DNA of 64,000 bases from Thiosulfatimonas sediminis (GTDB lineage Bacteria > Pseudomonadota > Gammaproteobacteria > Thiomicrospirales > Thiomicrospiraceae), in contig NZ_AP021889.1 in assembly GCF_011398355.1 (NCBI RefSeq), forward strand, positions 2,294,001 to 2,358,000, in the 5' to 3' direction. Numbering within the stretch: position 1 is the stretch's first letter; every line of letters begins with the position of its first letter. Both the position numbers and the translations under genes were made by a program. This document shows positions 1 through 64,000 of this stretch, piece after piece. The notes beneath the pieces were generated by a model that worked only from the letters and a program-made list of their open reading frames with translations, made no database searches and had not been told where the DNA came from.

Positions 1-740
1 TGGAAAATCGGCGTTTCCGGCGAGTTAAGATATTTTGGCTGCCCCTGATCAAGAATCCGCCCACCAAAGGCGATATAACGTCCGCGACCATCGCGAATAG
101 GAAACATAATACGCTCTCGAAAACGATCATAAATCTTACCGTCGTCTTTGCGTATCAACATACCCACTTCAACCAACTGTTGCTGCAGCTTTCCGTCAGC
201 GGCCAGACCTTTAATTAAAGTATCCCAACCCGGTGGCGCAAAACCAATCTTAAACTCTTTCGCAATCTCAGCCGTTAAACCGCGCTGCTTAAGATACGTT
301 TTAGCCCGTTGCGACTGTGCGTGATCACGCAACTGCATACGATAAAAATGCGCAGCTAACTGCATCACATCGTACAAATCCCGCTGCTGCTGTTGACGTT
401 TTTCGGCTTGTTGGCGCTTTTGCGGCGTTTGCTGTTCACGTGGCACAGACATTCCATACATTGCCGCGAGCGACTCAATCGCTTCGACAAAACTCAGGCC
501 GTCATACTCCATCAGAAAAGTCAGCGCATCACCAGAAGCACCGCAACCAAAACAATGGTAGAACTGCTTTTGCTGATTAACATTAAAGGACGGGGTTTTT
601 TCATCATGAAACGGACAGCACGCCTTATAGGTCGCACCCGCCTTTTTTAACGGCACACGCTGACTAATCACCTGCACAACATCAGCGCGCGCTAAAAGCG
701 AATCAATAAAAGGCTTGGGAATGCTACCGCTGTACGCCAT
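1..740 (-). CDS. dnaG: DNA primase DnaG, N-terminal part (runs off window)
   Basis: Synthesises RNA primers for DNA replication at the fork. The visible 246 codons carry the CHC2-type zinc-binding domain: CCPFH followed by FYHCFGC gives ligands near C42, H45, C63 and C66, and the conserved EKTPSF motif follows the histidine. The start of the RNA-polymerase (TOPRIM-containing) domain, with motifs such as RFRERIMFPI and FGGR, is reached before the window edge. The start is the ATG whose first base is at 740; the rest of the gene is outside the window. It lies downstream of rpsU and yqeY on the same strand, behind a hairpin with a T tract, as in the classical rpsU-dnaG-rpoD macromolecular synthesis arrangement. 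Identification is secure from the zinc motif and context. Confidence 0.96.
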   Translation of the reverse strand, partial: MAYSGSIPKPFIDSLLARADVVQVISQRVPLKKAGATYKACCPFHDEKTPSFNVNQQKQFYHCFGCGASGDALTFLMEYDGLSFVEAIESLAAMYGMSVPREQQTPQKRQQAEKRQQQQRDLYDVMQLAAHFYRMQLRDHAQSQRAKTYLKQRGLTAEIAKEFKIGFAPPGWDTLIKGLAADGKLQQQLVEVGMLIRKDDGKIYDRFRERIMFPIRDGRGRYIAFGGRILDQGQPKYLNSPETPIF

Positions 741-791
741 AAACAGAATCCGTCCAAAAACGAGAAAGAAAAACTACCACAAAGAGAAAAA

Positions 792-825
792 CAAAAAAAG
801 CCCGCAACAAAATGTATGCGGGCTT
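792..825 (-). terminator. Intrinsic terminator between yqeY and dnaG
   Basis: A 9-bp inverted repeat (AAGCCCGCA / TGCGGGCTT) at 799-807 and 817-825 is followed on the minus strand by a run of seven T. It sits just past the yqeY stop and ahead of dnaG, where a partial terminator is known in the E. coli rpsU-dnaG operon and lowers dnaG expression relative to rpsU. Partial read-through here is inference. Confidence 0.8.
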
Positions 826-849
826 CTTTAAAGGCAAACAGATATTGAA

Positions 850-1299
850 TTAGGCGCTAAGCTTAGCTTTAATCAGCTTACTTACTTCACCCATATCGGC
901 ACGACCTTGCATCTGCGGCTTTAACAACCCCATGACTTTCCCCATGTCCTGCATTGATGCAGCGCCAGTAGCATTCATGGCGTCATCAATCAGAGCAGAA
1001 ACTTCCGCTTCACTTAGCGGCTGAGGCATGAAATCTTGAATGACCGTCATTTCATAGGCTTCTTGCTCAGCAAGATCTGGACGCTCTGCGTCAACAAACT
1101 GCTGATGAGAATCTTTACGCTGTTTCATTGCCTTGTCTAAAATGGCAAGAATATCAGCGTCATCATCCAATGTAGTTTGATTATCAATCTCAACCTGCTT
1201 GATGGCGGCTAAAAGACTGCGGACAACACCTAGGCGCGCTTTGTCTTTCGCTTTCATACAAGCTTTCATTTCAGCCGTTAGCTGCTCTTTCATTGACAC
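850..1299 (-). CDS. yqeY: GatB/YqeY domain-containing protein
   Basis: A 149-residue protein of the YqeY family, which shares its fold with the tail of the GatB subunit of the tRNA-dependent amidotransferase and is thought to bind tRNA. The family-typical start (KEQLTAEMKACMKAKDK, then RLGVVRSLLAAIKQ) and the C-terminal GKVMGLLKPQMQGRADM segment are present, and the length matches stand-alone family members. It lies 18 bases downstream of rpsU and upstream of dnaG on the same strand, the common gammaproteobacterial order. Its precise cellular role is not settled in the family. No Glu-tRNA/Gln-tRNA amidotransferase gene is adjacent. Confidence 0.92.
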   Translation of the reverse strand: MSMKEQLTAEMKACMKAKDKARLGVVRSLLAAIKQVEIDNQTTLDDDADILAILDKAMKQRKDSHQQFVDAERPDLAEQEAYEMTVIQDFMPQPLSEAEVSALIDDAMNATGAASMQDMGKVMGLLKPQMQGRADMGEVSKLIKAKLSA

Positions 1300-1317
1300 G
1301 GTGACCAGTCCTCTGGA

Positions 1318-1533
1318 TTAGTAAAGACGACGAGTACGACGAGTTTCGCGAGATAAACGCTTAGCAAGACGCTTAACGGCTGCCGCTTTCATACGCTTAC
1401 GCGCCCAAGTTGGCTTCTCATAGAACTCACGCTTACGCGTTTCAGTTAAAACACCTGCTTTCTCACAAGCACGTTTAAAACGACGTAAAGCTACGTCAAA
1501 TGGTTCGGTATCGCGGATTTTTACGCTTGGCAT
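1318..1533 (-). CDS. rpsU: 30S ribosomal protein S21
   Basis: Small basic protein of the 30S subunit, located near the anti-Shine-Dalgarno end of 16S rRNA and needed for efficient initiation. The 71-residue sequence begins [20 protein letters not shown], contains the [19 protein letters not shown] segment and ends in an arginine-rich tail, all diagnostic of S21, and its length is the family's usual length. It heads the rpsU-yqeY-dnaG group. A strong sigma70-type promoter lies about 80 bases upstream on the same strand, and tsaD is transcribed divergently, the usual neighbour in gammaproteobacteria. Confidence 0.98.
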
Positions 1534-1610
1534 AATACACCTATAAAATTTTTAAATTCTGGGCTGCCTACATTCCCGCGCAAGAAAAGGGAAAGAGCAG
1601 AAAACGCAGG

Positions 1611-1639
1611 ATTATAAATTTACCCATACGGTTTTGCAA
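1611..1639 (-). promoter_or_regulatory. Sigma70-type promoter for rpsU
   Basis: On the minus strand TTGCAA (-35, 1634-1639) is separated by exactly 17 bases from a perfect TATAAT (-10, 1611-1616). It points at rpsU and is the clearest promoter in the 348-base rpsU/tsaD intergenic region. Apart from a TAAAAT hexamer at 1837-1842 that could serve tsaD without a recognisable -35 element, I see nothing else in that region. Confidence 0.8.
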
Positions 1640-1881
1640 ACCTTTTTGTCGATAAAATTACGAATAAACCCGAATTGCTGATTACTCAAACCCATTCAAA
1701 CCTTAACGACAGCGACATCAATTATTTCAATAACTTAGCCAAAACGCCGGTGCCAACGCACCCACAAAACGGCAGCCTTCACCCTAAGCACACAACAAAG
1801 CGCGGGAATGTTCAGCGGTCGACACGCTTTTTTTGTTAAAATCCCGCCATTGTCAATTAATCAGTAAAGAGAAAACCGCTA

Positions 1882-2913
1882 ATGCTTGTTTTGGGTATCG
1901 AAAGTTCTTGTGATGAAACCGGAATCGCACTCTACGACAGCGAGCAGGGACTGCTTGCACACGCACTTTACAGTCAAATTGAACTGCACGCTCTTTATGG
2001 TGGTGTCGTGCCGGAGCTGGCCTCACGCGACCATATCCGCCGTTTGATTCCATTAATTCAATCAACTTTAAAAGAAGCCAAACGCCAAATCAGCGAATTA
2101 GATGGCATCGCCTACACCGCCGGCCCTGGACTCATCGGCGCACTACTGACCGGCGCCTCTGTCGCGCGCAGTCTGGCGTTTGCACTAAAAATTCCTGCGG
2201 TGGGCGTGCACCATATGGAAGGCCACCTCTTAGCCCCTATGTTGGAAAGCGAACAACCACAATTTCCGTTTATCTGCCTACTCGTCTCTGGCGGACATTC
2301 GATGATTATTCGTGTCGATGGCATTGGTCGCTACAAATTACTGGGCGACACCTTGGACGATGCCGCAGGCGAAGCTTTTGACAAAACCGCAAAACTTTTA
2401 GACCTTGGCTACCCAGGCGGACCAAAAGTTTCGCAACTCGCCCTTTCCGGCCGCGCAGAGCGTTACAAATTCCCGCGACCAATGGTCGATCGTCCAGGGC
2501 TGGACATGAGCTTTAGCGGCTTAAAGACCTATACCCTGAACACTTGGCAGCAAGCATTAAAAGAAGACCAAGCTACTGAACAGACCAAAGCAGACATCTG
2601 TCGCGCTTTTGAGATGGCGGTCGCCGACACCTTAACCATAAAATGCAAACGCGCTTTAGAACAAGAAGGATTAAATCGCTTAGTCGTATCCGGCGGGGTT
2701 AGCGCCAACCGTGAAATTCGTGAAAAACTTCACGCACTGATGAATAAACGGCACGGTGAAGTATTTTTTCCGCGTTTGGAATTTTGCACCGACAATGGTG
2801 CGATGATTGCCTATGCCGGCACACAGAGATTACTGGCGGGCGAAGAACAAGACTTGAATTTTGCGGCTACACCGCGCTGGTCATTAGAAGCGCTTGCGCC
2901 ACTTGAGTTTTAG
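1882..2913 (+). CDS. tsaD: tRNA N6-threonylcarbamoyladenosine synthase subunit TsaD
   Basis: Transfers the threonylcarbamoyl group from threonylcarbamoyl-AMP to A37 of ANN-decoding tRNAs, working in the cytoplasm with TsaB and TsaE. The 343-residue protein is full length. It starts with the ASKHA nucleotide-binding motif [13 protein letters not shown], has the metal-binding HMEGH motif (ligands H111 and H115), the LVSGGHSM phosphate loop, [19 protein letters not shown], and the C-terminal [13 protein letters not shown] and [13 protein letters not shown] motifs. It is divergent from rpsU and convergent with plsY, a widespread arrangement. Function is certain at family level. Confidence 0.98.
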
Positions 2914-2959
2914 ACAGAGTAAATTATGATTAGAAATGTCCAGCTTCTCCCTAAGGAGA

Positions 2960-3012
2960 CGCGGAAAAACTCCAAATAGCGTCAAACATAAAGAACTTAG
3001 ACTTTTTCCGCG
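2960..3012. terminator. Long-loop inverted repeat between convergent tsaD and plsY
   Basis: A 10-bp perfect inverted repeat, CGCGGAAAAA at 2960-2969 and TTTTTCCGCG at 3003-3012, encloses a 33-base loop in the gap between the convergent genes tsaD and plsY. The A/T side of each arm gives T residues close to the stem for both strands. A shared bidirectional terminator is plausible, but the loop is long and no classical T tract follows the stem. Confidence 0.4.
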
Positions 3013-3017
3013 CCTGC

Positions 3018-3614
3018 TTAGTTGCTTTGCTTAATCAAACTTTCTTCGCCATTAAGCAAGCGCTGGATATTGCTGCGGTGACGCCAAAACAGAATCAACG
3101 TCAAAGCAAGTGAACCGTAAAACCACCCTAAATCAGCGCTGATAAAGTAGACATAAACCGGTGTCAATGTAGCGGCAACCAAGGCGGATAGCGAAGATAT
3201 TTTCAATACCTTGGCAACAAACAGCCAAGTGGCGACAATCGCCAAACCGATTGGCAGAGACAACGCCAACATCATACCAAGCATAGTCGCCACTCCTTTT
3301 CCACCACGGAACCCGAAAAACAACGGATACAAGTGACCAATAAAAGCGGCAAAGCCAATCAAAAACACCTCAGTTGACGTAAAACCATATTGATAAGCGG
3401 CTAACACAGGAATCACCCCTTTTAGCAAATCACCAAACAAGGTTATCGCCGCCGCCTTATTGCCATACAAACGCTTAACATTGGTCGCCCCCGGATTTCC
3501 AGAACCGCCTTCGCGCGGATCACCCAATCCCATTAGACGACAAACAATAATCGCAGTTGATACTGAACCTAGCAGATACGCTAATAAGACCGCAATTGAA
3601 AATTCTATGCCCAT
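3018..3614 (-). CDS. plsY: Acyl-phosphate:glycerol-3-phosphate acyltransferase PlsY
   Basis: Inner-membrane enzyme that acylates glycerol-3-phosphate from acyl-phosphate, the first step of phospholipid synthesis. The 198-residue protein is hydrophobic throughout, with about five membrane segments, and carries the three family motifs: YLLGSVSTAIIV with GSGNPGATNV, the FGDLLKGVIPV segment, and FRGGKGVAT. I chose the ATG at 3614 because GGAGAG precedes it at good spacing and the product then begins MGIEFS like other PlsY proteins; the 26 upstream in-frame residues look untranslated. tsaD-plsY-folB neighbourhoods are common in gammaproteobacteria. Confidence 0.95.
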   Translation of the reverse strand: MGIEFSIAVLLAYLLGSVSTAIIVCRLMGLGDPREGGSGNPGATNVKRLYGNKAAAITLFGDLLKGVIPVLAAYQYGFTSTEVFLIGFAAFIGHLYPLFFGFRGGKGVATMLGMMLALSLPIGLAIVATWLFVAKVLKISSLSALVAATLTPVYVYFISADLGWFYGSLALTLILFWRHRSNIQRLLNGEESLIKQSN

Positions 3615-3770
3615 TATTCTCTCCAAGAATACCGCCATCCATGACTTGAACGGCACAACGATAATGTCAGGCGATTTTACTGGTAAACACAAAAAATTGA
3701 AAACGGACTTTGTGAGCCACTGAATTTCACTACAATAAGCGTAACCGACAGAATAATTGGATTTTCCTGT

Positions 3771-3938
3771 ATGAATTACTCTGAAAGCCTAGAAACAAGC
3801 GACTTTGCGAGCTTTTTTAAAACTCGCCGAACCACGCTAAAAGCCTCAGTAGCATTAATTCATTCAATGAAAGCCCAAAAATTTTCAAACATAGCGAGTA
3901 CTTTTTTCTGGTCTAAAAACTCGGAAAATCGCTTTTAA
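3771..3938 (+). CDS. Possible 55-residue ORF upstream of folB
   Basis: An ATG-initiated open frame of 55 codons lies in the 354-base plsY/folB intergenic region. The product would start MNYSESLETSDFASFF and has no membrane segment or motif I recognise. There is no convincing ribosome binding site (the upstream bases are ATTTTCCTGT) and the region is A/T rich with small hairpins, so this may be leader sequence of folB rather than a gene. I saw nothing else in this intergenic stretch apart from the divergent promoters that must lie in it. Confidence 0.15.
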   Translation: MNYSESLETSDFASFFKTRRTTLKASVALIHSMKAQKFSNIASTFFWSKNSENRF

Positions 3939-3968
3939 AACGTCCACCTGACAGGGTTTAAGCACTCT

Positions 3969-4331
3969 ATGCACGACATCATCTACATTGAACAACTGGA
4001 AACCGAGGCCATTATTGGCATTTATGACTGGGAACGGGAGCAACCCCAACCCCTGTATTTTGACATTGAAATGGCCGTGCCCATTTTTACCGCCGCGCAA
4101 AGTGATGCGATTAACGACACGGTGGACTATGCCCAGGTGAGTGATTTCGTATGCGACTGGGTAGCCAAAAGCCGTGTTGAACTATTGGAAACCTTACTCG
4201 AAAACTTAAGTCACGAACTGTTTACCCGATTTACCGGCATTCAAACCTTAACCATCAAAGTAAGCAAACCCAAAGCGGTTGCACAAGCAAAAACTGTCGG
4301 CTTAATAATCAAGCGCCAACGCCCACGTTAA
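3969..4331 (+). CDS. folB: Dihydroneopterin aldolase
   Basis: Cytoplasmic folate-pathway enzyme that splits 7,8-dihydroneopterin to 6-hydroxymethyl-dihydropterin and glycolaldehyde, forming an octamer in known members. The 120-residue sequence has the family signature at its start (IEQLETEAIIGIYDWEREQ), the NDTVDYAQVSD motif, and the C-terminal VSKPKAVAQAKTVGLII with the conserved catalytic lysine region. Length is typical. It stands downstream of divergently transcribed plsY, and its last four bases overlap the end of the convergent gene on the other strand. Confidence 0.95.
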   Translation: MHDIIYIEQLETEAIIGIYDWEREQPQPLYFDIEMAVPIFTAAQSDAINDTVDYAQVSDFVCDWVAKSRVELLETLLENLSHELFTRFTGIQTLTIKVSKPKAVAQAKTVGLIIKRQRPR

Positions 4332-4792
4332 GCACCTTGTTGATGTAAACGCTTCTGCTCTTGCGCGGCTTGTTTAATCACTGGAATCAACTGCTCCATA
4401 TACAGACAAGCTTGCGCTTCGGTGATTTTATCCATTGCCGCATAATCCTCTTCAAACTGACGGCGACTCTGTTTAGCCAAGTTACGCATCACTTTGTTGT
4501 ACAACACATCACCATTAGCCAAACGTGTAATGGTTACCAATTGTTGCGCAGAAACCTTAGGCGCAAACTTCTGCACCACTAAATCATCAACCTGCGCCAT
4601 TTTATTGGCCAGTTGCCGATAGGTTAGCAACTTTTTCTGCAGCACTTGATGCGAACTGTTCTCTCCTTCATTTAAACGCTGCACAATAACTTGGTTCAAG
4701 GTTTCCGCCACTTCATTTGGCAAAGAAAACGTCACCGGCCCAATCTCCAGTAACAACTCCCCTTCTTGACCATGCTTCGCTGTAATTTCCAT
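4328..4792 (-). CDS. Unknown protein with FliG_C-like helical half (paralogue 2)
   Basis: A 154-residue soluble protein with no signal peptide. The first 35 residues look like a short beta segment (ELLLEIGPVTFSL), followed by helices. Residues about 65-140 follow the spacing of the FliG C-terminal armadillo-like domain: a run of VDDLVVQKFAPKVSAQQL, then AN...YNKVMRNLAKQSRR, then FEEDYAAM, then EAQACLYMEQL. The upstream gene encodes a protein of exactly the same length and the same layout, so the two look like a tandem duplication. No flagellar gene is near. I do not assign a function; a FliG-like interaction module is inference from pattern similarity. Confidence 0.7.
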   Translation of the reverse strand: MEITAKHGQEGELLLEIGPVTFSLPNEVAETLNQVIVQRLNEGENSSHQVLQKKLLTYRQLANKMAQVDDLVVQKFAPKVSAQQLVTITRLANGDVLYNKVMRNLAKQSRRQFEEDYAAMDKITEAQACLYMEQLIPVIKQAAQEQKRLHQQGA

Positions 4793-4803
4793 TCAACCCC
4801 CCG

Positions 4804-5268
4804 CTAGATATATTGCGTTTCAGCACTGATAAATTCAATTTGCCCCTGCGCTTGCAAAGCAAAGGTCTTTTCAACAATTCGGCGTATCGCCTGTTTCGCC
4901 AAGTCCTCGCTCGGCAAAGAGGCTTCTTGTAAATCTCGAATAAGCTGCTTAGTGATAATCGCGCCGCTATTTTCCAGAACTATATTGGTAAAACTCTCAT
5001 CCTTAGCCAAGAGCAATAACATCACCAAATCGTTGCTATCCAACTCTCTCAACAACGCCTGCAAATGTTGTTGCGACAACTTCTTCATGCGCATGCCCAA
5101 TTTAATATAACTTTGCAAAGTGGAGTGTGGCTGCCCGTGATCGAGCGCCAACAAATGCTCCAGCGTAATCTGTAACAATGCCAAACTAAAACGGTCAATT
5201 TTCAGCGCCGCAAAGCCGATTTGCACCAACCATTCATTTTCGTGAATCTTCTTTATTCCAACTTGCAT
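4804..5268 (-). CDS. Unknown protein with FliG_C-like helical half (paralogue 1)
   Basis: A 154-residue protein, 11 bases upstream of its apparent paralogue and surely co-transcribed with it. Residues about 65-145 resemble the FliG C-terminal domain well: LSQQHLQALLRELDSNDL matches the LDD..LQ.LLREVD..DL pattern, then AKDESFTNIVLEN matches the GASEE...KI..N region, LIRDLQEA matches the ED.E segment, and KQAIRRIVEK...GQIEF matches the AQ..IV..R.L...GEI ending. The N-terminal EWLVQIGFAALKI segment parallels ELLLEIGPVTFSL of the downstream protein. It is outside any flagellar cluster. Function unknown. Confidence 0.7.
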   Translation of the reverse strand: MQVGIKKIHENEWLVQIGFAALKIDRFSLALLQITLEHLLALDHGQPHSTLQSYIKLGMRMKKLSQQHLQALLRELDSNDLVMLLLLAKDESFTNIVLENSGAIITKQLIRDLQEASLPSEDLAKQAIRRIVEKTFALQAQGQIEFISAETQYI

Positions 5269-5540
5269 ATTCCATTACCGCTTTAAAAAAGTGAAAGGCA
5301 GACAAAACAACTACACGGTAAGCCAGTCGTCGGCTAATCTGCGTGCTTGTTTGGGTTTCTATCGAGTCGTTAAAAAGCAAATACCTCGCCAAACCTGTTA
5401 CCGCATAGGGACCTAAAATCAACAATGACAGGTTTTACACGAATACGCCGTCAAGCAATGACTCACAGATTTCACTAGAGGCATCTCACTATCTATTGCA
5501 TAATAACCGCTGTTTAAAATTCATAAATGCAAAAATTCAG

Positions 5541-6728
5541 ATGCCTAGCCACAAAAACCTCCCCCTACCGTCAGAAGATGCTCAAACTCTAAGCGCGCAA
5601 TTAAGCAAACAAATTCGCACGTCACTGCAACGCCAACATAACATGACATTTTCCCAGTTCATGCAAAAAGCCTTATACACACCAAACTTAGGCTATTACA
5701 GCAACAGCTTGGAAAAAATTGGCAAACACGGCGACTTTATTACCGCACCAGAAATCTCACCGATTTTCTCGCGCTGCATCGCTCGCCAAGCACAACAAGT
5801 TCTCGCCGAATTAGCCGAGCCAAACATGATTGAATTTGGCGCTGGACGTGGCGTTATGGCCGGCGATATTTTACTGGCACTCGAACAACTGCAGCAGCCA
5901 TTAACACGCTACTATATTGTCGAAATTAGCGCCGACCTGCGCCAACGACAAAAAGCCTACTTACAAGAACGCCTACCTGCGGAATGGTTTAGCAAAGTGG
6001 TCTGGCTAGAACAACTTCCCAGCACACCGATTAGCGCCGTAATTGTTGCCAATGAAGTGCTTGACGCCATGCCGTTTGAACGCCTACGCATTGAACCGGA
6101 GCGCGCACTGCAAGGCTATATCGCCTGGAATGAGGAGAAAGCGCAGTTTGTTTGGGATTATCAACCCATTACCGAGCGCAAACTGCAAAAGTTTGCCAAC
6201 CAGTTAATCGAACACATCGGCAAAGTTTCCGACCTTGGCTACGAGACTGAAATTAACTTGCACATCGGCCCTTGGCTGCAAAGCTTAAGCACTATCTTGT
6301 CACAAGGATTGGTGCTTTTAATTGATTATGGTTATCCGCGTAGCGAGTACTATCAACCAGCTCGGGTAATGGGAACCTTACGCTGCCACTATCAACACCG
6401 CGCCCATCAGAATCCTTTCTTTTACCCAGGATTGCAGGACATTACTGCACACGTTGATTTTACGGCCGTGGCAGAATCCGGTTTTGAAGCGGGATTCAAA
6501 ATCGCCGGCTACACTACCCAAGCCAATTTTTTAATGGGCAGCGGCTTGCTGGATATGTCGTTCGACAGCAGCGCGGATATTGGCTCGCAAATCAAAACCG
6601 CACAACAAATTAAAACGCTCACCATGCCAGACGAAATGGGTGAAACCTTCAAGGTTATTGCCCTGAGCAAGCAATTCGACAGCGGCCTAATCGGCTTTAA
6701 AGTGCGCGACCTGCGCCACTTACTCTAA
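5541..6728 (+). CDS. SAM-dependent methyltransferase, NDUFAF7/COG1565 family
   Basis: A 395-residue class I methyltransferase-like protein. MTFSQFMQKALYTPNLGYYS and GDFITAPEISPIFSRCIARQ near the start, the MIEFGAGRGVMAGDIL SAM-binding loop, the AVIVANEVLDAMPFERL segment and LIDYGYPRSEYYQP are the conserved blocks of the family. The mitochondrial member NDUFAF7 methylates an arginine of complex I subunit NDUFS2; the bacterial substrate is not established. A longer frame begins at a TTG at 5496, but a CATAAT hexamer overlaps it, so I prefer the ATG at 5541. It is followed after nine bases by uppP and probably shares its transcript. Confidence 0.85.
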   Translation: MPSHKNLPLPSEDAQTLSAQLSKQIRTSLQRQHNMTFSQFMQKALYTPNLGYYSNSLEKIGKHGDFITAPEISPIFSRCIARQAQQVLAELAEPNMIEFGAGRGVMAGDILLALEQLQQPLTRYYIVEISADLRQRQKAYLQERLPAEWFSKVVWLEQLPSTPISAVIVANEVLDAMPFERLRIEPERALQGYIAWNEEKAQFVWDYQPITERKLQKFANQLIEHIGKVSDLGYETEINLHIGPWLQSLSTILSQGLVLLIDYGYPRSEYYQPARVMGTLRCHYQHRAHQNPFFYPGLQDITAHVDFTAVAESGFEAGFKIAGYTTQANFLMGSGLLDMSFDSSADIGSQIKTAQQIKTLTMPDEMGETFKVIALSKQFDSGLIGFKVRDLRHLL

Positions 6729-6737
6729 GGATACTCA

Positions 6738-7547
6738 ATGGAACCTGTTTTAGATTGGTTACAAATAAGCGTATTGGCGCTGATTCAAGGGTTAACGGAA
6801 TTCTTACCGATTTCCAGCTCCGGTCATCTTATATTAGTACCAGAAATACTTGGCTGGCCGGATCAAGGCTTAGCCTTTGACGTCGCGGTGCATATCGGCA
6901 CTCTCGCCGCAGTGGTACTGTATTTTCGCAACGACATTTGGCTCATGACCCGCGATTGGAGTCGTTCACTGATCACTCGTCAACCCACGTCAAACAGCCG
7001 CTTAGCTTGGTGGGTCATTCTCGCTACCTTACCGGCGATTGCCTTTGGTTTTCTGATTAATAACGGTATTGAAGAAAGCCTACGTAATCCGCTGATTATT
7101 GCGGCGACCACGATTGGTTTTGGTGTTTTGCTCTGGTGGTCAGATATCAAGGGCGCCAAAATTCGCGATGAACACAGCCTCAGCTTTAAAGACATCATGA
7201 TTATCGGCTTTGCCCAAGCAGTTGCCTTAATCCCGGGCACTTCGCGCTCTGGTATCACAATCACTACCGCTTTATTGCTTGGCTTAACCCCACAAGCCGC
7301 TGCGCGTTTTTCATTCCTGCTATCCATTCCATTAATCCTTGGCGCCGGATTATTAAAACTAAAAGACTTGCTCGAAAGCAGCACGCCCGTTCAGTGGGAG
7401 GCCATGCTCGGCGGCGCGCTCATTTCGTTTATCAGCGCCTACATCGTGATTGCACTTTTCCTAAAGTGGATCAATCAAGTGGGCATGGCACCCTTTGCGC
7501 TATACCGCTTTGCACTGGGTGCATTGTTGATTTATCTATTTATTTAG
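6738..7547 (+). CDS. uppP: Undecaprenyl-diphosphatase
   Basis: Membrane phosphatase that recycles undecaprenyl pyrophosphate to the monophosphate carrier for peptidoglycan and other wall polymers; overproduction gives bacitracin resistance in known members (BacA). The 269-residue protein has the two catalytic signatures, EFLPISSSGHLILVP near residue 21 and PGTSRSGITI near residue 165, and about eight hydrophobic segments. An AAGGAT ribosome binding site precedes the ATG. It lies in a run of same-strand genes from the methyltransferase to nnrDE. Confidence 0.96.
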   Translation: MEPVLDWLQISVLALIQGLTEFLPISSSGHLILVPEILGWPDQGLAFDVAVHIGTLAAVVLYFRNDIWLMTRDWSRSLITRQPTSNSRLAWWVILATLPAIAFGFLINNGIEESLRNPLIIAATTIGFGVLLWWSDIKGAKIRDEHSLSFKDIMIIGFAQAVALIPGTSRSGITITTALLLGLTPQAAARFSFLLSIPLILGAGLLKLKDLLESSTPVQWEAMLGGALISFISAYIVIALFLKWINQVGMAPFALYRFALGALLIYLFI

Positions 7548-7556
7548 GAGCCTCGC

Positions 7557-7937
7557 GTGAACCCTGTCAAACTCGCTTGGCTATTGATTGGTTGGAGCAT
7601 TATCGCTACGGTTTTCTATCTATCCGTTCTAGCACCGTACCGCGCACCGAATTTAGGCGACTTTTCACATCAAGATAAAATCTATCACTTTATCGCCTAT
7701 TTCGGCTTAATGCTCTGGTTTGCCCAACTCTACCCGCGCCAATGGCGCTGGATTATCGCCTTAAGCCTATTTTGCTTTGGCATCGCCATTGAGTTCATCC
7801 AGCCTTTCACAGGGCGCGATTTCGATTTACTGGACATGCTTGCCAATGGTTCAGGTATCATCACTGGCTGGGCAATCACCTTACTAAAGGGTGACTTTGT
7901 GTATCGTCGCTGGTTTGCCAACCAAGCAAATCGCTAA
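7557..7937 (+). CDS. VanZ-like membrane protein
   Basis: A 126-residue membrane protein with about four hydrophobic helices, starting at GTG with an AGGAG ribosome binding site that overlaps the uppP stop. The family-typical pattern is visible: a first helix followed by DKIYHFIAYFGLMLWFA, then FGIAIEFIQPFTGRDFDLLDMLANGSGIITG. VanZ-family proteins of this short kind are common in proteobacteria, and the name comes from a teicoplanin-resistance protein; no antibiotic role should be assumed. Function is not established. Confidence 0.85.
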   Translation: MNPVKLAWLLIGWSIIATVFYLSVLAPYRAPNLGDFSHQDKIYHFIAYFGLMLWFAQLYPRQWRWIIALSLFCFGIAIEFIQPFTGRDFDLLDMLANGSGIITGWAITLLKGDFVYRRWFANQANR

Positions 7938-7954
7938 CCAAACAGGAAGGCATT

Positions 7955-9478
7955 ATGCTGCTTAACCCCACCGCCGCAATCAGCACAAATGATTCGATTC
8001 GCCTCTACAACGCCGCCCAAAGCAAGCAACTCGATCAAAGCGCGCAGCAAACGCACCACATACCGGGCATTCTACTGATGAAACGCGCCGCATGGTTCAG
8101 TTGGCAAATCATCCGTCAACAATGCCCTAACACCCAACAACTGATTATTTTATGCGGCACCGGCAGTAATGGCGGCGACGGATTTATGCTGGCGCAATAC
8201 GCCAAACTCGCCGGCATAGAAAGCACTGTTTACTTGTATGGAGCAGATGAAAAAATCAGCGGCGATGCACGTATCGCCTATCGCGAATGGCAAAAAATTA
8301 ACGGGTTAACACTGCCGCTGGAGAACCTTATCCCCAGCGAAATCGATGCGCAAATGGTTCTTGTTGATGCCTTATTTGGCACAGGCCTTAATCGCGAGCT
8401 CAAACCGAACCTCAGCAAAATACTCCACAAATTAGCACACACTCCTGCACCCATCTGCGCCCTTGACCTACCAAGCGGCCTAGACTGCGACAGCGGCAAT
8501 CTCTTAGGCTACGCTCTGAGTGCCAACTTCACCTGTAGCTTTATCACCCCCAAACTCGGGTGTTTTACTCAACAAGGCCCCGATGTTTGTGGACAGATTT
8601 TTTTCAGCGATTTAAACCTCAACCATGACGCGCCAGATTTACTGCTGCAAGCACCTTATCTAGCCAATAGCCGCAGCTTACAAGCATGCAAAAACGCCCT
8701 ACCCAGACGCCACGCCAACACCCACAAAGGTAACCAAGGCAGCGCTTTATTAATCGGCGGCAATCGCTCAATGATGGGCGCGATTCAACTGGCTGCCAGC
8801 AGCGCACTCAAAAGTGGCTGCGGACTCTGCAAAGTGGTTAGTCAGAACGAACACTTGCTGTTCTTAAGCGCCCAACAACCGGAAGTGATGGGCTATGACA
8901 TCTCTCATGCAAACCAGCTCATTCTTCAAGCGGATGCGATTGCCATTGGCCCTGGACTAGGAACCGATGAATGGGCGCGCAAACTGCTACAACAAACCCT
9001 ACAAAAGCCAACCAAAACCCCAATAGTGATTGATGCAGACGGACTCAAACTTCTTGCCGAGAACCCGAACATGGAGCCAATTGAGAATCTCATTTGCACA
9101 CCACACCCCGGTGAAGCGGCACTGCTTTTAGGCTGTACTACCGCGGATATTCAGCGTGACCGAATCGCAGCAATCAAAACATTACAACAAAAATACGGCG
9201 GTGTGATGGTACTCAAAGGGAATGGGTCGTTAATTTACGATGGCACTCATCTGGAGCTGTGTCGCGCCGGAAATCCGGGCATGGCAATCGGCGGCATGGG
9301 TGATGTTTTGACGGGTACGATTGTCGCTTTGCTCGCGCAAGGACTCTCTGCGTTTGACGCCGCCTGCTTGGGCGTTCACCTACACGCCAACGCGGCAGAC
9401 AGTATCGCCCAACAAAAAGGCCAAGCCGGACTATTACCGTCCGAACTTGGCCAATGCTATCCCCAACTTTTAGGATAA
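7955..9478 (+). CDS. nnrD-nnrE (nnr): Bifunctional NAD(P)H-hydrate epimerase / ADP-dependent dehydratase
   Basis: Repairs damaged nicotinamide cofactors: the N-terminal YjeF_N domain epimerises R- to S-NAD(P)HX and the C-terminal ribokinase-like domain dehydrates S-NAD(P)HX using ADP. The 507-residue length fits the fused form. Residues 1-215 contain GTGSNGGDGFMLAQYA and ALDLPSGLDCDSG; the second half contains KGNQGSALLIGG, DAIAIGPGLGTDEW, CTPHPGEAALLLG, MVLKGNGSLIYDG and AGNPGMAIGGMGDVLTGTI. AGGAAGG precedes the ATG. It closes the uppP-VanZ run and is convergent with purK. Confidence 0.95.
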   Translation: MLLNPTAAISTNDSIRLYNAAQSKQLDQSAQQTHHIPGILLMKRAAWFSWQIIRQQCPNTQQLIILCGTGSNGGDGFMLAQYAKLAGIESTVYLYGADEKISGDARIAYREWQKINGLTLPLENLIPSEIDAQMVLVDALFGTGLNRELKPNLSKILHKLAHTPAPICALDLPSGLDCDSGNLLGYALSANFTCSFITPKLGCFTQQGPDVCGQIFFSDLNLNHDAPDLLLQAPYLANSRSLQACKNALPRRHANTHKGNQGSALLIGGNRSMMGAIQLAASSALKSGCGLCKVVSQNEHLLFLSAQQPEVMGYDISHANQLILQADAIAIGPGLGTDEWARKLLQQTLQKPTKTPIVIDADGLKLLAENPNMEPIENLICTPHPGEAALLLGCTTADIQRDRIAAIKTLQQKYGGVMVLKGNGSLIYDGTHLELCRAGNPGMAIGGMGDVLTGTIVALLAQGLSAFDAACLGVHLHANAADSIAQQKGQAGLLPSELGQCYPQLLG

Positions 9479-9499
9479 TATTTGTCAATTAATCGTGTT

Positions 9500-10606
9500 T
9501 TATAAAGGTAAAAACGCGTTCAAACTTTTAATGTCCGCAAACAACGCTTCTTGGCTATCACTCAACAAAGTAATGTGCCCAAGCTTACGTCCCGCACGCT
9601 CTTCTTTATCATACAGATGCAAATGTGCGTTCGGCATTTGCAAGACCTTATCAATCGGTCCGGTTGTCGCAACAATATTGAGCATAGCCGCAATCGGCTG
9701 ACGCGCTTCGGTTGAACCTAAAGGCAAACCGCAAATCGCACGCACATGATTTTCAAACTGCGAGGTTTGCGCGCCTTCAATTGTCCAGTGACCAGAGTTG
9801 TGCACACGCGGCGCCATTTCATTGGCAAACAGACCGTATTCGGTTTCAAACAACTCCAGCGTCAAAACCCCAACGTGATCCAATTCCTCTAACAGAGTAC
9901 TGATGTAACTTTCTGCTTGCTTCTGCACCATCTCGCTAACTTGCTGTGCCGGCGCAATCGTATAACGTAAAATTCCCTTGTGATGCACATTCTGCACCAA
10001 CGGATAAAAACGCTGTTCACCAGCCGCATTACGTACCGCCACCAATGACAATTCACGATGAAAATCGACAAATGCCTCTAAAATCAGCTCACGCCCACCA
10101 ATAGCCTCCCACGCTTGCTCAACTTGGTCATCGGTTTTAATGACAAATTGCCCTTTACCATCATAGCCCTCGGTGGTGGTTTTTAAGATTGATGGCACAC
10201 CAATAACATTGACTGCTTGCTGTAACTCTTCCAACGAATTGACGACCGCAAAATTAGCGCACGGAATCCCTTTTTCTTTAAATAACGACTTCTCTTTGCC
10301 ACGGTGCTGCGCCACTTCTAGCGAGCGCTCGCCTGGATAAACCGGCGTGGTCTTCGCAATTTCACGCACCACTTGCAAATCGGTATTTTCACTTTCAAAC
10401 GTAATGACATCAGCAAAGTCAACCAACGCCTTAAGGTTATCCGCCTCATCGGAATGCAGATGAAAATGCCCCAAAAGCGCAGACGGCTCGTCCTGACTAA
10501 TGCCATAAAAACCAAATTTTTGCCCAAGTGGATAGCCTGCCAAAGCGAGCATTCGCCCTAACTGACCAGCGCCTAAAACACCAATACGTTTGCTAATCGG
10601 GGTCAT
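9500..10606 (-). CDS. purK: 5-(carboxyamino)imidazole ribonucleotide synthase
   Basis: ATP-grasp enzyme of purine synthesis that carboxylates AIR with bicarbonate to N5-CAIR, the substrate of PurE. The 368-residue protein begins with the GVLGAGQLGRMLALAGYPLG nucleotide motif, contains ILKTTTEGYDGKGQFVI, EAFVDFHRELSLVAVR and the ANEMAPRVHNSGHWTIEG block. The frame opens at a TTG at 10621, but that TTG is part of the GGAG ribosome binding site for the ATG at 10606, which I take as the start. It follows purE on the same strand, separated by 111 bases that contain a terminator-like hairpin. Confidence 0.95.
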   Translation of the reverse strand: MTPISKRIGVLGAGQLGRMLALAGYPLGQKFGFYGISQDEPSALLGHFHLHSDEADNLKALVDFADVITFESENTDLQVVREIAKTTPVYPGERSLEVAQHRGKEKSLFKEKGIPCANFAVVNSLEELQQAVNVIGVPSILKTTTEGYDGKGQFVIKTDDQVEQAWEAIGGRELILEAFVDFHRELSLVAVRNAAGEQRFYPLVQNVHHKGILRYTIAPAQQVSEMVQKQAESYISTLLEELDHVGVLTLELFETEYGLFANEMAPRVHNSGHWTIEGAQTSQFENHVRAICGLPLGSTEARQPIAAMLNIVATTGPIDKVLQMPNAHLHLYDKEERAGRKLGHITLLSDSQEALFADIKSLNAFLPL

Positions 10607-10623
10607 TTTTTTCTCCAACAAAT

Positions 10624-10670
10624 AAAAAAACCGCCGTTTCGGTTATCTGTAAAAACATCCACTACGGCGG
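10624..10670 (-). terminator. Terminator-like hairpin between purE and purK
   Basis: On the minus strand CCGCCGT (10664-10670) pairs with ACGGCGG (10631-10637) across a 26-base loop, followed directly by seven T (10624-10630). It falls between purE and purK in the direction of transcription. It could lower purK expression or act as an attenuator; the sequence alone does not say which. Confidence 0.6.
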
Positions 10671-10717
10671 CATTCTGCACGGTATTTTCAATTGCGCCGG
10701 CAAGCAAAGAAAATGAA

Positions 10718-11221
10718 TTACTCCGCGCGCGGATCCGGATTATCTAATACGCTTTGCGTCTGCTCTTGACGAAACTTAGCGACCGCTTGGCGCACTGCGG
10801 CAATTTGATTACCAATAATTTGTGCCGCCAAAATACCCGCATTCTTTGCACCTGCATCACCAATCGCCAAAGTACCGACCGGCACACCGCCTGGCATCTG
10901 CACGATCGACAACAGCGAATCATTACCGTTTAAAGCACGCGATTTCACTGGCACACCTAAAACCGGCACAACGGTTTTTGCCGCGACCATACCCGGCAGA
11001 TGTGCTGCACCGCCAGCACCGGCGATAATCACCTGCAATCCACGCGCTTCGGCCGTTTGCGCGTACTCAAACATCAAATCCGGAGTACGGTGCGCAGACA
11101 CCACTTTCACTTCATACGGAACAGCAAAAAGCTCAAGCATTTCAACCGCATACTGCATAGTCGGCCAATCAGACTTGGAGCCCATAATAACGCCAACGAG
11201 AGGTGTTGATGGTTGAGACAT
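10718..11221 (-). CDS. purE: N5-carboxyaminoimidazole ribonucleotide mutase
   Basis: Converts N5-CAIR to CAIR in purine synthesis. The 167-residue class I PurE has the signature [15 protein letters not shown] at the start, [15 protein letters not shown] in the middle, and [17 protein letters not shown], with the conserved serine and histidine residues of the active site. It ends with a short extra charged tail (DNPDPRAE). It is the first gene of a purE-purK pair. An upstream promoter must lie in the 240 bases shared with the divergent gene; I could not find a clean pair of hexamers for it. Confidence 0.95.
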
Positions 11222-11330
11222 GGAATATCGCCTTAATTTTAAAAAGGGTTATATTTTCCCGATTTTACGAACAAAATCAACACTTAATAAATTCACGCTG
11301 CAAAAGCCGTATAAATCTCTTATTACGGAC

Positions 11331-11347
11331 GGTTCGACAGGCTCAAC
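11331..11347. repeat. Single copy of a widespread GTTCGACAGGCTCA-type motif
   Basis: The sequence GGTTCGACAGGCTCAAC resembles a short dispersed extragenic motif found in many bacterial genomes. Only one copy occurs in the parts of the window I compared, so its status as a repeat here rests on general knowledge, not on this sequence. Confidence 0.3.
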
Positions 11348-11414
11348 GACGCCACATAATTTGCTTCATTATTGAGTCAGGGCAATTATTGACACACTCA
11401 TTAAATCCGATGAT

Positions 11415-11423
11415 TGCTATAAT
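11415..11423 (+). promoter_or_regulatory. Extended -10 promoter for the PhnD-like gene
   Basis: TGCTATAAT is a perfect extended -10 element (TGnTATAAT), 38 bases ahead of the ATG of the PhnD-like lipoprotein gene. A TTGACA occurs further upstream at 11389-11394, but the spacing of 23 bases is too long for a standard -35/-10 pair, which fits an extended -10 promoter. Confidence 0.55.
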
Positions 11424-11460
11424 TTATTAGATAATCTATCGACTTGCTAAAAGACCCCTT

Positions 11461-12402
11461 ATGCTAAATAGTTCGTTATTGCGCCGCCGTACATTTATAA
11501 GCCTAGTTGCCACGACAACCCTAAGCTTAGCTGCTTGCTCACGCACGGAATTTAACCAGCAAGAGTACCTGCCAAAAATACTCGACACCCCACCTTACGA
11601 ACAGATCGAATACAGCTTTGCAGTCCATCCGCTGCATAATCCATCGCGCCTGTTTGAGATTTTCAATCCGTTAATGGAGTATCTCAACAACCATATTCCG
11701 CAGGCTTATTTTCGCTTGGAAGCGTCGCGCGATTATTCAACTTATGATAAAAAACTGGCCAGTGCGTCGGTGGATTTTGCACTGCCAAATCCTTACCAAA
11801 CCATCGCCGCATTAGACACTGAGCAATATCACGTCTTTGCCAAAATGGGCGACGATTATAATTTTCGCGGTATTATTCTGGTGCGCAAAGACAGTGGCAT
11901 AAAAACCATCAACGACCTTCGCGGCAAAACCATTAGCTACCCCGCGCCAACCGCCTTAGCCGCCACCATGCTGCCGCAATATTTTCTGCAGCAACATGGG
12001 CTGGATGTTCTCCATGATGTAAAAAACGTGTATGTTGGCTCACAAGAATCTTCGATTATGAATGTGCTGCATGGCGATGTTGATGCCGCTGCAACTTGGC
12101 CACCGCCATGGGAACTGCTTGTGCAACAACGTCCAGAACTAAAGGAACAGCTAAGCGTACAATGGCAAACAGACTCCTTACCAAACAATGCACTGATTGC
12201 ACGCAAAGACATCCCCATCGAAGTCATCAAACAAGTCCAGCATCTGCTCAGCAAACTCCACATGAACGAGCAAGGACGGCGTATCTTAGCCGGGATGTAT
12301 TTATCCAAATTTGAGCTGGCTGACAATCAAACCTATCAACCTGTTCGAGATTTTGTCGCGCATTTTCGCGCTGAAATTCGCGATCCCGAACGCGAGATGT
12401 AA
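11461..12402 (+). CDS. PhnD-like periplasmic substrate-binding lipoprotein
   Basis: A 313-residue exported protein of the phosphate/phosphonate-binding (PhnD-like) solute-binding group. The N terminus has an RRRTFIS motif compatible with Tat export and a lipobox ending LSLAAC with the modified cysteine at residue 26. The body shows the family pattern: SFAVHPLHNPSRLFEIFNPL, then DFALPNPYQT, GIILVRKDSGIKTINDLRGK, and AAATWPPPWELL. No ABC permease or ATPase is adjacent. Instead a membrane GGDEF/EAL protein starts 35 bases downstream, which suggests that the binding protein feeds a signalling receptor rather than a transporter. Ligand unknown. Confidence 0.85.
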   Translation: MLNSSLLRRRTFISLVATTTLSLAACSRTEFNQQEYLPKILDTPPYEQIEYSFAVHPLHNPSRLFEIFNPLMEYLNNHIPQAYFRLEASRDYSTYDKKLASASVDFALPNPYQTIAALDTEQYHVFAKMGDDYNFRGIILVRKDSGIKTINDLRGKTISYPAPTALAATMLPQYFLQQHGLDVLHDVKNVYVGSQESSIMNVLHGDVDAAATWPPPWELLVQQRPELKEQLSVQWQTDSLPNNALIARKDIPIEVIKQVQHLLSKLHMNEQGRRILAGMYLSKFELADNQTYQPVRDFVAHFRAEIRDPEREM

Positions 12403-12437
12403 GATCAACGTATCCGCAACCCAATTAACCGCAAGGC

Positions 12438-14876
12438 ATGAACGGCGAAACAATGAAACTGCTGCCAAAATCCATTAAAAACAAATTAATCTTCAGCATT
12501 GCATTAATTCATGCCTTGCTAATGACGTTATTTGTCTTTGACTTAGTGCAACGCCAGCATCAGTTTCTTACTGAGGAATCCTCGATGGCAGCACAAAGTA
12601 TTGTGCAAACCTATGCCGCTAACAGCATTCCATGGATGCTCTCTAATGATTTAGCCGGGCTGGAAGAACTGACCGTAACACAAGCGAAACTGGCCAACGT
12701 TAATTTTGTTATGCTGCTAAACAACCATGGCAAAATCCTCGCTTATCACAACAACATTAACCCAGAACACGATCAAAACGTCGGGAAATACATCGAACCA
12801 CCCAAACTCAATCCATTCAGACCGAACCAAAGCGCACATTATTACTTTAATGATGAAAACGCCATCGACATCAGCATCCCAATTTGGCAAACGCAATCCC
12901 AACTTGGATGGGCACGTGTGCAACTAAGCCGCATCAACACCAGCAATAGCATTAAAATCATTACCAACGAAGGCCTGCTGTACACCTTTATCGCCATATT
13001 ATTTGGCTCTTTGATGGCTTGGTACATGGGCAATAACCTGACCAGTCGCATATACAAATTGATTGAAAACACTCAGCGCATTCGACAGGGTGAACGGCAT
13101 ATCGACTTCCCAACGCATGGCGATGATGAACTGTCCGATTTGGCACACAACTTTAAATCCATGCTCAGACAACTCAACCAAAACGAAGAAGATCTGTTCG
13201 AGGAAAAAGAACGTGCCGAAATAACCCTACGATCGATTGGCGATGCCGTGGTTGTCATCGACACACACTCCATCATTACCTACATGAACCCCGCTGCCGA
13301 ACAAATTACCGCTTGGGATCACTATTTGGCGCAAGGTAAGCCGGTTAACGAGGTCATGCAACTGTTTGACGACACCAATAAAAAACCTTTAGAAAACCCA
13401 GGAACCCGTGCCTTGCGCTCATCGCAGGTGGTCGGCATGAGCAAAAACACCACCCTAGTCAATCGCTTGGGCGATACCATTACACTGGTCGACTCCGCCG
13501 CGCCAATTATTGACCGCGGTGGGCAAACGATCGGCGCGATTTTGGTATTCCGCGATGCCACCGAAGAATATTCACTGCAACAACGTTTAAGCTGGCAAGC
13601 AACCCATGACACCCTAACCGAACTATACAACCGCACCGCTTTTGAAACCGAGCTTGAAAAATTAATCAAACTTTCTGCAGAAAACCCACTGCACAACAGC
13701 TGTCTTATTTATTTAGATTTAGATCAATTCAAAGTCGTCAACGATACGGTCGGGCATACCGCCGGCGACATTTTACTGAATCAGATCGCGGTCATGCTTG
13801 CCCAACATACCGAAAAACACGGGTTTTTGTCACGCATTGGCGGTGATGAATTTGGGATTTTATTAAACAATTTCAATTTGCAACAAGCGCAAGAATTTGC
13901 CGAAAAACTGCGCTACAGCATCAGCCAACACCGGTTTTACTGGGAAGGTAAACGCTTTCAAGTCAGCAGCAGTATCGGCATTGCGCTGATTCACGGCAAC
14001 CTGAGCAAAACGCTAATTCTGTCACGTGCCGACATCGCCTGCTATCTCGCTAAAGACAAAGGACGTGATCGCATCGAGATGTACCACGAAGATGATTTAA
14101 GCCGTCAACAAGACCAAAACATCATCGACTGGGTGGGACGTATCCGCCATGCGTTAGACGAAAATCGATTCCTACTGTATGCCCAAAAAATTGTTGATTT
14201 AAACGCCGATCCAGACGTTAAACCAACACAGCAACGCTATGAAATCCTGATACGCATGAAAGACCAAGATGGGCAAATCATCTCTCCTGGGCAATTTCTA
14301 CCGGCAGCAGAGCGTTTTGATTTAATGAGTGAACTAGACCTCTACATCACCCAACGGGCGATTCGTTGGTTAAAAGTGCACAGCGAGAAAATTGAACTAC
14401 TAAACATTAACATTTCCGGACAGTCCCTCAGCCAAGAGAACTTCAGCCGAAAATTACTGGAATTTTTAGAACAAAACCAAGCCAACAATCATAAAATTTG
14501 TTTTGAAATCACCGAAACCGTAGCCATCAATCAAATGAGCAATACCATTGACTTCCTAAACAAAGTCAAAAGCTTTGGCTGCCTACTCGCACTGGATGAC
14601 TTTGGCTCCGGCTTTGCCACCTTCTCATGGCTTAAGAATTTACCGGTTGATTTTGTCAAAATCGACGGCGCCTTTATCACAGATGTTTTACATGATCCGG
14701 TCGATGCCGTCATGGTACAAACCATTCGTGACATTGCAGAAATTATGCAAATTGCCTCGATTGCCGAATTTGTCGAAAATGAAGCCGTTTCCGACTGGTT
14801 AAAAACCATCGGAATCCACTATGCGCAAGGTTACCATTTTGACCGCCCTCGCCCAATAAGTGAAATCTTTGACTAA
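12438..14876 (+). CDS. Membrane PAS-GGDEF-EAL cyclic-di-GMP enzyme
   Basis: A 812-residue inner-membrane signalling protein. It has a membrane helix near residues 17-37, a periplasmic domain to about 177, a second helix at about 179-198, a HAMP linker, a PAS domain (about 255-370), a GGDEF domain with intact GGDEF at 468-472, and an EAL domain. The I-site RxxD ahead of GGDEF is absent (EKHG), so product feedback is unlikely. The EAL motif reads EILIRM (E602), and the other catalytic blocks are present: NISGQSL, CFEITET, ALDDFGSGF, VKIDGAF, AEFVENEAV and AQGYHF, so phosphodiesterase activity is plausible. Start could also be the ATG at 12453. It probably forms a unit with the preceding PhnD-like lipoprotein. 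Confidence 0.9.
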   Translation: MNGETMKLLPKSIKNKLIFSIALIHALLMTLFVFDLVQRQHQFLTEESSMAAQSIVQTYAANSIPWMLSNDLAGLEELTVTQAKLANVNFVMLLNNHGKILAYHNNINPEHDQNVGKYIEPPKLNPFRPNQSAHYYFNDENAIDISIPIWQTQSQLGWARVQLSRINTSNSIKIITNEGLLYTFIAILFGSLMAWYMGNNLTSRIYKLIENTQRIRQGERHIDFPTHGDDELSDLAHNFKSMLRQLNQNEEDLFEEKERAEITLRSIGDAVVVIDTHSIITYMNPAAEQITAWDHYLAQGKPVNEVMQLFDDTNKKPLENPGTRALRSSQVVGMSKNTTLVNRLGDTITLVDSAAPIIDRGGQTIGAILVFRDATEEYSLQQRLSWQATHDTLTELYNRTAFETELEKLIKLSAENPLHNSCLIYLDLDQFKVVNDTVGHTAGDILLNQIAVMLAQHTEKHGFLSRIGGDEFGILLNNFNLQQAQEFAEKLRYSISQHRFYWEGKRFQVSSSIGIALIHGNLSKTLILSRADIACYLAKDKGRDRIEMYHEDDLSRQQDQNIIDWVGRIRHALDENRFLLYAQKIVDLNADPDVKPTQQRYEILIRMKDQDGQIISPGQFLPAAERFDLMSELDLYITQRAIRWLKVHSEKIELLNINISGQSLSQENFSRKLLEFLEQNQANNHKICFEITETVAINQMSNTIDFLNKVKSFGCLLALDDFGSGFATFSWLKNLPVDFVKIDGAFITDVLHDPVDAVMVQTIRDIAEIMQIASIAEFVENEAVSDWLKTIGIHYAQGYHFDRPRPISEIFD

Positions 14877-14883
14877 AGAGATA

Positions 14884-14934
14884 CAGAAGCAGCCCAACTG
14901 GCTTAAGGCAAAGAAGCCAGTTGGGCTGCTTCTG
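14884..14934. terminator. Perfect 21-bp inverted repeat after the GGDEF-EAL gene
   Basis: CAGAAGCAGCCCAACTGGCTT (14884-14904) and its exact reverse complement (14914-14934) flank a nine-base loop. The hairpin starts seven bases after the stop codon. No T tract follows it on either strand, so besides termination it could protect the 3' end of the mRNA or be a small mobile palindromic repeat. Confidence 0.6.
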
Positions 14935-14966
14935 TGCATCTGTAAAGCCACGAATATAAGCAACCA

Positions 14967-14995
14967 TTGATAGCGTATTAAAAAAATGCCATAAT
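14967..14995 (+). promoter_or_regulatory. Promoter of the metK riboswitch leader
   Basis: TTGATA (14967-14972) lies 17 bases ahead of CATAAT (14990-14995), with TG one base upstream of the -10. Transcription would start near 15001-15003, right at the 5' edge of the SAM-II riboswitch fold. Confidence 0.75.
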
Positions 14996-15002
14996 TACGG
15001 TT

Positions 15003-15060
15003 TAGCGCCGATTTGAAATCAGCTTGCGGGCGCAATTATAAGTACGGCTAAAGCGAGGGG
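15003..15060 (+). ncRNA. SAM-II (SAM_alpha) riboswitch upstream of metK
   Basis: The leader matches the SAM-II class by structure and by conserved bases. GCGCC (15005-15009) pairs with GGCGC (15029-15033) to form P1; GATTTGA follows the 5' strand, GCTTGC sits in the loop, and GCTAAAGC (15047-15054) downstream can form the pseudoknot with the loop (GCTT with AAGC). A GAGGGG stretch follows. This order (P1 5', GAUUUGA, GCUUGC, P1 3', UAUAA spacer, GCUAAA) is the SAM-II consensus as I remember it. SAM-II switches bind S-adenosylmethionine and shut off methionine/SAM genes, which fits metK 76 bases downstream. The class is best known from Alphaproteobacteria. Confidence 0.87.
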
Positions 15061-15135
15061 CTTTTCTCTTTATCCTGTCTCCCGTTGTCTTTCCGTACCT
15101 CGTTTAAAATTATTTTCTGTTTTCGAGGAACCGTT

Positions 15136-16296
15136 ATGAACAAAACCACAGTATTTACCTCCGAGTCCGTCTCTGAAGGCCATCCAGATAAAATCGCAGA
15201 CCAAATTTCCGATGCGATGTTGGATGCGATTCTTGAACAAGATCCGCGTGCGCGCGTTGCCTGCGAAACGTTTGTTAAAACCGGTATGGTATTAATTGGT
15301 GGCGAAATCACCACCGATGCTTGGGTAGATCAAGAAGAGTTAGTGCGCAAAGTCGTCAAAGAAATTGGCTACGATCACGGCGATTTAGGCTTTGACGGTG
15401 AAACCTGCGCCGTATTGTCTTCAATTGGCAAACAATCCCCAGAAATCGCGATGGGCGTGGATGAAACCAACGAGCACGAACAGGGCGCCGGCGATCAAGG
15501 TTTGATGTTCGGTTACGCCTCAAACGAAACGGACGTACTGATGCCTGCTCCGATTTTCTACGCGCATCGTCTAATGGAACGTCAAGCCGCAGTGCGCAAA
15601 TCCGGTGCTTTAAGCTGGTTGCGTCCAGATGCAAAATCACAAGTCACCCTGCGTTATCAAGATGGTCAACCGGTCGCAATCGACGCGGTCGTACTGTCCA
15701 CACAACACAGTCCAGAAGTGGATAACAAAACCCTGCGTGAAGCGGTGATGGAAGAAATCATCAAACCGGTATTACCTGCGGAGTGGCTTCATAAAGAGAC
15801 TAATTTCCACATCAATCCGACCGGCCGTTTTGTTATCGGCGGCCCTGTGGGCGACGCGGGCTTAACCGGTCGTAAAATCATTGTGGATACATACGGCGGT
15901 ATGGCGCGTCATGGTGGCGGCGCTTTCTCCGGCAAAGACCCTTCAAAAGTTGACCGTTCAGCTGCTTATGCCGGTCGTTATGTAGCCAAAAACATTGTTG
16001 CCGCCGGTTTAGCAGACAAGTGTGAAATCCAGATTTCTTACGCCATCGGCGTAGCCGAACCAACCTCGATCAGCATCGAGACTTTCGGCACCGAAAAAGT
16101 GGACATTACCCTCATTGAGCGATTGGTGCGCGAACACTTTGACCTTCGCCCGAAAGGCTTAATTGCGATGCTTGACTTATATCGTCCGATTTACCAAAAA
16201 ACCGCCTCTTACGGTCACTTTGGTCGCGAGTTACCGGAATTTACTTGGGAAAAAACCGATAAAGCGGATGCTCTGCGCACTGACGCCGGACTTTAA
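15136..16296 (+). CDS. metK: S-adenosylmethionine synthase
   Basis: Makes S-adenosylmethionine from methionine and ATP in the cytoplasm. The 386-residue product begins [20 protein letters not shown] and contains the [12 protein letters not shown] motif and [19 protein letters not shown] phosphate-binding region, with normal family length. I chose the ATG at 15136, preceded by GAGGAA; an in-frame extension upstream to 15085 would be leader sequence. The gene is behind a SAM-II riboswitch, so its product's product represses it. metF follows on the same strand after a 10-bp hairpin. Confidence 0.98.
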
Positions 16297-16316
16297 AAAA
16301 CCGACACAACACTTTG

Positions 16317-16355
16317 AAAGATACGATGATAAGCACGCCTTACTGTCGTATCTTT
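16317..16355. terminator. Hairpin between metK and metF
   Basis: A perfect 10-bp stem, AAAGATACGA (16317-16326) and TCGTATCTTT (16346-16355), with a 19-base loop lies between metK and metF. The stem ends in T residues but no further T run follows. It may be a weak terminator or an mRNA processing/stability element. Confidence 0.45.
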
Positions 16356-16389
16356 AAGGTAGTAATAGACTTAGCAAAGGAATACTCCA

Positions 16390-17241
16390 ATGCAATCGCA
16401 ACAGAAATATGCACAGAAACTCAGTTTAGAGTTTTTTCCGCCGCGCACTGAAAAAGGGACTGAGAAACTCAAGAGTGTCATTCAAGATCTCGGTGCGATA
16501 AATCCTGAATATATGTCAGTCACTTACGGTGCTGGCGGAACCACTCAGGAAAAAACCGTAGAAACCGTGCGATACATTCAGCGCGAAACGCCTTTCTCTG
16601 CCGCACCGCACTTAACCTGCATTGGTGCAACAGAAGAAAGCGTGTTGCACCTACTTAATGAGTACGAAGCGATGGGCGTCAAACGTATCGTGGCTCTGCG
16701 CGGTGACTTACCTTCAGGCATGATGGATCCGGGCGAATTTAAATACGCCAGTGATTTAGTCGCATTCATCAAACAACAAAAAGGCGATACGTTCCATTTA
16801 GAAGTGGCCGCCTACCCGGAAACGCATCCTCAAGCACGCAATTGCGACATCGGAATCAAATGGTTCAAGCATAAGGTTGAACAAGGCGCGGATTCGGCGA
16901 TTACTCAGTATTTTTTCAATTTTGACAGCTATCGTTATTTCATCGATAACTGTGAAAAAAACGGTATCGACCTGCCGATTATTCCCGGAATAATGCCCAT
17001 TACCAACTATGAAAATCTGATTCGATTTTCACAAGGCTGTGGTGCCGAAGTACCGCGCTGGTTAAAGTGCCGCTTGGAATCATTTGACAACGACCAGGCC
17101 GGATTACTTGAATTTGGTCAAGATGTGGTGACCGAACTGTCGCAAAAATTGCTCGACGCCGGCGCACCGGGGATTCACTTCTACAGCATGAACAACACCC
17201 AGCCCACGCTGGCGATTGCTCAGGCTCTAACACTAAAATAA
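16390..17241 (+). CDS. metF: Methylenetetrahydrofolate reductase
   Basis: FAD enzyme reducing 5,10-methylene-THF to 5-methyl-THF, the methyl donor for methionine synthesis. The 283-residue protein has the family blocks: LSLEFFPPRTEKGTEKL at the start, YMSVTYGAGGTTQEKT, HLTCIGATEE, IVALRGDLP, VAAYPETHPQA and ITQYFFNFDSYRYFID. AAAGGA precedes the ATG. Placement after metK puts two steps of the methionine/SAM cycle together; metX-metW lie elsewhere in the window. Confidence 0.97.
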   Translation: MQSQQKYAQKLSLEFFPPRTEKGTEKLKSVIQDLGAINPEYMSVTYGAGGTTQEKTVETVRYIQRETPFSAAPHLTCIGATEESVLHLLNEYEAMGVKRIVALRGDLPSGMMDPGEFKYASDLVAFIKQQKGDTFHLEVAAYPETHPQARNCDIGIKWFKHKVEQGADSAITQYFFNFDSYRYFIDNCEKNGIDLPIIPGIMPITNYENLIRFSQGCGAEVPRWLKCRLESFDNDQAGLLEFGQDVVTELSQKLLDAGAPGIHFYSMNNTQPTLAIAQALTLK

Positions 17242-17244
17242 ACC

Positions 17245-17979
17245 ATGCGTATTTCCCGTTTTTATCTGCCAGGCGACTATCATAGTGGCGCCATACTGGA
17301 ACTGTCCAAAGAACAAGCGCATTACGCCCTAACCGTATTGCGCCTTCGTGATGGTTTTCAAATCGAAGTCTTCAATGGCCAAGGCTGTTATGCCGCAGCA
17401 ACCCTTCAGGTACAAGGCCGCAAAGCGGCCAGCGTCTTACTCAGCGAAGTACAGCACTCACAAAAAGAGTCGCCTTTGCACAGCGTTTTGTTGCAAGGGA
17501 TTTCGCGCGGCGACCGGATGGATTACAGCTTACAAAAAGCGGTCGAATTAGGGATCAGCGCCATTCAACCCCTGTTTACCGAACGCTGCGAAGTCAAACT
17601 AAACGGCGACAAATTGGAAAAACGCCGCGAACAATGGCAGAGCATCGTTATTAATGCGTGTGAGCAGTCTGGACGATCTCAAGTCCCTGAAGTTCTCCCC
17701 TTGTTGAGCCTCAGCGAGTTTTGGCAACAAAACCCCACTATACAAGGTTTGGTGGGCGACCCTTTCGCCACACAAACTCTGGCGCAAATCCCCCCTCCCA
17801 ATCTACAGCAACCCTTGCACTTGCTCATCGGACCGGAAGGCGGCTTAAGCGATACCGAAGTACAACAAGCAATCGCCCATGGCTGCAATGCGATTCAACT
17901 AGGACCGCGTATTCTACGCACTGAAACCGCCGGTCCGGCGATGCTCGCCATTGCCCAATCTTTATGGGGCGATATTTAA
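17245..17979 (+). CDS. rsmE: 16S rRNA (uracil1498-N3)-methyltransferase
   Basis: Methylates N3 of U1498 in 16S rRNA of assembled 30S subunits, using SAM. The 244-residue protein has the N-terminal PUA-like region (EQAHYALTVLRLRDGFQIEVF) and the C-terminal SPOUT knot: LQKAVELGISAIQPL, NACEQSGRSQVP, LLIGPEGGLSDTE and LGPRILRTETAGPAM. It starts three bases after metF, so the two are co-transcribed. Confidence 0.96.
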   Translation: MRISRFYLPGDYHSGAILELSKEQAHYALTVLRLRDGFQIEVFNGQGCYAAATLQVQGRKAASVLLSEVQHSQKESPLHSVLLQGISRGDRMDYSLQKAVELGISAIQPLFTERCEVKLNGDKLEKRREQWQSIVINACEQSGRSQVPEVLPLLSLSEFWQQNPTIQGLVGDPFATQTLAQIPPPNLQQPLHLLIGPEGGLSDTEVQQAIAHGCNAIQLGPRILRTETAGPAMLAIAQSLWGDI

Positions 17980-18072
17980 CGCTTTGTTAGCGGTCAGACT
18001 TACTCTACACTTCTCAATTACAGATTCGCTATAATACTTTTCTAAAATCCGTGCCAGCTAAAGAGAGAGATA

Positions 18073-19380
18073 ATGCCAGCCACTTCCGTTCCGCATTTGC
18101 AGACCGCTCTAACCGGGCCTCTGCTAGAATTAGAAAGCCATTTACTCGCGCACACCAATGAAATTGAAGCCTGGTTGCGCAAACAATTTAGCAAAACACC
18201 GGCGCCGTTTTACGCATCTGTAGACCTGCGCAATGCGGGCTACAAACTCGCACCGGTTGACACAAATCTATTCCCCGCCGGTTTTAATAACCTGCATCCG
18301 GATTTACGCTCTCTAGCGGTGCACGCTGCTCAGAGTAAAATCGCACAAGTCTGTCCAATTGCCGATGGGGTATTGATTATTCCGGAAAACCATACCCGCA
18401 ATACCTTCTATCTCGAAAACCTGTTTACGCTGAAATGCATTATTGAATCTGCCGGCTATGAAGTGCAGATTGGCTCAATGCTGGAAGGTTTGGACGCCCC
18501 GATGATTATTGAGTTGCCATCCGGCAACGCCTTAACCTTAAAACCACTGATTCGTAAAGACGACCAGGTCGGCGTGGAAAATTTCTTCCCCTGCGCTGTT
18601 TTGCTCAATAACGATCTCTCTGGCGGACGCCCGAAAATTTTAGAAAACATCAAACAGACGCTACTGCCGCCACTCGATTTGGGCTGGGACAACCGCTACA
18701 AAACTCACCATTTTCAACACTATTCGGATGTGACTGCAGCATTTGCCAAAATCATCAATATTGACCCTTGGTTAATTACGCCAACGTCCGTACCTTGCGG
18801 CCCGATTAACTTCAAAGAACGCACCGGCTTAGACCTCTTAGCGGAAACCGTTAACCAAATGCTTTCGGACACGCAACGCTATTACAACGAACACCATATC
18901 AAATGCAAACCGTTCACCATTGTTAAATCGGATAGCGGCACTTACGGTATGGCGATTATGTCGGTACAAAGTGCCGAAGACGTCCTCAACCTAAACCGCA
19001 AGCAACGCAATAAAATGGCGTCGGCAAAAGAAGGTTTACAGGTTGAACAAATGCTGGTGCAAGAAGGCGTTTACACTTACGAAACAATTAATGGTGCCGT
19101 GGCAGAACCGGTCGTTTATATGATTGGTAGCCAAGTGGTTGGCAGCTTCTATCGGATACACACAGGCAAAGGCGCAACCGACAACTTAAACTCGCCGGGT
19201 ATGCATTTTGAGCCACTTTCTTATGCTGAAGCCGGTATTTTACCCGATGAAAGCCAACAGCCAGATGCCGCACCGAATCGCTTTTATGCGTATGGTGTTA
19301 TTGCCCGTTTGGCGCTCTTAGCGGCTGCGCGTGAAATCGCTGATGCCGCCGGCGAACTGCCTTCTCTTGAAAGCGCTTAA
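18073..19380 (+). CDS. gshA: Glutamate-cysteine ligase, T. ferrooxidans type
   Basis: First enzyme of glutathione synthesis, joining glutamate and cysteine with ATP. The 435-residue sequence belongs to the separate GshA family first noted in Acidithiobacillus ferrooxidans and common in sulfur-oxidising and related proteobacteria (DLRNAGYKLAPVDTNLFPAGFNNL at residues about 50-75, then IVKSDSGTYGMAIM and GKGATDNLNSPGM), not to the E. coli GshA family. GAGAGAGA precedes the ATG. gshB follows 13 bases after the stop, so both glutathione steps are in one operon. Confidence 0.93.
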   Translation: MPATSVPHLQTALTGPLLELESHLLAHTNEIEAWLRKQFSKTPAPFYASVDLRNAGYKLAPVDTNLFPAGFNNLHPDLRSLAVHAAQSKIAQVCPIADGVLIIPENHTRNTFYLENLFTLKCIIESAGYEVQIGSMLEGLDAPMIIELPSGNALTLKPLIRKDDQVGVENFFPCAVLLNNDLSGGRPKILENIKQTLLPPLDLGWDNRYKTHHFQHYSDVTAAFAKIINIDPWLITPTSVPCGPINFKERTGLDLLAETVNQMLSDTQRYYNEHHIKCKPFTIVKSDSGTYGMAIMSVQSAEDVLNLNRKQRNKMASAKEGLQVEQMLVQEGVYTYETINGAVAEPVVYMIGSQVVGSFYRIHTGKGATDNLNSPGMHFEPLSYAEAGILPDESQQPDAAPNRFYAYGVIARLALLAAAREIADAAGELPSLESA

Positions 19381-19393
19381 GGAGAGGCTCTGC

Positions 19394-20344
19394 ATGAAAC
19401 TTGGCATAGTAATGGATCCAATCAGCCAGATTAAACCCCATAAAGACAGCTCTTTTGCGATGCTATTGGAGGCTCAAAGACGCGGTTATGAGCTCTACTA
19501 TATGCAGCCAGAAGACCTGTTTCTTCAGAATGGCAATGCCTATGCTGACACCACGCTGCTTAAAGTTTGGGATCGCGGAATCAATGAGCAATTCTACGGT
19601 TTTGGTCACAGCCAAAGCATCGCACTGCGCGAACTGGACATCATCTTAATTCGCCAAGACCCGCCATTTAACAACGACTATCTTTATAGCACCCACATTT
19701 TAGAACAAGCGGAAACAGAAGGGGTTTTAGTCGTCAACAAACCGCAAAGCCTACGTGACGCCAACGAAAAATTATTTGCCAGCTGGTTTCCTAACTGCAT
19801 CCCAACCACCTTGGTCAGTGCCAAAGCCGATAAACTACGCGCTTTTGTTGAACAGCAGCAAGACACCATTTTCAAACCGCTCGATGCCATGGGCGGCGCA
19901 TCGATTTTTCGTGTCAAGGCGAATGATCCAAACATCAGCGTAATTATCGAAAGCATGACCGACCACGGCAAACACTATATTATGGCGCAAGCCTTTCTAC
20001 CGGAAATTCTGCAAGGCGATAAACGTATTTTGCTGATTTATGGTGAACCGATTGCTTATACATTGGCGCGCATTCCCAAGGCAGGTGAAACCCGTGGCAA
20101 TATCGCCGCCGGCGGCACCGGTGTCGGCATGGAAATAACCGAACGCGAACGCTGGCTATGTGAACAAATCAAACCAACGATACAAGCGAAAGGACTGCAT
20201 TTTGTTGGCTTAGATGTGATTGGCGATTACATCACCGAAATCAATGTCACCAGCCCAACGTGCATTCGCGAACTGGACGCGCAATTTGGACTGAATATTG
20301 CCGGCGTCCTGTTTGACCATCTGGAACAACAATTAAAACAATAA
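19394..20344 (+). CDS. gshB: Glutathione synthetase
   Basis: ATP-grasp enzyme adding glycine to gamma-glutamylcysteine. The 316-residue product begins MKLGIVMDPISQIKPHKDSS and contains LIRQDPPFNNDYLYSTHILE, FKPLDAMGGASIFRV, the GNIAAGGTGVGMEITERE loop and EINVTSPTCIRELD, all standard GshB blocks. An AAGGAGAGG ribosome binding site fixes the ATG at 19394; the longer frame back to 19331 overlaps gshA and is not used. A short hairpin (AACAGCC/GGCTGTT then TTTT) follows the gene. Confidence 0.97.
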   Translation: MKLGIVMDPISQIKPHKDSSFAMLLEAQRRGYELYYMQPEDLFLQNGNAYADTTLLKVWDRGINEQFYGFGHSQSIALRELDIILIRQDPPFNNDYLYSTHILEQAETEGVLVVNKPQSLRDANEKLFASWFPNCIPTTLVSAKADKLRAFVEQQQDTIFKPLDAMGGASIFRVKANDPNISVIIESMTDHGKHYIMAQAFLPEILQGDKRILLIYGEPIAYTLARIPKAGETRGNIAAGGTGVGMEITERERWLCEQIKPTIQAKGLHFVGLDVIGDYITEINVTSPTCIRELDAQFGLNIAGVLFDHLEQQLKQ

Positions 20345-20368
20345 TCCCGCAAATCCACACAACCGCCC

Positions 20369-20390
20369 AACAGCCTACTGGGCTGTTTTG
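20369..20390 (+). terminator. Probable gshB terminator
   Basis: AACAGCC (20369-20375) and GGCTGTT (20381-20387) form a 7-bp stem with a five-base loop, continuing into TTTG. The T tract is short, so termination may be partial. The hairpin also makes the TTG at 20388 an unlikely start for apbE. Confidence 0.5.
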
Positions 20391-20414
20391 CGGTGCGAAC
20401 CCGGTGGCTCAGAG

Positions 20415-21455
20415 ATGTGCTTTAGCAGACGCTCTTTTCTAAAATCCTTACCCGCTTATGCCCTAACACCACTCGTGTTACACGCTTGTTCGCGTCCAGC
20501 CAACAGGCTACTCGACGCTTACAAAGCACAAATCATCGTATTTGGTACTGAGGTCGATTTAACCTTATACCATCCAGACCAAGCAGTCATTAATCAAGCG
20601 ATTGCCACAATCAACGCCGACTTCCAAGCCTTTCACCACGAATGGCACGCTTGGGAGAAAGGCGGCATCATTAGCAAAATCAACCAAGCGATAGCCGCTG
20701 GCCAAACCATCCAGATTGCCGATTCGATTCGCGCTTTCATCGAAAAATCGCAACGCTTAAGTGCCGCAAGCGACTATCTGTTCGACCCGGGTATCGGTCA
20801 ACTCATCGCGCTCTGGGGATTTCATGGTGACCTCTGGCAAGGGCCACCGCCGAGCGCACTGCAAATTAGCGAATGGCTGAGTCAACGCCCCTCAATCAAA
20901 GACATCACCTTTGATGACCGCCAACAATTGCATTGCTCGAATCGACAAGTCCAACTGGATTTTGGGGGCAATGCCAAAGGCTTGGCGCTCGACCTTGCCC
21001 TGCAAAGCTTGCAAGCCGCTAAAATTGAACACGCCCTTGTCAGTATCGGTGGTGACATGAAAGCGCTTGGCAATAAACCACAGGAACACGCGTGGCAAGT
21101 CGCGATTCAAAACCCGCAACAGCCGCAAAATGTGATTGCCTCTCTGCCCTTGTATGGCGGCGAAAGTGTGGTCACCTCCGGCACTTATCAGCGCTTCTAC
21201 CAGTGGCAAGGACAACGCTATTCGCATATTCTCAATCCTAACACCGGTTATCCAGCGGACGGCTTTGCCTCCGTCACCGTGCTGCACGCCGATGCCACTA
21301 CCGCTGATAGCGCCGCAACCGCTTTGCTGATTGCGGGCCCGCAAAATTGGCGACGCATTGCACAACAAATGGGGATTGAGATGGCTTTCTGCATTCGCCA
21401 TTCCGGCACATTCGAACAAACAAAAGCGATGGAAAAACGCCTTAAACTGATATAA
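20415..21455 (+). CDS. apbE: FAD:protein FMN transferase
   Basis: Attaches FMN covalently to a Thr/Ser of subunits such as NqrB/NqrC or RnfD/RnfG, outside the cytoplasmic membrane. The 346-residue product begins with a SRRSFLKS Tat-type twin-arginine motif and a hydrophobic stretch ending LHACS, possibly lipid-modified although the lipobox has His at -2. The enzymatic body shows DFGGNAKGLALDLAL, VSIGGDMKALGN, TSGTYQRFYQ, YSHILNPNTGYP and the DATTADSAATALL metal site. The frame opens earlier at a TTG inside the gshB hairpin; the ATG at 20415 gives the Tat motif directly at the N terminus. yqgE follows after nine bases. Confidence 0.92.
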   Translation: MCFSRRSFLKSLPAYALTPLVLHACSRPANRLLDAYKAQIIVFGTEVDLTLYHPDQAVINQAIATINADFQAFHHEWHAWEKGGIISKINQAIAAGQTIQIADSIRAFIEKSQRLSAASDYLFDPGIGQLIALWGFHGDLWQGPPPSALQISEWLSQRPSIKDITFDDRQQLHCSNRQVQLDFGGNAKGLALDLALQSLQAAKIEHALVSIGGDMKALGNKPQEHAWQVAIQNPQQPQNVIASLPLYGGESVVTSGTYQRFYQWQGQRYSHILNPNTGYPADGFASVTVLHADATTADSAATALLIAGPQNWRRIAQQMGIEMAFCIRHSGTFEQTKAMEKRLKLI

Positions 21456-21464
21456 TCCGCCACT

Positions 21465-22031
21465 ATGAAACAGCTGCAATCACTCGAACATTATTTTCTC
21501 GTCGCCATGCCGTCTCTCGACAACAGTTGGTTTGAAAAAACCGTTATCTATATTGTCGAAGACAATCAACATGGAACGATGGGATTGGTCATCAACCTGC
21601 CACACAATTTAGATGTGCGCAGCCTGTTGGAGCACTTCGATTTTCCCTATACCGAACGCAATCCTCACCTTGACGATACCGTTCTCATGGGCGGGCCAGT
21701 CGATTCGGAACGCGGCTTTATTCTGCATCAACAAGGCGGCGAATGGAAAAGCTCTATGCCACTTCCAGATCACTTAGCAATGACCGTCTCGGAAGATTTC
21801 CTGCAAGCCGTGAGTAATGAAGCCGCGCCAGACGCTTTTATCGCCTGTTTGGGTTTTGCCGGCTGGGAACCAGGACAGTTGGCTGAAGAATTGCAAAATA
21901 ACAGCTGGTTGACCATTCCGTACAACGCTTCGCTATTATTTGAAACTCCGCTTGAACAGCGCTGGGAAGTGGCACTGGGCACACTCGGTATCGCCCCCGA
22001 ATTTCTCAGTAGCGAGGCCGGCCATGCCTAA
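21465..22031 (+). CDS. yqgE: YqgE/AlgH family protein
   Basis: A 188-residue protein of the UPF0301/AlgH family. The family's conserved blocks are present: HYFLVAMPSLDNSWFEKTVIYI, GTMGLVINLP, VLMGGPVDSERGFILH, and CLGFAGWEPGQLAEELQNNSW. AlgH was linked to alginate regulation in Pseudomonas, but the biochemical role is unknown. It overlaps the following ruvX by eight bases, the common yqgE-ruvX pairing, and leads into the pyr genes. Confidence 0.95.
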   Translation: MKQLQSLEHYFLVAMPSLDNSWFEKTVIYIVEDNQHGTMGLVINLPHNLDVRSLLEHFDFPYTERNPHLDDTVLMGGPVDSERGFILHQQGGEWKSSMPLPDHLAMTVSEDFLQAVSNEAAPDAFIACLGFAGWEPGQLAEELQNNSWLTIPYNASLLFETPLEQRWEVALGTLGIAPEFLSSEAGHA

Positions 22032-22446
22032 GCCAATAGAGGGCACCGTGATCGGTTTTGATTTTGGTTTGCGCCGGATTGGCGTTGCCGTCGGCCAAAC
22101 GATTACCCAAACCGCCTCGCCAGAATGCATTGTCAAAAGCCAAGATGGCAAACCCGATTGGGAACATATCAGCCGCTTGTTCGCCACTTGGCAGCCGGTC
22201 GCAATCGTCGTTGGTTTACCGATGCGTTTAGATGGCAGCGAACAACCTTTAACCCAACCGGCGCGAAAATTCGGCCAACGGTTAAGCGGTCGCTATGGTC
22301 GAGCGGTGTTCTTTATTGAAGAACAACTTAGCTCCATCGAAGCGGAAAATCGGCACGCCGCTAATCCACGAAATAAGAAACCGCAACATCTCGACCATCA
22401 CGCCGCGCAAATAATTTTAGAAAACTGGTTACAACAACTCCGCTAG
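22024..22446 (+). CDS. ruvX: Putative pre-16S rRNA nuclease / RuvX
   Basis: RNase H-like fold protein of the YqgF family, implicated in 16S rRNA 5'-end maturation and first named as a Holliday-junction resolvase homologue. The 140-residue product has the catalytic-fold blocks VIGFDFGLRRIGVAVG, AIVVGLPMRLDG, FFIEEQLSSIEAE and the HLDHHAAQIILENWL ending. I chose the ATG at 22024, inside the end of yqgE, which gives MPKPIEG at the N terminus; the longer frame from 21940 is a read of yqgE in another frame. Confidence 0.95.
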   Translation: MPKPIEGTVIGFDFGLRRIGVAVGQTITQTASPECIVKSQDGKPDWEHISRLFATWQPVAIVVGLPMRLDGSEQPLTQPARKFGQRLSGRYGRAVFFIEEQLSSIEAENRHAANPRNKKPQHLDHHAAQIILENWLQQLR

Positions 22447-22460
22447 GATAGACTTTCAGC

Positions 22461-22973
22461 ATGCAAGAACTCGATATCGACGTCACCGCGCTCCTCGACC
22501 AAATGAGCCGCGACCTCATCCAGAAAATGGTCGATCGGCCAAATCCCAAAATGATTGGGATTCGCACCGGCGGTGAATGGATTGCCCGCGAACTGCACAA
22601 ACGAATGCAGCTGCCAGAAGAACTCGGAGTCATTGACATCGCCTTTTACCGAGATGACTTTTCGCGTATTGGATTAAATCCAGAAATCAAACCATCGGAT
22701 ATCCCGTGGGAAGTCGAAGACCAACACCTTATTTTGGTGGATGATCTGTTGTATACCGGACGGACGATACGTTCGGCACTCAATGAAATTTTCGATTACG
22801 GCCGCCCTGCCAGTGTCACTTTAGTGGTGCTGCTCGACCGTAAAGCCTGTCGCGAACTCCCGCTGCAAGCAGATGTGGTCGGCATGCAATTAGCGTGCAG
22901 CCAAAAAATTAAAGCGACCGGTCCAGACCCGATTAAAATCATTATTTCCGAGCCAGTTGAGGTAACTGTATGA
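22461..22973 (+). CDS. pyrR: Bifunctional PyrR (pyrimidine regulator / uracil phosphoribosyltransferase)
   Basis: A 170-residue phosphoribosyltransferase-fold protein. The PRPP loop [17 protein letters not shown] and the [15 protein letters not shown] and DIAFYRDDF blocks identify PyrR. In Gram-positive bacteria PyrR binds pyr mRNA; in gammaproteobacteria such as Pseudomonas it sits in a pyrR-pyrB-pyrC' operon and affects pyrimidine gene expression. Its last bases overlap the pyrB start (ATGA), giving tight translational coupling. Confidence 0.95.
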
Positions 22974-24010
22974 AAGCCCGTTTAACCGCCCCCAATCCGC
23001 AACTCAACGAACTAGGCAAGCTAAAACACCTGCTCACTTTGGAGGGGTTAAAACAGCACCACCTAACCGAAATTCTGGACACTGCCGAGTCATTTATCGA
23101 CCCAAACACCAATAAAATTAAAAAGGTTCCATTGCTGCGCGGCAAAAGCATTATGAACCTTTTTTTTGAGCCGAGCACACGCACGCGCACCACCTTTGAG
23201 ATTGCCGAAAAACGGCTGTCTGCCGACATCGAGAGCTTGGATATTCAAACCTCTGCGGCCAAAAAAGGCGAATCTTTGCTTGATACGCTATGGAATTTAC
23301 AGGCCATGCAGGCGGATATGTTCGTGATTCGCCATGCCGAAAGCGGCGCCGCGCATTTTTTTGCGCAACACGTTGCGCCGGGGGTACACGTTCTCAATGC
23401 CGGCGATGGCCAACACGCGCATCCCACTCAAGCGCTGTTGGATATGTTTACCATCCGCAAAAAGAAAGGCGATATTTTCGATTTAAAAGTCGCCATTGTT
23501 GGCGACATTTTGCATTCCCGCGTGGTGCGTTCGCAAATTCAAGCCTTGAGTATTTTGGAGGCCCGCGAAATTCGCGTTATTGGCCCAAAAACCTTACTGC
23601 CTGAACACCCTGAAGTGCTCGGTGTGCACGTCTATCACGATATTGAAGAAGGTCTGAAAGATGTCGATGTGGTGATTATGGTGCGCCTACAAAATGAACG
23701 CATGAAATCGGCATTGATTCCCAGCGAAAAAGAGTTCTTTAAACGCTATGGTTTAACTGAAAAACGCCTCGCTCTAGCCAAACCCGGCGCGATTGTTATG
23801 CACCCTGGGCCAATCAATCGTGGCGTAGAAATCGATTCTGCCGTGGCCGATGGCCCACAATCGGTCATTTTAGAACAAGTTACCTACGGTATCGCGGTGC
23901 GTATGGCGGTTATGTCGGTCATTATGAGCAACGCGGCACAACTGACACAATACCAAGCGGAACAAGAACAAGCCGCCCTATCTGAGGTAGAGATGGAGAA
24001 CGCCCAATGA
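22970..24010 (+). CDS. pyrB: Aspartate carbamoyltransferase catalytic chain
   Basis: Joins carbamoyl phosphate and aspartate, the committed step of pyrimidine synthesis. The 346-residue product has the carbamoyl-phosphate motif [13 protein letters not shown], the [14 protein letters not shown] and [21 protein letters not shown] blocks, and [10 protein letters not shown]. It carries a 15-20 residue extension at each end relative to E. coli PyrB, as in Pseudomonas-type class A enzymes that assemble with PyrC'. It overlaps pyrR and the pyrC'-like gene by four bases on each side (ATGA); no pyrI gene is present. Confidence 0.97.
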
Positions 24011-25293
24011 GATTTGCGATTCTTAATGCCCGAGTTATCGACCCAAGCCAAGATTTGGATGACGTTACGAATCTCTATTTAGCCCGTGGCCGGATTACTC
24101 ATATCGGAAAACAAGCACCCTCCGGTTTTATCGCCGACCAAGAAATTGATGCCACCAATAAATGGGTTATTCCTGGGTTAGTCGATTTACAAGCGCGTTT
24201 GGGCGAACCAGGCAGTATCTATGCCGGTTCGATTGCCAGCGAAACCCGCGCTGCCGTTGCCGGCGGTATCACTACCATCTGCTGCCCGCCGGACACCAAT
24301 CCAGTCAATGACACCCAGGCAGTTACCGAGCTGATTCAACGCCGTGCGCGTCAAGCAGCAACCGCTTATGTCATGCCGATTGGCGCACTCACTCAAGGCT
24401 TGGAAGGCAAGCTGCTGAGCGGCATCTACTCGCTTATCGAAGGCGGTTGTGTCGCCCTAAGCCAAGCCAATAAACCAGTGCAAAGCGCCTTGACCTTAAA
24501 AAATGCTTTGGAATACACCACCTCTTTAGATACGGTTGTCATGCTGCGTTGTGAAGACAACGATTTAAAAAACAACGGGGTTGCGCATGATGGTCCAGTG
24601 GCCTCGCGTTTAGGTTTGCCAGCAATACCACACTCGGCGGAAACAACCGCCTTGGCACGTGATTTAATCTTAGTCGAAGAATCCGGTATTCGCGCACACT
24701 TCTCACAACTCTCCTGCGCACGCTCTGTCGAGATGATTGCCGATGCAAAAAAACGCGGTTTACCCGTGACCTGTGATGTCGCTATCCACCAGCTGCTGCT
24801 GTCAGAAATGGATTTACTCGGTTTTAACAGCCTGTTTCATGTTTCGCCGCCACTGCGCAGTTTGCAAGACCGCGATGCACTGCTTGCCGGTGTCCGTAGC
24901 GGCGTGATTGATGCCATTGTCAGTGACCATACGCCTCTGCACCGCGATGATAAGCTGCTACCGTTTGGCGAAAGCAAGCCCGGCATCATCGGTTTAGAAA
25001 CACTCCTGCCATTGGTGCTTAAACTGGTGCAAGAAGGGCAACTGGAACTCTATACCGCGCTGCGTGCTGTCACCCAAACGCCGGCAGAAATCTTACAAAT
25101 CCCAACAGGGGCTTTACAGATTAATCGTCCAGCAGACCTAGTCATTATCGACCCGGAAGGCATTTGGACACTCAGCGAAGACAACATTGTGAGTGAAGGG
25201 AAAAATTCGCCCTTCCTCGGATGGGAGTTTATCGGACAGGTAGAGCAAACCTTCTTCCAAGGAATGCCTGTTTACAAAAACAATTGCGTTTAA
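24007..25293 (+). CDS. pyrC': Dihydroorotase homologue lacking the metal HxH motif (PyrC'-like)
   Basis: A 428-residue amidohydrolase-fold protein, overlapping pyrB by four bases. Active class I dihydroorotases have a PGLIDxHxHLREPG motif; here it reads [14 protein letters not shown], with Q62 and R64 in place of both metal-binding histidines. The usual CHVS block reads FSQLS, losing another histidine, whereas the VSDHTPL aspartate block and the [11 protein letters not shown] segment are kept. Pseudomonas has a non-catalytic PyrC' of this sort that forms a dodecamer with PyrB and is needed for ATCase activity. By analogy this protein is structural; an active PyrC must be encoded elsewhere. 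Loss of the motif is direct observation; the scaffold role is known for the Pseudomonas protein. Confidence 0.9.
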
Positions 25294-26039
25294 TGACACC
25301 CTCGTTCAGCATCGACAAGACTCAGTGGCAAGCTCAAGCTAACGGCTTTTGGCTACTGAGCTTCACGCTCAAATTGCTTGATCCCACTGATGAATGCAAA
25401 ACGGCGAACGACATGATTGGCGCCGAATATTTCTCAGAACACCGCAAGCTAGATTTATTTGCCGCACACTCCACCGCGTTAGGGATTTGGCAACTGCAAT
25501 TCCTCTGTGCCCAGCAAAACCCGATTTGCACATCAACATTTACACTGAAATGGCGGAACATCGTCTTACCTGTGACCGCGGACAATCTGCTTTTGCTTGG
25601 TGAAAACCTCGCAATGGCGCCCCTTTTTGCGCTGGCCAAACTCCGCCAGCAAAATTCGTTCGCCAAGAGGACACAACGTAATTTAGCTTTATTGCACGCC
25701 ACACAGACGTTTCCTTTCGCTGTCAAACCTGCACGTTTTATGGTCGAAACCACCCCTGCAGAAGCGATTGGTGCCTGCACTTTACTCGAAGACTGGAAAA
25801 TTGCCAACCGCTTAAGTAGCGAACAGTTTGTCGCCGGTTGTGCGCAAATGACATTAAGTGAAATGCTGGAAAGCTGGCTCTCTGCGATGTGTTCAATTCA
25901 TCGCCATGATTCAGACACATCTGAATCATGGCAGCTGGTGCTCAGCGCGAGTGAGGCGACATCAGAACACTGCACTCGTCTTGTCCGCGAGCTGGAGTCC
26001 TCAGCAAATACCTTAAAATTTGAAATCACAGCCTTGTAA
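25293..26039 (+). CDS. Unknown protein with degenerate PyrK/ferredoxin-reductase-like region
   Basis: A 248-residue protein whose ATG shares a base with the stop of the pyrC'-like gene (TAATG), so it is translationally coupled to the pyr operon. Residues 99-118 (LLLLGENLAMAPLFALAKLR) have the layout of the NAD-binding loop of PyrK, the electron-transfer subunit of dihydroorotate dehydrogenase B (LLVGGGIGVAPL..LA), but the glycines are largely replaced. The segment LSSEQFVAGCAQMTLSEML resembles the later CGP..ML block. The cysteine cluster that binds the 2Fe-2S in PyrK is not visible. A remnant or repurposed reductase fold is inference; an unrelated protein cannot be excluded. Confidence 0.7.
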   Translation: MTPSFSIDKTQWQAQANGFWLLSFTLKLLDPTDECKTANDMIGAEYFSEHRKLDLFAAHSTALGIWQLQFLCAQQNPICTSTFTLKWRNIVLPVTADNLLLLGENLAMAPLFALAKLRQQNSFAKRTQRNLALLHATQTFPFAVKPARFMVETTPAEAIGACTLLEDWKIANRLSSEQFVAGCAQMTLSEMLESWLSAMCSIHRHDSDTSESWQLVLSASEATSEHCTRLVRELESSANTLKFEITAL

Positions 26040-26108
26040 CTGTAGCAAGACTCTTGGCCTGTGATTGTGCCTAGACGCACTTAGAACTGAATAGGGAATC
26101 GTAAATTT

Positions 26109-26354
26109 TTATAGATTTTTGGCACGAATCAAACGTATACCGACCACAAAAAATAACCACAATACCATTAAAAACAAAAAACTACTGATACCGAATGCAA
26201 CAATCTGCAAGAGGTACCCGGGGTCTGTCTGATACGAATACAGCAAACTCAACCCCTGATTTAAAATCATCCATGACCATAAAACGGCTCCCGCTACAGC
26301 AGTTACCAACAAAAAGACTCCTTCTTTTCGACACTTCTCCTTTGTGATTCTCAT
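26109..26354 (-). CDS. Small two-helix membrane protein, unknown function
   Basis: An 81-residue protein with a charged start (MRITKEKCRKEG) and two hydrophobic segments at about residues 13-38 and 47-73, so a small inner-membrane protein. A GGGAGAG ribosome binding site seven bases before the ATG supports translation. It stands alone on the minus strand between the convergent pyr operon end and the small gene downstream of ppk2. I do not recognise a family. Confidence 0.6.
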   Translation of the reverse strand: MRITKEKCRKEGVFLLVTAVAGAVLWSWMILNQGLSLLYSYQTDPGYLLQIVAFGISSFLFLMVLWLFFVVGIRLIRAKNL

Positions 26355-26548
26355 GACGCTCTCCCAGAAAAAAGGGTGAATACCAAATTGGCATACATGA
26401 TATCAGAAAAAACTAATAACACGTATTTTTACGTACAGTATACGACTTTAATCCAGAAAGTAAAACTATTTTTACTAGTACTGCTTGTATCCCCTACCTA
26501 GAAAAAACCTAAGAACGCCAATTCAGGCGAGACTCTGAGAATTTAAAT

Positions 26549-26779
26549 TTATTTTTCATCTTGTTCAATACTTGCTGCCAAAGCACGGGTCTGTTTAGCC
26601 AAGGCCTCCAACTGTTTGGCATTACTATGCAGCACTCTCGAGGCGTGCTCAGAGATAGCCGCCTCGACTAAAATCTGTAAGCTTTCATAGTCCTCTTCCT
26701 GCAACACCTGTTGCTGATCATCACGAAGACTCGTGCGAAACCCCTTAACGACCTCATAAGCGTGTTGTGAAATGTTCAT
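26549..26779 (-). CDS. Small helical protein downstream of ppk2, unknown function
   Basis: A 76-residue acidic, mostly helical protein with no membrane segment. A strong AAGGAGG site precedes the ATG. It starts 21 bases after the ppk2 stop on the same strand and is probably co-transcribed with it. The C-terminal half (SNAKQLEALAKQTRALAASI) could form a coiled coil. I do not recognise a family; a role linked to polyphosphate is only suggested by position. Confidence 0.6.
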   Translation of the reverse strand: MNISQHAYEVVKGFRTSLRDDQQQVLQEEDYESLQILVEAAISEHASRVLHSNAKQLEALAKQTRALAASIEQDEK

Positions 26780-26800
26780 CGCTGCCTCCTTTTGACGCTG

Positions 26801-27595
26801 TCAGGCATCCGCAAAAATCGCTTCACCGCTGCTGACAATCAGTGGATCTGCTTGACCCACGACGCTATTATCTTTACCGTCATACGGAATCTGGCTCAAA
26901 ATAAATCGCATCGCCTCTAATCGAGCACGCTTTTTATCATTTGACTTGACCACCGTCCACGGAGCGTGATGCGTATTAGTGTAAAAAAACATATCTTCTT
27001 TCGCCTTGGTGTACTCTTCCCAGCGGTCAAGAGACGCCAAATCCATCGGACTTAACTTCCATTGCTTCAATGGGTCGCTTTTACGTGCATTAAAACGCCG
27101 TAGCTGCTCCTTACGACCGACGGAAAACCAAAACTTCATTAAACGCACCCCTTCATTCACCAGCATCCTTTCAAATTCTGGTGCTTGATGCATAAACTGA
27201 TTGTATTGCGGTGGCGAACAAAACCCCATCACTCGTTCAACTCCGGCACGGTTATACCAAGAACGGTCAAACAAAACGATTTCCCCACTGGTCGGCAACT
27301 GCTCAATATAGCGCTGAAAATACCACTGACCTTTCTCTTTCTCGTTCGGTTTATCCAACGCCACCACTCGCGCACCGCGTGGATTCAAATGCTCCATCAC
27401 GCGCTTAATGGTGCCACCCTTGCCGGCGGCATCACGCCCTTCAAACAACATGACAAGACGCTCATCATGCTCTTTTACCCAACGCTGTAGTTTCAATAGT
27501 TCGATTTGCAACAAGCGCTTCTCTTGCTCATATTCATCGCGCGGCATTTTTTCGGTGTAAGGATAATTATTTTCGCTGGAAATCACTTTTTTCAC
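26801..27595 (-). CDS. ppk2: Polyphosphate kinase 2
   Basis: Transfers phosphate between polyphosphate and nucleotides; class I PPK2 enzymes phosphorylate NDPs. The 264-residue single-domain protein has the Walker A motif MLFEGRDAAGKGGTIKR, then GQWYFQRYIEQLP, FDRSWYNRAGVERVMGF, FWFSVGRKEQLRRF and NTHHAPWTVVKSNDKKRAR, the full set of PPK2 family blocks. The start is GTG at 27595, with GAGGTGA positioned six bases upstream. The length fits a one-domain class I enzyme; direction (GTP/ATP synthesis or polyphosphate synthesis) cannot be read from sequence. Confidence 0.95.
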   Translation of the reverse strand: MKKVISSENNYPYTEKMPRDEYEQEKRLLQIELLKLQRWVKEHDERLVMLFEGRDAAGKGGTIKRVMEHLNPRGARVVALDKPNEKEKGQWYFQRYIEQLPTSGEIVLFDRSWYNRAGVERVMGFCSPPQYNQFMHQAPEFERMLVNEGVRLMKFWFSVGRKEQLRRFNARKSDPLKQWKLSPMDLASLDRWEEYTKAKEDMFFYTNTHHAPWTVVKSNDKKRARLEAMRFILSQIPYDGKDNSVVGQADPLIVSSGEAIFADA

Positions 27596-27820
27596 ATAAT
27601 CACCTCAGTCAAATTTCATATACAAGAATTATAGGTAACAGGATATTGACTGCTCTGTTTACATCAAAAAAATTGAGCATAATTAAGGAAAACTTAATCT
27701 ACCGCCTATCGGCTACAATAAATAGACCTTTTATTTTATGACGAGTAAAGCGTGGATAACGCCTTAACGAGAGAATGAAACTTCCGTTTTCAAACGGCTA
27801 CACAAAGGATTAACATCCAG

Positions 27821-28564
27821 ATGGAACGCAGCGAACAACTTCTACACAATTGGCATGACGTCACACAACGCATCCATAACGCCTGTCTGCAAGCTCAGCG
27901 CGACCTAAACGACGTGAACTTATTAGCGGTCAGCAAAACCAAACCGGTGACGGATATCATCGCATTAGCACAAACCGGCCAAGTGCACTTTGGTGAAAAC
28001 TATTTGCAAGAAGCGCTCGATAAAATCTCGGCCTTGCCGGAATTAGTGTGGCACTTTATCGGCCCAATTCAATCCAATAAAACTCGTCCGGTAGCCGAAC
28101 ACTTTACTTGGGTACACAGCGTTGATCGTTTAAAAATCGCGCAACGCTTAAGCGAGCAACGGCCAGCGCATCTCGCCCCGTTAAATATTTTATTGGCCGT
28201 CAATATTGACCGAGAAGAGAGCAAATCAGGATTTTTTCCCGAGCAGCTGGCAGCGACAGTGGCCGAGATTCTGCCATTGCCGAATATTCAATTGCGCGGT
28301 CTAATGACCATTCCACAAGCGCGCGAGCAATTAAGTGAACAAAGATCGGTCTTTGCAGAAATACATCAACTGCTCAGCGATTTGCAACAACAATTCCCGC
28401 AGGCGCAGCTTGATCAACTCTCGATGGGAATGTCCAGTGACTTGGAAGCCGCCATTTTTGAAGGTGCCACCTGGGTACGCATCGGCACAGATCTATTCGG
28501 TGCACGCGACTACACAGCCAAAAATTCACTGAAGCTGGCGTCTAAAATACAAAAAGCCGATTAG
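27821..28564 (+). CDS. yggS: YggS family PLP homeostasis protein
   Basis: Pyridoxal-phosphate-binding protein (PLPBP family) that controls intracellular PLP levels; it has no known catalysis. The 247-residue TIM-barrel product has LLAVSKTKPVTDI with the PLP lysine, FGENYLQEALDKI, WHFIGPIQSNKT, HSVDRLKIAQRL, LRGLMTIPQ, and LSMGMSSDLEAAIFEGATWVRIGTDLFG. It would normally be followed directly by proC; here a reverse-strand gene lies between them. Confidence 0.96.
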   Translation: MERSEQLLHNWHDVTQRIHNACLQAQRDLNDVNLLAVSKTKPVTDIIALAQTGQVHFGENYLQEALDKISALPELVWHFIGPIQSNKTRPVAEHFTWVHSVDRLKIAQRLSEQRPAHLAPLNILLAVNIDREESKSGFFPEQLAATVAEILPLPNIQLRGLMTIPQAREQLSEQRSVFAEIHQLLSDLQQQFPQAQLDQLSMGMSSDLEAAIFEGATWVRIGTDLFGARDYTAKNSLKLASKIQKAD

Positions 28565-28734
28565 ATGAATTGAAGAAGGCACAGAACAAGTCCAAATCAC
28601 CTCAAGCATAGAATCGTTTAGCGGAATAAGGCGGCTGTTTGCAGCCATGCCTAAACCTAATCAAAACAGGCAACACAGTCCAGTGAAACTCTTCAAAGCT
28701 CTTACTGGCGAGGCTTGTAAGGGCAATTTGGTTA

Positions 28735-29682
28735 TTAAGCCTTACTCGGCTCTAAGCCTTCCTCTGCTTGAGGATTTACGTCAGTCTGCGCAGAGACAGC
28801 TGGATTAGCAAACTCCGCAAACTGCTGATGAAACGCTTTAACCCGCGCTAACCAGCCGTTTTCTGAATCTTGCTCAGGAAAACGCTGCGCCGCGACCTTA
28901 CCCGTCAAGTCATCCCAGATGCTTTGTGAATCGTCAAACCATTGGCTTAATGCATCCAACGCTTGCTGCCATTTTTGATAATATTCCGGTAGCTGTTCGA
29001 CCGCACCCATATCGCTTTGCTCTTCTGCTTGACCGCGATTCGCTCCATATTCGGCCAAACCCGCCTGCTGTTGGCGACTCACTAAACTGGCCGATTGAGT
29101 TAGATTTAAACTGACATTCTGTAACTGACCAAAGTCCACTTTCATCTCGACCGCGCTTTGCAGCGCTTGCTCTAAGTTACCGCCATAAAATTGATTAGCA
29201 ATCTGATCGACTTGCTCGAACACATCAAAAATTGCACCCAATTCGTTATCATTTAAATCCCCTTCAATGCTCATCGCAAAACGCTGTTCAAACGCAGCCA
29301 TCTGCATCGCTTCTTGCGACTGATAAACAGCATAACCTTGAGGCGTTTCACCACCTTGCTCAGCGTATTGCATCGCCTTGTACGATTGGTATTGCGCATA
29401 CAGTTGACGGAAATCAACCGAAACCGTGTCACCTTCACGCGTTGTCAGCTGCAAATTCATGCTTTCGCTGTACGCAAAAGCCTGTTCGGCTTGAAACATC
29501 GCCCCCATTCTGGATGCCGATGGTGTATAAGCGACATCCCCCACTGACTTAGCTGGATTTTCGGCACTGGGCATGCGGTTTATCTGGGCTGCTGGATTTT
29601 CTGCCACTTTATCCTGATTCGAATTGAGATAGCGATTTAACAGGCCATTAGCGGTTAATGCTTGAGCGATGGGAGTAGACAT
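28735..29682 (-). CDS. Unknown 315-residue protein inserted between yggS and proC
   Basis: A soluble, acidic, glutamine-rich protein (about 12% Gln by eye) with no signal peptide or membrane helix. GAGGTAC precedes the ATG. The only sequence hint is a conserved-looking ESMNLQLTTREGDTVSVDF segment at residues about 74-92, which resembles a motif in some proteobacterial DUF5610-like proteins; I am not certain of this. The central part (EGDLNDNELGAIFDVFEQVDQI) is acidic and helical. It is on the opposite strand to yggS and proC, which are usually adjacent, so it is an insertion into a conserved block. Confidence 0.6.
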   Translation of the reverse strand: MSTPIAQALTANGLLNRYLNSNQDKVAENPAAQINRMPSAENPAKSVGDVAYTPSASRMGAMFQAEQAFAYSESMNLQLTTREGDTVSVDFRQLYAQYQSYKAMQYAEQGGETPQGYAVYQSQEAMQMAAFEQRFAMSIEGDLNDNELGAIFDVFEQVDQIANQFYGGNLEQALQSAVEMKVDFGQLQNVSLNLTQSASLVSRQQQAGLAEYGANRGQAEEQSDMGAVEQLPEYYQKWQQALDALSQWFDDSQSIWDDLTGKVAAQRFPEQDSENGWLARVKAFHQQFAEFANPAVSAQTDVNPQAEEGLEPSKA

Positions 29683-29835
29683 AACAGTACCTCGAAAACT
29701 GACTGATCAAATAGGGTTAACGGCAATAAAACGGACAACTTGAATGTTTTTTCGGGACACCGCTTTCGGCTGTAATTTTGCGCACAATTTGTCTTATAAT
29801 AGCAGGCCTTTAAACAAGTACAAAGACCGAGAGCT

Positions 29836-30663
29836 ATGAACGCAAAAATCTGTTTTATCGGCGCCGGAAACATGGCGAAGAGCCTAATCGGCGGACTGCT
29901 TGCCAGCGGTTACGAGACCCAAAACATTCTTGCTACGGATCCAAACCCTGAGCAGCGCGCGAACCTAACCAGTCAATTCGCCATTCAAACCTATGCCGAC
30001 AATGGCGAGGCCTTGATGCACGCTGACATTGTCGTTTTGGCGGTCAAGCCGCAGATTTTGCGTCAGGTCTGTGCAGAAATTCACGATACAGTTCAAGCCA
30101 GCTCGCCATTAATTATTTCCGTTGCGGCAGGGATTCGCACGGTCGATATCGAACGTTGGTTGGGCGGTGAACTGCCGATTGTACGCACCATGCCCAATAC
30201 TCCGGCACTCATTCAAACTGGGGCCACCGGATTATTTGCCAATACCCAAGTCAGCACCGAACAGCGTAGCCAAGCGGAGCATATTATGCGCGCAACCGGT
30301 TTGGCGCTTTGGGTAGCGCAAGAAGACCAATTGGATACGGTTACCGCGCTATCTGGCAGCGGACCGGCGTATTATTTTTTATTTATGGAAGCGATGGAGC
30401 AAGCAGCACAAGATTTAGGGCTAGATGCCAAATCCGCACATCTGTTAACCATGCAGACGGCCTTGGGAGCTGCAAAGATGGTGATGGAATCGCAGCAAAG
30501 TTGTGCGCAATTACGCGCTAATGTGACCTCACCAAACGGCACCACGCAAAGCGCTATCGAATATTTCGAAGCACACAACTTACGCGGTAACGTAGCTGGG
30601 GCAATGCAAGCAGCACACAAGCGTGCGCAACAGCTGGCTGATGAGCTTGGAGGAGAAGCATAA
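29836..30663 (+). CDS. proC: Pyrroline-5-carboxylate reductase
   Basis: NAD(P)H enzyme for the last step of proline synthesis. The 275-residue protein has the Rossmann start ICFIGAGNMAKSLIGGLL, VVLAVKPQIL, IISVAAGI, RTMPNTPALIQTGATG and the LSGSGPAYYFLFMEAM C-terminal signature. Its TAA is directly followed by the yggT ATG. It opens the proC-yggT-metX-metW run. Confidence 0.97.
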   Translation: MNAKICFIGAGNMAKSLIGGLLASGYETQNILATDPNPEQRANLTSQFAIQTYADNGEALMHADIVVLAVKPQILRQVCAEIHDTVQASSPLIISVAAGIRTVDIERWLGGELPIVRTMPNTPALIQTGATGLFANTQVSTEQRSQAEHIMRATGLALWVAQEDQLDTVTALSGSGPAYYFLFMEAMEQAAQDLGLDAKSAHLLTMQTALGAAKMVMESQQSCAQLRANVTSPNGTTQSAIEYFEAHNLRGNVAGAMQAAHKRAQQLADELGGEA

Positions 30664-31251
30664 ATGGAAATGAGTTCACCCTTAGGACAGGGCGGCCTGT
30701 TTTTACTGCAATTTGCCGTCGGATTAGTCATTTTTGCGCTGATGCTGCGTTTTTTAATGCGCGCGACCTATGCCGACTGGCATCATCCTGTCGTGACGTT
30801 TATCGCCAAAGTGACGAATCCGCTGTGCGCTCCACTCAATAAAATATTGCCGATTAAAGGCCGATGGGACTGGGCTGCGATTATCACCGCAACAATCATC
30901 CAAGCACTTTTTGTATTGCTTGTCGGTTTTTTAACCGGCCGTGATTTTAGCCCAGCATTTGTTTCCCTTGCTGCCATCAGCGAAGTCCTTAATCAGCTAT
31001 TGGATATGCTGTTTTGGCTTATTATCATTCAAGTGATTTTAAGCTGGGTCTCACCGCAATATAATCCAAATACCGCCATTTTCATCCAGATGACGCAACC
31101 GATTTTAGAGCCATTCCGCCGCCTTTTACCACCTATGGGGGGCTTTGATTTGTCACCTATTGTGGCGATCGTCGCAATTAAATTGGTTCAGATTGTGATT
31201 GTTGGTTCGATTGCGTCAATTGCACAATCTATGATAGGAATGCCCGGATGA
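30664..31251 (+). CDS. yggT: YggT family membrane protein
   Basis: A 195-residue inner-membrane protein with two YggT repeats: each has a helix pair and an NP-type segment ([20 protein letters not shown] in the first, [19 protein letters not shown] in the second). YggT has been tied to osmotic/ion tolerance in E. coli, but its mechanism is unknown. It starts immediately after proC and overlaps metX by four bases (ATGA), as in many proteobacteria. Confidence 0.93.
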
Positions 31252-32393
31252 GTATCAGCAACCCCACCGTTCCACAAACGTTCAACGCAAGCACGCCGCT
31301 ACAATTGATTAGCGGCTCAGTGTTAAACGAATACCAACTGGTATACGAAACCTATGGGCAACTTAATGCCGATAAATCGAATGCGATTTTAGTCTGCCAT
31401 GCGCTCAGCGGCGACCACCACGTTGCCGGCATCGATGCCGATGGCAAAACAGGCTGGTGGGATGGCTACATCGGCCCAGGCAAAGTGATTGACACCGATC
31501 AGTTTTTTGTGGTCTGTTCCAACAATCTCGGCGGTTGCCGTGGGAGCACAGGCCCAACCACAATTAATCCGCAAACGGGTAAAGTGTACGGGGCGGATTT
31601 CCCAATCATCACCTGTAAAGATTGGGTAGCCAGTCAAAATGAATTACGAAAACACCTCGAAATTGACCAATGGGCAGCCTTAGTCGGCGGCTCGATGGGC
31701 GGCATGCAAGTGATGCAATGGGCGATAGACTATCCAAACAGGTTACGCCATGCTGTGGTAATTGCCGCCGCACCCAAACTGTCTGCACAAAATATCGCTT
31801 TTAACGAAGTCGCTAGACGGGCGATTATGTCCGACCCCGAGTTTCACGAAGGGCGTTTCTTAGAACACAATACGGTTCCCAAAAGCGGCTTGGCGCTGGC
31901 GCGAATGCTCGGCCACTTAACCTATCTGTCGGATGACATGATGGGCAGTAAATTTGGACGCGAACTTCGTGAAGATAAGCTGCAATACAATTTCGATGTT
32001 GAATTTCAGGTAGAAAGTTATTTGCGTTATCAAGGTGAAAAATTCGCCACTAAAATGAATTTTGACGCCAACACCTATCTGTTAATGACCAAAGCGCTGG
32101 ACTACTTTGACCCCGCCGCCGACTATGGGCACGATTTAAGCAAAGCATTGGCAAACGCTAAAGCCAAATTCTTAGTGGTCTCTTTCACTTCCGATTGGCG
32201 CTTTTCACCACAGCGCTCGCACGAAATCGTTAAAGCACTTTTGGATAACGATGCCGATGTCAGTTATGCAGAAATCACCTCCGAACACGGACACGACGCC
32301 TTCTTATTGCCTAACGCGCACTATGAGGGCATTTTTGCAAACTACATGCAGCGCGTTCTTGACGACATTAAAACCGCAGAGGTAGCCGCATGA
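31248..32393 (+). CDS. metX: Homoserine O-acyltransferase MetX
   Basis: Alpha/beta hydrolase that acylates homoserine, the entry to methionine synthesis; gammaproteobacterial members paired with MetW often use succinyl-CoA. The 381-residue product has [14 protein letters not shown], the [13 protein letters not shown] block, the nucleophile elbow GGSMGGMQ and the late [10 protein letters not shown] and EHGHDAFLL catalytic Asp and His blocks. It overlaps metW by four bases. Unlike many metX genes it shows no riboswitch; its upstream genes are proC and yggT. Confidence 0.95.
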
Positions 32394-33001
32394 GTACCGC
32401 CATCTCAACTGAATTTAAACTGATTGCTGACCTAATCGCCCCCAAAAGCCGTGTCTTAGACTTGGGTTGCGGTGACGGATTACTATTGCAACACCTTATT
32501 AAGCATCATCAGGTGAATGGTTACGGCATGGAGCTGGATGCACAAAAAACCATTCAAGCCGTTAAAAATGGTTTAAACGTAATTCAAAGTGACTTAAACA
32601 GCTACGACCTTAGCTACTATTTTGATGAAGATTCATTTGACTATGTGATTATGACGCAAGCGCTGCAAGTGGTTAGCCGTCCTGACAAGCTGCTCGAACA
32701 GATGCTTAATGTCGGCAAAAACTGCATTGTTACCTTTCCAAACTTCGGCTACTGGCGTAACCGTAAACAGCTGATGTTTGGTGGCAAAATGCCAGAAACA
32801 GAAGTGCTGCCTTACCACTGGTTCGACACGCCTAATATTCACATGTGTACCTTCAAAGATTTTGAAAATCTTTGTGAAGAACGCCACATTAAAGTGGTGG
32901 CGCGAACGGTGGTCAATCGCGAACATCAAACCTCACTCGGTATGCGTCTTGCCCCAAACCTTCTTGGCGAAGTCGCGCTTTACCAAATTCGTAAAAAATA
33001 A
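32390..33001 (+). CDS. metW: MetW methionine biosynthesis protein
   Basis: A 203-residue methyltransferase-fold protein that acts with MetX in homoserine acylation. [16 protein letters not shown] is the SAM-like loop; then [44 protein letters not shown]-type [17 protein letters not shown] and [18 protein letters not shown] are family blocks. It overlaps metX (ATGA) and ends the operon at a strong hairpin. Confidence 0.95.
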
Positions 33002-33103
33002 AACCCTTGCACCGATATAGCCAAACGACAAACGGGTTCTGGCAATATCAGCATACCAACCTCGCAAATACCTTGTGATATTTCACCACCCCACCGAGGA
33101 AGC

Positions 33104-33135
33104 ATAAAACAAGTCCCTATTTAGACTTGTTTTAT
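33104..33135. terminator. Terminator after metW
   Basis: A perfect 12-bp stem, ATAAAACAAGTC (33104-33115) and GACTTGTTTTAT (33124-33135), encloses an eight-base loop. The second arm provides a TTTT stretch on the plus strand. It ends the proC-metW transcript before the feo promoter. Confidence 0.7.
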
Positions 33136-33247
33136 GTCTCTCTAATGTTTCGTGCCCATGAAGCTCACTCATAAACCCTGACTAATATAAGCAATAAATA
33201 ATTTCTGTGCGTCATAGCCATTGCCGCGTTTGACTCAAATAATGATT

Positions 33248-33282
33248 TTGTTAAGATACGCTAATAATAATTATTATCATTT
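33248..33282 (+). promoter_or_regulatory. Fur-box-overlapped promoter of feoABC
   Basis: TAATAATAATTATTATCATTT (33262-33282) is a close match to the Fur box, a palindrome built of GATAAT-type hexamers. A TTGTTA -35 (33248-33253) and TATTAT -10 (33272-33277), 18 bases apart, put the -10 inside the box, so iron-loaded Fur would block transcription. The ATG of feoA is 86 bases downstream. The rest of this 366-base gap holds the metW terminator and nothing else I can name. Confidence 0.75.
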
Positions 33283-33367
33283 AATTTCAGTTTTTGGTTT
33301 AGCTTATTTAATCGCGAACAAATCGCCGACAGCAAGCCAAACTGCCTTAACATTAGAGAAACCAATT

Positions 33368-33589
33368 ATGCGGTTAGCGCAGTGCCAAAATGGGCAAATA
33401 GCCCAAATCACTCATCTTGATGGCGACGTGAATATGAAGATGCGCCTTGTCAATTTAGGATTTCACACCAACAGTGTGGTCGAACTCATTATGAGCCGTG
33501 GAAACAACTTAGTCGTTACCGTAGATGGCAGCCGCTTTGCTCTGGATAAAGACATCGCCGAACTGATTAGCGTGGAACGTCTTGCATGA
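33368..33589 (+). CDS. feoA: Ferrous iron transport protein FeoA
   Basis: A 73-residue SH3-like cytoplasmic partner of FeoB. The product MRLAQCQNGQIAQITHLDG then MKMRLVNLGFHTNSVVELIM and ALDKDIAELISV fits FeoA. The longer frame from 33221 would run through the Fur box, so the ATG at 33368 is the start. It overlaps feoB by four bases. Confidence 0.94.
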   Translation: MRLAQCQNGQIAQITHLDGDVNMKMRLVNLGFHTNSVVELIMSRGNNLVVTVDGSRFALDKDIAELISVERLA

Positions 33590-35949
33590 CTGTAGTAGCC
33601 CGTAACCCGCGTGACAAAAGCACCCACGCCTTGCAACACAATACACAAATTGCTTTGCTTGGTAGCCCTAACTGCGGCAAAACCACCTTATTCAACCGCT
33701 TAACCGGCGCACAACAAACCACCGGCAACTGGCCAGGAGTAACTGTCGAACAGAAATCCGGCTATTTCAAACTCAATAAACAGAACTATCATCTTATTGA
33801 TTTGCCGGGGGTATACAGCCTTGAACTCTCCGAGCAGTGCGGTTTAGATGAGAAAGTGGCCTGTAACTTTTTGCAGTGTCAACCAGCGGATTTAATCATT
33901 AACGTGGTTGACGCCACAAGCTTAGAGCGCCAACTGTTTCTCACCGCACAACTGTTGCATATGGGCTTACCGGTCGTGGTTGTACTCAATCGTATGGATC
34001 TGCTGAAAGAACGCAATTTACACATCGATGTCGACAAACTAGCGGAACAATTACACTGCCCAGTGATTCCGGTTTCCGCCTATCACAATAAAGGCATTGA
34101 ACAACTCAAACAGCAACTACCACAACTGCTTAACCATAAAGTAGATCTGCATTTCGACTTACCAGAAGCCTTACATAATGCCGTCCACGCGGTACGCGAT
34201 TTGCAAAAAGAGCACGCCCAGCCGGTACGCGAATCCTGCTGGAAAACGCTACAACTATTAATTCACCCTCACACAGCCGAACTGGGATTACAAAGTTTCT
34301 GTACCGCCGAAAAACAGCGCCTAGAAGAACATTATCAGGAAGACCTCGCGCTCATCGCCGCCGATTTATATTTCCAGTTTGCGCATGATGCGGCGCACGC
34401 CAGCCAAATACACACAGACCAATTCACCCGTAATACCACGGATGCGATTGATAAATGGGCATTGCATCCGCTCTGGGGACTGCCTATCTTTTTTGGCGTA
34501 ATGTATCTGCTGTTTGCTTTGTCGATTGCGGTGGGCAATGTTTTTATCGACTTCTTCGACTTAGGTGCGCAAGCGCTATTTGTGGATGGTAGCGCCCAAC
34601 TCATGCACAACATCGGCTTACCAGAGTGGCTCATTATTTTGCTCGCCAACGGCATTGGAGGGGGTATTCAAGTCGTCGCCACCTTTATTCCGGTTATCGG
34701 CGCACTGTATTTATTACTTTCCATACTGGAAGACACCGGCTACATGCAGCGCGCGGCCTTAATCATGGACAGCTTTATGCGCCGACTGGGTTTATCCGGT
34801 CAAGCATTTGTGCCCTTAGTCATCGGTTTTGGCTGCAATATTCCAGCCGTGATGGCCAGCCGTACGCTACCGGCGCAGCAAGATCGGATTAAAACCGTGA
34901 TGATGACGCCATTTATGAGCTGTAGCGCACGTCTCACCGTCTATGTGATGTTTGCCACCGCTTTCTTTGAAGACAATGCGGCGCTGCTGGTATTTTCGCT
35001 CTATTTTATCGGCATACTGGCCGCGATTCTTACCGCTTGGGTTCTCAAAAAAACACTGATCGGCGGCGAAGCTCCCCCTTTGCTGATGGAGCTGCCGATT
35101 TATCACAAACCAACCGTTTTGAATGTCCTACTCAACACACGAAACCGCTTAAAAAGCTTTATTTTCGATGCCGGTAAAGTGATTGTTATCGTGGTACTGA
35201 TTCTCAATATCCTCAACAGTTTAGGCACCAACGGCAGTTTTGGACATGAAAATCAAGAAACCTCTGTGTTAAGTAGCATCGCCAAGTCCGCAACTCCAAT
35301 TGTCGCCCCGCTTGGAATTTCCGAAGAAAACTGGCCGGCAACAGTCGGTCTGTTTACCGGCCTTTTAGCCAAAGAAGTGGTGGTCGGCTCTTTGGACGCG
35401 CTCTATCAACAGCAAAATGTCGATTTATCCGCAAACGCGGACTTCGCCTTAGGCAGTGCTTTACTGCAAGCTTGGAACACCGTACCAGATAATTTGGGAG
35501 GGATTTTTAGCGATATTTCCGACCCACTCGGTCTGCAATCGATTGAATCGATTTCTGACAAACAAGCGATTGCAGCCGAACAAGGCTTTAGCCTATCCAC
35601 GCTGGATAAAATGGTCAGTGCTTTTGATGGCGCTATCGGCGCTTATGCCTATCTGCTGTTAGTGCTACTGTATTTTCCATGTGTTGCAACCTTTGGCGCG
35701 ATTAAACAAGAGCTCGGCTGGCGCTGGGCAATCACCAGTGGCGCATGGAGCCTGTTTCTCGGCTATGCAGTGGCCGTCAGTTTCTACCAACTGGCCACTT
35801 TTCAGCAACATCCGGCAAGCTCAGCCGCTTGGCTAGCAACGTTTGCCAGCTTGTTTACGATGCTCTGGTTTAGCTTAAAATATTTAGGAAATAAATATCG
35901 CGAGAAGCGCGTCATGAAAGGAGTCAAACGTGATTCTTTTAGAACTTAA
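33586..35949 (+). CDS. feoB: Ferrous iron transporter FeoB
   Basis: Inner-membrane Fe(II) importer with a cytoplasmic G-protein domain. The 787-residue product has G1 ALLGSPNCGKTTLFNRLTGA, G2-region NWPGVTVE, G3 LIDLPGVYSLE, G4 VLNRMDLL, then Gate motifs such as GFGCNIPAVMASRT and FMSCSARLTVYVMF and several membrane helices. It is full length. It sits between feoA and a feoC-like gene, under one Fur-controlled promoter. Confidence 0.97.
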   Translation: MTVVARNPRDKSTHALQHNTQIALLGSPNCGKTTLFNRLTGAQQTTGNWPGVTVEQKSGYFKLNKQNYHLIDLPGVYSLELSEQCGLDEKVACNFLQCQPADLIINVVDATSLERQLFLTAQLLHMGLPVVVVLNRMDLLKERNLHIDVDKLAEQLHCPVIPVSAYHNKGIEQLKQQLPQLLNHKVDLHFDLPEALHNAVHAVRDLQKEHAQPVRESCWKTLQLLIHPHTAELGLQSFCTAEKQRLEEHYQEDLALIAADLYFQFAHDAAHASQIHTDQFTRNTTDAIDKWALHPLWGLPIFFGVMYLLFALSIAVGNVFIDFFDLGAQALFVDGSAQLMHNIGLPEWLIILLANGIGGGIQVVATFIPVIGALYLLLSILEDTGYMQRAALIMDSFMRRLGLSGQAFVPLVIGFGCNIPAVMASRTLPAQQDRIKTVMMTPFMSCSARLTVYVMFATAFFEDNAALLVFSLYFIGILAAILTAWVLKKTLIGGEAPPLLMELPIYHKPTVLNVLLNTRNRLKSFIFDAGKVIVIVVLILNILNSLGTNGSFGHENQETSVLSSIAKSATPIVAPLGISEENWPATVGLFTGLLAKEVVVGSLDALYQQQNVDLSANADFALGSALLQAWNTVPDNLGGIFSDISDPLGLQSIESISDKQAIAAEQGFSLSTLDKMVSAFDGAIGAYAYLLLVLLYFPCVATFGAIKQELGWRWAITSGAWSLFLGYAVAVSFYQLATFQQHPASSAAWLATFASLFTMLWFSLKYLGNKYREKRVMKGVKRDSFRT

Positions 35950-36238
35950 ACGCTATATTCGCCAGCGCGAAAGGGTCAGTTTGCAGGACATTTGCCGCCG
36001 TTTTGATTTAAGCACGGATGCCGCCGAAGGGCTATTAGCGCCCTTAATTCAGCAAGGACATATTCAAATACTGCAGAATTTTTCCGCCACAAGCTGTCAC
36101 AGTGGCGGTTGCGGAGCGGCTTGCCAAGGTCAGCAAGGCTATTATCAATGGTTAGAACACAAAATCAGACCCTTAAGCGTGCCAATACAGGTGCAACGGT
36201 TTGATAAAACGGCCTTGCTTAAAATGCCCAAACCGTAA
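35930..36238 (+). CDS. feoC: FeoC-like [Fe-S] transcriptional regulator
   Basis: A 102-residue protein with a winged-helix N terminus (LKRYIRQRERVSLQDICRRF, then DAAEGLLAPLIQQGHI) followed by a cysteine cluster CHSGGCGAAC, the layout of FeoC/HTH_15 proteins that bind an Fe-S cluster and bind FeoB. It starts at GTG 20 bases inside the end of feoB with an AAAGGAG site. Its tail overlaps the convergent PilZ-type gene by 20 bases. Confidence 0.85.
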   Translation: MILLELKRYIRQRERVSLQDICRRFDLSTDAAEGLLAPLIQQGHIQILQNFSATSCHSGGCGAACQGQQGYYQWLEHKIRPLSVPIQVQRFDKTALLKMPKP

Positions 36239-37166
36239 CCGCAGGCACTTTTTCTAGCGCTTGACGTACTTCTTCATGCTGTAAAAAAGCTTGAATTTGT
36301 TGTTGTGCACTACCGGACGGCATCTGAAACTCAATCGCCGTGCGGTATAAGGTTGTGTGTGTTTCAACTGCTTGTCGGCTGTTTTCTTGGCGTGAATAGA
36401 GGACTTTACCGCGAGTCAACACAATCTCGTTCAGTTCCATAAAAACATCCACCGTTTCAAGTACTGAAAACTTTTCTGCACTTAAAAAAGCAACTCCGCC
36501 GGCACTCAGATTAATCTCCATCTTAGGCCAACCTTGTGCCGAAGAAATCGGCGCATAAGCCTGCTTTAAGAAATTGTACAACTGGTTAAGAAGATTGTAT
36601 TTTCGGCAAAGTTTATCCAACATTACTGCCGCCGGAACCTCACGCAGCACTAAGGATTCCAAATTTTTCACATACAGTAAACTATCAAACGGTTTTTTTA
36701 TCGGTTGCGAAAAAACAAATAACCGATCGTCTAAAACGTGCTCGATCGCCCCCTTTAAGGACTTCAGCGCGCTGTCGATTTCGCCATAAATACCGGCCAC
36801 CAATAAACTTGTCGGGGATTCCTTCTTAACCTCCGGTGACTTGTGCTTCAAATCATCACGACTGCGAAATTTAAATTCCGGATGCTGTGCTGGGTTACGC
36901 TGCTCTAAAAGCTCGTTCAATAGCCAGTCAAAGTAGTTCAGTCGCTGATTGATGCTAAAAAACAGCAGATACACTTTCGACCCCCGATTTGACATATCCT
37001 CTAAAAGCTGACCAATCATCGAATCCAACGAACGTACCTGTTGTTGAAGCTGCACACGCTGCGGGCTTTTTAGCACCTGTTCAGTCAGTTTGAGCTCCGT
37101 ACCTTGGCGCTGTAAGTAGACTTTGAGCATGACATCAAAACGAAAAAAACGGCGCGAATTAGCCAT
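36219..37166 (-). CDS. PilZ-domain-like protein
   Basis: A 315-residue soluble protein. The N terminus SRRFFRFDVMLKVYL carries an RRxxR-like motif and residues near 223-231 read NLSAGGVAFLS, matching the [DN]xSxxG motif; together these are the two c-di-GMP-binding motifs of PilZ domains, although about 210 helical residues separate them. RTAIEF near the end fits the last strand of a PilZ barrel. A c-di-GMP receptor function is likely in view of the GGDEF-EAL proteins in the window, but unproven. It is the last gene of a minus-strand group with the PNPOx-like protein and the esterase. Confidence 0.7.
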   Translation of the reverse strand: MANSRRFFRFDVMLKVYLQRQGTELKLTEQVLKSPQRVQLQQQVRSLDSMIGQLLEDMSNRGSKVYLLFFSINQRLNYFDWLLNELLEQRNPAQHPEFKFRSRDDLKHKSPEVKKESPTSLLVAGIYGEIDSALKSLKGAIEHVLDDRLFVFSQPIKKPFDSLLYVKNLESLVLREVPAAVMLDKLCRKYNLLNQLYNFLKQAYAPISSAQGWPKMEINLSAGGVAFLSAEKFSVLETVDVFMELNEIVLTRGKVLYSRQENSRQAVETHTTLYRTAIEFQMPSGSAQQQIQAFLQHEEVRQALEKVPAVTVWAF

Positions 37167-37176
37167 ACAACCCTTC

Positions 37177-37677
37177 CTATCTCGGTTTTTGCCACTGCGG
37201 TTGAACGTTCAAACCGCCGACAAATTCATAAGCTTGCGCAAAACCGCGCACATACACCGCTTTTTGTACCTGCAATTCAAACAGCACAAAATCCGGCAAG
37301 GTTTGCAAAGTAGCAATAATGTCGCCAAAACGTCTCTCAAAGCGACTCATCCAAGCGATAAATTCTGCACTATCGCGCGAAACCTCACGCGGCAGCAGCA
37401 CTAAACTCAAACGCTCACGCGCAAAAATTTGGGTGCAGTCTTGCTCATCCTGCAACAATAAACCGCCCATCGGGGTCGCCGTTTTACACGCCTCATGTAA
37501 ATTCTGCGTATGTGCCGCTAACGCACTGACAAACACGGCCAATCGACCCGCTTCGTCATACACAAAAGGCGCGTGGCTGCTAAGTAAAACACCCTCTTGA
37601 TTTTGCGTACTCAGCACAATACCACGCCGCCCTTGCCAAAATTGCTGGCACTGCGCAAACGCATCTTCTTGGTTCAT
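37177..37677 (-). CDS. Pyridoxamine 5'-phosphate oxidase-like (HugZ-type) protein
   Basis: A 166-residue split-barrel flavin-binding-like protein: GRRGIVLSTQNQEGVLLSSHAPF, LAVFVSALAAHTQNL, and ARERLSLVLLPREV followed by FIAWMSRFERRFGD are the pattern of the HugZ/heme-utilisation group of PNPOx proteins. Only the barrel is present; the heme-binding C-terminal DUF2470 domain of some relatives is absent. The ATG at 37677 overlaps the stop of the upstream esterase gene (ATGA); an in-frame extension to 37725 lies inside that gene. Confidence 0.8.
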   Translation of the reverse strand: MNQEDAFAQCQQFWQGRRGIVLSTQNQEGVLLSSHAPFVYDEAGRLAVFVSALAAHTQNLHEACKTATPMGGLLLQDEQDCTQIFARERLSLVLLPREVSRDSAEFIAWMSRFERRFGDIIATLQTLPDFVLFELQVQKAVYVRGFAQAYEFVGGLNVQPQWQKPR

Positions 37678-38336
37678 GTGCGCGCCTGCAACCATTCGCC
37701 AATTTGCACCAACTCCTCTGCACAAACTTGGTGCTGCATATCAAAGCTGTGCCACTCTACTTGATAGCCCCCTTTTTGAATGGCATCGCGAGAAGCCTCT
37801 GCAATGTGGATTGGCACCACAGGGTCCTGCTCACCATGCAACATTAAAATCGGCATATCACGATGCAAATAAAACTGCTCCGCCATCGGACAATACGTGG
37901 ATAACGCAATAACGCCACCTAAACTATATTGTCCGCTCAGCGCTGCATTCAGCGCCACCAAGCCGCCTTGAGAAAAGCCCGCCAAATAAATATTAGACGC
38001 GGTAATGCCCTCTTTAATTTGGTTTTCGATTAATTCAAACACCCGATAACAGCTAACTCGAACCCCAGCAGCATCAACATCCTCCAACAGATTCTCGCTG
38101 CGGATGTCATACCAGGAATGCATTTGCATTCCACCGTTAATGGTCACCGGACTAATCGGCGCATGTGGGAAAATAAACCGAATACCATGCTGTTCCGGTA
38201 AACTCAAATGTGGCACAATTTCTTCAAAATCATGCCCATCTGCGCCCAAACCGTGGAGCCAAATAACCACTTTTTGCGCTTTTCCAGGCGCTTCTATCAG
38301 TACCGGTTTCTCTTGCTTAAGCGTTGAAAACACCAC
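37674..38336 (-). CDS. Carboxylesterase / phospholipase family alpha/beta hydrolase
   Basis: A 220-residue alpha/beta hydrolase of the bacterial carboxylesterase/acyl-protein thioesterase group (EstB-like). Motifs: VIWLHGLGADGHDFEEIVP, RFIFPHAPISPVTINGG, the nucleophile elbow AGFSQGGLVAL, LHGEQDPVVP for the acid and the late FDMQHQVC for the catalytic histidine. It starts at GTG with GAGGAT upstream and overlaps the PNPOx-like gene. Substrate unknown. Confidence 0.9.
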   Translation of the reverse strand: MVFSTLKQEKPVLIEAPGKAQKVVIWLHGLGADGHDFEEIVPHLSLPEQHGIRFIFPHAPISPVTINGGMQMHSWYDIRSENLLEDVDAAGVRVSCYRVFELIENQIKEGITASNIYLAGFSQGGLVALNAALSGQYSLGGVIALSTYCPMAEQFYLHRDMPILMLHGEQDPVVPIHIAEASRDAIQKGGYQVEWHSFDMQHQVCAEELVQIGEWLQART

Positions 38337-38421
38337 GAATCCTCACTCTTTTTTCATCTGACATCACTTTACCAATTTCACCGAATATTACCAAGGTATC
38401 TCTGTTGATTCGCTTGCGCTC

Positions 38422-38430
38422 TGGTAAAAT
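38422..38430 (+). promoter_or_regulatory. Extended -10 promoter for lptM-lysA
   Basis: TGGTAAAAT fits an extended -10 (TGnTAnAAT) about 40 bases ahead of lptM. No -35 at standard spacing is seen, which is normal for this promoter type. Confidence 0.4.
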
Positions 38431-38471
38431 AAGCGCAATTTTTTTTATGAATCCTTTTCTTAGGCGGCACT

Positions 38472-38657
38472 ATGCGCAACGCAACAAACAAATGCTCAAA
38501 AGCAATCGGTTATGTTCTTAGCGGCCTATTGCTCAGCACACTGTTAAGCGGCTGCGGCAAAAAAAGTGATTTGACCTTGCCGGATAAACAGCCAACACTG
38601 GCTGGCTTTGCCGATCAGCACAACAACCAGCGCCCCGTAACACTAGACAATTTTTAG
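38472..38657 (+). CDS. lptM: LPS translocon maturation chaperone LptM (YifL-type lipoprotein)
   Basis: A 61-residue lipoprotein. A hydrophobic signal segment ends in the lipobox LLSGC with GKKSDLTLP following, the conserved start of mature LptM/YifL. In E. coli LptM helps LptD form its native disulfides in the outer-membrane LPS translocon. Its position 16 bases upstream of lysA is the standard gammaproteobacterial context and supports the call. Confidence 0.9.
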   Translation: MRNATNKCSKAIGYVLSGLLLSTLLSGCGKKSDLTLPDKQPTLAGFADQHNNQRPVTLDNF

Positions 38658-38673
38658 GACTGCAATCAAGTTT

Positions 38674-39924
38674 ATGAATCCATTTAGCTACCAAAACGGC
38701 ACCTTAATGGCCGAAGCCGTTGACCTCCAACACTTAGCCAAAACTTACGGAACCCCACTGTATGTGTATTCGCGTGCCGCGCTAGAAGAACGCTGGCAAG
38801 CATTCGATCAAGCCTTTGGCGCGCAACCACATCTGGTTTGTTATGCGGTAAAAACCAACTCGAACATTGCGGTACTCAATGTATTAGCAAAAATTGGCGC
38901 TGGTTTTGACATCGTTTCACAAGGCGAGTTGGAACGCGTATTACGTGCTGGTGGCGATCCAAAAAAAGTGGTCTTTTCCGGTGTTGCCAAACAACCTGCA
39001 GAAATAAAACGCGCGCTGGAAGTGGGGATTCGCTGTTTTAATATTGAATCGCACGCCGAACTGGAGCGTATTCAAGAAGTCGCGCAACAGTTAAATAAAA
39101 TCGCGCCGATTTCGATTCGCGTCAATCCGGATGTGGATGCCAAAACCCATCCTTATATTTCAACGGGCTTAAAAGACAACAAATTCGGCGTGGATATCAA
39201 TACCGCACCAGAACTCTATCAGCTCGCCGCGCAACACTCGCATATTCAACCGATCGGTATCGACTGTCACATTGGCTCGCAACTCACCGAAATCAAACCG
39301 TTTGTCGATGCATTAGAGCGTGTCTTAGCGCTTAAAGCTCAGCTCACCCAACAAGGCATAGAACTCCACCACTTAGATTTAGGTGGCGGCTTAGGGATTC
39401 AATACACCGATGAAACCCCTCCCGCAATCAATGAATATATTGCCGCACTTCTGGCGAAATTAAACGATACGCAGATCGAAGTCATTATTGAACCTGGACG
39501 TGCAATTGCCGGTAATGCCGGAGTGCTATTAACCCAAGTTGAGTTTTTAAAACCCACTGCACATAAAAATTTTGCGATTATTGATGCGGCGATGAACGAC
39601 CTAATCCGTCCGGCACTGTATCAATCGTTTATGGACATCATCGCCGTCACACCGCGCACCGATGGCAGCGATGCACAATGGGATTTAGTTGGCCCTGTGT
39701 GCGAAACGGGCGATTTCCTCGGCAAGGGACGCAATCTGAACCTAAAAGCCGGTGACCTCTTGGCTGTGAAGTCGGCAGGCGCATACGGTTTTACAATGGC
39801 TTCCAACTACAACACCCGCCCACGTGCCGCCGAAATCATGGTCGATGGCGCCGAAGCACACCTTATTCGCCGCCGCGAAACCTATGACGATCTCATCGGT
39901 TTAGAAAGCGTTATCACCGAATAA
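38674..39924 (+). CDS. lysA: Diaminopimelate decarboxylase
   Basis: PLP enzyme for the last step of lysine synthesis. The 416-residue product has YAVKTNSNIAVLN with the PLP lysine, GFDIVSQGELERVLRAG, GIDCHIGSQLTE, LDLGGGLGIQY, EPGRAIAGNAGVLLT, VGPVCETGDFLGKGR and the final AYGFTMASNYNTRPRAAE block. It forms an operon with lptM and ends at a strong bidirectional terminator. Confidence 0.97.
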   Translation: MNPFSYQNGTLMAEAVDLQHLAKTYGTPLYVYSRAALEERWQAFDQAFGAQPHLVCYAVKTNSNIAVLNVLAKIGAGFDIVSQGELERVLRAGGDPKKVVFSGVAKQPAEIKRALEVGIRCFNIESHAELERIQEVAQQLNKIAPISIRVNPDVDAKTHPYISTGLKDNKFGVDINTAPELYQLAAQHSHIQPIGIDCHIGSQLTEIKPFVDALERVLALKAQLTQQGIELHHLDLGGGLGIQYTDETPPAINEYIAALLAKLNDTQIEVIIEPGRAIAGNAGVLLTQVEFLKPTAHKNFAIIDAAMNDLIRPALYQSFMDIIAVTPRTDGSDAQWDLVGPVCETGDFLGKGRNLNLKAGDLLAVKSAGAYGFTMASNYNTRPRAAEIMVDGAEAHLIRRRETYDDLIGLESVITE

Positions 39925-39937
39925 AACCACCGATATT

Positions 39938-39972
39938 GCAAAAAAGCCCGAATAAACTTCGGGCTTTTTTGC
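39938..39972. terminator. Bidirectional terminator between lysA and the convergent unknown gene
   Basis: GCAAAAAAGCCCGAA (39938-39952) and its exact complement (39958-39972) form a 15-bp stem with a five-base loop; the outer part supplies six T on each strand. It serves lysA on the plus strand and probably the unknown gene on the minus strand. Confidence 0.9.
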
Positions 39973-39993
39973 TTTTAAGGATTGCGATGCGTG

Positions 39994-41187
39994 TCATTCA
40001 GCCTTCGATGTTTGCAACAGCCAGAGATGCAAATCACTCAGCTGCTTAGCCTGTGCAAGTTGATTTTCTTTGCCGCGAATTTTCAACACCTGTGGCGTTG
40101 CATCATCTGCGGCTTGCGGTAGTGCGACTAAAGCGCTCCACACTTGCTTTTCGCCATGCTCGTCGATTTCTTGCCATGCCACAATGCGCTGCTCTGGAGT
40201 TAAGGTTGCCGCAATCAAATGCCACGGATGCTGCACTGCCAAACTCAATTGTTGCCTCTGAGCGTCATTCTCCAGAGGCGTGGCAACCGAGTGAAGAAAG
40301 TCTACGTTGAGCGTCAAATCGATTGGCAAACTGCTCTGCAAAGCTTGCTGATAAATCGCATCGACTTCTGAAAGATAGCGGCACTGTGCAACCTGCGCAA
40401 TCCATCCACTATGGGTTAAGAGCTCACTTAACTGCAACACATCGGCTAACAGTGCAATCATCGATTGACACTGCATCGGCCGACAAGGCAATTGCGCCAA
40501 AGATTGGTGCAAACGACTGCCAATCAACTCCGGAAAACCAGCCGCCAACGACAATGCCATAGAATTAATCCGAGGTAAAGCTTGGAGTCCATCAAGGCGT
40601 TTCGGGTCAAGAATACAGACCTCAATCTGCTCGGCAATCTGCTGATTGACAAAGCGTAACCGTAAATTACGCAATAATTTGACTGTTTCTGCTTTGCCAG
40701 GCCAGCCCAATTGGCCAACTAATTCTTGGCGTTTTCCGCTAAGCAGTGCAACAATCTCCGGTTCTTGCAAATCGCTGCTAACCAAACGCCAAGCGAGCAT
40801 GGGAGAATGGTCAAGCAGCTCAAAGATTTGAGGGTATTTAGCGCAATAATGAAGCAGTTTAAGTTGCTGCTGTGGAAATAATTTGCACGAATCTTGCACC
40901 CATTGCGGAATCTGTTTTAACCACGCTTGCAACGCCGGAACCTTGGGCCAATCAAAGGGCTTGAGAAAACTGGGATAATCGCCAATCATCTCGGCATCCA
41001 GCATCATCTTGTCCCAACTTGGCAGGGCAAAAACCCCCAACGATGGAATGATCTGCCGCGCATCAACAATCAACAGTTGATCATACTCTTCCCAAAAACA
41101 GTGCTTGGCTAAATGCCGTTGTCGTAAATCCAGCGGCGAATGCTGCGAGAACTGCACCAACGGTTGGTTTAAATTAAGCGCGGTCAA
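39994..41187 (-). CDS. Unknown protein downstream of the rlmI-like gene
   Basis: A 397-residue soluble protein, Leu/Gln rich and mainly helical. The frame opens at TTG seven bases after the stop of the rlmI-like gene with no clear ribosome binding site, so the exact start is unsure but the gene is very likely co-transcribed. The segment LLSGKRQELVGQLGWPGKAETVKLLRNL reminds me of a conserved LGWP...LLRK block in a family of uncharacterised proteobacterial proteins (PcfJ-like), but I cannot confirm this. No signal peptide or membrane segment. Confidence 0.65.
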   Translation of the reverse strand: MTALNLNQPLVQFSQHSPLDLRQRHLAKHCFWEEYDQLLIVDARQIIPSLGVFALPSWDKMMLDAEMIGDYPSFLKPFDWPKVPALQAWLKQIPQWVQDSCKLFPQQQLKLLHYCAKYPQIFELLDHSPMLAWRLVSSDLQEPEIVALLSGKRQELVGQLGWPGKAETVKLLRNLRLRFVNQQIAEQIEVCILDPKRLDGLQALPRINSMALSLAAGFPELIGSRLHQSLAQLPCRPMQCQSMIALLADVLQLSELLTHSGWIAQVAQCRYLSEVDAIYQQALQSSLPIDLTLNVDFLHSVATPLENDAQRQQLSLAVQHPWHLIAATLTPEQRIVAWQEIDEHGEKQVWSALVALPQAADDATPQVLKIRGKENQLAQAKQLSDLHLWLLQTSKAE

Positions 41188-41193
41188 TGCGGA

Positions 41194-42384
41194 TTACCAG
41201 CTTGGACCCACTTTAAAAAACAGCGTTTTAATGTATTCACTTTCTGGAATCGCCGGATGCACCGGATGATCCGGCGCTTGATGCCCTTGATCAAATAGTT
41301 GCACTTGGCGATCGATATGGCGTCCAGCGGATTGCACCGCCTGCAATAGTTGATCGCGCGTTAAATGATGCGAACAAGAAGCGGAAACCAAAACCCCGTC
41401 TTTTGCCAAAACGCGCATCGCCAACTGGTTAATTCGTTTATAGGCTTCAAAGCCCTGCTTGAAATCTTTTTTACGTTTAATAAATGCTGGCGGATCAACA
41501 ATGACCACATCAAACTTCTGTTCTTCGGTTTTTAGGGCGTTCAACACATCAAACGCATTCCCCTGAATAGTAACCACCTTATCTTGCACACCGTTAAGTT
41601 GCGCATTTTTATCCACGCCATCCAACGCAAGTTCAGAAGCATCGACACACGTCACCTCTGCCGCACCAGCGGTTGCACAAGCCAAGCCCCAACCACCTAA
41701 ATAACTAAAAACATCCAGCACGCGCTTGCCCTTACTCAACGATTGCAAACGGGCACGCGATTGGCGATGATCATAAAACCATCCGGTTTTCTGGCCGGCT
41801 TCAACCGGTATCGCAAATTGCGTAGCATTCTCTTCGATAATCAGTTCTTCGGGCAGTTCGCCAAGCACTTCTTCATACAGCGGTAGACCTTCGAGTTCTC
41901 GCGCTGCCAGATTATTTTTTAAAACAATCGCCTGAGGATGGTAAAGGTTTTCCAAGACTTGCAGAATATCGGCTTTAATTACCTCCATACCCGCAGTCGA
42001 AATCTGTACCGAAAACACATCGCCAAAACGGTCGATTACTAGGCCTGGCAAGCCATCCGCTTCAGCAAAAAGCAGCCGATAATATGGCTTATCAAAACTT
42101 AACTCACGCAAGGCTTGTGCTTCTTGAATGCGTTTTTTCAAAAACTTTAAATTCAACTCCAACTTGGCCGAACGACTTAATAATCGCGCGCAAATTAAAG
42201 TGTTAGGATTGACATAACCCATGCCTAAGGGCTTGCCGTTATCGGCTTCGATAATGACTTGTTGACCGGGCTGAAAATCTTTCAGCGGCGTGGCATTGAT
42301 ATCCACCTCATTACTAAACACCCAAAGGTGCCCTTGCTTGATGCGACGATCTTCATTTTTTTTCAGGCGTAACGTGGCTAGCAT
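41194..42384 (-). CDS. rlmI: 23S rRNA (cytosine1962-C5)-methyltransferase, RlmI-like
   Basis: SAM-dependent class I rRNA methyltransferase. The 396-residue product starts with a PUA domain (LRLKKNEDRRIKQGHLWVFSNEVD) and has the EEH linker and Rossmann blocks of RlmI: VEAGQKTGWFYDHRQSR, VLDVFSYLGGWGLACA, DPPAFIKRKKD, and CSHHLTRDQLLQ. I take the ATG at 42384, preceded by a GGAAAAGAG stretch, because the PUA domain begins there; the frame opens 16 residues earlier. RlmK-type or other relatives share the architecture, so the exact target base is not certain. Confidence 0.9.
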   Translation of the reverse strand: MLATLRLKKNEDRRIKQGHLWVFSNEVDINATPLKDFQPGQQVIIEADNGKPLGMGYVNPNTLICARLLSRSAKLELNLKFLKKRIQEAQALRELSFDKPYYRLLFAEADGLPGLVIDRFGDVFSVQISTAGMEVIKADILQVLENLYHPQAIVLKNNLAARELEGLPLYEEVLGELPEELIIEENATQFAIPVEAGQKTGWFYDHRQSRARLQSLSKGKRVLDVFSYLGGWGLACATAGAAEVTCVDASELALDGVDKNAQLNGVQDKVVTIQGNAFDVLNALKTEEQKFDVVIVDPPAFIKRKKDFKQGFEAYKRINQLAMRVLAKDGVLVSASCSHHLTRDQLLQAVQSAGRHIDRQVQLFDQGHQAPDHPVHPAIPESEYIKTLFFKVGPSW

Positions 42385-42469
42385 TTTCTTCTCTTTTCCG
42401 TGCGGCAAAAAACAAAAAGAAGAGACAGTCACCTATCTCTTCTTCAGTTGCGTTCAAAATGTGCAAAAA

Positions 42470-42859
42470 CTATTCTGCGTCGATTTGCGCTTGATAATCT
42501 TCGTCACTCATCAGACTGTCTAATTCCGACAGATCGTGCGGCTGAATCTTAAATAACCAACCCGCATCATAAGGTTCTTCGTTAATCAACTCCGGCTCAT
42601 CTTCCAGCGCTTCATTATAAGCGACGATTTCACCACTGATCGGTGCAAAAATATCCGAAGCGGATTTAACGGATTCGACCGACATAGCCTCTTCGCCTTG
42701 ACTAATATCCGTACCCAACTCCGGTGGCGTAATGCTCATCAGTTCGCCCAAAGCTTCTTGCGCAAAATCCGTGATACCCACGACCGCAAGACCATCTTCA
42801 TCAATAAATACCCATTCATGGGTTTCGGCATATTTTAAGTGATTCGGTAACACACTCAT
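42470..42859 (-). CDS. gcvH: Glycine cleavage system H protein
   Basis: Lipoylated carrier of the aminomethyl intermediate in glycine cleavage. The 129-residue protein has HEWVFIDEDGLAVVGITDFAQ and the lipoylation site SVESVKSASDIFAPISGE with its modified lysine. AGGAAG precedes the ATG. It stands apart from gcvT and gcvP, which are not in the window; solitary GcvH can also act as a lipoyl reservoir in some bacteria. Identification by motif is firm. Confidence 0.95.
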   Translation of the reverse strand: MSVLPNHLKYAETHEWVFIDEDGLAVVGITDFAQEALGELMSITPPELGTDISQGEEAMSVESVKSASDIFAPISGEIVAYNEALEDEPELINEEPYDAGWLFKIQPHDLSELDSLMSDEDYQAQIDAE

Positions 42860-43011
42860 CGTTTAAGCTTCCTAAGTTTTTGGCAAATCATAACATCAAA
42901 TTTCCGCGCTGTTGAGATTTTGCCGTGCAAATATATTACCGCAATCAAGTGCTCCAAATAAAAACAGCATCCGCGGTTTTATTCAGGTTAATTAGACAAT
43001 CAATCGTGCGC

Positions 43012-44541
43012 TCAAGACAGCGCTTCAAGACGCATGATTAACCACCATTCAACGGCATGGCAAACCGGCAAAATGGACATTCTAAAAGTACGCGATTCAC
43101 CACTGGCAGTAATTAACTCGAACGGTTGCTCTTGAATACCTAACGGATTATTTTCGGACACTTCCAGTGAAGCAACCAACGAATGAATTAGATTGCGGTC
43201 ATGTGAATTAGCAAATAATTGATAGACATTGCATTCGGTTAACTCATTTTGGGCATATCCTAAATAATCAACAATTGTATGATTATTAAACAATACCCGT
43301 CCCGAGATCGAAAAAACGAGAATACCTTGGTGAAAGCTGTCATGCACTATCGACCAACGCTCCGCTTCGAGCGCCGCCTGTTTAAGTTGTAACTGTAACT
43401 CAGCAATTTTTTGCTGTTGCTCCTGCTGAAGAGGCAAGAGTTGCTGACTTTTGTGCCGATTACGCGATGTTTTGCGGCCCAATAATCCAGACATCAAGAC
43501 TAATCCCAAAAGCAATACCCCTAAAAAGTATCCCCATTCACGATATTGCGCTAACCATGCGTGAAAGTCCAATTGCGGCGGTTGCTGGTAAGGCTCTAAA
43601 CGAAAATCTTGCAGCAGTTGATGAACCGCCAAATAATTTTGCGGCACAGTCCATGAATAGCGCTCAACAGCCCCCATGTGCATTACCGGCGACTGCCAAT
43701 TAAATAACTGCTGCATCACCTGCGTCGCTTCAGAGTAGCTAATATGCGCTAAAGAAGCCAACGGCCATTCGGGAAATAATTCGGTGCTGAGTTTAAGCGG
43801 AAACAGAGGCGTTTGAGGAGGACGAAACACCTCAAGCTGCTCGCTCTTATCTGCCCATTCCAAAACCCCCGTGCGAACAAAGCCCACTTTTTTATCTCCG
43901 GAAATGACCGCATCAACCACATACTGATGATTATGGTAAAAAGCCACTCGGTTTTCATTAATTGGAATATTAAGCTGTTTGGCTAACATTTGCTTCTGCA
44001 ACAAATACCCCCCTAAGGAGTAGTTATCCACCGCTGCAATCTGCTCTTGGTGCAGACTTAACACCGTTTTAACATCAACGCCTTTGGCACTCACAATAAC
44101 GCCGCCAAACTGTTCGATTTGCTGGCCTTTTATCTCGCGGGTAAGCGTGCCTATTCGAAAAACCTGATACTTTTTCTCCAGCGCAACGTAGAGTGCCGGA
44201 TTAGCAATTAAGTAATCAATCTTACGCTGTGCGACAGCACTTTCAAATTCGGAAAATGCGAGTGGCTGTAAGCGAAAATGCCAGAGTTCCAATCGAGCAT
44301 TCAAATAGTCAAGCATCGGCGTCCACTGTTCAATGGTCTTCTTGGTACCATTCAGTGCTAAGACCCCCAAAACACGCTCTTGCGGTAGCGGCTTAGCGAT
44401 AACAGAAGACGAGGTATCGGCGACGACAAAATTCGGCAACATAACTAAAACAGCAATGATGCCAAGCGCAAGATACCCTAACCAAAATCGACACGCTTTG
44501 AGCAGATTCAATACTGTAGAAAAGAACATAAATGGTTTCAT
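43012..44541 (-). CDS. PhnD-like periplasmic sensor joined to a cytoplasmic PAS domain, no output domain
   Basis: A 509-residue membrane protein. A helix at about 21-41 leads to a periplasmic PhnD-like binding domain (GVLALNGTKKTIEQWTPMLDYLN, KIDYLIANPALYVAL, GGVIVSAKGVDVK), a second membrane helix near 335-355 (YFLGVLLLGLVLMSGLLG), a coiled-coil stretch (QQEQQQKIAELQLQLKQAAL) and one PAS domain to the end (SFHQGILVFSISGRVLFNN). Sensor kinases such as TtrS have this type of input domain but continue into HisKA/HATPase; here the frame stops after PAS. It is divergent from the LOV gene. A PAS-mediated partner protein could supply the output; that is inference. Confidence 0.8.
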   Translation of the reverse strand: MKPFMFFSTVLNLLKACRFWLGYLALGIIAVLVMLPNFVVADTSSSVIAKPLPQERVLGVLALNGTKKTIEQWTPMLDYLNARLELWHFRLQPLAFSEFESAVAQRKIDYLIANPALYVALEKKYQVFRIGTLTREIKGQQIEQFGGVIVSAKGVDVKTVLSLHQEQIAAVDNYSLGGYLLQKQMLAKQLNIPINENRVAFYHNHQYVVDAVISGDKKVGFVRTGVLEWADKSEQLEVFRPPQTPLFPLKLSTELFPEWPLASLAHISYSEATQVMQQLFNWQSPVMHMGAVERYSWTVPQNYLAVHQLLQDFRLEPYQQPPQLDFHAWLAQYREWGYFLGVLLLGLVLMSGLLGRKTSRNRHKSQQLLPLQQEQQQKIAELQLQLKQAALEAERWSIVHDSFHQGILVFSISGRVLFNNHTIVDYLGYAQNELTECNVYQLFANSHDRNLIHSLVASLEVSENNPLGIQEQPFELITASGESRTFRMSILPVCHAVEWWLIMRLEALS

Positions 44542-44783
44542 GAAAATCTCACCTATCGCTCGGCGTGTTAAGCCGCTATAAAAATTTGCACGCTATTTAA
44601 GAAGACACAGAATAGCTCAAATCATAGACTATTCATCTTAACACAACTGTTTTCATCCATTTTTTAGCAACCGCATAGAATTGAAAACGCTTTTGGAAAT
44701 ACCCAAACAACATTGATTTATCACAACAAAAAATCACCTAAAACTTATTAACTTCGTCAACCGAAGAATTACCGATTAAATGG

Positions 44784-44812
44784 TTGCCCGTACCTATCGG
44801 CTTGGCTAAAAT
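44784..44812 (+). promoter_or_regulatory. Promoter of the LOV gene
   Basis: TTGCCC (44784-44789) and TAAAAT (44807-44812) are separated by 17 bases, ending 28 bases before the ATG of the LOV gene. No TTGTATAA-type site is seen here, in contrast to the 52.3 kb promoter. The rest of the 299-base gap upstream shows nothing I can name. Confidence 0.6.
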
Positions 44813-44840
44813 GTGGGCAAAATAATAGATGGTGAACTAA

Positions 44841-45281
44841 ATGAAAGACCCGAAACTTCGCAACGCGCTGCTTCTCCAACTGGTTGAACAAGCTCAAGAC
44901 GGGATTGTTGTCGCCGAAAAAGAAGGTGAAGATACCATTTTAATTTACGTCAACCCCGCCTTCGAACGCTTAACGGGATACAGTGCCGAGGAGATTCTTT
45001 ACCAGGACTGCCGCTTTTTGCAAGGAGAAGAGACCGGACAAGATGCCATCCGTGAAGTTCGCCACGCGATTAATGAAAATCAACCCGTACGTACTATTTT
45101 AAAAAACTACCGTAAAGACGGCAGTATTTTTTGGAATGAGCTAAGCGTTACGCCATTTTTTGATGAACATGACCAGATTACCTATTACATAGGCATCCAA
45201 AAAGACGTAACCGAACAAGTGGAACTGCGCAAGGCATTAGCGGCTGCGCAACAGCGCATTGCCGAATTGGAAGAAGCCTAA
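44841..45281 (+). CDS. Short LOV blue-light photoreceptor protein
   Basis: A 146-residue protein made of a single LOV-type PAS domain and a C-terminal helix. The flavin-adduct motif reads ILYQDCRFLQGEE with the photoactive cysteine at C57, followed by the LKNYRKDGSIFWNELSVTP and YIGIQKDVTEQVEL blocks of LOV domains. DGIVVAEKEGEDTILIYVN and ILYQDCRFLQG are, from memory, nearly identical to Pseudomonas putida PpSB1-LOV, a short LOV protein with no fused output domain. On illumination flavin would form a cysteinyl adduct and change the helix packing. It converges with the LitR-like gene 33 bases away, and P. putida short LOV proteins act with LitR-type repressors. The output partner here is therefore probably that regulator. 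Confidence 0.93.
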   Translation: MKDPKLRNALLLQLVEQAQDGIVVAEKEGEDTILIYVNPAFERLTGYSAEEILYQDCRFLQGEETGQDAIREVRHAINENQPVRTILKNYRKDGSIFWNELSVTPFFDEHDQITYYIGIQKDVTEQVELRKALAAAQQRIAELEEA

Positions 45282-45314
45282 TCACTTCTGAAATGCGCCC
45301 TAACTGAGCGCGTT

Positions 45315-46190
45315 TTACCAACTGTATTTACTGGCAAACAACTCACTAAAACGCAGCTGCTCAACCTGCACCGCCGCTTGCAACTCAATCGAACTGGGTT
45401 GCATCAACAAAACTAAACAATCTAAAGCCGGATAAATTGGCGTGCCGTAATCTGCAAACTCTTGCAAAGAACTTTGCGCCAAGAAGACCGCACCCACACA
45501 ATCCAACGCTTTTAGCTGCTTCATTTCCGGCAAAGACTCTGTTGCGGCGACCATCAGCGGCTGCATACCGTGTTGTAGAATCCATAATCCAGCAAGAGCC
45601 TTAGCGACTGGCGAGCGTAAAACACGGCTTTCAACCACTAAAATAGTTTTGTTACGGCGGTTACTTATCAGACGTTTTTGGGCAAAACGCAAACGTGAAT
45701 ACAGTCTCGGTAGCAGTGCAGACTGCCACAACACATTCTGTTCCGCGGGTTTTTGGAGTAAATCAAAACGCGCCAACAGATGCAATACACTGGTCTCATC
45801 CACTTCGATAAACAGGTTATCCAAAGCCTCTTGCAGACTGCCCATATGGAGTTTTTGTAAAGCCAATTTTAAACGACTTTCCAGCTCTTCAAATTCAGCG
45901 ATTTGAGTAAGATGCTCACTTTCTGCCCGCTGATCCAGCACCGACTTGACTTGACTAATCGGCACGCCTTGTTGACTCAGTTCAACTGCGCATTTAATCG
46001 CCTGCACGTGTTCATCCGTGTATAAACGATGACCGCTGTCGGTGCGCACTGGCTCAATCAAACCGTAACGACGCTCCCAGGCGCGCAGAGTAATCGCGTT
46101 GACACCGGTCAGGCGTGATACTTCGCGAATAGGGTATAAAGCTTGATTAGCATTCATAGCAAGGGATTCAATCAATGATAAGTTGTGCAT
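45315..46190 (-). CDS. MerR-family LitR-like light-response regulator (no visible B12 motif)
   Basis: A 291-residue DNA-binding protein with an N-terminal MerR helix-turn-helix (YPIREVSRLTGVNAITLRAWERRYGLIEPVRTDSGHRLYTDEHV), the typical LitR/CarH start. The C-terminal part (about residues 100-290) has a helical bundle and a Rossmann-like region (ILVVESRVLRSP), but I see no ExxHxxG-type cobalamin-binding histidine, unlike CarH. That suits the LitR type that works through a separate LOV photoreceptor in P. putida. It may also start at the ATG at 46157. It is the last gene of the photolyase/lipid operon, which it probably represses in the dark. Confidence 0.85.
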   Translation of the reverse strand: MHNLSLIESLAMNANQALYPIREVSRLTGVNAITLRAWERRYGLIEPVRTDSGHRLYTDEHVQAIKCAVELSQQGVPISQVKSVLDQRAESEHLTQIAEFEELESRLKLALQKLHMGSLQEALDNLFIEVDETSVLHLLARFDLLQKPAEQNVLWQSALLPRLYSRLRFAQKRLISNRRNKTILVVESRVLRSPVAKALAGLWILQHGMQPLMVAATESLPEMKQLKALDCVGAVFLAQSSLQEFADYGTPIYPALDCLVLLMQPSSIELQAAVQVEQLRFSELFASKYSW

Positions 46191-46247
46191 ATCTTAGACA
46201 AAAACTGTTACAGGCGCAATCTACAGCGCATTGATAAGATGAAATCC

Positions 46248-47696
46248 TCATACCTGTTTCAGGTGTTCAACACGCTGAAGATGTTGACTACGGCTCTCAC
46301 TTAAATCCACCACTGGCAGTGGATAATCCCGACCTAACTCAATGCCTTTCATTCGACATTCTGCTTGATGCAGCCAAGGGGCGTGAATCGCTTTTTTGGA
46401 AAGCGCTTTAATTTCTGGAACCCACTGACGAATATAATCCCCTTCCGCATCAAAACGCTCGCTCTGACGCAATGGATTAAAGAGGCGATAATAAGGCGCG
46501 GCATCGACACCGCAGCCAGCAACCCACTGCCAGCCCATGGTATTATTGGCCGGATCGGCATCCACTAAGGTATCCGCAAACCACTGTAAACCATGCAACC
46601 AGCTCTGGTTTAAATCCTTAGTCAACAAAGACGCCACCACCATCCGCACTCGGTTGTGCATATACCCTGTTTCCCACAGCTGGCGCATACCGGCATCAAT
46701 AATCGGAATCCCAGTTTGTCCTTGCTGCCAAGCACGGATAAATTCGGCATCGCTCTGCCAAGGCATAGCATTAAATTTCTCCTGAAACGGTGTTTTTTCG
46801 GTATACGGAAAAAACCACATTAACAGACGGGCAAATTCACGCCACAATAATTGGCGAACCCACGGCTGATAGTTGAGCGCGGGCTCACTTTCGCTACGCG
46901 CTAAAAGTTCAAAATAGATTGCTCGACTGGAAATTTGTCCAAAATGCAGATACGGCGATAACACGCTAGTCGCTTCGATCGCTGGAAAATCACGATCTTC
47001 GGTATAATCTTGTAGATTATGGCGGATAAAGAAGTCCAACTTCTCCCAAGCACCCTGTTCACTGACCGTCCAATATTTAAGAATTTTCTGCGCCCAAGAC
47101 TGCGCTTGCAACTGCAATAAATCTTCCGGAATCTTATCCAAACCCTGCGCACGCAGTTGCGGCCAAGCTAATTTTTGCCAGTCATCAGGTTGATGGGTAA
47201 CGGTCTCATTAAAGGGTTCTAAAAGGGCTAACTTGCTTAGCGCCGCTTTATAGAAAGGCGTAAAAACCACATAAGGATTTTTCTGCTGGTTAAGCACCAC
47301 GCCTGGATCAAACCAAAATTCCGAAAAGAACGGCTGTAAGGCAATCTTCTGTGCCTGACAAATATTCAGCGCCTGATTTTGCAGGCTGGCGAAAGGTTCG
47401 CCCACTTGAAAACTGTAAAACACTTGTTGTGCTTGTACCTGCTGTAAAGCGTCAGCAAAGCAAGTGGCAAAATCACCACTGAAAATTAACAAGTCGGCTT
47501 TTTTAGAACGCATTTGGTTTTTCAAGGACTGTAATGCCTGTGCCAACCAGATGCTATTCGCATCACCAATGCTGTGCTTTGGGTCGTGAAAATACACCAA
47601 TGCAACACGTTCAGAATGCGCGATTGCTTTTTCTAAAGCGGGAAAATGGCTTAATCGCAGTTCGCGCTGCAGCCAAACTAAAGTGGTCTTGGCCAT
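46248..47696 (-). CDS. phrB: Deoxyribodipyrimidine photolyase
   Basis: Repairs cyclobutane pyrimidine dimers with light using FAD and an antenna chromophore. The 482-residue product has the N-terminal antenna domain (TTLVWLQRELRLSHFPAL) and the FAD domain with LWREFARLLMWFFP, GIPIIDAGMRQLWETGYMHNRVRMVVASLLTKDL, and DADPANNTMGWQWVAGCGVDAAPYYRLFNP, the class I CPD photolyase signature. It lies between the CHI-like gene and the LitR-like gene. The context makes light-induced expression likely. Confidence 0.96.
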   Translation of the reverse strand: MAKTTLVWLQRELRLSHFPALEKAIAHSERVALVYFHDPKHSIGDANSIWLAQALQSLKNQMRSKKADLLIFSGDFATCFADALQQVQAQQVFYSFQVGEPFASLQNQALNICQAQKIALQPFFSEFWFDPGVVLNQQKNPYVVFTPFYKAALSKLALLEPFNETVTHQPDDWQKLAWPQLRAQGLDKIPEDLLQLQAQSWAQKILKYWTVSEQGAWEKLDFFIRHNLQDYTEDRDFPAIEATSVLSPYLHFGQISSRAIYFELLARSESEPALNYQPWVRQLLWREFARLLMWFFPYTEKTPFQEKFNAMPWQSDAEFIRAWQQGQTGIPIIDAGMRQLWETGYMHNRVRMVVASLLTKDLNQSWLHGLQWFADTLVDADPANNTMGWQWVAGCGVDAAPYYRLFNPLRQSERFDAEGDYIRQWVPEIKALSKKAIHAPWLHQAECRMKGIELGRDYPLPVVDLSESRSQHLQRVEHLKQV

Positions 47697-47741
47697 AAAT
47701 TTTCTCTTATTATTTTTTATATAGTAGGGCGAAAAATGAAT

Positions 47742-48305
47742 TTATAGCGGTTCTAACAGCGTCTCTTTAACGGTTTCGGATAGCGGTTCTTTGCCGAGCC
47801 AAATGCCAAAGTAGAGCGCTTTAAAGCCGGGGGTTTTGTCCTGATAAACCGGAACATCATTCAAACTCAAAACCACGCCTTGTTGTGCGGAGTAGCTCAA
47901 CTGATAACAATCGTCAGGCTTCACATCTCGATAGGCTTGGTGTAAACCGTTTACCGCGCTTTGCAAAGACGGCGTTAATTTAGCTGGCAAGGCTTTTGAA
48001 GCTGCTTCAACAAATTCATCTTTGGTAATTTTGTGCAGATAACATAATTTTAATTTGAGCGGTGTACTGTCATCCAAAATACTCTGCGCTTTGCTGGTTT
48101 GCGGCGCATAGAGCGCGGCTTTGTAGACGTCAATAAACAACCATGTCGCAGTGGCTTGCGAGCGCAGCGGTAAAGCCGCTAAAACGGATTCATCCAACGT
48201 AATCCCTGTCACAGATGGACTCGGCTGCGCCCAACTAGGTTGAATCAACGCAGCCATTAACCCCATAACCGCATAAAAACGGGACATTTTAGACGTTAAA
48301 AACAT
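47742..48305 (-). CDS. Exported chalcone isomerase-like protein
   Basis: A 187-residue protein with a signal peptide (cleavage after SWAQ near residue 27) and the chalcone isomerase-like fold signature: TATWLFIDVYKAALYAP, then KLKLCYLHKITKDEFVEAA and YFGIWLGKEPLSETVKETLL. These bacterial homologues have no flavonoid substrate; some members of the fold bind fatty acids, so a lipid role is inference and fits the neighbours. An AGGAGAA site fixes the ATG at 48305. The gene is between DUF3833 and phrB. Confidence 0.85.
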   Translation of the reverse strand: MFLTSKMSRFYAVMGLMAALIQPSWAQPSPSVTGITLDESVLAALPLRSQATATWLFIDVYKAALYAPQTSKAQSILDDSTPLKLKLCYLHKITKDEFVEAASKALPAKLTPSLQSAVNGLHQAYRDVKPDDCYQLSYSAQQGVVLSLNDVPVYQDKTPGFKALYFGIWLGKEPLSETVKETLLEPL

Positions 48306-48331
48306 TGTTTTCTCCTGAGCAGACAACCGCA

Positions 48332-48895
48332 TTACAGTGGTTTTTTATGAAAAAACAGAGTCACTTCACCGACCTGAAAACCAAACTTACTGACGACAGC
48401 ACGATTGAACATAGTCTGCTCGGTTTGCAACCACATCCAATCATTAAAGTTGACGGCAATTGTGCCATCCTTGTAAGGCAAATCCAGCACGTAACGCCAC
48501 TGCAAGGCATTGCCGGCACTTCGACCTTGTGCTTCCCCAATCACATCATCAGCACGCCCGCGATAATCGCCGTTACCTAAATCAGTAATTCGCCACACAC
48601 GACGCTGCTTTTCGCCATCGTCATACAGAAAATGTTCATCTAAAACCAGCTCTTTACCCTCAATGGTGCCAAGCATCTGCACAGTAAAACGGCGCAACAC
48701 CTTACCGCTGCGGTCCTGAAACTGCCCTTGTGCATAAGTGGTTCCGGCAAAATAGTCAAAAATATCCAACTTTGGCGTCTGCCCGCTGTACTCATCAATT
48801 TGCACACTACTGCAACCACTTAACACGGCAAAAGCCGAAAAAACCACCGCCAACACTGGGAGTTTCGTTAAACGACGTATTGTTTGACACCACAT
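48332..48895 (-). CDS. DUF3833 family lipoprotein
   Basis: A 187-residue lipoprotein: a hydrophobic start ends in the lipobox VLSGC. Family blocks include FAGTTYAQGQFQDRSGKVLRRF, LVLDEHFLYDDGEKQRRVWRI, GRADDVIGEAQGRSAGNA and VNFNDWMWLQ. DUF3833 proteins commonly accompany Cfa-like and amine-oxidase-like genes in singlet-oxygen/light-induced operons. The function is unknown. It follows the cfa-like gene by 10 bases. Confidence 0.9.
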   Translation of the reverse strand: MWCQTIRRLTKLPVLAVVFSAFAVLSGCSSVQIDEYSGQTPKLDIFDYFAGTTYAQGQFQDRSGKVLRRFTVQMLGTIEGKELVLDEHFLYDDGEKQRRVWRITDLGNGDYRGRADDVIGEAQGRSAGNALQWRYVLDLPYKDGTIAVNFNDWMWLQTEQTMFNRAVVSKFGFQVGEVTLFFHKKPL

Positions 48896-48905
48896 CTTGC
48901 CAGTC

Positions 48906-50135
48906 CTATTTATGCACTAAAGTGAGTTGGTTAACCGAAATATGCCCACTCTCAAAACCGACCGTACAGTAATCTAAGTAGTAGTTCCAAATACGTTGGA
49001 AAGCACGATCATAACCCATCTGTTTTAGCTGTTCGCTGTGCTGGTTAAAACTCTGTTTCCATAATTGGCAAGTGGTTCCATAGTCTTGGCCAAAATCCAA
49101 ACAATTTTCTACTTTAAAGCCGTACTCATCCGCCAACTGGTGCAACTGCTGAACACTCGGCAGCAATCCGCCTGGGAAAATATACGCTTGAATAAAATCG
49201 ACGCTAGACTGATAAGAGTCGGCCTTATCATCCGCAATGGTAATAATCTGCAACACCGCTTTACCTGTCTGTTTTAGCGTTTTCTGCAACGTCTCAAAAT
49301 AACTTTGCCAATATTCTTTACCGACTGCCTCAAACATTTCGATCGAGACGACATGATCATACTGCTGCGCTTCTAGGCGGTAATCCTGTAAGGCAATTTC
49401 ATAACGCGCTGCATCAAACGAGGCCAAACGCTGCAATGCATACTCTCGCTGTTCAGCGGACAATGTCAGACCTTTAATCTGCGTGCCATTTTCCAAGGCC
49501 GCTTGCATAAAACCACCCCATCCACAGCCAATTTCTAACAGACTTTCACCGCCCTCAAGCTGCAGCTCGTCCAAGATACGCTGATTCTTTCGAGCTTGTG
49601 CCTCTTGCAAAGAGAGCGCTTGGCCTTCGTAAAGAGCGCTGGAATAAGTCATACTCGGGTCAAGCCACAAACGATAAAAGTCATTACCCAAGTCATAATG
49701 GTAAGAGATATTCTGCTTCGAGTTTTGTAATGAATTATGACGTTTACGATGTTGCCAAAGTTGCACTAAATTACCGATGCGGTTTGCTAAAAGCCCATCC
49801 AAACAGTCTTGATTGAGGTGCGCCAATTTCAATAAATGATACAGCGACGTCGTCTCTACCGCGCTCTCGTAATACGCCTGCACAAAACCTAACTCGCCTT
49901 GTGTTTTCAATAACCAATAAGCTCTAAAAGGTTGTTTAATAATTAACTCCGCGTGCGGTCCGGCCTCTGTTCCTTCAAAACGGTGGCTACGCTCACCAAA
50001 CGTCAAGGTTAAACTTCCACAGCGTAGTTGGTCAAAAGGCAGTTTAAGTAAAGCGTAATGCACCCAAGACGGGGCAATCATTTTTTCAAGTAATACACTT
50101 ACGAGCGATTTACTGGTCGTTGAATTTCTTAACAT
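48906..50135 (-). CDS. Cyclopropane-fatty-acyl-phospholipid synthase-family methyltransferase
   Basis: A 409-residue SAM-dependent fatty-acid methyltransferase-family protein. ISYHYDLGNDFYRLWLDPSMTYSSALY, LLEIGCGWGGFMQAALENG, VVSIEMFEAVGKEYW and FIQAYIFPGGLLPSV are the conserved Cfa blocks. Relatives in this operon type are implicated in methylated furan fatty acid synthesis in Rhodobacter (UfaM-like), so the product may not be a cyclopropane. The gene overlaps DUF1365 by seven bases. Confidence 0.9.
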   Translation of the reverse strand: MLRNSTTSKSLVSVLLEKMIAPSWVHYALLKLPFDQLRCGSLTLTFGERSHRFEGTEAGPHAELIIKQPFRAYWLLKTQGELGFVQAYYESAVETTSLYHLLKLAHLNQDCLDGLLANRIGNLVQLWQHRKRHNSLQNSKQNISYHYDLGNDFYRLWLDPSMTYSSALYEGQALSLQEAQARKNQRILDELQLEGGESLLEIGCGWGGFMQAALENGTQIKGLTLSAEQREYALQRLASFDAARYEIALQDYRLEAQQYDHVVSIEMFEAVGKEYWQSYFETLQKTLKQTGKAVLQIITIADDKADSYQSSVDFIQAYIFPGGLLPSVQQLHQLADEYGFKVENCLDFGQDYGTTCQLWKQSFNQHSEQLKQMGYDRAFQRIWNYYLDYCTVGFESGHISVNQLTLVHK

Positions 50136-50953
50136 AGCCGCATCTCCGTATGAGAGTAATTAGTATTTTTTAAGGCCTTTGGCGTGGTACGAAATTTCCC
50201 ACCTTTTAGCCAGATTTTAAGCGCCCACCAATGAATCATAGTGAGGACTTTTAAACTATTAAACGGCATTGCCAATGCCGCTTTAAACAGATTTTTGCGC
50301 GTCAAAGCAACAGCTTTAGCCGCCTGGGTTGCCACCAACATTTTCTTGCCTTGTTGATGCTGATAAATGCCCAACTGAAACTGCTCGCTGGGCGCTTGTA
50401 AACGAAATTGATACACGCAATCCATGTCGATAAAAGGCGAAACATGAAATACCTTATCGGCCTGTGCTTGCAATTTTTTGCACCCGTCTAGCGCACTTAA
50501 AGCACCATCTTTGTTGGTTAGCACATAATGATGCCACTGACCAAAGGTATTGCTGACTTCACCGATGACCGCAATCAGCTTCTGCTCGGCGTTATAGGCA
50601 TACCACATTGCCAGCGGATTAAAAACAATCCCCATAAAACGAGGGGAGCAGACCAACTCGATACGTGCCGGCCTTTGCTCAACACCGTATTCACGCAATA
50701 ACCCTTCTAACCATGGACGCCAAGGTTTGCCGTCACGTGCGCCAAAATCTTTAAAATAAACGCTATACAGATTGAAGCGATTCAATGAAAAATAACCTAA
50801 AGCCCCTTGTTCGATTTCTTGCTCAATCGTATCAACATTAATCCGCAGACTCATCACCCGGTAATTAAAACGATATTGCACTGGAAAAAACCGCTGGTGC
50901 ATCACCGTTCCCAAATAAATTGCCGAAGGCTTTGCGTCATTCAAATCGTTCAT
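50129..50953 (-). CDS. DUF1365 family protein
   Basis: A 274-residue protein with the DUF1365 blocks IYLGTVMHQRFFPVQYRFNYRVMSL, NRFNLYSVYFKDFGARDGKPWRPW, RPARIELVCSPRFMGIVFNPLAMWYAYN, VSNTFGQWHHYVL and KVFHVSPFIDMDCVYQF. Genes of this family almost always lie between a Cfa-like and an FAD amine-oxidase-like gene. Biochemical role unknown, suspected in lipid modification. The ATG at 50953 lies 15 bases after the stop of the upstream gene; the frame is open further but that would overlap it. Confidence 0.88.
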   Translation of the reverse strand: MNDLNDAKPSAIYLGTVMHQRFFPVQYRFNYRVMSLRINVDTIEQEIEQGALGYFSLNRFNLYSVYFKDFGARDGKPWRPWLEGLLREYGVEQRPARIELVCSPRFMGIVFNPLAMWYAYNAEQKLIAVIGEVSNTFGQWHHYVLTNKDGALSALDGCKKLQAQADKVFHVSPFIDMDCVYQFRLQAPSEQFQLGIYQHQQGKKMLVATQAAKAVALTRKNLFKAALAMPFNSLKVLTMIHWWALKIWLKGGKFRTTPKALKNTNYSHTEMRLC

Positions 50954-50967
50954 CTGCTCGTCCACTT

Positions 50968-52308
50968 TTACGCCGTAACCGCTTGCGCATCCGCTGCGTC
51001 CCACGGTAGAGGTTGTTGCCATAAGCGTGCGATATTAACACCACTGCGCAAACCATCTTCATGGAAGCCGTAGCCAGTATAAGCGCCCGCAAACCAACAA
51101 TTATGCTGACCTTGCAATTGCTGCAAAGTCACTTGGGCGTCCATTGCTGCCTGATCAAAAACAGGATGTTGATAAACAATACGCTCATAAGTTTTGTCTT
51201 CCGCAGGCGCTTGCAACGGATTAAGGGTAACCAGGATCGGCGTTTCCAAATCAAAGTTTTGCAATAAGTTCATCCAATACGTCACCGCCACATTATTTTC
51301 TTCGCTGCTGGTATCACGCAGATAGTTCCAACTGGCCCAAGCTAGCTTGCGTTGCGGCATCAACAATTCGTCACGATGCAAATAAGCGATGTTCTGTTGA
51401 TATTTAAAATGACGCATACATTCAAAGGTAGTGCGTAATGAATCATCTAACATTTGCCAAGTTTGATCGCCGTGCGAAGCAAAAATCACGTGGTCATAAA
51501 GAGCCTCGCCCTGAGCGCTCTTAACCAATAAACCCTCAGCAGTTTTAGTCACACTGGTGACTGGGCTATTTAACTGAATCTGAAAGTCTGCTTCGGCCAA
51601 AATCGCATCAATATACTTTTGCGAACCGCCGGTAACCGTTTCCCATTGCGGACGGTCTTCAATATTCAATAAGCCATGATTTTCAAAAAAGCGCAGAAAA
51701 CTCATTGCTGGGAAGGCCATCATCGTTTTGACTGGACAAGACCAAATGGCTGCCGCCATCGGCAATAAATAGTGACTACGCATACGCTCGCTAAAACGAT
51801 GCGTTTCTAAGTATTCGCCTAAACTTAACGTGGTCGGCTGCGCCGCATTCAAATCTTTTTTGGCCTGTTTATTGAAACGCAAAATTTCGCCAATCATCTT
51901 CCAGTGCGCCATTGACAGCAAATTGCGGCGTTGCGCAAACAGGGTATTCAGGTTATTACCGGAATACTCCACTTTACCGCCGTCAATAGATGCCGAAAAA
52001 CTCATTTCGGTATCTTCGGTAACAATATTCAAATGCTTAAACATTGCCGTCAAATGCGGATAATTTGGCGTATTAAAAACAATAAAACCGGTATCGACCG
52101 CTTGCTGACGACCTTCCACTTGAACTGTTTTGGTATTCGTATGGCCGCCTAACTTAGTGTCTTTCTCATACAAAGTGACTTGATGCGATTGGCTTAAGAA
52201 CCAAGCACTGCTCAAACCGCTGATGCCACTGCCGATAACCGCAATTTTTTGTGGCGATTGATTAGCACTTTTAACGTTTATGCTCGTTGACGATTGATTT
52301 TGCGACAT
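50968..52308 (-). CDS. FAD-dependent amine-oxidase-like oxidoreductase (COG2907)
   Basis: A 446-residue flavoprotein with the dinucleotide-binding start IAVIGSGISGLSSAWFLSQ and the GGHTNTKTVQVEG segment. It continues with DTGFIVFNTPNYPHLTAMF, LLPMAAAIWSCPVKTMMAFPA and a late WFAGAYTGYGFHEDGLRSG, typical of the COG2907 NAD/FAD-binding group. The group is related to desaturases and amine oxidases; in Rhodobacter an analogous gene is needed for furan fatty acid synthesis. It is the first gene of the minus-strand operon, directly behind the regulated promoter. Confidence 0.9.
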   Translation of the reverse strand: MSQNQSSTSINVKSANQSPQKIAVIGSGISGLSSAWFLSQSHQVTLYEKDTKLGGHTNTKTVQVEGRQQAVDTGFIVFNTPNYPHLTAMFKHLNIVTEDTEMSFSASIDGGKVEYSGNNLNTLFAQRRNLLSMAHWKMIGEILRFNKQAKKDLNAAQPTTLSLGEYLETHRFSERMRSHYLLPMAAAIWSCPVKTMMAFPAMSFLRFFENHGLLNIEDRPQWETVTGGSQKYIDAILAEADFQIQLNSPVTSVTKTAEGLLVKSAQGEALYDHVIFASHGDQTWQMLDDSLRTTFECMRHFKYQQNIAYLHRDELLMPQRKLAWASWNYLRDTSSEENNVAVTYWMNLLQNFDLETPILVTLNPLQAPAEDKTYERIVYQHPVFDQAAMDAQVTLQQLQGQHNCWFAGAYTGYGFHEDGLRSGVNIARLWQQPLPWDAADAQAVTA

Positions 52309-52332
52309 TACTCTTCCAGTTCAATTGTTTTA

Positions 52333-52393
52333 TTGTATAAGCTTTTTTATAATTTATACAAAACCTTTACACAATTTCAAATTTATTGTACAA
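52333..52393. promoter_or_regulatory. Operator cluster and promoter for the light-responsive operon
   Basis: TTGTATAA (52333-52340) and TTATACAA (52354-52361) form an 8-bp inverted repeat with a 13-base spacer; TTGTACAA (52386-52393) adds a third, palindromic site. On the minus strand TTGAAA (-35, 52375-52380) and TATAAA (-10, 52353-52358), 16 bases apart, form a good promoter with one operator half lying over the -10. This is what a MerR/LitR-type repressor site would look like. The rest of the 352-base gap, up to the SDR start, shows only weak hexamers. Confidence 0.7.
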
Positions 52394-52660
52394 ATAAGGC
52401 TAAATTTTTTTTGGGCTCCGCAAAATAATTCTGCGAACTCCTGAATTTAAAAAAGGCTGAGCCACTTTTTTGCAGCCATCAATATCGCAAAAAGCAAACC
52501 GCTCAGCCAAATGAGTAACAATCAGCCAATTCAAGTCAGAGTTGCCCTACCGATAAACTTGGATCAACCTTAATGATTGACTCGTTTTTATTTACGCAAG
52601 AGCATCCAATATGGATGCAAAATCGTAAAAAAGTTATTCCTAGCTACTTTGGAGAGTGCA

Positions 52661-53440
52661 ATGCAACCAACGTCCACAACGTCTCAACGCATCTGGTTAT
52701 TGGGGGCTTCACAGGGAATAGGCTTGGCATTAACTCAACGCCTATTGCAACATGGGTATCGAGTTATCGCTTCTGCACGCAATGCAACCAAGAATGCCGA
52801 TCTATTAAGCTTGCAGCAGCGCTATCCACAACAACTCATACAACTCGATTGCGATATTCAGGACGCGGATTTAACCTCGGCTTGTCAACAAGCTTGGCAC
52901 GCTTTTGAGGGGCTGGATATCTGGTTTTACAATGTCGGCGCTTATCAGCCAATGCGCAGCGATGCCTGGGATTTGGCAACCTTTAATCTAATGTTACAAA
53001 GTAATTATTTAGGGGCGGTGAAAGCGATGATTCCTTTGCAACAACTGCAACAGCAACAGCAACACCAAAACCCAATGCGCTGGCTGTGGAACATCAGTCT
53101 TTCAGCCGATTTTGGTCTGCCGTATGGCGGCGGCTACTCCGCGCCTAAAGCAGCCTTGCTGAATTTAGCCGAATCTTTACAACCTGAATTGGCTCAACAG
53201 CAAATTTCTTTGCAGGTGATTAATCACGGCTTTGTTAAAACCCGCCTGACTGCCAAAAACGACTTTGCCATGCCCGGCTTAATGAGCCCCGAGCAGGCCG
53301 CTGATAAAATCTTTGCTTTCTTACAAAAACCAGCAAAACGCTTTGAATTACGCTTTCCGTTTGGATTAAGTTTGCTTCTGGCATCACTCAAACGCCTACC
53401 GAAAGGCTGGAGCCAAGCTATCACCAAAAAGATGCTTTAA
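52661..53440 (+). CDS. Short-chain dehydrogenase/reductase
   Basis: A 259-residue NAD(P)-dependent oxidoreductase: WLLGASQGIGLALTQRLL is the GxxxGxG cofactor loop, NISLSADFGLPYGGGYSAPKAAL carries the catalytic Ser and the YxxxK motif. A Gln-rich stretch (QQLQQQQQ) is near residues 127-134. I take the ATG at 52661, with GGAGAG seven bases upstream, over the longer frame starting at TTG-like positions. It opens the operon divergent from the amine-oxidase-like gene. SDR genes are usual partners of this cluster. Confidence 0.9.
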   Translation: MQPTSTTSQRIWLLGASQGIGLALTQRLLQHGYRVIASARNATKNADLLSLQQRYPQQLIQLDCDIQDADLTSACQQAWHAFEGLDIWFYNVGAYQPMRSDAWDLATFNLMLQSNYLGAVKAMIPLQQLQQQQQHQNPMRWLWNISLSADFGLPYGGGYSAPKAALLNLAESLQPELAQQQISLQVINHGFVKTRLTAKNDFAMPGLMSPEQAADKIFAFLQKPAKRFELRFPFGLSLLLASLKRLPKGWSQAITKKML

Positions 53441-53451
53441 GGACAACTCGC

Positions 53452-53946
53452 ATGACGAAAACTTTTATACCAAACGCGGAACACTCAACCGAAATCGTCG
53501 CAGCCTATGCCAAAGCATTCGGGCAATTAACGCAGGCCTCCATCTATAGCGAACTGGCACCACTTTTGGCAGAAGACATCTATTTTGAAGACCCATTCAA
53601 TCAACTTCACGGCAAAACGCGAACCTTACAATTATTCGCACATATGTTCGCCACCGTGCAACAACCCAAATTCATCGTCAGCGACTGCGCACTTGGCAAT
53701 CCCTCTATGCATACGGCCTACCTTTATTGGCAATTTCATTTTGTCTACAAAGGTCAATCGCAACAGTTTGATGGTATGAGCAAAATATTAATCAACCAGA
53801 ACGGCTTGATTTATTCACACATTGACTACTGGAATCCGGCTAAAAATCTCTATTCAAAAATTCCAGTCCTAGGCTGGATTTTAAGCAAAATCAATCGTAA
53901 ATTGGCGTTACCAGACAACTGGCAGGCCTCTAAAAATACGGACTAA
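53452..53946 (+). CDS. SnoaL/NTF2-like domain protein
   Basis: A 164-residue protein with an NTF2/SnoaL-like cone fold pattern: LLAEDIYFEDPFNQLHGKTRTLQLFAHMF and HFVYKGQSQQFDGMSKILINQNGLIYSHIDYWNPAKNLY. Such proteins follow SDR genes in this conserved cluster (HIDYWDP-type motif). Catalytic role unknown. It starts 11 bases after the SDR stop. Confidence 0.88.
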   Translation: MTKTFIPNAEHSTEIVAAYAKAFGQLTQASIYSELAPLLAEDIYFEDPFNQLHGKTRTLQLFAHMFATVQQPKFIVSDCALGNPSMHTAYLYWQFHFVYKGQSQQFDGMSKILINQNGLIYSHIDYWNPAKNLYSKIPVLGWILSKINRKLALPDNWQASKNTD

Positions 53947-53951
53947 ACGCC

Positions 53952-55280
53952 ATGCCAACACCCCATAACATCCCCCCACTCAGCCTGTCTCTACAGCATC
54001 GCAATGCGCTGCATTACGGAATGCTCGGCTTTCCCCTCGCTTTGCTTGGCATTCCACTCTACCTTTATTTGCCCAACTACTATCACCAAAGCTTTTCGAT
54101 GAGCCTTGCCTTAATCGGCAGCGCCTTACTGGCCGCACGTTTGTTTGATGTCTTAACCGATCCTTTTATCGGCTGGCTAAGCGACCGCTTAAAACTGCAT
54201 CCATCGCGATTTTTGCAGCGACAATGGCAAATCATTTTAGGTATTGTGTTTTTATCAGGCGGCACTTATCAGCTATTTTTTCCAAGCAACAACCCTGGCT
54301 GGGGCTACTTATTTATCTGGAGTTTTATTACCTATTTAGGCTGGACCTTGACTCAAGTCCCGCATCAAGCGATGAACGCGGAAATCTCCAGCGAAAGTTT
54401 GCAAAAAACACGACTGGCCAGCTATCGCGAAGCCTTTGCCATTCTTGGGGTGATGGTGGTCATCATTTTACCGGCACTACTGGGGCTGGATGCCAACAGC
54501 GAGATGTTCTATCAACTGGTATTTTTGCTTTTGTTGGTTTCGGCAATAATTGGCGCACTTAGCCTCTTTTTTCTGCGCCAAGACCGCGTTATAGAACAAT
54601 TAGAAGAAGAGTCACATTCGGTAAAAGCCCCCAGCCTGCTGTATGTCCTTAGCAAGCTGTGGCGTGAACACCGCCTAGTCTTTTCGATTATGCCAAGCTA
54701 CTTCACCAATAATTTAGCGAATGCCATTCCGGCGACGCTGTTTATGATTTTTGTCAGTGACTACCTCGAATTGAGCGAATACACTGGCCTATTTTTATTG
54801 ACCTATTTCATAGCCGGAATCGTTGCGCTACCGGTCTGGTTCAAGCTGGCGCAATTTTTCAATAAATACGAAATCTGGCAAGCGTCGATGTTGCTTGCCA
54901 GCTTAAGCTTTATTGGCGTCTTTACCTTACAAGCCGGTGACTGGCTTGGCTTTTTGTTTATCTGTATCTTGACCGGACTGAGCTTGGGCATCGACATCGC
55001 GATGCCAACCTCGATTCAAGCAGACCTAACGCAAGATGTCTTGTCCGAAAAATTACCGACCAGCGGCCTTCTTTTTGGTATTTGGGGAATGCTCACTAAG
55101 CTATCACTGGCGTTGGCGATCGGGATCAGCTTTCCACTATTGGATTGGGCGCAAAACAATCATTTTATCCCACAAGTAATTTTGTTATTGTTGTATGCCG
55201 CTGTACCGATTCTATTAAAAATCGGGGCTTGGTGGTTACTGGTCAACCTCTCTGATCAGTCTCGTTATAAGGAAGAATAA
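53952..55280 (+). CDS. MFS transporter, GPH/MelB-like
   Basis: A 442-residue membrane protein with about 12 hydrophobic helices. RLFDVLTDPFIGWLSDRLK is the DPxxGxLSDR-type motif of the glycoside-pentoside-hexuronide (MelB-like) family, and RLASYREAFAILGVMVVIILP follows. The helices are complete. In the cluster this could flip or export a lipid or other product, but this is inference; no sugar genes are nearby. It starts five bases after the previous stop. Confidence 0.88.
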   Translation: MPTPHNIPPLSLSLQHRNALHYGMLGFPLALLGIPLYLYLPNYYHQSFSMSLALIGSALLAARLFDVLTDPFIGWLSDRLKLHPSRFLQRQWQIILGIVFLSGGTYQLFFPSNNPGWGYLFIWSFITYLGWTLTQVPHQAMNAEISSESLQKTRLASYREAFAILGVMVVIILPALLGLDANSEMFYQLVFLLLLVSAIIGALSLFFLRQDRVIEQLEEESHSVKAPSLLYVLSKLWREHRLVFSIMPSYFTNNLANAIPATLFMIFVSDYLELSEYTGLFLLTYFIAGIVALPVWFKLAQFFNKYEIWQASMLLASLSFIGVFTLQAGDWLGFLFICILTGLSLGIDIAMPTSIQADLTQDVLSEKLPTSGLLFGIWGMLTKLSLALAIGISFPLLDWAQNNHFIPQVILLLLYAAVPILLKIGAWWLLVNLSDQSRYKEE

Positions 55281-55283
55281 AAA

Positions 55284-55820
55284 ATGCGTAAACTCAAAAA
55301 TTTGTTTCTCTCAGCTTGCTATCTAATCGGCTTATTGCTAACGCCACACGCAAATGCCGCACTGCAAATTGGCGACACAGCACCCAGCTTTAGTCTACAA
55401 GACCAACATCAAAAAATGGTCAGCTTAGAAGACCAACTGGGTAAGTGGGTGGTGTTGTATTTTTATCCCAAAAACGACACACCGGGCTGCACCACCGAAG
55501 CCTGTAGTTTTCGTGACAACATCAACCACCTGATTGCCCAACAGGCGGTCATATTAGGGGTTAGTGTGGATTCGGTTGCCAGCCACAAAGACTTTTCGGA
55601 AAAATTCAAGTTACCGTTTAGCTTACTTGCTGATGAAAATGGCAAGGTTGCCGCTCAGTATGATGCCATTCTCAATCTTGGGGTCGTGAAGTTTGCTCGC
55701 CGTCACAGTTTTATCATTGACCCAACTGGCAAAATTGCCCGCATCTACCGTAATGTCGACCCACAAAAACACGTCGCCGACATCCTTAAAGATTTAAAAC
55801 AACTGCAGGCGGCGCAATGA
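55284..55820 (+). CDS. Exported peroxiredoxin (Bcp/PrxQ-type)
   Basis: A 178-residue peroxiredoxin with a signal peptide cleaved after PHANA. It has the PrxQ motif YPKNDTPGCTTEACSFRDN with the peroxidatic cysteine and a second cysteine five residues later. SVDSVASHKDFSEKFKLPF and the late HSFIIDPTGKIARIYRNV complete the family. It would remove hydroperoxides in the periplasm. The gene is co-transcribed with msrA, overlapping it by four bases. Confidence 0.92.
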   Translation: MRKLKNLFLSACYLIGLLLTPHANAALQIGDTAPSFSLQDQHQKMVSLEDQLGKWVVLYFYPKNDTPGCTTEACSFRDNINHLIAQQAVILGVSVDSVASHKDFSEKFKLPFSLLADENGKVAAQYDAILNLGVVKFARRHSFIIDPTGKIARIYRNVDPQKHVADILKDLKQLQAAQ

Positions 55821-56377
55821 TGACTGAACAATCAAGCGACTTACCGTTTATCGTCTTTGGCATGGGCTGCTTTTGGGGTGCAGAAAAACGCTTAAGTGAA
55901 ATACTCGGCGTCGCCGATGTGGAATCCGGGTATGCCGGTGGCGAGACTCAGAACGCGACCTATCAAGAAGTACTTGGGCTAGAAAAAGCCTTAAAAATGG
56001 GGTTGGCTGAACAGCGTAACCACGCTGAAGTCATTAAGGTCACCTACCACCCAGAACAGGTTTCGTTGGAAACCTTATTAGCGCATTTTTGGGAAAATCA
56101 CAATCCCACACAAGGTGACCGCCAAGGAAATGATGTCGGCAGCAATTATCGCAGTGCCATCTATTACCGTACCGAAGCGGAAAAGCAGTTAGCACACGCC
56201 AGCCGGACGCTCTATCAACAGGCGTTACAAGCTCAAGGTTTTGGCCGAATTACCACCGAAATCGCGGAATTACGCAACTACAGCCGCGCCGAAGAATACC
56301 ACCAAGACTACCTGCAAAAAAATCCTGCAGGATATTGTGGCTTAGGTGGAACCGGTGTGCGCTATCCAGAGAAGTAA
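55817..56377 (+). CDS. msrA: Peptide-methionine (S)-S-oxide reductase MsrA
   Basis: Reduces methionine S-sulfoxide in proteins. The 186-residue product has the catalytic GMGCFWGAEKRL motif, VESGYAGGETQNATYQEV, NHAEVIKVTYHPEQVSL, HNPTQGDRQGNDVGSNYRSAIYY, and EEYHQDYLQKNPAGYC. It overlaps the peroxiredoxin gene (ATGATGA start). Its position at the end of the SDR operon links protein repair to the light/oxidative cluster. Confidence 0.96.
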   Translation: MMTEQSSDLPFIVFGMGCFWGAEKRLSEILGVADVESGYAGGETQNATYQEVLGLEKALKMGLAEQRNHAEVIKVTYHPEQVSLETLLAHFWENHNPTQGDRQGNDVGSNYRSAIYYRTEAEKQLAHASRTLYQQALQAQGFGRITTEIAELRNYSRAEEYHQDYLQKNPAGYCGLGGTGVRYPEK

Positions 56378-56390
56378 CCAGCCGCCAGAC

Positions 56391-56412
56391 AAGCATCGTC
56401 AAAACGATGCTT
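56391..56412 (+). terminator. Hairpin after msrA
   Basis: AAGCATCGT and ACGATGCTT form a 9-bp stem with a four-base loop, 14 bases past the msrA stop. Only CAATCTTT follows, so the T tract is weak. The rest of the 407-base gap to the kinase gene holds no gene that I can support; only a second hairpin near the kinase start. Confidence 0.5.
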
Positions 56413-56742
56413 CAATCTTTAACCACAAAGCGCGCCTGGCGTTCCTCACCTATAGGCTGGCAAGGATTTACTACGGCTCTGTTATCTGTGGCGTTACACT
56501 CGCTCGACATAACACAGTCTTCCAACGCCGTATCTCAAACCATCCACCACTCTTATACTTTGGCAAAAAATAGCCAATAGAGTGTAAAAAGCATACCCTG
56601 TCATTCATACGCAGCATCAATTTACCGGACTGTTTCATGCTCTTTGCCTAGGCCAATGGATTACTAAACGATTATGATATTTTTTCTCAAGGACTTTTCT
56701 GGATACAATGTTGCATACTTCGCTAAAGTTCTTAAGACAGCG

Positions 56743-56770
56743 CAGAATAAGAACCCAGCCTGTTATTCTG
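56743..56770 (+). promoter_or_regulatory. Hairpin in the leader of the hybrid kinase gene
   Basis: CAGAATAA (56743-56750) and TTATTCTG (56763-56770) pair around a 12-base loop, extending to 11 bp with a G-U pair. It ends 14 bases before the ATG, which lacks a clear Shine-Dalgarno sequence, so the structure may limit translation. No function can be assigned from sequence alone. Confidence 0.35.
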
Positions 56771-56784
56771 TGCTTAGTTAAACA

Positions 56785-59700
56785 ATGCGAAACGATTTCA
56801 ACCCCCTATTAAAAAGCAGCGCTTCAATGCAACAAAACTCACTTGCAATCAAAATCAGCTTACTGGTTAGCCTATTAACGGCAATAACCCTGTTTGCCAT
56901 CTATCAGGCAGACCGTGATTTTTATCGCAACAATATTGAGGAACTTGCGCTTAACCACGCCTTACATCACATCCAAGACAGTGAAAAACAGTTTCGTAGT
57001 CAGTTACAAGATGCCCGCGCACTGCTGAACTCAATTAATAAAAATCTGAATTTTCAAAACTATCTACAGCATCTCAACACACCCTCTAGCGATTCTCAGC
57101 GCGACATCGAAGCCTTACTGATGAATTTGACCGAAGCGAACGACCATGTCATGCAACTGCGTTTTTTAAATGCACAAGGCGATGAGTTGATTCGCATCGA
57201 CCGAAACAGTATCGGCTCAACCCCCTACAAAAAAGAGGCCAGCGAGTTACAAAATAAAGCACACCGCTATTACTTCAATCAAGCGCTCAACAGCCACTCG
57301 GCGCAAGTGCAGTTTTCGCCTTTAGACCTCAATATCGAACATAAACAACTAGACACGCCTTACCGCTCTACAATTCGCGCTGTATTAAATGTGTTCGAAA
57401 ATAAGCAATTAGCAGGGGTTTTAGTGGTGAATTTGTTCGCCCAGGATATGCTCGAACATTTAATGAAAATGCCGGAAATCAACGCCATCTTAATGGACGG
57501 TGACGCTTTTCCGATATTGCATCACAACGCCGCTTTTAACTGGGGGATATACCAAAACCCACCCAAAAATCTCAGTGAATCTTATCAATACCAATTGCAG
57601 AAACTGGAAAAGGCGCCACTGGTTAAGCACAACAACAGTCTGCTGGTACGTTTAAATTTACCACTACCACAATCTTTAGTTTTAGCACTGGAAGTAAAAC
57701 CCAGCTATTTAAGCAAAATGAACACACTGCATAACCGCAGCTACTTTTTCAGCGCTGTCTTTGCGCTATTTTTGTTGATTGTTGGTGGACTCATTATTTT
57801 ACGTTTGATGAAAAAACAGCAATACCACATGGCGCAACTGGATAAAAAAATGTTGCTTGCAGTTGAAGGCTCAAACATCGGATTTTGGGAGTTTGACCTA
57901 AACACCGAACATTTCTACTTTGATAACGGAATTAAAAAGGTCTTACCGTTCTTAACCGAAAATCAAGAACTGGCGCTGACACAATTAACCAGCCTGCCGG
58001 ACGGCTTTGCCAGAGGATTACGTGAAATCGCTTATACCGCCAAAAATGCCGAGCTAGAACACACATTACGTGTTGAAGTGCCTTTTGACGTGAATCAACG
58101 CAATCAAGTCTGGTACTTTCAATTTAATATCATGCTTAATCCTGAAGAACATCGCATTTGCGTGGGCATCTGCTATGAAATTACCGACTTCCGTAATTAT
58201 GAACGCCAACTTCAGGATCAAGAAAACCGCTGGCGAACTGCGCTACTCGGCACCGGTGACAGCCTGTGGGAATGGGATGTTCACACCGATACCGTGACCT
58301 TCTCCAAACAACTTTGTAAGATACTTGGCTACAGCGAGGATTGCCAGCTACCGAATATGCAGCAATGGCTAAAGATGATTCATCCGGAAGACCTGAAAGT
58401 AAGCCGCAAACAACTCGACAAAGTGCTCAGCGGGGAAAAAAACCGTTATGAAAATGAAATTCGTGTTAAAGATCGCAATAACCAATACCATTGGATTTTA
58501 GATCGCGGCATCGTATGTGCATTTGATGCCGAAGGTAAAGCCACACGCATGATTGGAACGCACAGCGACATCACAGTAAGTAAATCGAACGAGCTGATTG
58601 CATCACGCTTAACCCATGAAAAAGAACAACTCTTTAACACCATCGACAGCATTTTAATTACCTGCGATCAGTTTGGCACCATTACCCGTTTTAACCGCAC
58701 CGCTGAACATCTATTAATGTATTTCAGTGAAAAAGTTGTTGGTAAACTCAATTTAATCATGCTGCTTGATCCACAAGACATTCTGGATTATGCCCAGCAG
58801 TTCCACCTGAACATTCCCGAACGACAACTTCCACTGAGTTTCCCTACTCTATTGCAAATTCTAAAAGAGCGGCCGCTACGCGCGTTTAACACCACATTTC
58901 GCTCATCGGACGGTTTTAAAATACCGGTCATGCTCTCTATTTTTGTACAACAGAGTGAAGAAACCGGCGAAACAACCTTAATTGTGAATGCCGCAGATAT
59001 GCGTCTGCAACAATCACTGCAAAAAGTACGTGAAGAGTATGAAAACAAATATTTCCACCTGTTTGAACAGTCGTTAGATGGGATTCTTCTAGTCAACGCG
59101 AAAACACTCAGAATTGTCGAGTTCAATCAAGCCGTATGCCGAATGCTTAACTACAGTCCGGAGACATTAAGCAAAATTGATCTGCATGATATTGATGACA
59201 AGGACGATTTTTTCAAAATCAAACAACCCATTAAATTACTGGAAAAAGAGGATTCCATCTCTTTTGAAGACGTTCTATTTGATCGCAATGGACTCGGCAA
59301 AGATGTATTGATTAAAATTCGTAAAATTGTCGTACAAGGGGACGAATTACTGTATTTCATTCTGCACGACATCAGCGAATTTAAACGTGTGCAAAATCGC
59401 TTAGAAGATCAGAGCTCGCGCCTAATACAAGCACAAAGTTTAGGAAAATTAGGCAGCTGGACTTATAACTTTTACACGCAAAAATTCTCATGGTCACTGG
59501 AAGTCTTCACCATCTTCGAGAAAAACCCACTGACCTTTGAACCTTCGCTGGACAAATTCTTCAACCTAATCCATCACGAAGAAAGAGAACGTATAAAGAG
59601 CAAGTTTAACCAAGCCAAAAACAGCGGAAAACTGTATCAAACCGAACACCGTATTCTGCTTTCAGACGGGCGAATTAAACACGTTCTGGAACGCGCCACC

Positions 59701-61779
59701 TTCACCAAAGATGAAAACAATAACATTGTCTTGGCGCAAGGAACGGTGCAAGACATCACCGAAACCAAACAACTCCAGTTACAGTTGATTCGCGCCAAAG
59801 AAGAAGCGGAAAAAGCCAACCAAGCGAAAAGCTATTTCTTAGCGAATATGTCGCATGAAATCCGCACCCCACTTAACGGAATTATTGGGATTAACGAGTT
59901 ACTGAAAAAAACCGATTTAAGTGAAACCCAACAACAATACTTACGAAAATCCGAGCGAACTTCCATCGCCCTAATGAACATCATCAACGACATTCTCGAC
60001 TATTCAAAAATCGAAGCTGGTAAGTTGATTTTAGAACAGACACAATTTGAATTTAGCCACGTAATGGAGAGCTTGGCCGATCTGTTTGCGCTTGAAGCGG
60101 AACGCAAAGGCATTCAACTGGTTTTCTTAATGGATGCCAAAATTCCGACTTATCTGTTGGGCGACCCTTTACGGATCTCCCAAGTATTAAACAACTTGGT
60201 CGGCAATGCGCTTAAATTTACCGAACAAGGCGACATCACCATTGCGGCTAATCTATTAGGAAAGCAAAAAAATCAACTTGAATTGGAGTTTTCAATCACG
60301 GACACCGGTATCGGCATTAATCCAGAAAGCCGCGATCGTCTATTTAAACCCTTCTCGCAAGCCGAAAGTTCCAATACACGTAAATTTGGCGGCACAGGTC
60401 TGGGCTTAATCATCAGTAAACAACTGGTCGAACAGATGAGCGGACACATCTGGTTAGACCCCCATTACAGCTCTGGGAGTCGTTTCCAGTTCACTGTCAA
60501 GCTGCAGATTCCGAGCAAAGAAAGCCTGCCAAAGCTGGCCAACAACGCCAAAACAGCCGCCCCTTTACGTGTTCTGGCACTGCTCAATCGACAAGACGAA
60601 GCGGAGAACTTACAACGCAATTTGAAATATGAAAATATAGGCATGGATATTTGCTATAACCTCGATGACTGCCAACAGTGCATTCAAGAGCATTCATATA
60701 ATCGCATCATTATTGAATTAAACAACTATGCATTCGCCCAAGTTGCCGAACAATTAAGACTAGAAGAGTTTGACGGCTTTGTGCTTTTTATTGCCGAACA
60801 GAAGAAAAACGAACAATTACGCAAACTCATCACGCCGATTCAAGACAAAGTACTGGCCATACTGAATAAGCCAATGATCTACTGCAAAATGATTCGATTG
60901 CTAAAAATGGATAAACCGCTGATCGCCGAAGCGCTTGCTGTTGATGAAGAATACCGTTTTAATGCTCAAGTACTCTTGGTTGAAGATAACAACATCAACC
61001 GATTTGTTGCGCATGATTATCTCAGCGGCTTTGGCATCGATGTTGTCGAAGCGGTTAACGGTTTAGAAGCCGTAAAAATGTGTAAAACCAATAATTTTGA
61101 CTTAATCCTGATGGATCTGCAAATGCCCGTAATGGACGGCTTTGAAGCAGCGCAGAAAATACGCAAATTTGATCAGAATACGCCGATTATTGCCTTAAGT
61201 GCTGCTGTACTTGAAGATGATTTAAAACAATCCGAATATGTCGGAATCAATCGACATCTCAGCAAACCTATTACGATTGGCCAACTGCACGAAACATTAA
61301 GCCACTTCTTGCCAAAACAGCAGACGTCGCCGCAAGTGCAGAATCAAGTATTGCAAGAGCCTCCAGCACCCGAAAAAACGATCAGTGAAAAAGACTCAAC
61401 CCCAATCCAAAACAAGCAACCTGAAGCGCTCGATGACCCTTTCAGCGAAGAACTCTTGATCGACTTTGAGGACATGCAAGAACGCTATGTTAAAGTCGAT
61501 AAGATTCATTTCTTGCTGCAAGAGTTTCTTAAATCCTATTCCCACTTTGCCACGGACACCCAAACACTGCTCGACAGTAGCGCTGAGTTTGACCGCGAAA
61601 TTCACACCTTAAAAGGTGTCTCATCAGTGGTCTGTATGGATCGTTTATTTGCCATCACTAAAGCCTATTACCAAGCCAAAACCGTGGATGAAAAACGCCA
61701 GCTACGCCCGATATTCGAAAATATCTTAGAAAAATCCATTGCCGCTGCACAGGAAACCCTTGCAGAAAAAACCACATAA
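56785..61779 (+). CDS. Hybrid sensor histidine kinase with multiple PAS, receiver and HPt domains
   Basis: A 1664-residue membrane signalling protein. Membrane helices at about 24-40 and 320-342 flank a periplasmic sensor domain. Five PAS-like regions follow (about 357-475, 482-600, 612-735, 751-870 and 880-1000). HisKA has [15 protein letters not shown] with the phospho-accepting H1024. The ATPase domain has the N box [17 protein letters not shown] and GGTGLGL near 1202. A degenerate receiver (about 1230-1340) lacks the Asp, then an intact receiver [11 protein letters not shown]...[14 protein letters not shown] has D1444. An HPt domain ends the protein ([13 protein letters not shown] with H1607). 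No ribosome binding site is obvious; the ATG at 56827 is an alternative start. No response regulator gene is adjacent, so the phosphorelay output is unknown. Confidence 0.93.
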
Positions 61780-61892
61780 AACCCTAAATCGCCTAAGCCA
61801 ACCCCGCGCTCAAAACCTCTCCAAAAACGCGATTTGTAGCGCGATACAAGACCCCATCCGTCAGGCTTATTTTTGATCAGCACTCAGCGATC

Positions 61893-61900
61893 AAAAGTTC
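61893..61900. repeat. Candidate 8-bp target duplication beside the IS66 end
   Basis: AAAAGTTC lies directly outside the terminal GTAAGCG of the IS66 element. IS66 elements duplicate 8 bp on insertion, so the far end, outside the window, should be followed by the same eight bases. Unverified until that end is seen. Confidence 0.4.
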
Positions 61901-61915
61901 GTAAGCGTCCGGCAA

Positions 61916-63469
61916 TCACCGGTTGCTAGGTTGCCAATTGTGCGGTAGGAGTTGGTCGATTTGACTGGCTTTATGGGTGGGCAAGCGTTCAAGCACGTCT
62001 TTGAGATAGGCGTAAGGATCCAGGCCGTTATTCTTGGCCGATTGAATCAAGCTCATAATATTCGCCGCACGTTGACCACTGCGCAGACTGCCGGCAAACA
62101 GCCAATTCTTGCGACCTAACGCCCAAGGTCGGATTTGATTTTCCACCCAGTTATTATCGATGGGCAGGCGGCCATCTCCGAGGTATCGGCTTAAGGCATC
62201 CCAACGTTTCAGGCTATAGTGAATCACTTTTTCCGTTGCCCCACCTTTGGGCACTTTTTCTCGATGGACCTGCAGCCATTTGAGCAGCAAGTCCATAATC
62301 GGTTTGGATTTTTGCTGCCGAATGGTCTGTCGTTCCTCTGGGGCTAAGGGTTGAATCTCTTTTTCAATCGCGTAAAGTTGCCCCATTAGTTCAATGGCTT
62401 GAATGGCAATCGTGCTTTTGCCGCTTTCATGCAGTTCCACGAACTTACGACGGGCATGCGCCATGCAACCGACTTCGCTCACGCCTTGCTTAAAACTGGC
62501 TTTGTACCCTGAATAGTCATCGCACACCAACAATCCTTTCCAATCCTGTAGCACCTCTCTTGCGAACTTGCCGTTTCGTCCTTCACTAAAGTGGTAATAC
62601 ACCGCCTTATGTTGTGCATTGGCTGGATTGGTGTAGGCCCACAGATAGGCTTTATGGGTTTTCTTATTCCCCGGCTTGAGCATGGGCACTGGGGTTTCAT
62701 CGGCGTGCAAGACCGGTTGCGTCAGCAAAAAGTCTTTGAGTGCTTGAGCCACCGGTTCAAGTTGAACACCACAGACGCCGACCCATTCGGCTAAAGTGGA
62801 ACTGGGTAATTTAACACCGGCCCGTTCAAAGATCTGAGCTTGACGATACAGCGGTAAGTGATCAGCGTATTTGGCGATGAGCAGATGTGCGAGTAACCCA
62901 GAGGTGGGCAGACCTTTGTCAATGATTTGTGGGGGCATCGGTTTTTGAACCAGAGTTTCACAGGCATCGCACGCCCATTTGGAGCGAATATGACGTTCCA
63001 CTTGAGAGCTACCGGGCAGATAATCCAGCTTCTCACTGACGTCTTCACCAATATGGCGTAATTGACAGCCACATGAACAGGTGGTGGATTCGGGATCATG
63101 ACGGATTTCAAGACGAGGTAGGTTTTCGGGTAGCGGCTGACGCTTAGGTTTTTTCTTTGGTTGCGCTGTGTCGGTTTTGTCTTTGAGAGATTCCAGTTCC
63201 GATTCAATCGCGGCAATGTCGGCATCGGTCACTTCATCCAACAGTGTCATCTGTAAGGCGCTGATCTGTTCACTTTTGTGTGAGAATTTTAGACGTCTGA
63301 GATAGGCTAACTCATAGGTGAGTTGATCGATTTTAAGCTCTTTTTGTTGAATGGCTTTGGCATTGGCCGCAATGCGTTGGTCTTTTTCTTCAACCTGAAC
63401 CAACAACTGCGCCGCCAGTGTTCGTAACTGGTCAGCAGAGAGTTGATGGAGGTTTGGCATTGTTTTCAT
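61916..63469 (-). CDS. tnpC: IS66 transposase TnpC
   Basis: The DDE transposase of the IS66 element, 517 residues. Order: N-terminal coiled coil (LRTLAAQLLVQVEEKDQRI), a zinc-finger-like cluster CSCGCQLRHIGEDVSEKLDY, a long IS66 core with the first Asp in VLHADETPVPML, the second in LLVCDDYSGYK, and the Glu in NNWVENQIRPWALGRKNW. The C-terminal SLIQSAKNNGLDPYAYLKDVLERLP is typical. The ATG at 63469 (MKTMPN) is preferred; an in-frame extension runs back into tnpB. Intact, so possibly active. Confidence 0.95.
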   Translation of the reverse strand: MKTMPNLHQLSADQLRTLAAQLLVQVEEKDQRIAANAKAIQQKELKIDQLTYELAYLRRLKFSHKSEQISALQMTLLDEVTDADIAAIESELESLKDKTDTAQPKKKPKRQPLPENLPRLEIRHDPESTTCSCGCQLRHIGEDVSEKLDYLPGSSQVERHIRSKWACDACETLVQKPMPPQIIDKGLPTSGLLAHLLIAKYADHLPLYRQAQIFERAGVKLPSSTLAEWVGVCGVQLEPVAQALKDFLLTQPVLHADETPVPMLKPGNKKTHKAYLWAYTNPANAQHKAVYYHFSEGRNGKFAREVLQDWKGLLVCDDYSGYKASFKQGVSEVGCMAHARRKFVELHESGKSTIAIQAIELMGQLYAIEKEIQPLAPEERQTIRQQKSKPIMDLLLKWLQVHREKVPKGGATEKVIHYSLKRWDALSRYLGDGRLPIDNNWVENQIRPWALGRKNWLFAGSLRSGQRAANIMSLIQSAKNNGLDPYAYLKDVLERLPTHKASQIDQLLPHNWQPSNR

Positions 63470-63486
63470 GCCGCGGATTATAAAGA

Positions 63487-63816
63487 CTAACTCAGTGATA
63501 AGGAAGTCTCGAGCCGTTGCCAAGGCAAGCCTTGCACCAGTGCCAGACATTGTTCAGGGGAGAGTGTCACGGAATCGCCCCGCCACAGTTCAGCCCAATG
63601 GAATTTACCTTGATTCAAACGTCGAGCACACAGCCAGATGCCTAAGCCATCGTGGATCAGTATCTTCATTCGATTGCCACGCTTATTGGCAAACAGATAC
63701 GCATGATGGGGTTTGGCCTCACCAAACACGGCAATGACACGAGCTAATGCGGTATCGGGTCCTGCACGCATATCCATGGGTTCAGTCGCCAGCCAATAAT
63801 GATCAATGCGAATCAT
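63487..63816 (-). CDS. tnpB: IS66 accessory protein TnpB
   Basis: A 109-residue IS66 Orf2 protein, needed for transposition in active IS66 elements. It has the family pattern YWLATEPMDMRAGPDTALA, FANKRGNRMKILIHDGLGIWL and RLNQGKFHW. It overlaps tnpA by four bases (ATGA). Confidence 0.95.
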   Translation of the reverse strand: MIRIDHYWLATEPMDMRAGPDTALARVIAVFGEAKPHHAYLFANKRGNRMKILIHDGLGIWLCARRLNQGKFHWAELWRGDSVTLSPEQCLALVQGLPWQRLETSLSLS

Positions 63817-64000
63817 GACTGCACCGACTTGACAAAGGCGCTTAATTTGGCCAATTCTGTGACAGGCCAGTGCACAGCAATCTTGCCTTGAGGTGCAGGC
63901 AGTTCGACCAAGAGCGTTTGAGGCGATGACGGCGGCAGATCGTTCAAGACCAGCGGAATAAATGCCGCTTGGGAAGCATGGCGTTTTTTAAGCTGACGCT
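63813..64000 (-). CDS. tnpA: IS66 accessory protein TnpA, C-terminal part (runs off window)
   Basis: The visible 62 codons end in the TGA that overlaps the tnpB start. The translated tail (LLVELPAPQGKIAVHWP then LAKLSAFVKSVQS) matches the C terminus of IS66 Orf1. The N-terminal part is outside the window. Confidence 0.8.
   Translation of the reverse strand, partial: RQLKKRHASQAAFIPLVLNDLPPSSPQTLLVELPAPQGKIAVHWPVTELAKLSAFVKSVQS

Follow-up and report, generated by a model that had tools for sequence, protein, structure and literature searches.

The window analysed here, a stretch of 64,000 nucleotides from the genome of Thiosulfatimonas sediminis, contains a 352-bp gap separating two divergent operons in which three octamers lie close together, and the question raised by this locus is which regulator these sites serve and in what arrangement they are read. 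On the minus strand, the gap leads into an operon with the order oxidase-DUF1365-CMAS-DUF3833-chalcone-phrB-litR. Its first gene is FAD amine-oxidase-like (50968..52308; PF01593) and is followed by a DUF1365 gene (50129..51022), a CMAS/UfaM-like S-adenosylmethionine methyltransferase gene (48906..50135), a DUF3833 gene (48332..48895), and a chalcone isomerase-like gene (47742..48332), each assigned by Pfam. The photolyase gene phrB (46248..47696) was assigned by sequence similarity, a weak match to the cryptochrome query, and its conservation in the cluster, and the last gene, litR (45315..46190; Pfam, profile, and model), encodes a CarH-like MerR regulator without a B12 motif. As the gaps within this operon are at most 58 bp long and several genes overlap, a single transcript is plausible. 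Convergent with litR lies the gene of a short LOV blue-light receptor (44841..45281, plus strand; Pfam and structure matches) with the photo-cysteine motif DCRFLQ, and the other side of the gap is occupied by the divergent operon SDR-SnoaL-MFS-peroxiredoxin-MsrA (52661..56377, plus strand; Pfam and synteny).

The octamers TTGTATAA, TTATACAA, and TTGTACAA are exact matches at window positions 52333, 52354, and 52386, respectively, as given in a preliminary description of this DNA. That they might be a chance cluster of A/T-rich words was considered, given the A/T-richness of the intergenic region and the fact that TTGTAYAA is not rare (ten strand-wise matches in the window versus 4.6 expected, four of the ten in this gap). 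However, when the 352-bp intergenic region was shuffled 20,000 times with its dinucleotides preserved, no shuffle yielded three octamers within 61 bp, nor did any of 150 shuffled versions of the window. The promoter reported to read into the amine-oxidase-like gene is likewise present on the minus strand, with a -35 element TTGAAA (52375..52380; sequence reading and promoter scan) and a -10 element TATAAA (52353..52358; sequence, position kept in relatives) separated by a 16-bp spacer. This promoter is a prediction, the scan alone being not significant (generic scan, 1 found versus 1.3 expected), and its overlap with the sites was judged on the predicted elements; the -10 lies inside or against the octamer at 52354-52361. 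The four nearest relatives have the same layout (TTGAAA/TTGCAT/TTGATT/TTGAAT-16/17-TATAAA/C). On the minus strand, a terminator-like hairpin with a T run was noticed at 52460-52477, upstream of the promoter of the oxidase gene, and may shield this promoter against antisense transcription.

The core of the putative operator is a tandem array of direct repeats of about 11 bp that spans the -35 and the -10. All its units are read on the plus strand. The innermost, TATACA (52355..52360), is contained in the octamer at 52354-52361 and overlaps the -10; TTTACA (52366..52371) follows at exactly 11 bp from 52355, fits the CarH consensus TnnACA, and recurs in four relatives, where it reads GTAAAGG on the minus strand. 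TCAAAT (52377..52382), 22 bp from 52355, is a degenerate in-phase pseudorepeat overlapping the -35 and is weak when taken alone, and the outermost unit, TGTACA (52387..52392), is contained in the octamer at 52386-52393 upstream of the -35, with counterparts in relatives, either at a distance of 32-34 bp from the repeat at the -10 or arranged as 22-23 plus 11 bp. The window has only two strict-core direct repeats and steps of 11 and 21 bp, which are not exact multiples; its 11-bp regularity draws partly on TTTACA and on the relatives, several of which carry more perfect arrays. The remaining octamer (52333..52340, minus strand, given above in its plus-strand reading) lies outside the array near the predicted transcription start and is interpreted as an accessory inverted half-site, 21-22 bp from the -10 copy, a spacing kept in five of 24 homologous divergons.

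The preliminary description had taken the first two octamers as an inverted repeat centred on the promoter and had proposed octamer pairs as the unit to be searched for. Neither could be retained: direct repeats dominate, relatives showing them in tandem at 11, 22-23, and 32-34 bp, and the unit is more broadly an 11-bp repeat, its core being TRTACA or, in a looser form, TnnACA. It had been overlooked that the repeats are phased at 11 bp, that TTTACA at 52366 is in phase with them, and that the array recurs elsewhere in the genome (hemH, ovoA, and cryptochrome). A sigma-factor element was ruled out as well: with respect to the direction of transcription, both orientations of the repeat are encountered, as with operators. 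In CarH operators, direct repeats of 11 bp, nnnnTnnACAn, stand in tandem over the -35 and/or -10, in three to five copies, some of them degenerate, as here (PMC9304148). In the window, TnnACA cores of one orientation in an 11-bp array were found at 52355, 52366, and 52387, with the 52355 unit on the -10 and the 52377 unit on the -35. The class II LitR site published for Pseudomonas, T(G/A)TACA-N12-TGTA(C/T)A with an 18-bp period (PMC9758184), has no match in the region (three mismatches at best) and was discarded as a reading, there being no 18-bp pair.

The conservation of the array was examined in 24 homologous divergons from relatives within the genus and family (Thiomicrorhabdus, Hydrogenovibrio, and allies), throughout which cluster synteny is near-perfect. 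At least one TGTAYA core is present in all 24 gaps, and same-orientation pairs at 10-12, 21-23, or 32-34 bp occur in 22 of them (shuffled gaps: mean 0.06, maximum 2), with 50 phased pairs in total versus a shuffle mean of 0.07; L076 and L081 are the two divergons with no exact phased pair. At Thiomicrorhabdus-family loci, which were chosen via the LitR or oxidase protein and not via the motif, same-orientation spacings are concentrated at 11 (33 pairs), 22-23 (17), and 32-34 bp (22), with almost none between. Whole-genome scans of TTGTAYA pairs from 9 to 38 bp gave maxima at the same spacings of 11, 22-23, and 32-34 bp and minima in between, from which we conclude that the repeat is phased with the DNA helix. 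The comparative data, together with the recurrence of the array before functionally related genes (see below), refute a chance cluster, whose probability we regard as negligible. Pairs at 18 bp were absent from 30 Thiomicrorhabdus-family loci, whereas Pseudomonas loci showed a peak at this spacing, the operon there often being preceded by two such sites at a distance of 50 bp; recovery of the 18-bp spacing there serves as a positive control for the spacing analysis. Halomonadaceae loci L119, L124, L133, L134, L138, and L148 carry both 11-bp and 18-bp half-site pairs near phrB-litR, which is possibly an intermediate between the two operator geometries.

A candidate for the binding protein is encoded by the operon itself. 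LitR has a Pfam match to MerR only, without a B12 domain match, and the B12 motif [DE]xHxxG was not found in its sequence. In profile comparisons with solved structures, Thermus CarH/LitR ranks first, and the best fold match of the predicted model (mean pLDDT 85.9) is CarH over its full length, with the DNA-bound form on top; the TM-scores of only about 0.45 and the high rmsd indicate that the domains match and their arrangement does not. LitR thus combines a MerR domain with a C-terminal region that is CarH-like by its modelled fold and is devoid of a functional B12 motif, as is characteristic of class II LitR, and synteny (phrB, ufaM-like, SDR, oxidoreductase, and LOV genes) would place it with PplR/PmlR. 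The LOV protein (146 aa) consists of a LOV domain with the adduct cysteine in DCRFLQ and no effector domain, i.e., it is a short LOV protein, and its best PDB matches are short LOV proteins of Pseudomonas. According to PMC9758184, PmlR2/PmSB-LOV and PplR1-3/PpSB-LOV of Pseudomonas similarly pair a CarH-like MerR protein lacking the B12 motif with a short LOV protein, have phrB, FAD oxidoreductase, SDR, and UfaM genes in common with this cluster, and place their sites over a sigma-70-like promoter. They differ in their 18-bp sites, two of them 50 bp apart at many loci, where 11-bp phased direct repeats are found here. CarH (class I LitR of Thermus, Bacillus, and myxobacteria) in turn shares the tandem 11-bp repeats over -35/-10 but senses light itself via adenosyl-B12 and controls carotenoid genes (PMC9304148), unlike the present system with its lack of a B12 motif, its separate LOV protein, and its photo-oxidative-stress regulon. 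For CarA of Myxococcus xanthus, a B12-independent CarH paralogue, the same kind of repeats has been reported (PMC9304148); its relieving partner CarS, however, is not a LOV photoreceptor, and its targets are carotenoid genes.

If LitR reads the array, the two should occur together in genomes. In LitR-bearing genomes, 72 of 107 genome-wide pairs are phased (p = 2e-15 against 9/30), compared with 7 of 19 in LitR-less genomes (p = 0.33, like the expectation), and 11-bp pairs number 31 in 24 LitR-bearing versus two in 12 LitR-less genomes (p = 2e-4), all p-values being indicative only because related genomes were treated as independent. Pair counts were tallied by hand, and the fragmentary genome G002 (no LitR found, oxidase present) was set aside. 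The genome-wide peaks at 11, 22-23, and 32-34 bp appear only where LitR is present. In G005, which has phrB-litR and no oxidase operon, phrB and litR follow a TIGR01777-like gene, and it is this gene that a triple array precedes. These observations bear on the possibility that the motif belongs to another regulator that controls the same genes by coincidence, for which a second MerR protein encoded in the genome, a MerR-methyltransferase-like fusion (G000:C1 near 2571618), could be invoked. This reading is very improbable in our judgement: arrays track LitR across genomes and follow phrB-litR even where the oxidase genes are missing, core and 11-bp phasing equal those of CarH operators (PMC9304148), and the second MerR protein is only a weak LitR match with a different C-terminal part. 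That protein was discarded as the binder, being apparently a methyltransferase fusion weakly related to LitR. Also discarded as a LitR site was TTGTACACTAGCTTGTACA, a pair with a spacing of 12 bp that is flanked in the same genome by serS and an integrase gene (L091 about 1979-1997; G000:C1:1045478-1045496); it is near-identical in G013 and in the LitR-less G031 and is probably unrelated to LitR.

The preliminary description had allowed for the motif being equally common at random A/T-rich sites of this genome, which is not the case: only three TTGTAYA pairs within 38 bp were found in the genome, one of them at this promoter and another before hemH. Both hemH (TATACAAAAGCTATACAA) and ovoA are preceded by exact 11-bp pairs; before a cryptochrome/photolyase gene, there is an array of four turns that includes degenerate members. 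Elsewhere, arrays were found before hemH in G004, G005, G011, G013, G020, G021, G024, G033, and G036; before ovoA in G011, G013, G016, G019, and G033 (22-bp pairs in G009 and G010); before the cryptochrome gene in G011 (22-bp pair in G002); before a peroxiredoxin gene in G022; and before a TIGR01777-like epimerase gene in G005 and G024, the names hemH, ovoA, cryptochrome, and TIGR01777 having been assigned by reading the sequences rather than by a family scan of each protein. These common target genes are, like the array, its phasing, its conservation, and its co-occurrence with LitR, direct observations. The LitR-less genomes G001, G012, and G014 have hemH without the array (in G014, ovoA is also without it), and no hemH array was found in the LitR-bearing G003 and G019. 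Both hemH and ovoA are direct candidate targets here and are not named for the Pseudomonas system in the parts of PMC9758184 consulted; among the papers listed in a literature search on CarH/LitR and hemH, none described ferrochelatase as being controlled by LitR, and a search on LitR and ovothiol yielded no relevant paper.

Further occurrences of the motif concern genes in and around the light cluster. A second hemH lies beside its LOV gene in G007, G009, G010, G015, and G016 (e.g., G009:C1:1605110-1606198); in these five genomes, the housekeeping copy is without a repeat pair, and motif copies are found in the DNA adjoining the cluster copy. In L276 (G024; 2174-2239) and L095 (G007; 3039-3056), a gene for a secreted alpha/beta-hydrolase-like protein adjoining the cluster likewise has an array before it. 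Others lie near a conserved flavin-reductase-like gene ('INSITGxKPANLIG') in L279 (G033) and L283 (G019), candidates for further regulon members.

Altogether, we consider it highly probable that the sites serve as operator for the operon-encoded class II-type LitR, acting by dark repression that blue light relieves via LOV. This agrees with the earlier suggestion that the site controls the operon as a whole, which it would do very probably as the regulatory site of the LitR-like protein. Binding, repression, and relief are inferred from the Pseudomonas mendocina work, in which illumination leads the LOV protein to bind the regulator and thereby to free the promoter (PmSB-LOV/PmlR2; PMC9758184), and from the CarH literature. 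LitR would bind several 11-bp repeats on one helix face across the -35 and -10 and, in the dark, block RNA polymerase; with litR last in the operon, it would also repress its own gene (predicted autoregulation). Under blue light, formation of the flavin-cysteine adduct would enable the neighbouring short LOV protein to remove LitR from the DNA, whereby furan-fatty-acid-type lipid genes, photolyase, and LitR would be switched on, and ferrochelatase, OvoA, and cryptochrome likewise through the array copies elsewhere. Alternatively, LitR may bind here as a light-dependent MerR-type activator that distorts a long spacer instead of being a simple dark repressor; its MerR family membership and the seemingly suboptimal -35 elements or spacers of several relatives would suit this. 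We regard activation as improbable, since the spacer in the window's clade has a normal 16-17 bp, a repeat covering the -10 suits occlusion, and PmlR2 is described as a repressor in vitro with LOV as its anti-repressor (PMC9758184).

No array was found upstream of the LOV gene, as had been noticed before, and LOV expression in Pseudomonas mendocina is constitutive according to PMC9758184, with which this absence is consistent. The earlier remark that the motif does not occur at phrB or the regulator gene was correct in that separate sites are absent; both genes are downstream members of the operon, where separate sites are unneeded and their absence is expected.

The regulator type is already known, and the operator geometry is apparently lineage-specific, so that published consensus sites would miss this regulon. 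We lean towards the reading that the LOV-controlled, B12-free LitR of the Thiomicrorhabdus-Hydrogenovibrio lineage uses a CarH-type 11-bp operator (perhaps the ancestral one), that of Pseudomonas an 18-bp operator, and that of Halomonadaceae both, with ferrochelatase and OvoA belonging to the light-stress regulon that the array marks. If so, LOV would dissolve a cooperative multi-repeat complex and not a single dimer site, and a single regulator fold would have become adapted to either of two operator geometries and to B12 as well as LOV as the light sensor, which is testable. LOV/LitR light control would extend to chemolithoautotrophic sulfur oxidisers, the operon served here combining DNA repair with membrane protection. 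The arrays would map the light-stress regulon of sulfur-oxidising bacteria, as the sequence rule predicts light-stress genes from DNA (photolyase, lipid modification, ferrochelatase, OvoA, cryptochrome, and peroxiredoxin).

The divergent SDR-SnoaL-MFS-peroxiredoxin-MsrA operon is possibly also a member of the regulon; in relatives with a relocated peroxiredoxin gene, the array precedes that gene. Upstream of the SDR gene, a perfect palindrome, GCATCCA-ATA-TGGATGC (52602-52618), was found that is near-identical in the closest relative (L062) and occurs in none of the 22 other divergons; it may be the site of a second regulator of the divergent operon.
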